This document shows, piece by piece, positions 1 through 30,465 of a DNA stretch of 30,465 nucleotides. The DNA lies in IMG/VR virus record IMGVR_UViG_3300030106_005591, positions 1 through 30,465 of that record; one strand, written 5' to 3'. Below the pieces are notes generated by a model. That model was given only the letters and a program-made list of their open reading frames with translations. It did not search any database and was not told the origin of the DNA. The DNA comes from a virus. Position numbers and translations under genes: made by a program. Every line of letters begins with the position of its first letter. Position 1 is the stretch's first letter.

Positions 1-627
1 AAGGAAGATGGTTTGATCAGTGAGTACAGCGAGTTCTCTTTGGTCAAGCAGTACTTCGATCTGGTCGAGGCTGAAGAGAATGCGCTCAAGCAGATCACCT
101 ACAGCGTCAAGCAGTTCCCCATCTATCAAGCATTCCTAGAGGATGTGAAAGGTGTAGGCCCAACCATGGCTGCGGTGATCATCTCAGGCTTTGACATCCA
201 TAAGGCTCAGTATGCATCTTCTCTGTGGGCGTATGCCGGGCTTGATGTGGTTGGCGACAAGGGCAGGTCTAGGATCAAAGAGCACCTAGTCGATCAGACT
301 TACATCGATGCTGAAGGTAAAGAGCAAACCAAGAAAGGTATCTCTTTCAATCCGTTTATGAAGACGAAGCTGATCGGTGTGCTTGGCTCGTCGTTTGTAA
401 AGACCAACGGCAAGTACCGTGAGATCTACGATAACTACAAGAATCGTATCACCCACATGCCTGCTCACGCTGAGAAGACCAAGGGTCACCTCAACAACAT
501 GGCGATACGCTACACAGTGAAGCGATTCCTTGTGGACTTGTACACCGCGTGGCGCACGCTAGAGGGACTGCCGGTTGCGGATGAGTATTCCAAAGGCAAG
601 CTTGGGATCAATCACAAGGTTGCTTGA
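1..627 (+). CDS. IS110/IS1111-type recombinase-like protein, C-terminal part (5' truncated by window edge)
   Basis: The frame is open from base 1, so the true start lies outside the window; the TTG at 13 is probably internal. The visible ~208 residues begin with a helical stretch (about residues 10-40 from the TTG) and continue into DVKGVGPTMAAVIISGF...ASSLWAYAGL. This is the helix-hairpin-helix signature of the Transposase_20 (IS116/IS110/IS902) domain. A GISFNPFMKTKL segment follows, with its Ser codon at 343-345, resembling the GxSKxGNxxLR region of the family. The end, GHLNNMAIRYTVKRFLVDLYTAWRTLEGL, matches the usual C-terminal helix. IS110-family enzymes combine a RuvC-like DEDD domain with this domain and recombine DNA under guidance of a bridge RNA. 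The DEDD half would lie upstream and cannot be checked here. The stop codon (625-627) falls inside the first degenerate motif of the array. The gene seems embedded in the phage left-arm operon rather than in a recognisable IS. Confidence 0.75.
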   Translation, partial: KEDGLISEYSEFSLVKQYFDLVEAEENALKQITYSVKQFPIYQAFLEDVKGVGPTMAAVIISGFDIHKAQYASSLWAYAGLDVVGDKGRSRIKEHLVDQTYIDAEGKEQTKKGISFNPFMKTKLIGVLGSSFVKTNGKYREIYDNYKNRITHMPAHAEKTKGHLNNMAIRYTVKRFLVDLYTAWRTLEGLPVADEYSKGKLGINHKVA

Positions 628-1425
628 GCCATTTCACGGGAGAAAACCAAAGAGCAAGAGCGAGCCATGGAGTTTAAGAAAACCAGACTCGAAAAGCGAG
701 CCAAAGATAAATAGAAGACCACGTCGGCGAAGCGAGACAGAAATGCAAAGAAAACCAGTACCACTGAGCGAGCCAGAGATTTTGAGAAAACCAGCTCTCC
801 GGAGCGAGTCATTCCAAGGAAGACAGCCAAGTAAAATTAGCGAGCCACTTCGGCTTAGAAAGCCATAAAACCGAAGCGAGCCATGTGTCAGAAGAAAACC
901 ATTAAAAACAAGCGAGCCATGAAACCCGAGAAAACCAGAGCGTGCTAAGCGAGCCAAAGGAATTGAGAAAACCGTTCATAATAAGCGAGCCACTAAGAGC
1001 AAGAAAACCAACCAAGTGGAGCGAGCCATAATCGGTAAGAAAACCAGGTTAAATCAGCGAGCCAAACGCAGCGAGAAAACCATTGTACCTAAGCGAGCCA
1101 GGCGCAGTGAGAAAACCATTGTACCTAAGCGAGCCAAAGTCCATGAGAACACCAGGCCAGCCAAGCGCGTCATTATAGTAGAGCGACCCAGGTCGAGTAA
1201 GCGAGCCAGACCTGCCGAGAAAACCATACAACGAAAGCGAGCCAGTAGGATCTATACAAACAGACTCATCAAGCGAGCCATGGAACTAAAGAAACCCAGG
1301 CCTGATTAGCGAGCCAAGCGCAGGGAGAAAACCATTAATACAGAGCGAGCCAAGTTGAAAGAGAAAACCTCAAGTCGTAAGCGAGCCAATAGGGTCAAGA
1401 CCCCCCAAAAGAACATAGCGAATCA
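623..1425 (+). repeat. Alternating 9-nt motif / 9-nt spacer array (A-spacer-B-spacer, 36-nt period)
   Basis: I placed 45 motifs by hand. Type A (AGCGAGCCA) starts at 623, 659, 695, 731, 767, 803, 839, 875, 911, 948, 984, 1020, 1056, 1092, 1128, 1164, 1200, 1236, 1272, 1308, 1344, 1380 and 1417. Type B (AGAAAACCA) starts at 641, 677, 713, 749, 785, 821, 857, 893, 929, 966, 1002, 1038, 1074, 1110, 1146, 1182, 1218, 1254, 1290, 1326, 1362 and 1398. Eighteen of 23 A and 12 of 22 B are exact; the rest are degenerate, and the two terminal A copies are decayed. All spacers are 9 nt except two 10-nt ones (938-947 and 1407-1416). Spacers are essentially all different, except one that occurs twice (1083-1091 and 1119-1127). 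Both motif types share the pattern AG-M-R-A-R-CCA. Spacers carry stop codons in each forward frame and the slip at 947 shifts the frame, so this is very probably non-coding. It lies between two same-strand genes and would be co-transcribed with them. Repeat length is far below CRISPR repeats and there is no palindrome. Confidence 0.95.
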
Positions 1426-1445
1426 AACAAACAAGAGTGAGAGTT

Positions 1446-1718
1446 ATGGAAGATGATTTTGAAATGGAAATGAAAGGCGGCAGTGAGGACCACGAGTACG
1501 CCATGGACTTGATCAGAAACTTAGTGAAGGTCAGCAAAGAAGAGCTAGAGCCACGCATCCTGTTCGAGGTCATGATGGTGTATTCACTGGGCTGGAACCT
1601 AGCTCATGGTGATCATGCGCTCATGACTCAATTGTTGCCACAGGTTGTGGAGAGCATCAATGATGGTTCTTATGCCGATGTGGCAGAAATTATGGAGGAC
1701 GAAAGGATATGTCATTAG
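1446..1718 (+). CDS. Small acidic hypothetical protein (90 aa) directly after the array
   Basis: I do not recognise this family. The ATG at 1446 is preferred over the in-frame GTG at 1437 because a GAG-rich stretch sits just upstream at ribosome-binding distance. The product begins MEDDFEMEMKGGSEDHEYAMDL, is acidic and probably mostly helical, and contains no obvious catalytic motif, Cys cluster or membrane segment. It starts about 20 nt after the last recognisable array motif and its end overlaps the next small gene (ATG at 1709). It therefore belongs to the same transcription unit as the recombinase, array and helicase. A role as an accessory or regulatory protein of the replication module is possible but unsupported by homology. 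Confidence 0.7.
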   Translation: MEDDFEMEMKGGSEDHEYAMDLIRNLVKVSKEELEPRILFEVMMVYSLGWNLAHGDHALMTQLLPQVVESINDGSYADVAEIMEDERICH

Positions 1719-1867
1719 CAACGGAAGACTCATCTAAGTTCAAAGAACGTAAGCGTGCCGTGCTGCGGTGCATTTACAAATCACCAGAAGATAGCTGGGC
1801 CAAGAACTATTGGCGCAACACCTATCGCAAACTTATGGAAGAACGAAGAAAGCGCATATGGAGCTAA
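1709..1867 (+). CDS. Very small basic protein (52 aa), unknown
   Basis: A short frame runs from ATG 1709 to TAA 1865-1867. It is preceded by GAAAGGAT, a good ribosome-binding site, overlaps the upstream gene by 10 nt and the helicase start (ATG 1858) by 10 nt. This coupled arrangement is typical of real phage genes. The product starts MSLATEDSSKFKERKRAVLR and ends KLMEERRKRIWS. It is rich in Lys/Arg with aromatic residues in the middle (DSWAKNYWRNTYRK), which would suit a small nucleic-acid-binding protein, but no family is recognised. The function is unknown and the case for a gene rests on spacing and the ribosome-binding site. Confidence 0.6.
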   Translation: MSLATEDSSKFKERKRAVLRCIYKSPEDSWAKNYWRNTYRKLMEERRKRIWS

Positions 1868-2571
1868 GGTACTATCAGCGCGAGGCCGTTGATGCAGCGG
1901 TCCACTGGTTCAACACCCAAGACACGCATCCGCTCATCGTTCTACCGACAGGGTCTGGCAAGACAGTTGTCTTCGCCACACTGATCAAGGAGATCTTTGA
2001 GCGGGAGCCCGACTGCAGGATTCTGATCCTAGCTCACCGGCAAGAACTGGTCAGCCAGGCAGAAGATAAACTCAAGAAAGTATGGCCATGTGCGCCATCA
2101 GGCATCCTGGCTGCGGGTTTGAATCAATACGAAGTCGATGGGCGCATCGTCATTGCCAGTCGAGATACCTTGGCAACACCAAGCAGATTAGATACTGCTG
2201 GCGACTTTGACTACATCATCGTGGATGAAGCGCACCATGTGGCGCCAGACCTAAACACCCGGTATCGCAAGATCTTTGATCACTTTGAGTCCTCTATTTG
2301 GAGAACGCCACGCATACTGGGCGTGACCGCTACGCCCTATCGTATGGGCCAGGGCTTCATATACGGCCTTGAGGAGCACTTCTTCTCAGGCGTTGCCTAC
2401 CGTATAGGCATACCTGAAATGATCCAACAGGGCTTCCTGTGCCGCCTGTCGGCCTTCAAGGTAAACGATGAGGCTGTGATCGATGCATCAACTGCGCGGG
2501 TCAAGTTCAAGGGCGGCGAACATCGAGAAGCTGGCCATGGAAGATCAAACCATGCTGGCCATCATCGATGA
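1858..2571 (+). CDS. DEAD/DEAH-type helicase, N-terminal (RecA1) part, frameshifted
   Basis: A superfamily 2 helicase related to the SSL2/RecG/UvrB-like phage helicases starts at ATG 1858 (MELRYYQREAVDAA, a Q-motif-like start). Walker A GSGKT is at residues 32-36, motif Ia is ILAHRQELVSQ, motif II VDEAHH is at about 122-127, and motif III GVTATPYR has TATP at 157-160. This is the ATP-binding half of an enzyme that unwinds duplex DNA, presumably for phage replication or recombination. After VKFKGG (about position 2515) the frame loses homology and stops at 2571, while the remaining helicase motifs continue in the next forward frame (2483-3517). A one-base insertion in GGCGGCGAAC or a programmed +1 shift would explain this. 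It is coupled to the upstream 52-aa gene. Confidence 0.85.
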   Translation: MELRYYQREAVDAAVHWFNTQDTHPLIVLPTGSGKTVVFATLIKEIFEREPDCRILILAHRQELVSQAEDKLKKVWPCAPSGILAAGLNQYEVDGRIVIASRDTLATPSRLDTAGDFDYIIVDEAHHVAPDLNTRYRKIFDHFESSIWRTPRILGVTATPYRMGQGFIYGLEEHFFSGVAYRIGIPEMIQQGFLCRLSAFKVNDEAVIDASTARVKFKGGEHREAGHGRSNHAGHHR

Positions 2572-3517
2572 TTGGGTAGAGAAGGCATACACCAAAGGCC
2601 GACTGAGCACGGTGTTCTTTTGTATCACGGTGGCTCATGCCGAGAAGATGTGTATGTATCTCAGGCGAGCAGGCATAGAGGCTGCAGTTGTGACCGGCGA
2701 GACTCCAAAGAGAGAACGCGAAAATATCTTGGAGCGTTTTGAGGACGGTCAGATCAATGCGCTGTGCAACGTGTCTGTACTGACAGAAGGTTGGGATGCG
2801 CCACGCACAGACTGCATTGCGCTGCTTCGTCCTACCAAGTCACTAGGTTTATACGTTCAGATCTGTGGGCGAGGCATGCGCACTTGGGGTGACAAGAAAG
2901 ACTGCATGCTGCTGGACTACGGCGAGAACATGGATAGGCATGGCTGCATAGACACCGCTCGTCCATCGATCCCAAGCAAAGAAGACAAAGAGAAAGATCA
3001 AGAAACCAAGATATGGATATGTGATTCGTGCTTGGGCGTCAACGACTCAGATCGTGATACATGCATTGAGTGCGGTGCCTTGAAGCCAGCGCCTATCGAA
3101 CAGCCAAAGCTGTTTGATGAAGACAAGGATGCGGCATCAACACGCATGGCTGCGAGCGGCTCTGTGTTGTCTGATGAACTTCAAGATCCCGTGCAGGTGC
3201 ATGAGCGAATCAAGAACGTAGAGTGGGTTTCAGCTGAGTTAAAAACATCGAAGAATGGCAACGACTATCTCAATGTTATGTTTTTAAGTCCCGGCGACTA
3301 TTGGCCACAAAACATGCCAATCATGATCGGCATGAAAGGTAAGGCCGGTACGATGGCAGAAAAAAAGTGGCGGTCACTAACCAACGGCTTCCCGTGCCCA
3401 ACTAACATTAATCACGCTGTTGATCTGGTGAAACATGTAAAGGTGATGAGCCATATCAAACAAATCACTGTAAGAAAAGAAGGAAGATACTGGAATGTCG
3501 TTAGCGTCCATTTTTGA
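2483..3517 (+). CDS. DEAD/DEAH-type helicase, C-terminal (RecA2) part plus zinc ribbon
   Basis: This open frame continues the helicase of 1858-2571. The true junction is near 2511-2522, from which NIEKLAMEDQ follows on. It holds motif IV (TVFFCITVAHAEKM), motif V (NVSVLTEGWDAP) and motif VI (QICGRGMR). A four-cysteine zinc ribbon comes next (WICDSCLGVNDSDRDTCIECGAL), then a roughly 110-residue C-terminal domain (EWVSAELKTSKNGNDYLNV to WNVVSVHF) seen in related phage helicases. The ATG at 2483 lies inside the N-terminal part and is unlikely to be a real start, since an isolated RecA2 lobe would not be an active helicase. Its end overlaps the nuclease gene by 23 nt. If the frameshift is an assembly or sequencing error, one gene of about 550 codons spans 1858-3517. 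Confidence 0.85.
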   Translation: MHQLRGSSSRAANIEKLAMEDQTMLAIIDDWVEKAYTKGRLSTVFFCITVAHAEKMCMYLRRAGIEAAVVTGETPKRERENILERFEDGQINALCNVSVLTEGWDAPRTDCIALLRPTKSLGLYVQICGRGMRTWGDKKDCMLLDYGENMDRHGCIDTARPSIPSKEDKEKDQETKIWICDSCLGVNDSDRDTCIECGALKPAPIEQPKLFDEDKDAASTRMAASGSVLSDELQDPVQVHERIKNVEWVSAELKTSKNGNDYLNVMFLSPGDYWPQNMPIMIGMKGKAGTMAEKKWRSLTNGFPCPTNINHAVDLVKHVKVMSHIKQITVRKEGRYWNVVSVHF

Positions 3518-4586
3518 TCGGATCGATGAGCAACTAGCGGAGAAAGAAAACCGCTTTCGTGGCCATCTTGGGTTCAGCGGCATTGGTGATGACGATGAAT
3601 ACAAACTGTGGATGGGCTTCCGCTGGTGCTTACCGGCAAGCTTCAGCGGCAGGATGTTGCGTCTGTTTGACCTAGGCAACCGTATTGAGGACCAAGTGGT
3701 TGAGAACATTCGCGACACCGATGTAGTGTCCATCGCCTCGCATGACAAGGACGGCAACCAGTTTCGCGCATCCTTCTTTGGCGGACACTTCGCAGGCTCT
3801 TGTGATGGTCTTCTCAAGGGCGTTCTGCCACCCCCTAGTGAAGAGGTGATCTTATTGCTGGAGGTCAAGAGCGCCAACGACAAGCGGTTCAAAGAGCTCG
3901 TGAAGCTTGAAAGCTACGAAGCTTGGAGCGAAACCTATCGATGGCAGATCCATGCCTACATGGGCGCGCTTGGTCTGACCAAATGCATGGTGGTGGTGGT
4001 CAACAAGAACGACAGCAGCGTGTACACAGAGATCATCGACTTCAACCCGCAAGTGTGGGAAAGGGCGCAAGCAAAAGCGCAGCGCATCATCACCAGTGAC
4101 GCACCTGACAAGAGCACGCGCATGTCTGAGAAAGACTGGCGTATGAAGAACGAGTCGGAGTTGTATCGCAACGTCTACTTTGGTCGTCGCTTGCCAGAAT
4201 CGGTCAACTGCAGGAACTGCAAGAATGTGAAGCCACTGACTGAATCAAATGGTGCTGTGTGGTACTGCTCACGAAGCAATAGGGCCATACCTTTAGAAGA
4301 GCAGAAGCTTGGCTGCAAAGACCATCTGTGGATACCAGAGCTTGTGAATGCAAACCATCTGCCGGGCAAGAGCACAGAGGATTCTGTGGCTTATCAGGTT
4401 GGGATCATGGAGTTCTACAACTCAACGTCTGAGGTGACGGGCGAGTATCACTACAGCAGCATAGAGATGCGCGAGTTATCTAAGGCAGACTTTGAGGCGG
4501 GCTTGATGATGACCGGCGAGAGCGTGAGGCGTGAGTTCCCTGGCAGCTATCTTGAGAATGTTGATGAGCGCAAGATGCCGTTTTGA
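3495..4586 (+). CDS. RecB/Cas4-like PD-(D/E)XK exonuclease with four-Cys cluster
   Basis: The 363-aa product carries the PD-(D/E)XK nuclease core: E65 in GNRIEDQ, D104 in GSCDGLL, E123-x-K125 in LLEVKS, and the QxxxY motif of RecB-family nucleases at Q151-Y155 (WQIHAYM). Downstream cysteines C239, C242, C258 and C274 form a cluster that could bind zinc or, as in Cas4/AddB-type nucleases, an iron-sulfur centre; the sequence alone does not decide which. Such phage proteins act on DNA ends during recombination-dependent replication or degrade host DNA. The start at ATG 3495 is supported by AGGAAG about 10 nt upstream. The gene overlaps the helicase end by 23 nt, so the two are probably translated together and may act together. 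It is the last plus-strand gene before a terminator. Confidence 0.85.
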   Translation: MSLASIFDRIDEQLAEKENRFRGHLGFSGIGDDDEYKLWMGFRWCLPASFSGRMLRLFDLGNRIEDQVVENIRDTDVVSIASHDKDGNQFRASFFGGHFAGSCDGLLKGVLPPPSEEVILLLEVKSANDKRFKELVKLESYEAWSETYRWQIHAYMGALGLTKCMVVVVNKNDSSVYTEIIDFNPQVWERAQAKAQRIITSDAPDKSTRMSEKDWRMKNESELYRNVYFGRRLPESVNCRNCKNVKPLTESNGAVWYCSRSNRAIPLEEQKLGCKDHLWIPELVNANHLPGKSTEDSVAYQVGIMEFYNSTSEVTGEYHYSSIEMRELSKADFEAGLMMTGESVRREFPGSYLENVDERKMPF

Positions 4587-4612
4587 CAGAAATTCTTTTG
4601 TCTACCCTTTTT
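4585..4612 (+). terminator. Probable rho-independent terminator of the left operon
   Basis: GACAGAA (4585-4591) can pair with TTTTGTC (4596-4602), including one G-U pair, around an ATTC loop. A short spacer and then a run of five or more T residues (4608-4612) follow. It sits at the nuclease stop codon, exactly where the plus-strand genes end and the minus-strand block begins. The opposite strand has no T-run after the stem, so it looks one-directional. The stem is A/T-rich and only moderately strong. Confidence 0.5.
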
Positions 4613-4630
4613 AAGATTCTGTCATTTCAA

Positions 4631-4999
4631 CTACCACTCTCGTGGGTCTTTGACGATCAGTATCTTGAGTCCGGGGTAGAGGGCTTCAACAAGCTTTTTC
4701 TTGAGCGTGAACACTTGAGTGATGATGCCCTTGGTGTCCTCCACCACCACCTCGCCATCGCGCTTGTATCGAAAGTCTGCAACGTATGAACAGATCTTTT
4801 TGTCCTTACCCTCGACGGTGATCACGCACGGAAAGTCTACTTGAACCTCAAGATCAGTGATCTCACCAGCTTCTTCATGACGCTTGAGTATCTTGTATCG
4901 AGCAGCCTCAAGCTTGGAGTCAAACACGATCCCATCGTATTCAACTCTCTTTGCAAAGTACTTGCTCTTGCTCTTCTTCGGGGCTCGCTTGGGAATCAC
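4631..4999 (-). CDS. DUF1064-type PD-(D/E)XK-like endonuclease
   Basis: The 122-aa product matches the DUF1064 pattern found in many phages. YDGIVFDSKLEAARYKIL (E31) comes first, then LEVQVDFPCVI, a YVADFRY strand (D75) and VVEDTKGIITQVFTLKKKL (E87, D88, K90), ending in the LYPGLKILIV strand. The D...(D/E)xK arrangement points to the PD-(D/E)XK nuclease fold; members are treated as phage endonucleases, possibly acting on branched DNA. The start is GTG at 4999, one base after the stop of the upstream 1376-aa gene, with AGGCGGAAG as a possible ribosome-binding site. It is the promoter-distal gene of the minus-strand block, so a DNA-processing gene here is read out together with virion genes. 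Confidence 0.75.
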   Translation of the reverse strand: MIPKRAPKKSKSKYFAKRVEYDGIVFDSKLEAARYKILKRHEEAGEITDLEVQVDFPCVITVEGKDKKICSYVADFRYKRDGEVVVEDTKGIITQVFTLKKKLVEALYPGLKILIVKDPREW

Positions 5000-5000
5000 G

Positions 5001-8000
5001 TTAGCTTCCGCCTAGTAGCTTCTCTTCTTCTTGTTGGCGCAGGAATTGTGATGCCCTTTGAGTTGCTTGATTAAACAACGATGGAGCAGACTCCGCAGCT
5101 TCTTGAACAGCCTCTCCTGCTCTTTCAAGAAGCGGAGCAGGCCTTTGCTGGGGCGCAGGCGGCTCAGAGAATCTTTGCTTGGTGTCTCTCATTGACCGTC
5201 CTATCTCATCAGATATTTGGCCCAAAGGCACAATGTTTCTAACCTTGGTTTCACTTGCCTCATAGGCGCCCACCGTGACACTAGGCGGTGGTGTGTAAGG
5301 GATAAATATGTTGTTCATCAAGGCGCGCCAGTCAGCAATACCGCCAACTTGTTTGCTCAAAACTTTAGCTATTTTCTCATTTGTAACACCAAGCAGCCTA
5401 GCATCGTCTATTGCAATCGATAAATCCCTTGCGGCTCTATATTTGCGTTCATTCGCTTGTTGAAATTTAGCCAAAATTTCTTTTGGCGGGCGAGGGCCAT
5501 AAGCTCTTTTTATCGCTCTAAACTCTTCTGTTGCAGAGGCAAGCTCACTTCTTGCTTCATAAGCTTTGTACATCAAAGATCTCTCCATATCGACCTTGAT
5601 GGTTTTAACGCCAGTGGTTGCTTGAGCAAGTTCGTTGAAAAAATCTAACTGTCTACCGCCTTCACTCACTCTATATCTAGGGTCCAATAGTTGGCTTTCT
5701 ACTAGAACAGACTGGGTCAAATCACCCAAACGAAAGCTTCTTGTGAAGTCATCATACCCAGTGGATTTTATAAGGGATTCTTTTGTATTTAATTCGACTG
5801 GAGATACAACAGGTAGAAGACCATTGAACAAGTGAGCAGTACCAGCCCACAATTTGTCGCCTATTTCATCATTTGGGTCATAAACCTCGGAGCCAAGTCT
5901 TGTTCTTCCACCACGAGCAAGCAAATCAAATACTCGTTCAGTAATAATTGATTCCCCTAGAAATGGTTGAAAAAATTCAGCACTAGCATCTGTCATAGCA
6001 TTGAAAGCTATCTTGCTTAATGTTTCTTCTTTTCTTTCACCATTCACAACAGCGTTCATCACTGCTTGATAAGGCCTGACGAGATAGTCATAAGGGAATG
6101 TGTAAGAACCATTCATGACCTCTAACACATTGCCATCTTTATCTGTTCTTACAGGAATTATGTTGCCTGTTTTGTCCCAAGGGAATGCGCCAGATCGTTT
6201 GTATGCTTCAATCTGGTCTTGGCTTGATCCTGTGAGAGAGGTTCCCAAAGCAACGGTGGCTGATGGCAAGAACGTAGTCATCGTTCCAAACCCCATCAAT
6301 CTTTCCATACCTCTTTGTCTTAGATATGGATTGTCGCTTGCCAACTCTTTTATTGACTGTCCGAGTATGTTGCCGCTTGTTCTTAAGATCTCTGCCGGGT
6401 AAGCGATGAAGTTACCAACAGGGAGCATTCTTAAGTTTTGAATTAACGTTGGAACACGAGAGTAGTTAGGAACAACGTTCCTGGTGATCATCGCTGCTTC
6501 GGCGTCTACGAATTTATCAAAATCAGTTGGTGATTGAGGTTTACTGAACTCATCAACTTTGCCTGAACTGGTTCCAAACTTTTTATAAAGTTGAGATACG
6601 TCAACGTTGTTTGGATCAAGACCATTAGCTCTAGCTATCCGAATCTGCTCAATGGTCGTTGCTTTCATGTTAAAAGGTTGGCCCTTAACTTGAGAGCTTT
6701 GAATCATGCCAGTGATCTTTTTTCTTTCTGTCATGTAGTTCGCTACACGCCAGAAGTCATCACTTGCACGATATAGTCTTGAAGCAAATTTATTTTTTCT
6801 ACCTTGAGCGACATCAATGGCTGTTCCAACAAGAGGTATCTTGGTGGTTTTGCCAGATGCTATCTCTATCAAGTCTTCAAGTTCTCTTAACTGAGCTTGC
6901 TGTCCTACTAGGCCTTTTGAAATTAGATCGTCAAAGACCGCTTTCTTTCCAGCCTCAGTAGCAAAGCTTTGCTTCAAATCAACCATCAATAGTTGATATG
7001 CATCACTTAGCGTTTTGCCATTTGGCACGTTGCCATTTGCAACAGCGAACCCCATAGCAGTAGTAGCGTTTCTTATTTGTCCTGTCGGGTTGTAAACGGT
7101 TTTTGCCAACTGGCTTATACCTTTCAAGCCAAGCATGCTTGCATATATGCCAGACACTATGGGCACATTCTCAAATGGAATACTGGTGGCGTTTTTTTCT
7201 ATGGCATTGATGTAGTCCTTCTTAACCCACTTCCCAGCTAAACGTCCGTAACCTGGTCCGTTTGGCACTTGAATGTATTCTTGTAGTTTGCTGCCTTTTA
7301 ACACATCAGACACAGGTTGGTTATCAACAAACATCTTTGCGTCATCAGCGAGAAATCTGTTGTATTCTGCTAACTCGCTGAAGTATTTACCTTTAGCGAT
7401 CAACGCTGATTGCCTACCAAGAGTTTCTGTGACGCCCTTCAGTAACCCTTCTGTTCTTTCAGAAATGGTTCCACGTTTAGCAGTGTATTCACCCAAGAAG
7501 TCTCTTATCTCTTTGCTTTGCAAGATTCTTCCGCGCAGCGGACCTCTAGACACACCTCTTAATGTGTCATCAGAAATCAAATCCTCTGGAGAAACCTTTG
7601 CGTTATTGAACTGGCCTTTCTGGGTGATCAAAGACAGATTGGTTGCTGCCATCTCATCTAACTGCTCACGAGTTAGTTGACTTGCAGCAGAGGGGTCACT
7701 CTTAACAATTGCATCTTTAATGACACCAAGCGCAGCTTTGTATTTGGCAGGATCTGCTTCATAGTTATCAGACAAAAAGGCTCTATACTGGCGAGCGTTG
7801 TACAACCCCATCTGGCCTACAATGGTTTCTTCTGCCCCTTCTGGCAAATATTCTTTGCGGTTTAGTATCTCGCCACTGTATTCATCAATTGTTTCGCGCA
7901 CTCTTTTGGCTGACCGAAACAAACTTAAATCAGACCTAATCGAACTAGACTTTGTGTTCACATTGAGCCTGTTGCTTTTGACAAACCCCATCTTTCTATC

Positions 8001-9131
8001 CATTTCAATCAATAGTTTTGCTGCTTCATTTTGTTTGTTTTTCGCGTCAAGTTTTGCTTTTTGTAAAGCAGCAACATCTGATGGATCTATGTAGTCATCG
8101 GTCATTGGATTGATGAAGTCATCAAGAGCTTTAACTACCATCTCTTGAGTGTAGCCATTTTCCTTACCAGACTTCATCATGGTTTCTAAGGAGGTGTTTA
8201 AATCTTTAAACGCGACTTCGTTCTGATGAGAGAGTCTTGCCAGATTAGTTGCATACAAAGATTTTATTTCTGCAGTTGTATCATCTGGTAAGTCGCCTCT
8301 AAATCTCACTTGAGACAAAGCTTTTCTGACAAGCGGACTAGACTTTTCCATGCGCCTAACAGTTTCGCCAAAACCCTCGCCAACAGCTGCGAGCCCATCA
8401 GCAACCTGGCTGACGCCCGGAACGTTTGCTGCGACTTTGGATGTTGTTTTAATTACTGCACCAGCGCCAGTTAAGGCTAAAGGGACGCCCATAGTTATTG
8501 CAGCCGCCTCAAGACCTGTTTTCCCTTTGTTGTACAAAGCAGCAAAAGCTCTTTCTTGACCTGAAAGAAACTCAAGTTCTTGTGTTTTGGTCAACGGGTT
8601 TGGCAGATAGGTGTCGCCAAAGGTCTTCATATCTTCTTCAGCAACAAGGCCTTCGGCAGCAGCAGTTGCTGCTATTTGCGTTGCTTTGTTTGCGCCTTTG
8701 GTGGCTTTAAAAACAAGTCCAGCAGGCAAGCCAAACTGAACCAAAGCTTTAGGTATCTCAGCAGCAAGGCCAAGTCCTTCTATGTCTGGAGCGAATCTTT
8801 CTCGAACAGCATTTGCTCGATCAACAAGATCAGATCCAACTTCTTCCGCGCCAGCTGCCTGCAGCCCAAAACCGACTGCACTGGTTATATTGGTGGGTAT
8901 TGATACCAGTCCGTTCAAACCGCCCCTAAGCACCTTGCCGCCAAACTCTATGTTTTCTGGCTCAAGCGTTTCACCTGGTTGGTATTCTGCAGAGGCTTTG
9001 TATTCTTGTTGTTTGCGTTCAGATCTCAAAGCAAGATTCTGTTCACGCAGCATCCGACTCGCTTCTTCGGGACTATCAGCTTGAAGATATAAGCTTCTAC
9101 CGTCCTCTCTGACCTTGTGATAAGTCGGCAT
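5001..9131 (-). CDS. Very large putative internal/ejected virion protein (1376 aa)
   Basis: I recognise no enzymatic domain. The size, mostly helical composition and position after other virion genes fit the giant internal or ejected proteins of marine podoviruses. The N-terminus (MPTYHKVREDGRSLYLQADSPEEASRML) looks like a small alpha/beta module. Gly/Ala-rich apolar segments follow (SIPTNITSAVGFGLQAAG, AAAITMGVPLALTGAGAVI), and near the middle FENVPIVSGIYASMLGLKGISQL; these could be membrane-active. The central part is long and helical with many charged residues. The last 70 residues are Pro/Ala/Gln-rich (PPAPQQRPAPLLERAGEAVQEAAESA). Its start is three bases after the stop of the 586-aa gene. 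Role inferred from context only: likely packaged with the capsid and delivered with DNA. Confidence 0.6.
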   Translation of the reverse strand: MPTYHKVREDGRSLYLQADSPEEASRMLREQNLALRSERKQQEYKASAEYQPGETLEPENIEFGGKVLRGGLNGLVSIPTNITSAVGFGLQAAGAEEVGSDLVDRANAVRERFAPDIEGLGLAAEIPKALVQFGLPAGLVFKATKGANKATQIAATAAAEGLVAEEDMKTFGDTYLPNPLTKTQELEFLSGQERAFAALYNKGKTGLEAAAITMGVPLALTGAGAVIKTTSKVAANVPGVSQVADGLAAVGEGFGETVRRMEKSSPLVRKALSQVRFRGDLPDDTTAEIKSLYATNLARLSHQNEVAFKDLNTSLETMMKSGKENGYTQEMVVKALDDFINPMTDDYIDPSDVAALQKAKLDAKNKQNEAAKLLIEMDRKMGFVKSNRLNVNTKSSSIRSDLSLFRSAKRVRETIDEYSGEILNRKEYLPEGAEETIVGQMGLYNARQYRAFLSDNYEADPAKYKAALGVIKDAIVKSDPSAASQLTREQLDEMAATNLSLITQKGQFNNAKVSPEDLISDDTLRGVSRGPLRGRILQSKEIRDFLGEYTAKRGTISERTEGLLKGVTETLGRQSALIAKGKYFSELAEYNRFLADDAKMFVDNQPVSDVLKGSKLQEYIQVPNGPGYGRLAGKWVKKDYINAIEKNATSIPFENVPIVSGIYASMLGLKGISQLAKTVYNPTGQIRNATTAMGFAVANGNVPNGKTLSDAYQLLMVDLKQSFATEAGKKAVFDDLISKGLVGQQAQLRELEDLIEIASGKTTKIPLVGTAIDVAQGRKNKFASRLYRASDDFWRVANYMTERKKITGMIQSSQVKGQPFNMKATTIEQIRIARANGLDPNNVDVSQLYKKFGTSSGKVDEFSKPQSPTDFDKFVDAEAAMITRNVVPNYSRVPTLIQNLRMLPVGNFIAYPAEILRTSGNILGQSIKELASDNPYLRQRGMERLMGFGTMTTFLPSATVALGTSLTGSSQDQIEAYKRSGAFPWDKTGNIIPVRTDKDGNVLEVMNGSYTFPYDYLVRPYQAVMNAVVNGERKEETLSKIAFNAMTDASAEFFQPFLGESIITERVFDLLARGGRTRLGSEVYDPNDEIGDKLWAGTAHLFNGLLPVVSPVELNTKESLIKSTGYDDFTRSFRLGDLTQSVLVESQLLDPRYRVSEGGRQLDFFNELAQATTGVKTIKVDMERSLMYKAYEARSELASATEEFRAIKRAYGPRPPKEILAKFQQANERKYRAARDLSIAIDDARLLGVTNEKIAKVLSKQVGGIADWRALMNNIFIPYTPPPSVTVGAYEASETKVRNIVPLGQISDEIGRSMRDTKQRFSEPPAPQQRPAPLLERAGEAVQEAAESAPSLFNQATQRASQFLRQQEEEKLLGGS

Positions 9132-9133
9132 TG

Positions 9134-10894
9134 TTAACTTTGATCTTCAATCTTTGTTAGAAGCCTTGATACGTTGCCTAAGCCAAGTTGATCAGAGAAC
9201 TGTTGTAGAGTTAATCCCGCTTCTTCTGCGCTTGGCATTGCCTTATAAAGAGTGAGAAGTGCCTCAAGCTGAGCGTTTGCAGTCATGTCATCAAACAAGC
9301 TCTTAAATACTCTACGATCAACATCAGCTTCTGTTTCACCTTCACTCGGTTGAGCGTACTGTCTGATTGCCTCAAACTGTTGAACAATTTCAGGCTTGGC
9401 GGCTTGCTCAAGACGATCAAGCTCAGCTTGTTGAATGTCATATTCTCTTCCAGCCAGCGCAACATCGCTGAAGAAGTTGCGGGGCACAAAGCCTTCAGAT
9501 GGTTGAGCGGCCTTGGCAAGAGCGTATTGCGTTCTAGGATCTTGAAGCTTTGCTAAAACATTGCCAGCAAAACCAGACTGCTCTCCACCAATACCGTCTT
9601 CACCAAACAAGAACTTCTTGATGCCAGTAGCCTTTTGTTTGTACTCACCTGTTTCTGGATCTATGAAAACTTGAGCTTGGGCTGGAGGAACACCAAGTGG
9701 CGCTGGCCCTTGTGCTGCAGCTTGTTGTGCTTTTTGTTGAGCGGTTTGTTGAGCCTTTACACCAGAAGCAGCAGCGGTTTCTTTTTCATCGTCTCCCATA
9801 AATTGGCTAACACCAAGTACAGCGCCAGTGCCAAGAGCGCCTAGTCCGCCTAAACTAAGAGCACCTTTTGCAATTCTTTTTCCAAGACTAGGTGGTGCAG
9901 GAGGAGTTGGCGCATCGTCAAGTGCATCAGCTACATCATCAGCTTTTTTTGCCGTAGCAGGTGAAATGCCGGGCAGATCCATTTGCGCCTGTATGATTGC
10001 ATCACCATCTTCAACATCTATATCGCCCTTACGAACAGCGTCAGATACTTCATCAGTAACGTCTTCACCTTTGCGTGCGCGAGTGAATAAATTTCTAACA
10101 AACTCTATGCCCTTTTCAACAACTTTTCCGCCAAGAGCGTAGCCTTGCACAGACGCAATTCCGCCTTCAGCTTTTCTCTGTGCTGCTCTGCTGCGACCAC
10201 CAACAATCATTGGCTTTTCTTTTTCAGACATCAAAGATTCAATGCCACCACTAGCGGATTCTGGGGCAGGCATTGGCATTTCTTGCGCCATAGCCTCATC
10301 TTCTGCCATCACAGCCATTGGGACGCCAGCACCTACCTGAACCTGTAAGCCCGTGGCTGCACGAGATGGCCCTCCACCAAGCTTGCTTGGTAAGGCTTCT
10401 TGCGCTTTAACTACTTTCTGAACCTGCTCAGCTGCTTTTTGGCCCTTGATACCCATACGAGCTAATCGAGCAGCGACATATGCAGGAGGAAATGCCATAA
10501 GCCCTATGGTTGCGTAATCAATCGGATCTTCAGGATCAAAGAAAAAATCTGTGACATCGCGAAGATTCATTCCTGAACCTTCGCCTGTTTTTTCAAGCGT
10601 GAAAAAATCATCGGATACAAGGTCTCCTTCCGCATACCCACGAATCGGCGCAATGCCCGCCATGATGCCACCACCTTCACGCATCTGTGGTGTTTGAAAC
10701 ATTGGCCTGTTCATGATTTCGTTGTACATCATGCCACCTTGACTCATCGCGTTTGCTTCTGACAGCGCAATCGCTATCGCCTGCTTTGGATTTGTTACCT
10801 TTCTACCCGAACCACCAGACTTGAGAGTTCCCTCTTTGAACTCCCCCATGACCTTGCTGATCTTTTTCTCACGCTTGCTTTTGGCCACGGTCAA
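9134..10894 (-). CDS. Putative virion protein with N-terminal DUF6496-like motif and Gly-rich segments (586 aa)
   Basis: The N-terminus KKISKVMGEFKEGTLKSGGSGRKVTNPKQAIAIALSEA resembles the small DUF6496-type domain (KVM-EFK-G-LKSG-G-KQAIAIALSEA). Two Gly-rich motifs of the form GGIxxxxGYxxGxxV follow (around GGGIMAGIAPIRGYAEGDLV and EGGIASVQGYALGGKV) and recur in the neighbouring 352-aa protein. An apolar Gly/Ala stretch (LSLGGLGALGTGAVLGVSQFMG) could cross a membrane, and Ala/Gln-rich linkers come after it. The C-terminal half is helical. The gene start overlaps the end of the 972-aa gene by 26 nt. The location between a repetitive S74 protein and a giant internal protein suggests an internal virion or ejection component, inferred from context. 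Confidence 0.6.
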   Translation of the reverse strand: MTVAKSKREKKISKVMGEFKEGTLKSGGSGRKVTNPKQAIAIALSEANAMSQGGMMYNEIMNRPMFQTPQMREGGGIMAGIAPIRGYAEGDLVSDDFFTLEKTGEGSGMNLRDVTDFFFDPEDPIDYATIGLMAFPPAYVAARLARMGIKGQKAAEQVQKVVKAQEALPSKLGGGPSRAATGLQVQVGAGVPMAVMAEDEAMAQEMPMPAPESASGGIESLMSEKEKPMIVGGRSRAAQRKAEGGIASVQGYALGGKVVEKGIEFVRNLFTRARKGEDVTDEVSDAVRKGDIDVEDGDAIIQAQMDLPGISPATAKKADDVADALDDAPTPPAPPSLGKRIAKGALSLGGLGALGTGAVLGVSQFMGDDEKETAAASGVKAQQTAQQKAQQAAAQGPAPLGVPPAQAQVFIDPETGEYKQKATGIKKFLFGEDGIGGEQSGFAGNVLAKLQDPRTQYALAKAAQPSEGFVPRNFFSDVALAGREYDIQQAELDRLEQAAKPEIVQQFEAIRQYAQPSEGETEADVDRRVFKSLFDDMTANAQLEALLTLYKAMPSAEEAGLTLQQFSDQLGLGNVSRLLTKIEDQS

Positions 10895-13787
10895 CCTTTG
10901 AGTAATCTACACGGTAGTAGCCGTCTTCACCCATGATCACAGCTGAAGGATCAACCTTAATTAACTCTTGAGCCATAACACCTTCAGTTGGCGCATCAAC
11001 GCCCATAGCTTTAGCAGTGTCATTCCAAGTCCATGTATACCAACCAACACCAGGTTGAACATCATCAACCTTCATGACGTTTTCTTTCAAACGAATATCG
11101 GAGGGTCGGGGAAAGAATGGCGCAACTGTGCCTGCAATACCAGCAATCTTCGAGAATGTGCTTGGTTGTTGATAAGCCTGATTTTGTTGAGCGCCAACGC
11201 CGTAACCAGATTGAAAGCCTGGCATGAACGGCTGTGCTTGCCCAAGAACTTGGAAGCCTCTTTGCATTCTCATAAATGGTTCATCTGCTAGCTGGGTTGC
11301 TGCTTTATACTGTGCATCAAGGCCACGTTGTTGTATGCCTCTACCAGCTGCGCCTAGTCCGCCAAGAGTTCCTATCTGGCCAGTCAACATATCAAAGCCT
11401 TGCTGACCCAGACCAGCTATACCAGCAGCACCAGCACGAGCTCCTTGTTGGCCAGCCTGGAACGCACTCAATGCATCGCCAAACGCACCACGAGATAGCC
11501 TATCTAGACCACCTGCTGCGCCAGCAATTCTGCTCATCCTGTCGCTGAATATGCCAGAACCTAGCTGTTGTCCAGACTGGAAGTCTCTTGCCAAGTTAGA
11601 AGCGATGTCTGCACGTTGACCTGCTAGACCACCAATACCTTGTTGTGCCTGTAAACCAAGAGCGCCACCTTGTTGCGCAAGTCTGCCTGCTAACTCTGAA
11701 GTAGATATACCTAGCTGTGCAGCACGTTGAGCAAGATCTCCTTGAGCTTGACCTGCTTGCAAGCCTAATTGACCTCGTTGTTGAGCTATTCTGTTCTGTA
11801 GTTCTTGTGTAGAAATGCCTAGATCTGCAGCTTGTCTTGCAAGATCGGCTTGAGTTTGACCTGCTTGTAAACCTAACTGACCTTGCTGCTGAGCTATCCT
11901 GTTTTGTAATTCTTGTGTAGAAATGCCTAGATCTGCAGCTTGTCTTGCAATATCGGCTTGAGTTTGACCTCTCTGAAGACCTAATTGACCTCGTTGTTGA
12001 GCAAGTCTGCCCTGCAATTCTTTAGTGGATATACCTAGCTGTGCAGCACGTTGAGCAAGATCTCCTTGAGCTTGACGTGCTTGCAAACCTAATTGACCTT
12101 GTTGTTGAGCTATTCTGTTTTGTAATTCTTGTGTAGAAATACCTAGTTGTGCAGCACGTTGAGCAATGTCTGCTTGAGAGGTCAGACCGCTAAGACCAAG
12201 CTGCCCGCCTTCAAGTGCGCTACGTTGAGCAAGTTGCTCTGCACTTAGCCCTAAGTTAGCTGCTTGCTGTGCAGCACTAATACCTGTTTGAGCGCCTGCT
12301 TGGCCCAGTGACCCAGTTAATTGTGCAGCTTGTTGCCTACGAGCTTGTGCTTGCTCAAACGCTTGTTGTGCTGCTTGTCTTGCTTGCTGAAATCCTTGTG
12401 ATCGTAGCTCTGCACCCGTCTTAGCTTGTTGTTGCAGCACATTACGATCAATCTCTGCCTGTGCTATGGCACCACGAGAGCCGCCAAATGCACCGGCTCT
12501 CACTGCTTGGTCACGAGCAGCAATTTTTTGTTGCTCACCCAGCCTTGCGATTTCAGCTTGCTGTGCGTCAATCACATCTCTTGTGAAGGGGTCTTGGAAT
12601 CTTGATATGGCTGAAGGATCAAACTGACCACCTGTGCCTGCAAGTCCAGCGATACCTTGAAGCGCAGTGGCTCTACCCATCTCACCAGCAGAACGAAGGT
12701 CTTGTCCTGCCATCTGTGTCTGCATTCTTGCTCGTTGTGCTGCATCTAATGCATCAGCTTGAGCACCGCCAACTTGGCCCATAATTCCTGAACCAGCGCG
12801 GCGCATAGCTCTTTGGCCAATACGAGATTCTCTGCCTGCACCAGCCCCGGCTCTGCGCATACCACTCATTGCAGAGGCAACATCTCTGCGAATGTCGCGC
12901 CCCGCAGCAACTAACCTCGCTTGGCCAATGTCAGCTTCCCGTCCCACACCTAGCTCTGAAGCCCTTATGCCAGCTAACGCAGATCCAATGTCACGATCAA
13001 TTCCTCGTCCTGCAGTTCTTAGCCCTCTTTGGCCAGCGAGACTTTGTGCTACCGCTCTATCGCCAGCGATATCCATGCCTCTTTGGGAAGCTAAAACATC
13101 TCTGCGAATATCACGTCCTGCAGTTCTTAGCCCTCTTTGGCCAGCGAGACTTTGTGCTACCGCTCTATCGCCAGCGATATCCATGCCTCTTTGGGAAGCT
13201 AAAACATCTCTGCGAATGTCGCGCCCCGCAACACCTAATCCCGCTTGGCCAATATCAGCCTCTCGCCCTGCGGCTCTAGCTGCGTCCATCAAACCTCTTT
13301 GAGCGATTGCGGCTTCTCTGCCCATACCTAATTCAGCGCCACGGATGCCGATATCAGCAGCACCTCTCATCATGGCTCTAGCGCCTTGATCCATAAACTG
13401 TTGACCCATGCGCGGGTCAAAAGCGCCTAAGCTTTGCTCATACAACTGACGAGCACGAGGGTCTGCAAAAGCACCTGCAGATCTTGGGTCAAAACCACGG
13501 GCAGATTGTCTGAATAAATTTTGAGCCTCTGTTAGTTGCTGACCAAAGCCACCAAGGCCACCAGCTAAGTTGCGAGCCTGCACCTCTAATGGTGAAAGAC
13601 CAGCTACTTGTTGAACTGGCACGGGTATTTGTTGAGTTATCAATCCATACTCAGGATTGAAATATAAATCTTGAAGCTGTCTTGCTGCTAATTCTTGTGC
13701 AGGATCAGCGTATGTCTGCGAGGCGCTTGGCTGAACTACAGGTACATTTGTTTCAACTTCTTTTGTTTTTGAGTCAAAGATACCCAT
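10869..13787 (-). CDS. 972-aa Gln/Ala/Gly-rich repeat protein with C-terminal S74 chaperone-like domain
   Basis: The protein is built largely of 36-residue repeats in two families. The N-terminal family (GRDIRRDVLASQRGMDIAGD...) includes two copies that are nearly identical at DNA level. The central family (AAQLGISTQELQNRIAQQQG...) has five or six copies. Both would form long amphipathic helices. The last ~75 residues begin SDIRLKENVMKVDDV and contain WYTWTWN, GVMAQEL and YRVDYSKV, the pattern of the Peptidase_S74 intramolecular chaperone. In that family the domain self-cleaves just before the Ser of the SDxRxK motif after trimer assembly. S74 domains usually end beta-helical fibres, so one on a helical Gln-rich protein is unusual. 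It is joined to the 352-aa gene by a TAATG junction. Probably a trimeric virion component; exact location unknown. Confidence 0.7.
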   Translation of the reverse strand: MGIFDSKTKEVETNVPVVQPSASQTYADPAQELAARQLQDLYFNPEYGLITQQIPVPVQQVAGLSPLEVQARNLAGGLGGFGQQLTEAQNLFRQSARGFDPRSAGAFADPRARQLYEQSLGAFDPRMGQQFMDQGARAMMRGAADIGIRGAELGMGREAAIAQRGLMDAARAAGREADIGQAGLGVAGRDIRRDVLASQRGMDIAGDRAVAQSLAGQRGLRTAGRDIRRDVLASQRGMDIAGDRAVAQSLAGQRGLRTAGRGIDRDIGSALAGIRASELGVGREADIGQARLVAAGRDIRRDVASAMSGMRRAGAGAGRESRIGQRAMRRAGSGIMGQVGGAQADALDAAQRARMQTQMAGQDLRSAGEMGRATALQGIAGLAGTGGQFDPSAISRFQDPFTRDVIDAQQAEIARLGEQQKIAARDQAVRAGAFGGSRGAIAQAEIDRNVLQQQAKTGAELRSQGFQQARQAAQQAFEQAQARRQQAAQLTGSLGQAGAQTGISAAQQAANLGLSAEQLAQRSALEGGQLGLSGLTSQADIAQRAAQLGISTQELQNRIAQQQGQLGLQARQAQGDLAQRAAQLGISTKELQGRLAQQRGQLGLQRGQTQADIARQAADLGISTQELQNRIAQQQGQLGLQAGQTQADLARQAADLGISTQELQNRIAQQRGQLGLQAGQAQGDLAQRAAQLGISTSELAGRLAQQGGALGLQAQQGIGGLAGQRADIASNLARDFQSGQQLGSGIFSDRMSRIAGAAGGLDRLSRGAFGDALSAFQAGQQGARAGAAGIAGLGQQGFDMLTGQIGTLGGLGAAGRGIQQRGLDAQYKAATQLADEPFMRMQRGFQVLGQAQPFMPGFQSGYGVGAQQNQAYQQPSTFSKIAGIAGTVAPFFPRPSDIRLKENVMKVDDVQPGVGWYTWTWNDTAKAMGVDAPTEGVMAQELIKVDPSAVIMGEDGYYRVDYSKVDRGQKQA
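11600..12265 (-). repeat. Diverged 108-bp (36-aa) repeats in the 972-aa gene
   Basis: Equivalent points of the unit occur at about 11712, 11820, 11928, 12036, 12144 and 12252, exactly 108 nt apart. They encode AA(Q/D/N)LGIST-x-EL-x-x-R-x-AQQ-x-GQLGLQ-type units. Sequence identity between units varies, with the 11820 and 11928 copies most alike. The period equals that of the separate N-terminal repeat family of the same gene, so both probably build one continuous helical fold. Confidence 0.85.
13006..13217 (-). repeat. Tandem 108-bp direct repeat inside the 972-aa gene
   Basis: Bases 13006-13109 and 13114-13217 are identical over 104 nt at an offset of 108 nt. They encode two copies of a 36-residue unit (RRDVLASQRGMDIAGDRAVA...). 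Near-perfect DNA identity, in contrast with diverged units on either side, implies a recent duplication or gene conversion. It could equally be a spot where short-read assembly miscounts copies. Confidence 0.9.
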
Positions 13788-14845
13788 TAGGCTTTCCTCA
13801 TCGCCTGCTCACCAGCACGCTGCAAGGCATACATCATGCGAGCACCCTCTTTGCGCTGATCGGCTTTGGTCTTACCAGCGCCCTTCAAGCGACCAATGCC
13901 TCTTACCGCTTTTGCGTTAACAACAAACTCGCCATCACTAAGCATGGCGGGGATATCATCAGATGTTTCAGTGCCAGGGCCAGAAATGGGGCCGTTCATG
14001 CGAGGGAAGTCAACATCGCCGCCTTCAGCCATGCCTAGCTCTTCAGAGCCTCTTGATCCACTAATCTTGCGAATGTAAGCGATTAACTCTTCACGAGTCA
14101 TTTCTTCTATAGGCTTGTTTGGCACACCACCAAGGGCGCCGATTCCACCAACTCCCATGTTTTTGTTGTAATTTTCCATTCCCTTTAAGGCAATGTCTTT
14201 GAGGCCACCCAGCCCTCTCGCAGCTGCGCCACCGAGGGCACTGGCTCCTTGGCCTATCGCGCTCATCAAGCCACCTATAAACATTCCTTGTGGCTCAAGT
14301 GACGCAATTCCGCCTTCAGCAGCAAGCATCATCGGACCCATACCATCCCTTGGTCCTATTTGTTGATCTTCTATGTACTCTTGAAAAGTTTCATAAGGGT
14401 CTAAACCCCTTTCCATCCTTTCGTTATTTATCTCATCTAAAATCTCTTGAGCTTCAGGGTTGGAAAAAACATCCTCTTCTATAATTGGGTCAGGACTTGG
14501 TGATGGAGAAGGTGAAGGTGAAGGTGTAGGTGTAGGTGAGGGTGTAGGCGCTGGTTGGCCAAAACCAAAACCTGGAGGCATTGTGGGACGCATCAAAGGT
14601 CCGCCAATATTTGGTGCGGCCATGGGATAGTTAGCAAATTGAGTTCCTGGAGCTCTTTGGTATTGAAAAGCTCCAGCCAATTGGTTCTGAACGTCGGGTG
14701 GTATGAAACTGGTAGAACTAGCAAATCTAGGATCTATTGTTGCCAGAGGGCTAGGAGCAAACCTTTGCATTGATCCTGGCTGATCAAGGACCTCCAAGGT
14801 TCTTTGCTTAATTTTTTCTCTTAAATCTTGTGTTAGCTCTGACAT
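13787..14845 (-). CDS. Putative virion protein with Pro/Ser/Thr linker and GEFVVNAKAVRG C-terminal motif (352 aa)
   Basis: After a short helical N-terminus (MSELTQDLREKIKQRTLEVL) comes a Pro-rich region with a low-complexity PTPSP/SPSPSP linker, encoded by GGTGAAGGTG-type repeats around 14490-14555. An acidic helix follows, then a Gly-rich motif AAEGGIASLEPQGMFIGGLM like that of the 586-aa protein. The C-terminus has SGPGTETSDDIPAMLSDGEFVVNAKAVRGIG, a conserved block of marine phage internal or tail-associated proteins. The role is structural by context; no enzymatic residues are visible. The gene is joined to the 972-aa gene by TAATG and lies one base from the upstream 106-aa gene. Confidence 0.6.
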   Translation of the reverse strand: MSELTQDLREKIKQRTLEVLDQPGSMQRFAPSPLATIDPRFASSTSFIPPDVQNQLAGAFQYQRAPGTQFANYPMAAPNIGGPLMRPTMPPGFGFGQPAPTPSPTPTPSPSPSPSPSPDPIIEEDVFSNPEAQEILDEINNERMERGLDPYETFQEYIEDQQIGPRDGMGPMMLAAEGGIASLEPQGMFIGGLMSAIGQGASALGGAAARGLGGLKDIALKGMENYNKNMGVGGIGALGGVPNKPIEEMTREELIAYIRKISGSRGSEELGMAEGGDVDFPRMNGPISGPGTETSDDIPAMLSDGEFVVNAKAVRGIGRLKGAGKTKADQRKEGARMMYALQRAGEQAMRKA

Positions 14846-14846
14846 T

Positions 14847-15167
14847 TTAACACTTCCACCTACGTCTAGCTTGTCTTAGCCTTGAGTTAGGATCTTTCGC
14901 TGCTTTTGGAAACTTCTTCATTTGCCCAGCAGATCGAGCGCAAAAAGACTTTCTGCGCTTTGCACGTTTGCCTGTGGGCTTGTCCTCCGTCACCGCTGTC
15001 TGGAGTTTACTACCAGGGTTGGCTTTACGATACGCTTTTACACCCGCTTCTGTCATCCCTGCGCCCTTTTCTGTAGGGCGAAAGTTCTTCTTGTTACGCT
15101 TCGGCATCTTGTCGCGCTTACGAACAGATCCGCCATTTGAAAACTCTTCAGCGTAACGCCTAAACAT
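14847..15167 (-). CDS. Small very basic protein (106 aa), DUF6321-like
   Basis: The core KNFRPTEKGAGMTEAGVKAYRKANPGSKLQTAVT...GKRAKRRKSFCARSAGQM matches a family of small basic proteins seen in marine phages and large algal viruses (DUF6321-like, from memory). The function is not established; the charge suggests binding of packaged DNA. The start at 15167 overlaps the upstream stop (TGATG). An in-frame Met 21 codons later (MPKRNKKN) is an alternative start, since the first 20 residues carry an FSNGGSV element typical of a linker. It belongs to a run of small, translationally coupled, mostly basic genes. Confidence 0.6.
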   Translation of the reverse strand: MFRRYAEEFSNGGSVRKRDKMPKRNKKNFRPTEKGAGMTEAGVKAYRKANPGSKLQTAVTEDKPTGKRAKRRKSFCARSAGQMKKFPKAAKDPNSRLRQARRRWKC

Positions 15168-15508
15168 CAGGAATACCTGGTTCTCTTGCGACGGTCAGAC
15201 ATAATCGCACCACACCCTCTATGGTTGCGCATCACTTCGCCACCAGAAGCTTTCTTGATGATTGTCTTCACATTCGTAGGCTTACCACCTACGCCTTGAG
15301 GCTTGGCACGCTTTCGACGCACTGCACTACGCCGCTCAGCCTCAGTCATTTGTTTTGCTTTTGCCCTGGGCACGCACTTAGGGTACTTGCGCTTTGAGCC
15401 TTTTGCTTTGGCACGGCCACAGGCTTGGAACTTACCGTCTTTCTTTGGAGCTCCAATATCTACCCAGTCGCCCTTTGGGCCTTTGCCAAACCAGTCTTGT
15501 AAACTCAT
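15167..15508 (-). CDS. Small basic Cys-containing protein (113 aa)
   Basis: The start SLQDWFGKGPKGDWVDIGAPKKDGKFQACGRAKAKGSKRKYPKCVPRAKAKQMTEAERRSAVRRKRA is a characteristic small-protein family of marine phages and algal viruses, with a WVDIGxPKKxGxFxxCGR opening and a YPKCVP block. The tail SGGEVMRNHRGCGAIMSDRRKRTRY is a second motif often found alone in marine phage proteins, so this may be a fusion of two units. The function is unknown; Lys/Arg content suggests nucleic-acid contact. It is joined to its neighbours by ATGA/TGATG overlaps. Confidence 0.6.
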   Translation of the reverse strand: MSLQDWFGKGPKGDWVDIGAPKKDGKFQACGRAKAKGSKRKYPKCVPRAKAKQMTEAERRSAVRRKRAKPQGVGGKPTNVKTIIKKASGGEVMRNHRGCGAIMSDRRKRTRYS

Positions 15509-15789
15509 TTTTTCTTCTGAGAATCAATAAATTGTCTGTAGATCTTAGCGGCTCCTGGCTTCTTAGCTACTTTAGCTCTTTGCTCCATGGCTACCGCTGC
15601 CTGTATTTTGTGAGCGTGAGTGCGGCCAGATCTTCTTATCTTGGTAACACTTGCCTTTGCATCAGCTATAGTTGCAAACTTTAGACCAGTGATGGTGCCC
15701 TTTGGATTCTCATCGGTGTAAAGGTCGCTGTGCTTTCTGCTTCTAGCAGGCTGACCTTTCTTCCTTGGTATCCTAGGGTTGCTTCTCAT
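15505..15789 (-). CDS. Small basic protein (94 aa), DUF5824-like
   Basis: HSDLYTDENPKGTITGLKFATIADAKASVTKIRRSGRTHAHKIQAAVAMEQRAKV is strongly patterned. I associate it with a small family shared between marine phages and large algal viruses (tentatively DUF5824). The TIADA...SG(R/K)THAHKIQAA(V/I)AMEQRA block is the conserved part. Function unknown. Its start overlaps the upstream stop by ATGA. Confidence 0.6.
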   Translation of the reverse strand: MRSNPRIPRKKGQPARSRKHSDLYTDENPKGTITGLKFATIADAKASVTKIRRSGRTHAHKIQAAVAMEQRAKVAKKPGAAKIYRQFIDSQKKK

Positions 15790-16034
15790 CGATCTATCAA
15801 TCTAGCCCTTCTCGCTATAAAACCGCCACCTCTCACGTTCCTAATCTTCTTCGCAGCAGAGGATGTGCCACTGCTTTTAGGCTTTGGACCTTTGAAGTCT
15901 TTTCTCTTTACACCAGATGGGTCTTTGATTTTGCCTGCACATATCTTGCTGGCATAAGCATTTGCGTAAGCTGATGGATATACCTTGAACTTGCGCTTAG
16001 CTGCTGCTTTACCTCTAGGGCATAGTTTTGTCAT
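15786..16034 (-). CDS. Small basic protein (82 aa) with LCPRGKAAAKRKFKVYPSAYAN motif
   Basis: The N-terminal LCPRGKAAAKRKFKVYPSAYANAYASKICAGKI motif is a recurrent signature in marine phages and algal viruses. The rest is Lys/Arg/Ser/Gly-rich and probably disordered. No catalytic function is visible. Coupled to both neighbours by ATGA overlaps; probably a minor virion or DNA-associated protein, by context only. Confidence 0.6.
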   Translation of the reverse strand: MTKLCPRGKAAAKRKFKVYPSAYANAYASKICAGKIKDPSGVKRKDFKGPKPKSSGTSSAAKKIRNVRGGGFIARRARLIDR

Positions 16035-16375
16035 GAACCTACACTCACTACTATGTTTCCGTTAGTAATAACTTGCACTGATCCAACGCTTGCAGTTGCC
16101 TCAAGCGGGTCAGTCGTAAACGGCAACGCTTCAGATAAACTTATCCAGTTGTCGCCATCGTACACCTGCAACACATTAATTGATGTGTTCCAGATCAAGT
16201 CGCCTCTGTTGAACTTTAACTCATCTCGTTCTTTTCTGGTAAACAAAGGTGTCGAGTCTGGATCAAGAGAATCAAGGCTCAACTCCAGCAAACGCACTGT
16301 CCTGTTGAACGTGCCTCCATCAACCATCTGATCGTTTTGAACGAAGGGCAAACGACCTTGTAATACTTTGCTCAT
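16031..16375 (-). CDS. Hypothetical late protein (114 aa)
   Basis: The protein begins MSKVLQGRLPFVQNDQMVDGGTFNRTVRLLELSLDSLDPDSTPLFT and contains FNRGDLIWNTSINVLQVYDGDNWISLSE. That resembles the short beta-hairpin segment often found where phage fibre or tail proteins attach (a value assigned and displayed as W.t...lqvydg..W). I do not recognise a named family. It overlaps the 631-aa gene by ATGA, so it is probably a small tail or fibre-associated protein. Confidence 0.55.
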   Translation of the reverse strand: MSKVLQGRLPFVQNDQMVDGGTFNRTVRLLELSLDSLDPDSTPLFTRKERDELKFNRGDLIWNTSINVLQVYDGDNWISLSEALPFTTDPLEATASVGSVQVITNGNIVVSVGS

Positions 16376-18267
16376 CGCCTGCCGTTTGGTTGCACATCAA
16401 GTCGAGTGCCGCCAATCCTAAATCCAAGGCCTAACCTTACATCTGTTGTTCCATCGTCGTCAGATTCAAAGCGTACAACTGCCTGCCTGCCACGAGCCCG
16501 TGCATCAATTTTTGTGGTGCTGTTGGTAAAAGCCGTGGTTTGGTCAGTGGTCAATGAATCGCCGGGGAAGTTGCGTGCTTTGATGACAAAGTTCATAGTC
16601 TGATCAGAACCGCCGTCGCCTGTGAATTTAACGTCTGGTATGCATCTGCGAATAAACTGAAACTCTTCACCATCACCTAGGTCAAAGTCGGCACTTTCGA
16701 TAAACACGTTGTCCATAGGTGAGCCGTCGTTATCAAACCCAGTTTCATGAGAATAGACATAGTTCCTAGTGCCGTCGTTGCCTGTTGCGCGAGGAAAGCT
16801 TTCAAGACCCTCATCAAGCCATGCTGTTCTAGATAAATTGCCTATCGCCCAAGTTTGCTCAACGTAGTTGTAGGTCACATATCGATCAATCACTGTGTTC
16901 GTACCAGAGCAGTAGAACCAACCTACCTCATCAAACTGCTTGTTCACGAAAGCAAACACTTGAAACGCCTGGCCCTCATTGAAGTCATCAAATACATAAG
17001 ACCTAACACTGCATGGCACAGACTGAACGGAGCCTTGGTATGAGTAGAACCCTTTTTTGTCCATCCAAAACACACCAGCCGGGGTATTGATGGGCGCGTT
17101 TGGTCCGATAAGGCTCACGCCTTCATTGATCAAGTTCAAGCCAAAGGTAAGAGGCGCACCGATAAACTGCAAACTGTAAAGCGCAACATCAGTCCAGACT
17201 AAAGTCTCTTGTCTAGCCCGCAAGCCACCGATGATTTGTGAACCTGCAGAACATCGTAGAGAACCGGCTGTGTTTGTGGCCGTTGGAAACCACTCAGCAG
17301 GATTCTCCTGGTCAGAGAAAGCAATAAGAAGCGGATCTATGGCGCCTGTGCGTGCTGTCGCTGCATCGTTTATTGGGTCTGCACCAAGGGCGATAACATG
17401 TCGGTCTACGTCAGATACAAGCACTTGCAAAGCTGCAGTCGGTGTAAAGTTTGCGCCAGACAGATCAGCGATATCCACAGCCCTATCAGTTCCTAATGTT
17501 TTTGCGCTCGTATCCCAATAATAGATACGACCTGCTCGCACATTCGCAATCAAGTCTTCTCCGAAGCTATCTAAAGACCATAGACGAAGTTGGTTTAATT
17601 GACTCAATGCGCTCGCAGAACCCCAGCCACCAGCCCCCCATGTTCCTGCGCCCCAACCCGTGCCAGCAACAAAAACATCAAGACCTACGTTGATCTGGTA
17701 TGCGCCCACTACAGAGCTACCGCCGTTGCCGCTGTCGCTGCTGTTGGCCGTAACAGTTGTGCCAGAAGTGTCTTTTGCTGTTATCACATACACACTGGTG
17801 CTAGTGATCGAATCAATCTCATACTCTTGATTGAGCACCGCCGCAGTTACATTGCCGCCTAGAGAAGAGGCGTCACTAAAAGTCACAAAATCACCTTTTT
17901 GTGCGCCGTGAGCAGTGTCAGTCACGTTGATCAAGCTTGATCCGTCGGTCGCGCCAAACGTTACATCGCCTGCAGATGTAGTGGAGCGTATAGGAGTAAT
18001 GTCGTTGTAGTTTGCGCCCGATTGTATGTAGAGCTTAGTGCGAGTGCCCAGACCTAGAAGCTTGGTGCCAGATAGAGAAGTCCATCCAAACAACTTTCTG
18101 CCTGTGCCATTGAAAGAAGCAGTTATAAATTTAACCCAGCCGCCTATTTTTTCAGGCAAACCTTTACGGAATCGAACAAGATTGCCATCAAACCACCCGC
18201 CTTCAGCGGTATAGTCAGTGCCCTCTTTGTTGATACCTGGGTTGAATATATATTTCTGTAATGGCAT
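16372..18267 (-). CDS. Putative tail/virion structural protein (631 aa)
   Basis: The opening MPLQKYIFNPGINKEGTDYTAEGGWFDGNLVRFRKGLPEKIGGW is the start of a large structural protein family of marine podoviruses. The body is beta-rich with Trp- and Gly-containing motifs (FGWTSLSGTKLLGLGTRTKLYI, GWGAGTWGAGGWGSASAL, VFWMDKKGFYSYQGSVQSVPCSVRSYVF). These are suggestive of a propeller-like fold, as in podoviral tail hub or stabilisation proteins. It carries no enzyme motif. Its TAATG junction with the lysozyme gene indicates co-translation. Assignment to a specific tail position is not possible from sequence alone. Confidence 0.65.
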   Translation of the reverse strand: MPLQKYIFNPGINKEGTDYTAEGGWFDGNLVRFRKGLPEKIGGWVKFITASFNGTGRKLFGWTSLSGTKLLGLGTRTKLYIQSGANYNDITPIRSTTSAGDVTFGATDGSSLINVTDTAHGAQKGDFVTFSDASSLGGNVTAAVLNQEYEIDSITSTSVYVITAKDTSGTTVTANSSDSGNGGSSVVGAYQINVGLDVFVAGTGWGAGTWGAGGWGSASALSQLNQLRLWSLDSFGEDLIANVRAGRIYYWDTSAKTLGTDRAVDIADLSGANFTPTAALQVLVSDVDRHVIALGADPINDAATARTGAIDPLLIAFSDQENPAEWFPTATNTAGSLRCSAGSQIIGGLRARQETLVWTDVALYSLQFIGAPLTFGLNLINEGVSLIGPNAPINTPAGVFWMDKKGFYSYQGSVQSVPCSVRSYVFDDFNEGQAFQVFAFVNKQFDEVGWFYCSGTNTVIDRYVTYNYVEQTWAIGNLSRTAWLDEGLESFPRATGNDGTRNYVYSHETGFDNDGSPMDNVFIESADFDLGDGEEFQFIRRCIPDVKFTGDGGSDQTMNFVIKARNFPGDSLTTDQTTAFTNSTTKIDARARGRQAVVRFESDDDGTTDVRLGLGFRIGGTRLDVQPNGRR

Positions 18268-18701
18268 TAAGCATACTCACCCATGCGTATCAGTTCAGTG
18301 ACTTCAACAGCGCGGTCACCGACCTGTGTTGCCCACCTGCTATCCATAAACTCGTCAGCCGCAACGTCGTACTGCTCACGAGACATAGCTTCTAAGGCTT
18401 TGACAAACCCACGAAGCCTAGTCAGACCAAGGTTGAAGCAAAGGTTTATCATGGCATCTCGTCTGGGTTGAGTAAGGCTTTCATACCAATCATATGCAGC
18501 AGCTAGTTCCTCATCACAACGTTTTATGTCGTTTGACAACAGATATTCTATTTCATCGTCGGATAGGCCAATGCCGCCATCTTCGTCAATGCAACGCCCG
18601 ACACCGATGGTGGTCTTGTCGGCTGTACACTGATAGGCAAAAGCTTTAACACCTTCGTGCCGCTTCAATGCATCTACTAACTGACCCATAAATGTCACCA
18701 T
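18267..18701 (-). CDS. GH24 (T4-type) lysozyme / endolysin
   Basis: The 144-aa product fits the usual T4-lysozyme length. The active-site region RHEGVKAFAYQCTADKTTIGVGR supplies the catalytic Glu16 and Thr31. At the position of T4 Asp20 there is Cys25 (E-8-C-5-T spacing). Further family blocks are LTQPRRDAMINLCFNLGLTRLRGF and DSRWATQVGDRAVEVTELI. GH24 enzymes cleave the beta-1,4 bond between N-acetylmuramic acid and N-acetylglucosamine, breaking the cell wall at lysis. No signal peptide is seen, so it should depend on a holin; the GTA-type holin gene lies immediately upstream, its stop adjoining this start. Confidence 0.9.
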   Translation of the reverse strand: MVTFMGQLVDALKRHEGVKAFAYQCTADKTTIGVGRCIDEDGGIGLSDDEIEYLLSNDIKRCDEELAAAYDWYESLTQPRRDAMINLCFNLGLTRLRGFVKALEAMSREQYDVAADEFMDSRWATQVGDRAVEVTELIRMGEYA

Positions 18702-19100
18702 TTACTTGTTCACTCCTCTCGTTTTTTCAAATGTGCGGAGAGATCCAAGTCCTAAAAGACCACCAAGGACAGTAAGCAACGCTGACATGTCAAACTCAGG
18801 TAGATCCGGCACTTCTGCACCTGCGTAAGTGAACACGAAAACCAGTAAACTTTGAATCACGAAATGCCATGCGAAGGCGATGGCGCAAACCCAGCCAACC
18901 AATGGCCGCCACGAGCTCTGAAACCAGTTGCCTTTTGCTTCAATCTTATTCACTTCGATTTGCGCAAGTGCGTTCTCAGCGGCTTGTTTGTCAGCCAGCG
19001 TAGAGATTTCATGAGCAAGAAGATTTTTCTGATCTTTATCCTCGATAAATTTATCAAGCAAGCCAGTTACAGGTCCTATTAATTGTCCTACTATACTCAT
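18702..19100 (-). CDS. GTA-type 3-TM holin
   Basis: The pattern GNWFQSSWRPLVGWVCAIAFAWHFVIQSLLVFVFTYAGAEVPDLPEFDMSALLTVLGGLLGLGSLRTFEKTRGV is that of the GTA_holin_3TM family. About 60 mostly helical residues come first (KFIEDKDQKNLLAHEISTLADKQAAENALAQIEVNKIEAKG), followed by two or three membrane segments. Holins form lesions in the inner membrane that time lysis and release the endolysin. It lies directly before the lysozyme and its start overlaps the preceding gene by ATGA, a standard lysis cassette. This holin family is frequent in alphaproteobacterial phages and gene transfer agents, a weak hint at the host. Confidence 0.85.
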   Translation of the reverse strand: MSIVGQLIGPVTGLLDKFIEDKDQKNLLAHEISTLADKQAAENALAQIEVNKIEAKGNWFQSSWRPLVGWVCAIAFAWHFVIQSLLVFVFTYAGAEVPDLPEFDMSALLTVLGGLLGLGSLRTFEKTRGVNK

Positions 19101-19441
19101 TTACCATTTCCTCTTGTTACCCAAGCAGAAGCACCAAAAAAGGCTGCAACTAAACCTGCTATGGCTACAAAATATACACTAGCTATATCACCCAGAATAG
19201 CAGCTGCCTGGCCTAAGCCTACAAAGGTGCAGACCACTATGAGCGTCGGATACAGCAACATTCCCCACAGGGCGAACCAAGCCATGCCTCTTTGTGCGTT
19301 TGCTTTGTCTTGCTGAAGACGTAGCTCTTGAAGTTGCTGACTGGTTTCAAGCTCGTCATCAGTCACTACACCATCACCATCAGTGTCGTAGTTTGCGTAA
19401 TCGCTATTTGGTTCTAATTTTTTTGCAGCCATATCAGTCAT
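19097..19441 (-). CDS. Small membrane protein with an EF-hand calcium loop (114 aa)
   Basis: Residues 19-30 (DTDGDGVVTDDE) match a canonical 12-residue EF-hand loop, with Asp at 1, 3 and 5, Gly at 6 and Glu at 12. A Gln/Leu-rich helix (ETSQQLQELRLQQDKANAQRG) follows, then two membrane segments (MAWFALWGMLLYPTLIVVCTFVGLG and IASVYFVAIAGLVAAFFGASAWV). It sits between small tail-anchored proteins and the holin, so a role in lysis timing or membrane interaction is plausible, perhaps sensitive to divalent cations. This is inference. An alternative start is the Met at residue 4. The start overlaps the upstream gene by 8 nt. Confidence 0.65.
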   Translation of the reverse strand: MTDMAAKKLEPNSDYANYDTDGDGVVTDDELETSQQLQELRLQQDKANAQRGMAWFALWGMLLYPTLIVVCTFVGLGQAAAILGDIASVYFVAIAGLVAAFFGASAWVTRGNGK

Positions 19442-19649
19442 AGAATTTTGTATTCGGTGGCACTTTAACGGGGATACAATAAGCTGTGATGTTTTCTTGG
19501 TTGTTCAGACGCCTGCCCTCTACGGGTTTAATTGTCCCTTGCTCTAGCCAATATGCGAATTGATTGCACCTGTGAATGTTGCGAAAGTGAAATCTACCTG
19601 CAACTTGCTCGCCTTCTACTAGCATGACAAGCAGGAACGCCATAATCAT
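19434..19649 (-). CDS. Small hypothetical protein (71 aa)
   Basis: MIMAFLLVMLVEGEQVAGRFHFRNIHRCNQFAYWLEQG resembles a short protein family in cyanophage- and pelagiphage-type genomes (MAFLLVM...RFHFRNI-RCN-FA). It is coupled to the upstream gene by ATGA (19646-19649). The first ten residues are apolar but too short for a confident membrane anchor. Function unknown; it lies among lysis and membrane-associated genes. Confidence 0.6.
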   Translation of the reverse strand: MIMAFLLVMLVEGEQVAGRFHFRNIHRCNQFAYWLEQGTIKPVEGRRLNNQENITAYCIPVKVPPNTKFYD

Positions 19650-20110
19650 CCGAAGGCTTTGATGACCAACGCAAACACCAGAATCGCCAAACCCCCACCT
19701 ATGAGCAGCGTAGTGACGCCCACAAGAATTTGTTGAATTAGCATTTGTCGGTCGCGTTTTCGTTTAGCCACTAGCCTTGCGTGCGCCCTCCTGTCTTGCT
19801 CTTGTTGCCTAATAGCCGCATCATAATCCTGTAACAGCTTAGGGTCTGCAACAAGTAACAGATCTCTTAAGTCTTTTTGGTATCGCTCTTGGTTCCTACG
19901 AAGCATTTGTAGCTTCAAGATGTCATTTTTCGAGAGCGCATTGAAAGTAGAGCTTCTGCGTTCTACCTCAAAACTGTTTAGCGCCTCTCCAAAGTCAGAT
20001 ACTAACGCCATCGCTTGCTGTACGTTAGCCTTGCCCTCATTCACATTTTGAATGACCGTATTGATCTGCTGGAGAAGCATGCCAGCGGCCGCAACAGACT
20101 CAATAATCAT
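19646..20110 (-). CDS. Coiled-coil protein with C-terminal membrane anchor (154 aa)
   Basis: A long Gln/Arg-rich helical region (residues ~1-125) ends in a C-terminal apolar segment QQILVGVTTLLIGGGLAILVFALVIKAFG, consistent with a tail-anchored membrane protein. No known family is recognised. Being upstream of the EF-hand protein, holin and lysozyme, it could be an antiholin-like or spanin-like component, but no lipobox or signal sequence is present. Confidence 0.6.
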   Translation of the reverse strand: MIIESVAAAGMLLQQINTVIQNVNEGKANVQQAMALVSDFGEALNSFEVERRSSTFNALSKNDILKLQMLRRNQERYQKDLRDLLLVADPKLLQDYDAAIRQQEQDRRAHARLVAKRKRDRQMLIQQILVGVTTLLIGGGLAILVFALVIKAFG

Positions 20111-20113
20111 GTC

Positions 20114-20302
20114 TCACCCCATAAAGAACTGCGGCAACGCTGCTGCTGCGATCAAGGCGTACAGTCCGTAGATGAGATGTTCTAAATGTTTAAATTTGGC
20201 AGAGCCTTCTGCAAGGCGTTCTTCGATACGCTGGTAACGCAAGGCACACTCTCGCTCATGGGCGTGGACTTCGTTCAATGCTTTTTCACCTGCGTCACTC
20301 AT
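20114..20302 (-). CDS. Small tail-anchored protein (62 aa)
   Basis: MSDAGEKALNEVHAHERECALRYQRIEERLAEGSAKFKHLEHLIYGLYALIAAAALPQFFMG has an N-terminal charged helix and a C-terminal membrane segment. This layout resembles small phage proteins of the XhlA/haemolysin-like type, but identity is uncertain. Its start overlaps the upstream gene by ATGA, and the gap to the next gene is only three bases. Confidence 0.6.
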   Translation of the reverse strand: MSDAGEKALNEVHAHERECALRYQRIEERLAEGSAKFKHLEHLIYGLYALIAAAALPQFFMG

Positions 20303-20502
20303 ACGCTTACGTTAACCCGTTGGCTGGGCGCTAGTGGCTGCGCTTCGACTTTATTACCTTCTTTTGTATAGAGGACGGGCATAACAGTTTCGACCATCTC
20401 TTTGATAGTCTCCCCTTCCGCACCCGTTCTCAGGCGCTCCTGTTTTTGCACAGCAACTTGTTTCCAACTGATCTGCGCTGTGTCATTAATGCTTATGTCC
20501 AT
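20299..20502 (-). CDS. Small hypothetical protein (67 aa)
   Basis: ATG at 20502 (MDISINDTAQISWKQVAVQKQERL) is favoured because GAGGGTGA lies just upstream. A GTG at 20511 is the longer alternative. The product has no membrane segment or known motif. The gene overlaps the end of the oxygenase gene and the start of the next gene, so it is translationally embedded in the operon. Function unknown. Confidence 0.55.
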   Translation of the reverse strand: MDISINDTAQISWKQVAVQKQERLRTGAEGETIKEMVETVMPVLYTKEGNKVEAQPLAPSQRVNVSV

Positions 20503-21196
20503 CTTGCTCACCCTCTACAGGAAAACAATTTATGTTGGCGGCTACTGTCCTTCGCTCGCCTTCCCCTTGAAACGGGTAGACCATGTGCTGCATCCAACTC
20601 GGAAACATATATAGCCTACCTACCTGCGGCCTAACTACGACATTTTGCGTAGGCTTGAGCCGCTCTCTGTCCCATGTGCTGCTCTGTCCGTAGTTAAAGC
20701 AAAGACAACCATCACTTTCGCCAGAGGCATTGTATAGCCCGTACTCTTGTGATCCCGGCCTTGGCCCTTGGACAATCTGTGACGGCACTTTCGTCCACGT
20801 TGTACAGCTAATACCCATGATCGTCTTTGTACCGTGATCGTGGATCGGGTTGTAATCACCCTCGTAGCTATGCACTGACCATAACTCATCCATTTCGACG
20901 TTTCTGTTACCGTCCAGCGTCTGACCAGATTGCGCCATAAACTGGTTAATATACGTCACGCCCATCTCACATAAAAACCGAGAAAACGGTGCCAGCCTAG
21001 AATCTTCGTGATCCATCACTAGCTGCTCGCCTGTCTTGATCTGACCAACCAACGTATGCGCTGCGCTAACCTTATCGTCTTGCGTGACTAGCTCATCAAG
21101 GTAGTCATTACATGAATCAACGAACTCTGTCGGGATGTCCAACTCCATCAGAAATACTGACGGCAGCGGGTGCATCATGTATTCGATCTCAGCCAT
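20486..21196 (-). CDS. 2OG-Fe(II) oxygenase-like protein (236 aa)
   Basis: A double-stranded beta-helix oxygenase is suggested by the metal-ligand region YNPIHDHGTKTIMGISCTTWTKVP (H119, H121), the distal WMQHMVYPF (H204) and the 2-oxoglutarate-binding region GERRTVAANINCF (R215/R216). The order matches phage proteins of the 2OG-FeII_Oxy_5 type, in which the HxH...H...R pattern is usual. These enzymes hydroxylate a substrate using 2-oxoglutarate and O2; the substrate is unknown. The gene sits between small late genes and the lysis cluster, overlapping both neighbours, which suggests action on a virion or fibre protein rather than on metabolites. Moderate certainty, since iron ligands are inferred from pattern. 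Confidence 0.7.
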   Translation of the reverse strand: MAEIEYMMHPLPSVFLMELDIPTEFVDSCNDYLDELVTQDDKVSAAHTLVGQIKTGEQLVMDHEDSRLAPFSRFLCEMGVTYINQFMAQSGQTLDGNRNVEMDELWSVHSYEGDYNPIHDHGTKTIMGISCTTWTKVPSQIVQGPRPGSQEYGLYNASGESDGCLCFNYGQSSTWDRERLKPTQNVVVRPQVGRLYMFPSWMQHMVYPFQGEGERRTVAANINCFPVEGEQDGHKH

Positions 21197-21386
21197 TTAT
21201 GGCTTCGACAGCAGCTTCTTCCTCGCCTTCTTCTGGCTCTTCTTCAGGTTCAACCAACTGAGCATCCGCTTGCACTTTAATCTTCATCATCAAAGGCCAA
21301 GTGCCTGACTTACTTGGCATATCACCAAGAATCGCTAAGATTGCGTTGATCTCGTTTTCGTCTAGGCTAATTTGCAGGTTTTGCAC
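21189..21386 (-). CDS. Small hypothetical protein (65 aa), acidic tail
   Basis: MQNLQISLDENEINAILAILGDMPSKSGTWPLMMKIKVQADAQL resembles a small protein common in cyanophage- and pelagiphage-type genomes (LT..E.N.IL.ALG..P....W.L...I..QA). The C-terminus is Glu-rich (PEEEPEEGEEEAAVE). Function unknown. It overlaps the oxygenase start by 8 nt. Confidence 0.6.
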   Translation of the reverse strand: MQNLQISLDENEINAILAILGDMPSKSGTWPLMMKIKVQADAQLVEPEEEPEEGEEEAAVEAING

Positions 21387-21399
21387 GGTCTATTTTTCC

Positions 21400-21654
21400 T
21401 TATGGTGTGTAGGCTTTGGCTGCGGTAACAGCACTGTCGATAGCAGAGAAGTCTTCTGACCCCCAATCGCCTAGCGCCTTGCCGTATTCTAAATATCCAG
21501 CACTACGCAGTACACGCTCCTGCTTTTCAGCACCTGTCAGATCGTTGCCGAATTCGTTATCAGATGCCAACACACTAGTTATGACATTCGCGCCATCCAG
21601 CATAGCTTGATACATCTTGGCTTTTTCTTCGTCGGTTCTTGCTTCTTCAGACAT
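21400..21654 (-). CDS. Small hypothetical protein (84 aa)
   Basis: The product begins MSEEARTDEEKAKMYQAMLDGANVITSVLASDNEF and is a mixed helical protein without visible motifs; I do not recognise a family. It starts 9 bases after the stop of the long fibre gene, and phage fibre genes are often followed by small assembly factors. No chaperone signature is seen here. Confidence 0.6.
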   Translation of the reverse strand: MSEEARTDEEKAKMYQAMLDGANVITSVLASDNEFGNDLTGAEKQERVLRSAGYLEYGKALGDWGSEDFSAIDSAVTAAKAYTP

Positions 21655-21663
21655 TTCGTCCTC

Positions 21664-24600
21664 CTATGATTCGAGCGCGGCGATACGCGCTTCTAGCTCT
21701 TGAATTGCTTTAACTAACGGCACAACAAACATTTCGTAAGACACGCCTTGTTTATTATCTTCACTTGTTTCATCAACGACCCATCCAGCAAAATCAGTGA
21801 CACTATTATCATCCATTGCTTGTTTCACTTCTTGAGCGATGAAGCCGTACATCTTGTTTGTGTAATCAGCAGAGGTTTTGCTTGAGTTATGCTCTGAAAG
21901 GCTTGCGTCTAACTCGGAGGGAGCCTTCCATTTATAAGTGACTGTTCTCAAAGCCTTGATAAAATCTAGGCCGCAATCAGTGTTGGTCGCTATATCTTTT
22001 TTCCAACGCTCATCTGAAGAACGAGAAAAAGAGGCGTTAGCTGTGAAGTTATTACTAACAATATTGCTGGCTTTACCAAACTTGAAATGATCGGACGTTG
22101 AAGTTACTTCGTGACCAAGACCAATGGCGTTAGCGTCACCGCTTGCGCAATCAACAGCATAGCCCACCAACGTATTATTGATCCCAGTTGAAATTGTGTC
22201 TCCAGCAAGCCCCCCAACGACAGTGTTCTGGGTGCCTGTGGTGACTGCTTTGCCTGCTCCGTACCCAACCCCAACATTATAAATATCTGCATTGGTAGTG
22301 TTGTTTTGAACTTGTAAAGCAGCTACACCAATCGCAACATTCCTATCGCCTGTCGTCTCTGCACTTAAAGAGTCATAACCTGCGGCGACATTAGAGTTGC
22401 CTACAGTTAAAGCATCGCCTGAAAGCGATCCAACCAGGGTATTCAGGGTTCCCGTAGTGATCACTAGGCCACTGTGAAAACCGACCGCCGTATTGTGTGA
22501 ATCTGTAGCAGTGGTGAAGTTTTGATTAGTTAAAGAACTTTTTCCGATAGCTGTTGATTTACTTCCCTGAGTATCAGCATCTAATGCGGCATAACCAACA
22601 GCAACGTTAAAGTCAGCGTCGGTCAAAGCATCTCCAGCGACAGATCCGATGAGAGTGTTTTGAATTCCAGTCGAGAGTATGGAGCCTGCTCCGTAACCAA
22701 CCGCTACATTGTAAGCAGCAGTCGCCGTAGTGTAGTTTTGGCTCGCTAAAGCTAAACCACCTAGTGCGGTGCTGAAGCTACCCAAGGTGTTTGCGTCTAA
22801 GGTTCGATGTCCTACTCCGACATTTCCATCTGCGTCTGTCGTAGAATCTCCAGACAAACCGCCGATGAAGACGTTCTGGACTCCCGTCGTGATTGCCGCA
22901 CCTGCGGCATGACCTGCCGCCACATTAAAAGCATCAGTCGCAGTAGTCATATTTTGCGCGGTCAGTGCATTCATACCGACTGCCACAGACTTACTACCCA
23001 AAGTGTCAGACGTGAGTGCCGCAACACCTACTGCAACATTGAAATCCGCATCTGTCAGAGCATCACCTGCAAGACCACCCACAAAAGTGTTGTTGACTCC
23101 CGTAGTGATTGAGGCACCTGCGTTAGAACCAACTGCTACATTGTAATGTGATGTGGCAGTAGTAAAGTTTTGTGAATTTAATGCTGAGTTACCGATAGCT
23201 ACTGCGGTACTACCTTGGGTGTCTGCACTCAGAGCGACATACCCCATCGCCACGTTGTTATCAGCATCTGTCAGAGCATCACCTGCAAGACCACCGACGA
23301 TGGTGTTGTTAACTCCCGTAGTGATGTCGTTACCTGCGTTGAAGCCTACGGCCACGTTGTAATTGTCTGTGGTCGTTGTGAAGTTTTGGTTTAGAAGGGC
23401 ACCGTATCCAAGAGCTACCGCTCTATCCCCTAGAGTATCTGTGCTAAGAGCGCCAAACCCCAACGCAGTATTATTATTTCCTGAGGTGAGCGCGTCACCA
23501 ACAAGGCCGCCAATCAGGGTGTTATGAGTTCCAGTGGTAATATCGTTACCGGCATCTCTCCCTACTGCCACGTTGTAAACATTTGTAGCTGTCGTAAAGT
23601 TTTGATTTTGCAACGCACCATGACCTACCGCAACGTTTTGACTCCCTAGAGTGTCAGCGCCTAGTGCGGATACGCCAATTGCCACATTGCTGTCAGCATC
23701 AGTTAGAGCATCTCCTGCGAGACCGCCTACAAGCGTGTTATGTATCCCCGTAGTGATGTCGTTACCAGCGTTGTAGCCCACGGCTATGTTGTAATTGTCT
23801 GTGGTTGTTGTGAAGTTTTGGTTTTGAAGGGCACCGTATCCGATAGCTACCGCTCTATCCCCAAGAGTATCTGTGCTAAGGGCGACATATCCCATCGCAG
23901 TATTATTATTTCCTGAGGTGAGCGCATCACCAACAAGACCGCCTACAAGCGTGTTTAGATCTCCCGAAGTGATTGAATTACCTGCTTTGTGTCCAACAGC
24001 TACGTTATGAACAAAACCTGAAGTAGTATTATCTTGATTTTGTAAAGCTTGATGGCCTATTGCAATTGATGACTGACCAGTCGTATCAGCACTTAACGCG
24101 CTAGTTCCGATTGCTACATTAAAACTACCAGTTGTCAGGGCATCACCGGCTAAACCGCCATGAATATTGTTGTTCGTCCCTGTGGTAACGGACACACCAG
24201 CTTGATAGCCAATTGCGTTGTTATAGGAATTTGTAGCCGTAGTATTGTTTTGAGCAAGTAAAGCTCCATCACCAATCGCTACTGACCTGCTTCCTAACAC
24301 GTCTGAACCTAGAGCCTGAACACCGATTGCAATATTACTGTCAGCATCGGTAAGAGCGTCTCCTGCTAATGCTCCAAGAATCACATTAGAAGTTCCCGTA
24401 GTGATACTTCGTCCGGCATCGTAACCAACGGCTACATTGTTGCTATTTGTGGCAGTCGTAAAATTTTGTGAGCCTAGCGCGTTGTATCCGACAGCAGTGG
24501 ATCGACTTCCTAAAGTATCAGCATCTCCTGCAAGAGCGCCCACTAAAGTGTTTTGGATTCCAGTGGTTATAGCACCACCTGCCTCGTAACCTATGCCAAT

Positions 24601-25497
24601 ATTGTAAGCGTCGGTGTCCGTCGTATAGTCTTGAGCATCTAAAGCGGCGTATCCGATAGCCACGCTTCGAGCGCCTTGAGTATTAGTCAACAACGCATCA
24701 ACACCGATAGCTACGTTGCGATCCCCAGAAGTCGTGGCCTCTAGTGCATTGAATCCTATGCCAATGTTATTTGAAGAAGTTGTAGCTGTTTTGAGGCTGT
24801 CCTCCCCAATCGCAATATTGTTGTCGCCAGTCGTAACTGCGCCACCCGCGTCTCGACCGATGAACACGTTGTTGTTGCCACCGCTTTGAATCGCGTCACC
24901 AGCGTTCAGACCGATGCGGATGTTGTCACTACCTGCCGACGCAGTAAGAAGGTCTGCGCCAGTCTCAATGGTGACATTTCCTGCAAAACTTGATGCGCCA
25001 TCAACGTCAACAACATCAAGATTAGCGGTGCCATCAACATCTAAATCGCCTGATACAAAGAACGACGGGACGGATAGATCAGTAAACGCATCAACCATTG
25101 CACCACCAGAGCCTGCGCCATCGCTGTAAATAGCTTTCGTCTGACCATTAAGTATGGTGATCGTGGCACCAGAGCCTTGCTTGATGATGATGCTCTGTGA
25201 TCCGCTGGTTGCATTCTCGATGAACCAGAGCTTGCTGATCGTGTTCGGCCCTATAGTGATGGTGCAAGTGCTATCAAGAGTTCCAGTGTATTTAAGAAAC
25301 ATGCTCCTGCCGGGATCAGTAGACCCATCGGCAAGAGTAGTAGTGTGGGTATCAGCATTAGTCGTAATAGCTTCCGTACCAAAAGAAAAAGCCTCAGCTA
25401 TCAACTCCAAATTTGTATTTGTACTGGTTCCCCAGGTGCCTGCCTCGTCGCCAGTGGCAATCTCTTTCAGGCGCAGATCGTTAACATAAGTTGCCAT
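21664..25497 (-). CDS. Long tail/head fibre with YadA-like repeats and S74 chaperone (1277 aa)
   Basis: The N-terminus MATYVNDLRLKEIATGDEAGTWGTSTNTNLELIAEAFSFG is a marine-phage fibre start, presumably the virion-attachment part. A beta-sandwich-like stretch follows, then from about residue 230 a long series of YadA-head-type motifs (NVAVGxxAGxxITTG, ALTDADxNVAIGxxALxxDTxGS, ALxxQNFTTAT) repeating every 72 residues. The last ~130 residues (SDERWKKDIATNTDCGLDFIKALRTVTYKWK..., ending in a coiled-coil QELEARIAALES) are a Peptidase_S74 intramolecular chaperone, which trimerises the fibre and self-cleaves before the Ser of SDERWK in this family. It probably binds a host surface. The number of repeats makes it one of the largest genes of the window. 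Confidence 0.85.
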   Translation of the reverse strand: MATYVNDLRLKEIATGDEAGTWGTSTNTNLELIAEAFSFGTEAITTNADTHTTTLADGSTDPGRSMFLKYTGTLDSTCTITIGPNTISKLWFIENATSGSQSIIIKQGSGATITILNGQTKAIYSDGAGSGGAMVDAFTDLSVPSFFVSGDLDVDGTANLDVVDVDGASSFAGNVTIETGADLLTASAGSDNIRIGLNAGDAIQSGGNNNVFIGRDAGGAVTTGDNNIAIGEDSLKTATTSSNNIGIGFNALEATTSGDRNVAIGVDALLTNTQGARSVAIGYAALDAQDYTTDTDAYNIGIGYEAGGAITTGIQNTLVGALAGDADTLGSRSTAVGYNALGSQNFTTATNSNNVAVGYDAGRSITTGTSNVILGALAGDALTDADSNIAIGVQALGSDVLGSRSVAIGDGALLAQNNTTATNSYNNAIGYQAGVSVTTGTNNNIHGGLAGDALTTGSFNVAIGTSALSADTTGQSSIAIGHQALQNQDNTTSGFVHNVAVGHKAGNSITSGDLNTLVGGLVGDALTSGNNNTAMGYVALSTDTLGDRAVAIGYGALQNQNFTTTTDNYNIAVGYNAGNDITTGIHNTLVGGLAGDALTDADSNVAIGVSALGADTLGSQNVAVGHGALQNQNFTTATNVYNVAVGRDAGNDITTGTHNTLIGGLVGDALTSGNNNTALGFGALSTDTLGDRAVALGYGALLNQNFTTTTDNYNVAVGFNAGNDITTGVNNTIVGGLAGDALTDADNNVAMGYVALSADTQGSTAVAIGNSALNSQNFTTATSHYNVAVGSNAGASITTGVNNTFVGGLAGDALTDADFNVAVGVAALTSDTLGSKSVAVGMNALTAQNMTTATDAFNVAAGHAAGAAITTGVQNVFIGGLSGDSTTDADGNVGVGHRTLDANTLGSFSTALGGLALASQNYTTATAAYNVAVGYGAGSILSTGIQNTLIGSVAGDALTDADFNVAVGYAALDADTQGSKSTAIGKSSLTNQNFTTATDSHNTAVGFHSGLVITTGTLNTLVGSLSGDALTVGNSNVAAGYDSLSAETTGDRNVAIGVAALQVQNNTTNADIYNVGVGYGAGKAVTTGTQNTVVGGLAGDTISTGINNTLVGYAVDCASGDANAIGLGHEVTSTSDHFKFGKASNIVSNNFTANASFSRSSDERWKKDIATNTDCGLDFIKALRTVTYKWKAPSELDASLSEHNSSKTSADYTNKMYGFIAQEVKQAMDDNSVTDFAGWVVDETSEDNKQGVSYEMFVVPLVKAIQELEARIAALES
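22190..24700 (-). repeat. 216-bp (72-aa) tandem repeats of the fibre gene
   Basis: The motif (Y/H/N)N(V/I)AVG-x-x-AG-x-x-I-TTG recurs about twelve times, giving roughly eleven units of 72 residues (216 bp). One unit near the N-terminal end (around YEAGGAITTG) is shorter because a block of about two short motifs is missing. Identity between units is partial, highest in the middle (NAGNDITTG copies). Such repeats allow length change by recombination, and assembly may also collapse or expand them. Confidence 0.85.
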
Positions 25498-25635
25498 CTA
25501 TCTTCTCCGACTTTTCGTCTTAGGCTTTGGCTTCTTTATAGAAGCAACATGTTTCTTTAAGGTTGCTGCTTGTTTTTTGTGAGCCTTAGATGCTTTCTCT
25601 AAGCTCTTAACTATTTTCTTAACCTTACGCACCAT
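25498..25635 (-). CDS. Small Lys-rich protein (45 aa)
   Basis: ATG at 25635 overlaps the stop of the upstream gene (TAATG), giving MVRKVKKIVKSLEKASKAHKKQAATLKKHVASIKKPKPKTKSRRR. This start is preferred over the longer frame, whose first 17 residues run through the upstream gene. The chain is a lysine-rich amphipathic helix with a basic tail. Function unknown; it could bind DNA or an acidic partner. Confidence 0.6.
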   Translation of the reverse strand: MVRKVKKIVKSLEKASKAHKKQAATLKKHVASIKKPKPKTKSRRR

Positions 25636-26204
25636 TAAGCAACCTCTTCCCAGTTTGGAGTTTGACTGTCTATCACAGCAGTCCAACTCGTTGTCTGACT
25701 ATCGCTTATACTACTCCAATTCGGGTCTTGGCCATCATTTATGATGCCATAAACAAGGAAGTATCCTATCGCCCCTGTCGCTGAAACACCCGTGATAGAA
25801 ACATTCGCAGTCCCTGCAATCGATACTGCGCCGACTTCACCAGTGGCTTGGACTCCAGTGATAGAAGCATTTGCTGTGCCCGTGACTGTAATCGAGCCAA
25901 CGGATCCAGTGCTAGTAACACCAGTAACACTGACGTTCGCATCAGCGGATACAGTAACCGTTCCGATAGATCCAGTGCCTGCCACGCCTGTAACAGATAC
26001 ATCAACACCCGCCCCTTGGACGATGGTGACTGACCCGATTGCCCCTGTGCCAGAAACGCCTGTGACAGAAACATTTGCGTCTGCGCTGACTGTGACTGTT
26101 GTGACGGCACCAGTGCCCGCAACACCCGTAACTTCAACAGGTATTGCTTCATTCCAAGCGCCTTGGCCCCAAGTGCCTCTGCCCCAGCCCGTGACATTAG
26201 CCAT
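25635..26204 (-). CDS. Repeat-containing structural protein, WGRGTWG family (189 aa)
   Basis: The N-terminal ANVTGWGRGTWGQGAWNEAIPVEVTGV is a known opening of marine phage structural proteins. About six near-identical Gly/Thr/Val units of 22 residues follow (VSVTGVxGTGxIGxVTVSADAN), which should form a beta-rich extended rod. The C-terminus has the tail SSISDSQTTSWTAVIDSQTPNWEEVA, a short repeated SQTxxW motif typical of such proteins. Probably a head or tail decoration or fibre-like structural protein. It overlaps the 45-aa gene by TAATG. Confidence 0.65.
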   Translation of the reverse strand: MANVTGWGRGTWGQGAWNEAIPVEVTGVAGTGAVTTVTVSADANVSVTGVSGTGAIGSVTIVQGAGVDVSVTGVAGTGSIGTVTVSADANVSVTGVTSTGSVGSITVTGTANASITGVQATGEVGAVSIAGTANVSITGVSATGAIGYFLVYGIINDGQDPNWSSISDSQTTSWTAVIDSQTPNWEEVA

Positions 26205-26207
26205 TCC

Positions 26208-26639
26208 TTATGCGATGCGAATAATCGCATTTGATGCATCTGCTGCAGGAAACTGAATCGTAAAGTCACCAGAACTAGAAGTCTTATCCGCACCAAAATC
26301 TAGTGCACAAACAGCCGGGTCACCAGAAGCACTGTCGTTAAATATCAATGCGCCTCGTGCGGTCAGACTGCTAGAGCTAAACGTTAAATCAGAAAAGTCT
26401 GTTATCGCAGTAGTCCCATCATTGCTAGGATCAACACGAGTCAAAGATGCACCTTTGGCAGTGTAGCCAGTGCCTGATATCTCATTCGATGTGGTGTACG
26501 CCGTAGTGCTTGCGCCCAGGGAGGCAGAGCTTGTGTACAACGCAAGATTGAATGTGCTGCCACCTGTGTTTTTAAAGTTGTGAACTGCCTCTAGTATTTC
26601 TTTTTTGAAGGTTGTGCACATTGCTGTCGTTATCGCCAT
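26208..26639 (-). CDS. Phage structural protein (143 aa)
   Basis: MAITTAMCTTFKKEILEAVHNFKNTGGSTFNLALYTSSASLGASTTAYTTSNEISGTGYTAKGASLTRVDPSNDG resembles a widespread small structural family in marine phages (short helical start, then a beta-rich body with FNLALYTS and GTGYTAKG). No enzymatic motifs. It sits among head-to-tail connector and decoration genes; exact virion position unknown. Confidence 0.65.
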   Translation of the reverse strand: MAITTAMCTTFKKEILEAVHNFKNTGGSTFNLALYTSSASLGASTTAYTTSNEISGTGYTAKGASLTRVDPSNDGTTAITDFSDLTFSSSSLTARGALIFNDSASGDPAVCALDFGADKTSSSGDFTIQFPAADASNAIIRIA

Positions 26640-26932
26640 TACAGACTCCTGATTATGTTTGCCATGTCAGCATGGCCCTGTCTTTCTAACTCTGCGATTA
26701 AAGTTGTTCTATCGCTTTTGATAGCTTCTTTGATGTAGAACTCTACAGTTTTCTCCACAGACTGCTTGAAAGCTTCTGCTTGTTGAGCAATCAAAGGATG
26801 GCAGTTTCCGCCAACGCTAACAATTCTGTCTGCTGCAGCTTTTGCCCAAAACTCTGGATCGTGTCCTTTGTCTTGAGTTGTTGATACTAAAACGCTGCCT
26901 ACCTCAAGAGTAGATGCTTCAAACAAAGACAA
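26639..26932 (-). CDS. Small hypothetical late protein (97 aa)
   Basis: MSLFEASTLEVGSVLVSTTQDKGHDPEFWAKAAADRIVSVGGNCHPLIAQQAEAFKQSVEKTVEFYIKEAIKSDRTTLIAEL resembles a short protein found in many marine phages beside neck genes (H-PEFWA.A...I...G...HP....QA.AF......v...yi..A..S.R). Helical; function unknown. It overlaps the downstream gene by one base. Confidence 0.6.
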   Translation of the reverse strand: MSLFEASTLEVGSVLVSTTQDKGHDPEFWAKAAADRIVSVGGNCHPLIAQQAEAFKQSVEKTVEFYIKEAIKSDRTTLIAELERQGHADMANIIRSL

Positions 26933-26934
26933 TC

Positions 26935-27570
26935 TTAACTCCTGGCAATGTCATATCTGTATTCGTCTTTTGCTCCATAGCCTTCGCCAAGTCGCTTGAG
27001 CGCAGTCATTGCAAGAACAAATCTTTGTTCATACTGGGCAGCCTCTTCAGGTATCTTCAAAAAGGTAGCTGCCTCAACAAGAGTGCCATACAAGAGTGCG
27101 TCGGGAGCATTGTCTGACAGCCAGGTTTTGTCTGTCCCAGACGTAGATGTCAATGATGCTGGCCGATACTTATAATGAAGTTCAAACGCATAGTCTGAAG
27201 CTGGTGTAGGCGCTAAGATAAACGTGTTGTCATCGAACAGAGCGTAATACTTTGTTGGCCCAGTCGTTGTTGCGTTTGGCGTGTAATCTCTAATGAAAGT
27301 CACATGCTTGAATAATGGGTAGGTGTAAACACTGTTAATGATCAATGCCAAGCTGTATGTGGCCAAGAAGTCTGACGGTGTAGCTAGATACGGAAAGTCT
27401 GTTGTTGCGTTACCTGTGACATTCTTTCTAAACACAGGTAGCTCTACATTCTTCAATATGCGCTCTTCAGCTTCTTGAATGAAGGTATCAAGCTCAGCTA
27501 CAAAAGTAGTCTCTGCGGTTTCGCAGTAATCTTGAACCGTAGACTTGAGTGTCGCTAATGTAAAACTCAT
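26935..27570 (-). CDS. Head-tail adaptor-like neck protein (211 aa)
   Basis: MSFTLATLKSTVQDYCETAETTFVAELDTFIQEAEERILKNVELPVFRKNVTGNATTDFPYLATPSDFLATYSLAL resembles the adaptor proteins of SU10-like and marine podoviruses (helical N-terminus, then LP.FRK and PSDFLATYSL). The end RFVLAMTALKRLGEGYGAKDEYRYDIARS is the helical C-terminus. Such proteins form the ring joining portal and tail. It overlaps the zinc-ribbon gene start region and lies just after the second adaptor-like gene. Confidence 0.65.
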   Translation of the reverse strand: MSFTLATLKSTVQDYCETAETTFVAELDTFIQEAEERILKNVELPVFRKNVTGNATTDFPYLATPSDFLATYSLALIINSVYTYPLFKHVTFIRDYTPNATTTGPTKYYALFDDNTFILAPTPASDYAFELHYKYRPASLTSTSGTDKTWLSDNAPDALLYGTLVEAATFLKIPEEAAQYEQRFVLAMTALKRLGEGYGAKDEYRYDIARS

Positions 27571-27908
27571 GTTGTCACCACTGTTACTGTTCCAACAGAC
27601 CCTGTTGCACCATCTATACTAAACTCAGAACCTATCGGATCACCTGTAGTAGACATCATTTGGTTGGCATCAATCGTTCTTATAACGCCTGCCCCGGCAA
27701 CCACATCAGAAGAAAGATTAGGCCTAGGAAAGCGCAGCGCCTCTGGATCAGAAACATTATGAATAGGCTCTAACTGCGGATGTTTTGGTTCGTAACACTC
27801 AAGGCAAACACGAAAGCCTGTCCATTCTTTTTTTAGCTCAAGATATTTGTATTGAAAGCCACATCTATCGCATATGGCAATTGCATACTTGCCAGAAGCA
27901 AAAGCCAT
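27567..27908 (-). CDS. Zinc-ribbon late protein (113 aa)
   Basis: Cysteines C13/C16 (ICDRCGFQ) and C35/C38 (VCLECYEPKHPQLEP) form a CxxC...CxxC zinc ribbon. The same opening (YAIAICDRCG...KEWTG.RVC.ECYEPKHPQ) is seen in marine phages beside neck proteins. The C-terminal half is beta-rich with a Gly/Thr tail. Inferred to be a small virion or neck-assembly protein. Confidence 0.65.
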   Translation of the reverse strand: MAFASGKYAIAICDRCGFQYKYLELKKEWTGFRVCLECYEPKHPQLEPIHNVSDPEALRFPRPNLSSDVVAGAGVIRTIDANQMMSTTGDPIGSEFSIDGATGSVGTVTVVTT

Positions 27909-28588
27909 TACGCTCTCCTATAAGACCTAGTGTCAGGATGAACGTTAAAAGATGCTCTGCTTTCATCTTGATCAGCTGCTCTAGCAAACTCCTCCTCATA
28001 CAAGCCTTTGAGCATTTGAACTCTGTCAGGTGCTCTCTTCAAAGCTATGTAATATGCCAAGCCTGCTGATAGACAAGGATAAAATCGAAACGGCACATCG
28101 ACTGTATTCACACTAGCATCCGCATCTTCAATACGAACTAATCGGTTGATGATCAATTGATCTGTCGCGTTCTCTGATGCTGGCCAAATGTAAAGTCGAG
28201 GAGTTATTTGTTTATCAAGGAAGAACTGAGTCGGCCTTGCCTGAGTAGATTTAGTAGGAATGTTGTAATACTCAGATCTACCTATCTGCTCCATGGTGAT
28301 GTCTGTAGTTGTAGACCCTTCAGTCCTTCTAATGACAACGTCTAACACATCAATCGTGCTTGCAGAAAGATCAATAAACTCAGCACCAGTGGTAAGCGTG
28401 GTTGTGCTGTTGGTGACGGTCCATTGATTCAAGCCTCTATTTGCCCAGTCAGCAAACAAAAGGTTCAAGGATCTTCTAGCAGTTACGCCATCATAACCAG
28501 TGCGGAACTCAAGGCCACATCTTTCAAATGCTTCCTCGATATATTCCGCAACATCTGGTTCAAAGTCCCTGCTTCCAGAAGTGGTCAT
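27908..28588 (-). CDS. Head-tail adaptor-like protein (226 aa)
   Basis: MTTSGSRDFEPDVAEYIEEAFERCGLEFRTGYDGVTARRSLNLLFADWANRGLNQWTV has the pattern of gp4-like tail-adaptor proteins (EEAFERCG......A.RSLNLLF..W.NRGLN.WTV). The middle is beta-rich (PTQFFLDKQITPRLYIWPASENATDQLIINRLVRIEDA) and the end helical (ALKRAPDRVQMLKGLYEEEFARA). It is the adaptor layer between portal and tail in podoviruses. It touches its neighbours by one-base overlaps. Confidence 0.75.
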   Translation of the reverse strand: MTTSGSRDFEPDVAEYIEEAFERCGLEFRTGYDGVTARRSLNLLFADWANRGLNQWTVTNSTTTLTTGAEFIDLSASTIDVLDVVIRRTEGSTTTDITMEQIGRSEYYNIPTKSTQARPTQFFLDKQITPRLYIWPASENATDQLIINRLVRIEDADASVNTVDVPFRFYPCLSAGLAYYIALKRAPDRVQMLKGLYEEEFARAADQDESRASFNVHPDTRSYRRA

Positions 28589-28989
28589 TAATAACTCTTT
28601 ATGACCTCAAGGATCACAGTGTATGTATCGCCACTACTTGCACCAATCGTGGTGAACTGAATGTCTCCAGTTTTACCTGATCCTGCGTTGTTAGGTATCC
28701 CAGAGAACGGCGTGTAATCATGCATACCGTTTGAGTCTGGAGACAAGGCAATGATCAAAGTGTCTGTGGTTGCGTCATTCAAAAGCTGAACGCCCATGCC
28801 AACACACTGCCACCAGATCTTTGATATCGCCACCTCTGTGCAGGAATCACCTTTGCTGTTTGCCTGAAGAGCACTGACATCAATCTTGGTTACTGCGCTT
28901 TCGCCAGTGCCATCACTGATGTTCGTAAACTTTAGAACAGCTTTACGATTGTCATCCTGAATTGTTTGTGATGTGACTGTATCAGCCAT
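28588..28989 (-). CDS. Decoration/structural protein (133 aa)
   Basis: MADTVTSQTIQDDNRKAVLKFTNISDGTGESAVTKIDVSALQANSKGDSCTEVAISKIWWQCVGMGVQLLNDAT is a beta-rich protein with the KIWWQ.VGM.VQ motif, a small family found beside capsid genes in marine phages. No enzymatic residues. Probably a capsid decoration or minor head protein. Confidence 0.65.
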   Translation of the reverse strand: MADTVTSQTIQDDNRKAVLKFTNISDGTGESAVTKIDVSALQANSKGDSCTEVAISKIWWQCVGMGVQLLNDATTDTLIIALSPDSNGMHDYTPFSGIPNNAGSGKTGDIQFTTIGASSGDTYTVILEVIKSY

Positions 28990-29001
28990 CTCGCTCTCCT
29001 A

Positions 29002-29511
29002 TTACTGGTCAGCAAAAGCAGGCGCAGTAGTGCTCGTTACATTTCCAAAGATCTGATAGTTGGTTGTATTCAAGCCGACAATAGTCACTTCAAAGCCAGC
29101 AGGCACGTTCAGCTGTATGCTGCTGTTGGAGTTTCCATCAGAGAATACTGAGCTAACTTCATTGCCGTCTGTATCTAAGAAAGTAACACCACCAATATAA
29201 AAATTAGTGTTGCCGGGAGTAACAATAAGCGCGTCCGTAGCATCAGCAGCGCCACCAGCGTATACAAACTTGAAAATAGATCCAGCAACAGGAGCAGGAA
29301 GCGTATAAGTATTATCTTGGCCACCGTCTGGAACAAGAAGAATCCTTCCACTGTGAGTTGCGTTGGTTAGGGTTACGTTGCCGTCTGAGAGGCTAACTGG
29401 AGCGCCACCGTAAGTTGTGATCTCGGTAATCGCACCGCTAGTTGCGTCTTTGCTGATGGACTTAAATCCATTCTCTGATCGGACTGGACCCGAAAAAGTC
29501 GTATTAGCCAT
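29002..29511 (-). CDS. Decoration-like structural protein (169 aa)
   Basis: MANTTFSGPVRSENGFKSISKDATSGAITEITTYGGAPVSLSDGNVTL is the usual opening of a small structural family beside the marine phage capsid gene. The remainder is beta-rich with Gly/Asp loops (RILLVPDGGQDNTYTLPAPVAGSIFKFVYAGG, VTFLDTDGNEVSSVFSDGNSNSS). A capsid surface (decoration) role is inferred. It follows the capsid gene after a 122-nt gap that holds a terminator. Confidence 0.65.
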   Translation of the reverse strand: MANTTFSGPVRSENGFKSISKDATSGAITEITTYGGAPVSLSDGNVTLTNATHSGRILLVPDGGQDNTYTLPAPVAGSIFKFVYAGGAADATDALIVTPGNTNFYIGGVTFLDTDGNEVSSVFSDGNSNSSIQLNVPAGFEVTIVGLNTTNYQIFGNVTSTTAPAFADQ

Positions 29512-29579
29512 TGTTATCTCCTGTCGTGGCTAGTGTCAGGCACGGTATGCGCCTGTCAGGGATAGATTGTTTATACAGC

Positions 29580-29611
29580 ACAAAAAGAAAAGGGGCAACA
29601 AGTGCCCCTTT
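29580..29611 (-). terminator. Rho-independent terminator after the capsid gene
   Basis: On the minus strand a nine-pair stem forms with arms at 29589-29597 and 29603-29611, its GGGGC/GCCCC core closed by a 5-nt loop. A T-rich run (TTTTCTTTTT) follows, from bases 29591-29582 read on the minus strand. It lies between the capsid stop and the next gene, so it would partly terminate capsid transcripts and keep capsid mRNA more abundant than the downstream genes. Confidence 0.8.
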
Positions 29612-29615
29612 CTTA

Positions 29616-29633
29616 CTGTTCCATGTGGAACAG
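29616..29633. promoter_or_regulatory. Inverted repeat immediately after the capsid stop codon
   Basis: CTGTTCCA (29616-29623) and TGGAACAG (29626-29633) are exact inverted copies around two bases. As RNA this gives a seven-pair stem with a four-base loop. It abuts the capsid stop (29634-29636) and precedes the terminator by four bases. It may stabilise the 3' end of capsid mRNA or be a protein site; nothing in the sequence decides. Confidence 0.55.
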
Positions 29634-30465
29634 TTATGCGCCTTGTGATGCGAACACTGCGCGTGGATTACTAAAGCCGAAGCTATATCGCTCGCGGGCT
29701 TTGTAGCGCACGTTACCAGTGTTGAAATCACCTTCCATAGAAGTCGCAATCGGGCTGCGCTCAAAGTGCTTGAAGCCATCTGGAACGTCAGTCAATACGA
29801 AGAACGCATCGGTGTCAGTCAAGAAGTGGTTGACTGCATAGCCTTGAGGCAGCAGACCCATGTTCCTGATTGCGTTGATGTCGTTGTCCGCAGTCTCGAC
29901 GCGCCCTGGTGTTTCTAGCAGACGATCAGCTACGAATTGCAGTTGAGGCGGAACAATCAGCTTGGTTCCTTGCAGAGCCAAGATCATGTTTCGATCATCC
30001 ACAAAAGTAGAAATGCTGATCAGCGCATTTTCCAGCGACGTTTCGTTCAGATCTGAGAACGAAGAAGGACGATTTGAGAAGGTGCCACCACCAGCCAGTG
30101 GGTGATCGGTAGCCACAAGTGACTTGCCATCACCGCCAGTGAAAGAGCTAGAGAACGCATTGTTCAATACGTTTGCAGCTTTCACCTGCTTGGTGTGTGC
30201 CATGCTTCGTGCAAGAGCCTTCGTATACCGCGCACCAAGGCGGTCATACAAATTATCTTCTACACTTTCCTCGGTTAGCGCGAACGCCAAAGCAACCGTC
30301 TCGTGCGTGTAACGTGCAGTAAAACCTTCAGAAGCTTGGTCGTATGCAACGCCTTGCCCCTCAGATTTATCACGAGCGTTACCAAAGCCTACGATCAGCA
30401 CCTCTTCTTCAAACGCTCGGTCTGAAGCTTCAGTTTCAAAGATCTCGGCGTGCTCGTTTTCATAA
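29634..30465 (-). CDS. Major capsid protein (5' end truncated by window edge)
   Basis: The frame is open to the right edge. The protein reads, from the edge, YENEHAEIFETEASDRAFEEEVLIVGFGNARDKSEGQGVAYDQASEGFTARYTHETVALAFALTEESVEDNLYDRLGARYTKALARSMAHTKQVKAANVLNNAF. It continues through LVATDHPLAGGGTFSNRP and QGTKLIVPPQLQFVADRLL to a C-terminal KARERYSFGFSNPRAVFASQGA. This is a HK97-type marine phage capsid protein, with the characteristic FTARYTHET-ALAF-(I/L)TEE region and SNPRA end. The GTG at 30401 is not a real start because the reading continues upstream. It forms the icosahedral head; the genes after it encode decoration and neck proteins. Followed by an inverted repeat and a terminator. 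Confidence 0.85.
   Translation of the reverse strand, partial: YENEHAEIFETEASDRAFEEEVLIVGFGNARDKSEGQGVAYDQASEGFTARYTHETVALAFALTEESVEDNLYDRLGARYTKALARSMAHTKQVKAANVLNNAFSSSFTGGDGKSLVATDHPLAGGGTFSNRPSSFSDLNETSLENALISISTFVDDRNMILALQGTKLIVPPQLQFVADRLLETPGRVETADNDINAIRNMGLLPQGYAVNHFLTDTDAFFVLTDVPDGFKHFERSPIATSMEGDFNTGNVRYKARERYSFGFSNPRAVFASQGA

What the first reader, a model, noticed from the sequence alone, without database searches (positions are those of the whole stretch)
623..1425. An array of two alternating 9-nt motifs with 9-nt variable spacers, 45 motifs long
The pattern A-spacer-B-spacer (A = AGCGAGCCA, B = AGAAAACCA) keeps an 18-nt step over about 800 bp with only two 1-nt deviations (the spacers at 938-947 and 1407-1416). 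Repeats are conserved while the 9-nt segments between them are nearly all different, so the layout is CRISPR-like in logic but not in scale: no palindrome, repeats of only 9 nt, and two alternating repeat types. The array lies in a phage operon where space is expensive, and stop codons plus the slip rule out a coding explanation. I know of no described array of this kind.
Basis: seen in the sequence. Interest (0 to 1): 0.95.

Follow-up and report, generated by a model that had tools for sequence, protein, structure and literature searches.

The report
Phage TIGR guide-RNA array with TasA
The odd array of two alternating short repeats is a TIGR array, a guide-RNA array of the TIGR-Tas system described in 2025, here in a marine phage beside a gene for its nuclease-free RNA-binding partner TasA; it is a real but new member of a known kind, with good relatives for studying how such arrays change.

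Summary
It is a dual-repeat TIGR array: edge repeat AGCGAGCCA, loop repeat AGAAAACCA, 36-nt unit, 22 units, truncated edge repeats at both ends. It starts inside the stop codon of a gene whose product is a Tas protein. That gene is cut off by the record's start; relatives show a 289-aa solo Nop protein (TasA), matched by sequence and predicted fold to solved TasH and TasR. The experimentally studied Salicola phage CGphi29 array (SpTIGR) has almost the same repeats. Relatives add three things: many IMG/VR phages carry such arrays next to a tas gene; phages with about 93-96% identical tasA share only 1-4 of about 20 units exactly, almost always as whole spacer A-loop-spacer B blocks; and bases of neighbouring edge repeats covary across the predicted tigRNA. 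No convincing target was found in the phages' own genomes, in related phage DNA, or in the few guides scanned against IMG/VR. Most likely role: RNA-guided DNA binding against competing mobile elements (inferred).

The parts
1..627 (+). tasA gene, 3' part (5' end lies beyond the start of the record; full-length relative is 289 aa, L002:4758-5627)
   Evidence: PDB TasR 9mty E=1.5e-13 and TasH 21kl E=4.9e-7; fold Z 19-21 to TasH/TasR
623..1425 (+). [quoted passage not shown]
623..631 (+). 5'-truncated first edge repeat (CTTGAGCCA), overlapping the tasA stop codon TGA (625-627)
   Evidence: same in relatives
659..667 (+). example edge repeat AGCGAGCCA (box D-like AG, box C-like CCA)
677..685 (+). 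example loop repeat AGAAAACCA (A-rich between AG and CCA)
938..947 (+). irregular 10-nt spacer B of unit 9
1164..1208 (+). unit 16 (spacer A TTATAGTAG, loop AGCGACCCA, spacer B GGTCGAGTA) with both flanking edge repeats; the unit most widely shared with other phages
1407..1416 (+). irregular 10-nt spacer B of unit 22 (9 nt in relatives)
1417..1425 (+). 3'-truncated last edge repeat (AGCGAATCA)
   Evidence: same end in L002, L004, L007, L008
1446..1718 (+). downstream small gene of unknown function, start of the next operon part; differs between relatives
   Evidence: no Pfam or PHROG match

Best explanation
It is a dual-repeat TIGR array with its TasA protein (TIGR-Tas system, TasA type) in a marine tailed phage. 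Inferred mechanism: the array is transcribed with tasA, cut once per edge repeat into about 22 tigRNAs of 36 nt, each bound by a TasA dimer through the AG...CCA (box D/box C) motifs of the loop repeat and of the joined edge-repeat halves. The two spacers of one tigRNA pair with opposite strands of one dsDNA site. TasA has no nuclease, so it would act by binding or bending DNA. Most likely targets are competing phages or other mobile elements (my estimate for this role: 0.4). Shown here: array anatomy, homology and fold of the protein, gene-array linkage, unit turnover, covariation across the predicted tigRNA. Shown by others for relatives: 36-nt processing, dual-strand targeting. Not shown for this locus: expression, processing, binding, targets. 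The confidence below is for the identification as TIGR-TasA, not for the role.
For: Array anatomy equals the published definition, including truncated edge repeats at both ends and an A-rich loop repeat. The neighbour gene matches solved TasR (1.5e-13) and TasH (4.9e-7) directly, and by family profile TasH 4.2e-82, TasR 2.1e-51, IS621 3.5e-5; the predicted fold (pLDDT 91.5) aligns to TasH Z 20.8, TasR Z 19.3, IS110-family IS621 Z 14.9, Prp31/Nop5 about 9. Salicola phage CGphi29, the reference TasH system, has RAGCGAGYCA/RAGACAACCA repeats with 8-nt spacers and its Tas is found by this protein. Of 116 array loci fetched by the array pattern alone, 83 have a tas gene within 60 bp, all on the same strand. 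Across 115 arrays, edge position 3 of the next repeat covaries with position 6 of the previous one (C-G to T-A; 14 cells, permutation mean 1.9, max 6 of 1000; about six independent arrays after removing mis-registered rows), as expected if the RNA unit runs from the middle of one edge repeat to the middle of the next.
Against: No rho-independent terminator was seen on the + strand after the array, though published arrays typically have one. No target: no excess of spacer A + rc(spacer B) matches in about 1.0 Mb of related phage DNA nor in five phage records' own sequence plus the window. The window's tas gene is incomplete; the absence of a nuclease domain is inferred from relatives 93-96% identical in DNA. 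The role in competition is inference only.
Confidence: 0.95

Rival explanations
1. A new, undescribed guide or regulatory RNA array unrelated to known systems.
For: Repeat and spacer sizes do not fit CRISPR; Rfam has no match here.
Against: Matches the TIGR definition point by point and a reference TIGR array almost letter by letter; adjacent Tas protein.
Confidence: 0.01
2. IS110-family transposase gene with its bridge RNA or repeated ends (an insertion sequence remnant).
For: Weak Pfam Transposase_20 hit; PHROGs label 'transposase'; fold Z about 15 to IS621.
Against: No N-terminal DEDD/RuvC domain in full-length relatives; much closer to TasH/TasR; array of 22 units rather than one bridge RNA; the gene-array pair is kept across diverse phages.
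Confidence: 0.01
3. TIGR-TasA array whose guides regulate the phage's own genes or replication rather than foreign DNA.
For: TasA lacks a nuclease; the array sits in an operon with helicase and Cas4-like exonuclease genes.
Against: No own-genome site matches any own unit with 0-1 mismatches in the dual-strand geometry in six records; spacers turn over quickly between close relatives, unlike conserved self-regulation.
Confidence: 0.15
4. TIGR-TasA array whose guides bind host chromosomal loci (host take-over or counter-defence).
For: Not excluded: host genomes were not searched; the host is unknown.
Against: Fast unit turnover is expected more for phage or plasmid targets than for conserved host genes (inference).
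Confidence: 0.3

Closest known systems
SpTIGR / TasH of Salicola phage CGphi29 (Faure et al. 2025, PMC12045711; HQ634153, L141)
   Same: Nearly identical edge repeat (RAGCGAGYCA) and very similar loop repeat (RAGACAACCA vs RAGAAAACCA), 36-nt unit, 8-nt spacers, homologous Nop domain, tailed phage, array downstream of the gene.
   Different: CGphi29 has an N-terminal HNH nuclease (TasH), a shorter array (about 10-11 units) and a terminator-like end; here the protein is TasA, with 22 units and no obvious terminator.
TasA-type TIGR systems (FpTIGR of Flavonifractor plautii; PMC12045711)
   Same: Solo Nop-domain protein with a dual-repeat array.
   Different: FpTIGR sequence was not compared here.
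TasR (TaTasR, PDB 9mty)
   Same: Nop domain, sequence E=1.5e-13, fold Z 19.3; CCA box C motif in both repeats.
   Different: TasR has a RuvC nuclease; its box D is UG, here AG.
Microcystis phage Mvi-JY20 and Acidianus tailed spindle virus arrays (L142, L143)
   Same: Homologous Tas-like gene followed by a dual-repeat array.
   Different: Different repeat sequences.
CRISPR arrays
   Same: Guide-array logic: constant repeats, variable spacers.
   Different: CRISPR repeats are longer and of one type; here two short alternating repeats; the neighbouring protein matches Tas, not a Cas family.

Membership tests
TIGR-Tas (dual-repeat TIGR array) | Two distinct alternating 8-12-nt repeats interspaced by about 9-nt spacers | tested here: met
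[quoted passage not shown]
   623-631 CTTGAGCCA and 1417-1425 AGCGAATCA, same in relatives
TIGR-Tas (dual-repeat TIGR array) | Adjacent gene for a Nop-domain Tas protein | tested here: met
   linkage in 83 of 116 array loci
TIGR-Tas (dual-repeat TIGR array) | Box D and box C motifs shared by edge and loop repeats | tested here: met
   AG at the start and CCA at the end of both repeats; AG instead of the UG of TasR, as in SpTIGR
TIGR-Tas (dual-repeat TIGR array) | Extra edge-repeat base pair across the two ends of a tigRNA, supported by covariation | tested here: met
   C3-G6 across neighbouring edges: 14 double changes vs permutation mean 1.9, max 6 (for rows to discount); three arrays with A2-T7 in place of G2-C7
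TIGR-Tas (dual-repeat TIGR array) | Rho-independent terminator after the array (typical, not defining) | tested here: inconclusive
   simple consensus scan finds none on the + strand; the array is inside an operon
TIGR-Tas (dual-repeat TIGR array) | Processing into 36-nt tigRNAs | not testable with these tools
   needs RNA sequencing
TIGR-Tas (dual-repeat TIGR array) | Dual-strand, two-spacer DNA targeting | not testable with these tools
   target searches found no significant sites
TasA subtype | Solo Nop domain, no HNH or RuvC nuclease | tested here: met
   full-length relatives of 289 aa start with the Nop coiled coil; no nuclease domain in Pfam; the window's own gene lacks its 5' part
CRISPR-Cas | One repeat type of about 25-36 nt | tested here: not met
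   two alternating 9-10-nt repeats
IS110 transposase | N-terminal DEDD/RuvC domain plus C-terminal domain | tested here: not met
   only the C-terminal/Nop-like part is present in full-length relatives

The most novel reading that the evidence does not exclude
TIGR arrays evolve by gain, loss and exchange of whole A-loop-B units among related marine phages, much faster than the tas gene, so that the array acts as a quickly changing set of nuclease-free guides against competing phages. One weak target candidate fits the published geometry: unit 16 matches a site in the primase gene of a few HMO-2011-like phage contigs.
Probability: 0.3. Interest if true: 0.75.

Novelty: new member of a known kind. 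Interest (0 to 1): 0.42.

Why it matters
TIGR-Tas was described only in 2025; its natural targets and the way its arrays change are stated as open (PMC12045711). This phage family gives about 15 distinct arrays with nearly the same repeats and a tas gene 73-96% identical to the window's in DNA, which makes array evolution and target search testable. It also shows that this repeat type (SpTIGR-like) is common in phage metagenome contigs.

Tried and rejected
Coding explanation: stops in all six frames. Self-targets: none with 0-1 mismatches in the window, L002, L008, L012, L019, L022 records. Targets in about 1 Mb of related phage DNA, four orientations, gaps -2 to 6: no excess over shuffled spacer pairing. 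IMG/VR pattern scans for three guides: TTATAGTAG/GGTCGAGTA strict, 0 hits; GAAGGACAT/TCCTTACRA, 5 contigs in two groups; GACGAATG/AGGTGCAA, 22 contigs, mostly scattered genes; unit 16 with 8-nt spacers, 28 contigs. In the last scan the largest group (6 contigs) lies in a primase of HMO-2011-like phages, but five of the six encode an identical protein, i.e. about one species, no other unit of the family hits these contigs with 0-1 mismatches, and many scattered hits are expected for a 16-nt pattern, so I treat it as unproven. Codon-phase test of spacer variants: within-spacer distances divisible by 3 in 18 of 47 against 25% expected, only suggestive; no significant positional depletion that would mark a seed. 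A first structure model from a shallow alignment was poor and was replaced by one from 60 sequences. Rfam has no family for the array. The archaeal virus paper cited as an earlier sighting could not be read.

Full report
Observation. The array is exactly as described: 45 alternating motifs at 623-1425, 18-nt step, two 19-nt steps. Its score is 518.5 against at most 30.5 in 300 shuffles. Pooled over all arrays found, the base before each motif is a purine in about 78-86% of cases, so the natural reading is 10-nt repeats RAGCGAGCCA and RAGAAAACCA with 8-nt spacers, like the 16-nt total stated for SpTIGR. The two slips may be indels private to this record or assembly errors: the arrays of L002, L003, L004 and L008 have none, and the helicase-like gene of this record is split into two frames (1795-2568, 2480-3514) but whole in L002 and L008.

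Neighbourhood. The array begins inside the stop codon of the upstream gene and ends about 20 bp before the next start codon. The upstream gene runs off the start of the record, which is all that is held (30,465 bases, a virus record). Pfam sees only a weak IS110 C-terminal match. 22 relatives were fetched from IMG/VR; the full-length protein of L002 is 289 aa.

Identification. The protein matches solved TasR (9mty, E=1.5e-13) and TasH (21kl, E=4.9e-7) by sequence alone; a profile of 60 homologues raises this to 2.1e-51 and 4.2e-82, with IS621 at 3.5e-5. The AlphaFold2 model (pLDDT 91.5, pTM 0.86) aligns over its whole length to TasH-tigRNA complexes (Z 20.8, 223 residues, 2.7 A) and to TasR (Z 19.3, 190 residues, 1.6 A), then to IS110-family recombinases (about 15) and to Prp31/Nop5 (about 9). 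The published definition of TIGR arrays (two alternating 8-12-nt repeats, about 9-nt spacers, truncated edge repeats at the ends, neighbouring Nop-domain gene) is met. Among named phages, tblastn finds Salicola phage CGphi29, Microcystis phage Mvi-JY20, Acidianus tailed spindle virus and Rhizobium phage RHph_X2_25. CGphi29 is the reference TasH system of the paper, and its array reads AAGCGAGCCA-8 nt-AAGACAACCA-8 nt: the same array type as here. No nuclease domain is found in the full-length relative of the window's protein, so it is TasA. Other loci with the same repeats have an HNH-bearing protein such as L050.

Array first, protein second. Of 116 such loci with a parsed array, 83 have a tas gene within 60 bp, all on the same strand; several of the rest are contig ends (counts read off that table). 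This is independent support for the pairing of array and protein.

How the arrays change. Exactly shared units fall with tas divergence: phages whose tasA is 93-96% identical in DNA to the window's share 1-4 of 14-22 units (3 of 8 in one contig cut inside the array); at 88% none exactly and two nearly; below 80% none. Over all arrays, 130 distinct units are shared whole between contigs. Identical A with unrelated B (14 cases) or identical B with unrelated A (25) are fewer and mostly between unrelated contigs, where chance 9-mer identity is expected; variant loop repeats stay with their spacers in 93 of 115 such comparisons. Order is mostly kept, with some inversions. Two unit families occur both in phages close to the window and in phages (L016, L019, L020, L023) whose tasA is only about 74-79% identical to the window's, which suggests exchange or strong conservation. 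Array L007 is interrupted by about 280 bp of other sequence.

Covariation. If the RNA unit runs from the middle of one edge repeat to the middle of the next, the 3' half of edge n should pair with the 5' half of edge n+1. Changes C3 to T in edge n+1 go with G6 to A in edge n: 14 double changes that keep a pair, against a permutation mean of 1.9 and a maximum of 6 in 1000; within one repeat it is 7, with 8 reached by permutation. Five of the 14 cells are doubtful (four from a stretch of L078 where edge and loop were swapped, one from L082); the others come from about seven arrays, two cells being related units. At position pair 2-7, three arrays have A-T in place of G-C, while G-T is common. 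This fits the edge-repeat pair reported for TasR.

Targets. Using the published geometry (spacer A on one strand, spacer B on the other; my derivation from the 8-nt 3' overhangs gives 5'-spacer A-gap-reverse complement of spacer B), there is no clear excess of matches over shuffled pairings in about 1 Mb of related phage DNA, and no own-genome site with 0-1 mismatches. Scans of IMG/VR for three guides gave scattered hits. One group, unit 16 against the primase of HMO-2011-like phage contigs, keeps the expected spacing but is not statistically convincing.

Mechanism and limits. By relation to characterised systems I infer transcription with tasA, cutting in edge repeats, loading on a TasA dimer and dual-strand DNA binding without cutting. 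Expression, processing and binding are not shown for this locus. The foreign-target role rests on fast unit turnover and absence of self-matches, both indirect. The phage's major head protein is 61-67% identical to those of Pelagibacter phages HTVC023P and HTVC027P and related marine phages, so a marine bacterial host is likely but unnamed.

Verdict. A genuine and well-made observation; a new member of a known, recently described kind; the claim of no precedent is not supported.

Noticed in passing
window 1795-3514: The DNA helicase-like gene is broken into two overlapping frames (1795-2568 and 2480-3514), while it is one frame of about 592-608 codons in L002 and L008; likely an indel or assembly error in this record.
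   Followed up: partly
window 29509-29561 (-): Rfam Mu-gpT-DE RNA (RF03012), 70.9 bits, just downstream of the major head protein gene.
   Followed up: no
L007:2829-3107: The TIGR array of L007 (also L009, L010) is interrupted by about 280 bp of non-array sequence with a short reading frame, the array continuing afterwards.
   Followed up: partly
L050, L024, L053, L055, L085, L103, L112, L128: Phage loci with nearly the same repeats carry Tas proteins with an HNH-like N-terminal region (TasH-like; HNH matched weakly by Pfam in L050, the others judged from sequence only).
   Followed up: partly
L033, L088, L114, L135: Arrays upstream of tas genes can be read in frame as 'ERA...EKP...'-like peptides, because the unit is 36 nt; automatic gene callers would extend the tas gene into the array.
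   Followed up: no
L142:3020-3370: Microcystis phage Mvi-JY20 has an unannotated dual-repeat array (edge ATGCGAGCCA, loop ACGAAACCCA) with a terminator-like hairpin after its Tas-like gene.
   Followed up: partly
window 11701-12178 and 13006-13251; 23276-23955: Long tandem repeats (108-nt and 216-nt units) inside the large structural genes on the - strand.
   Followed up: no
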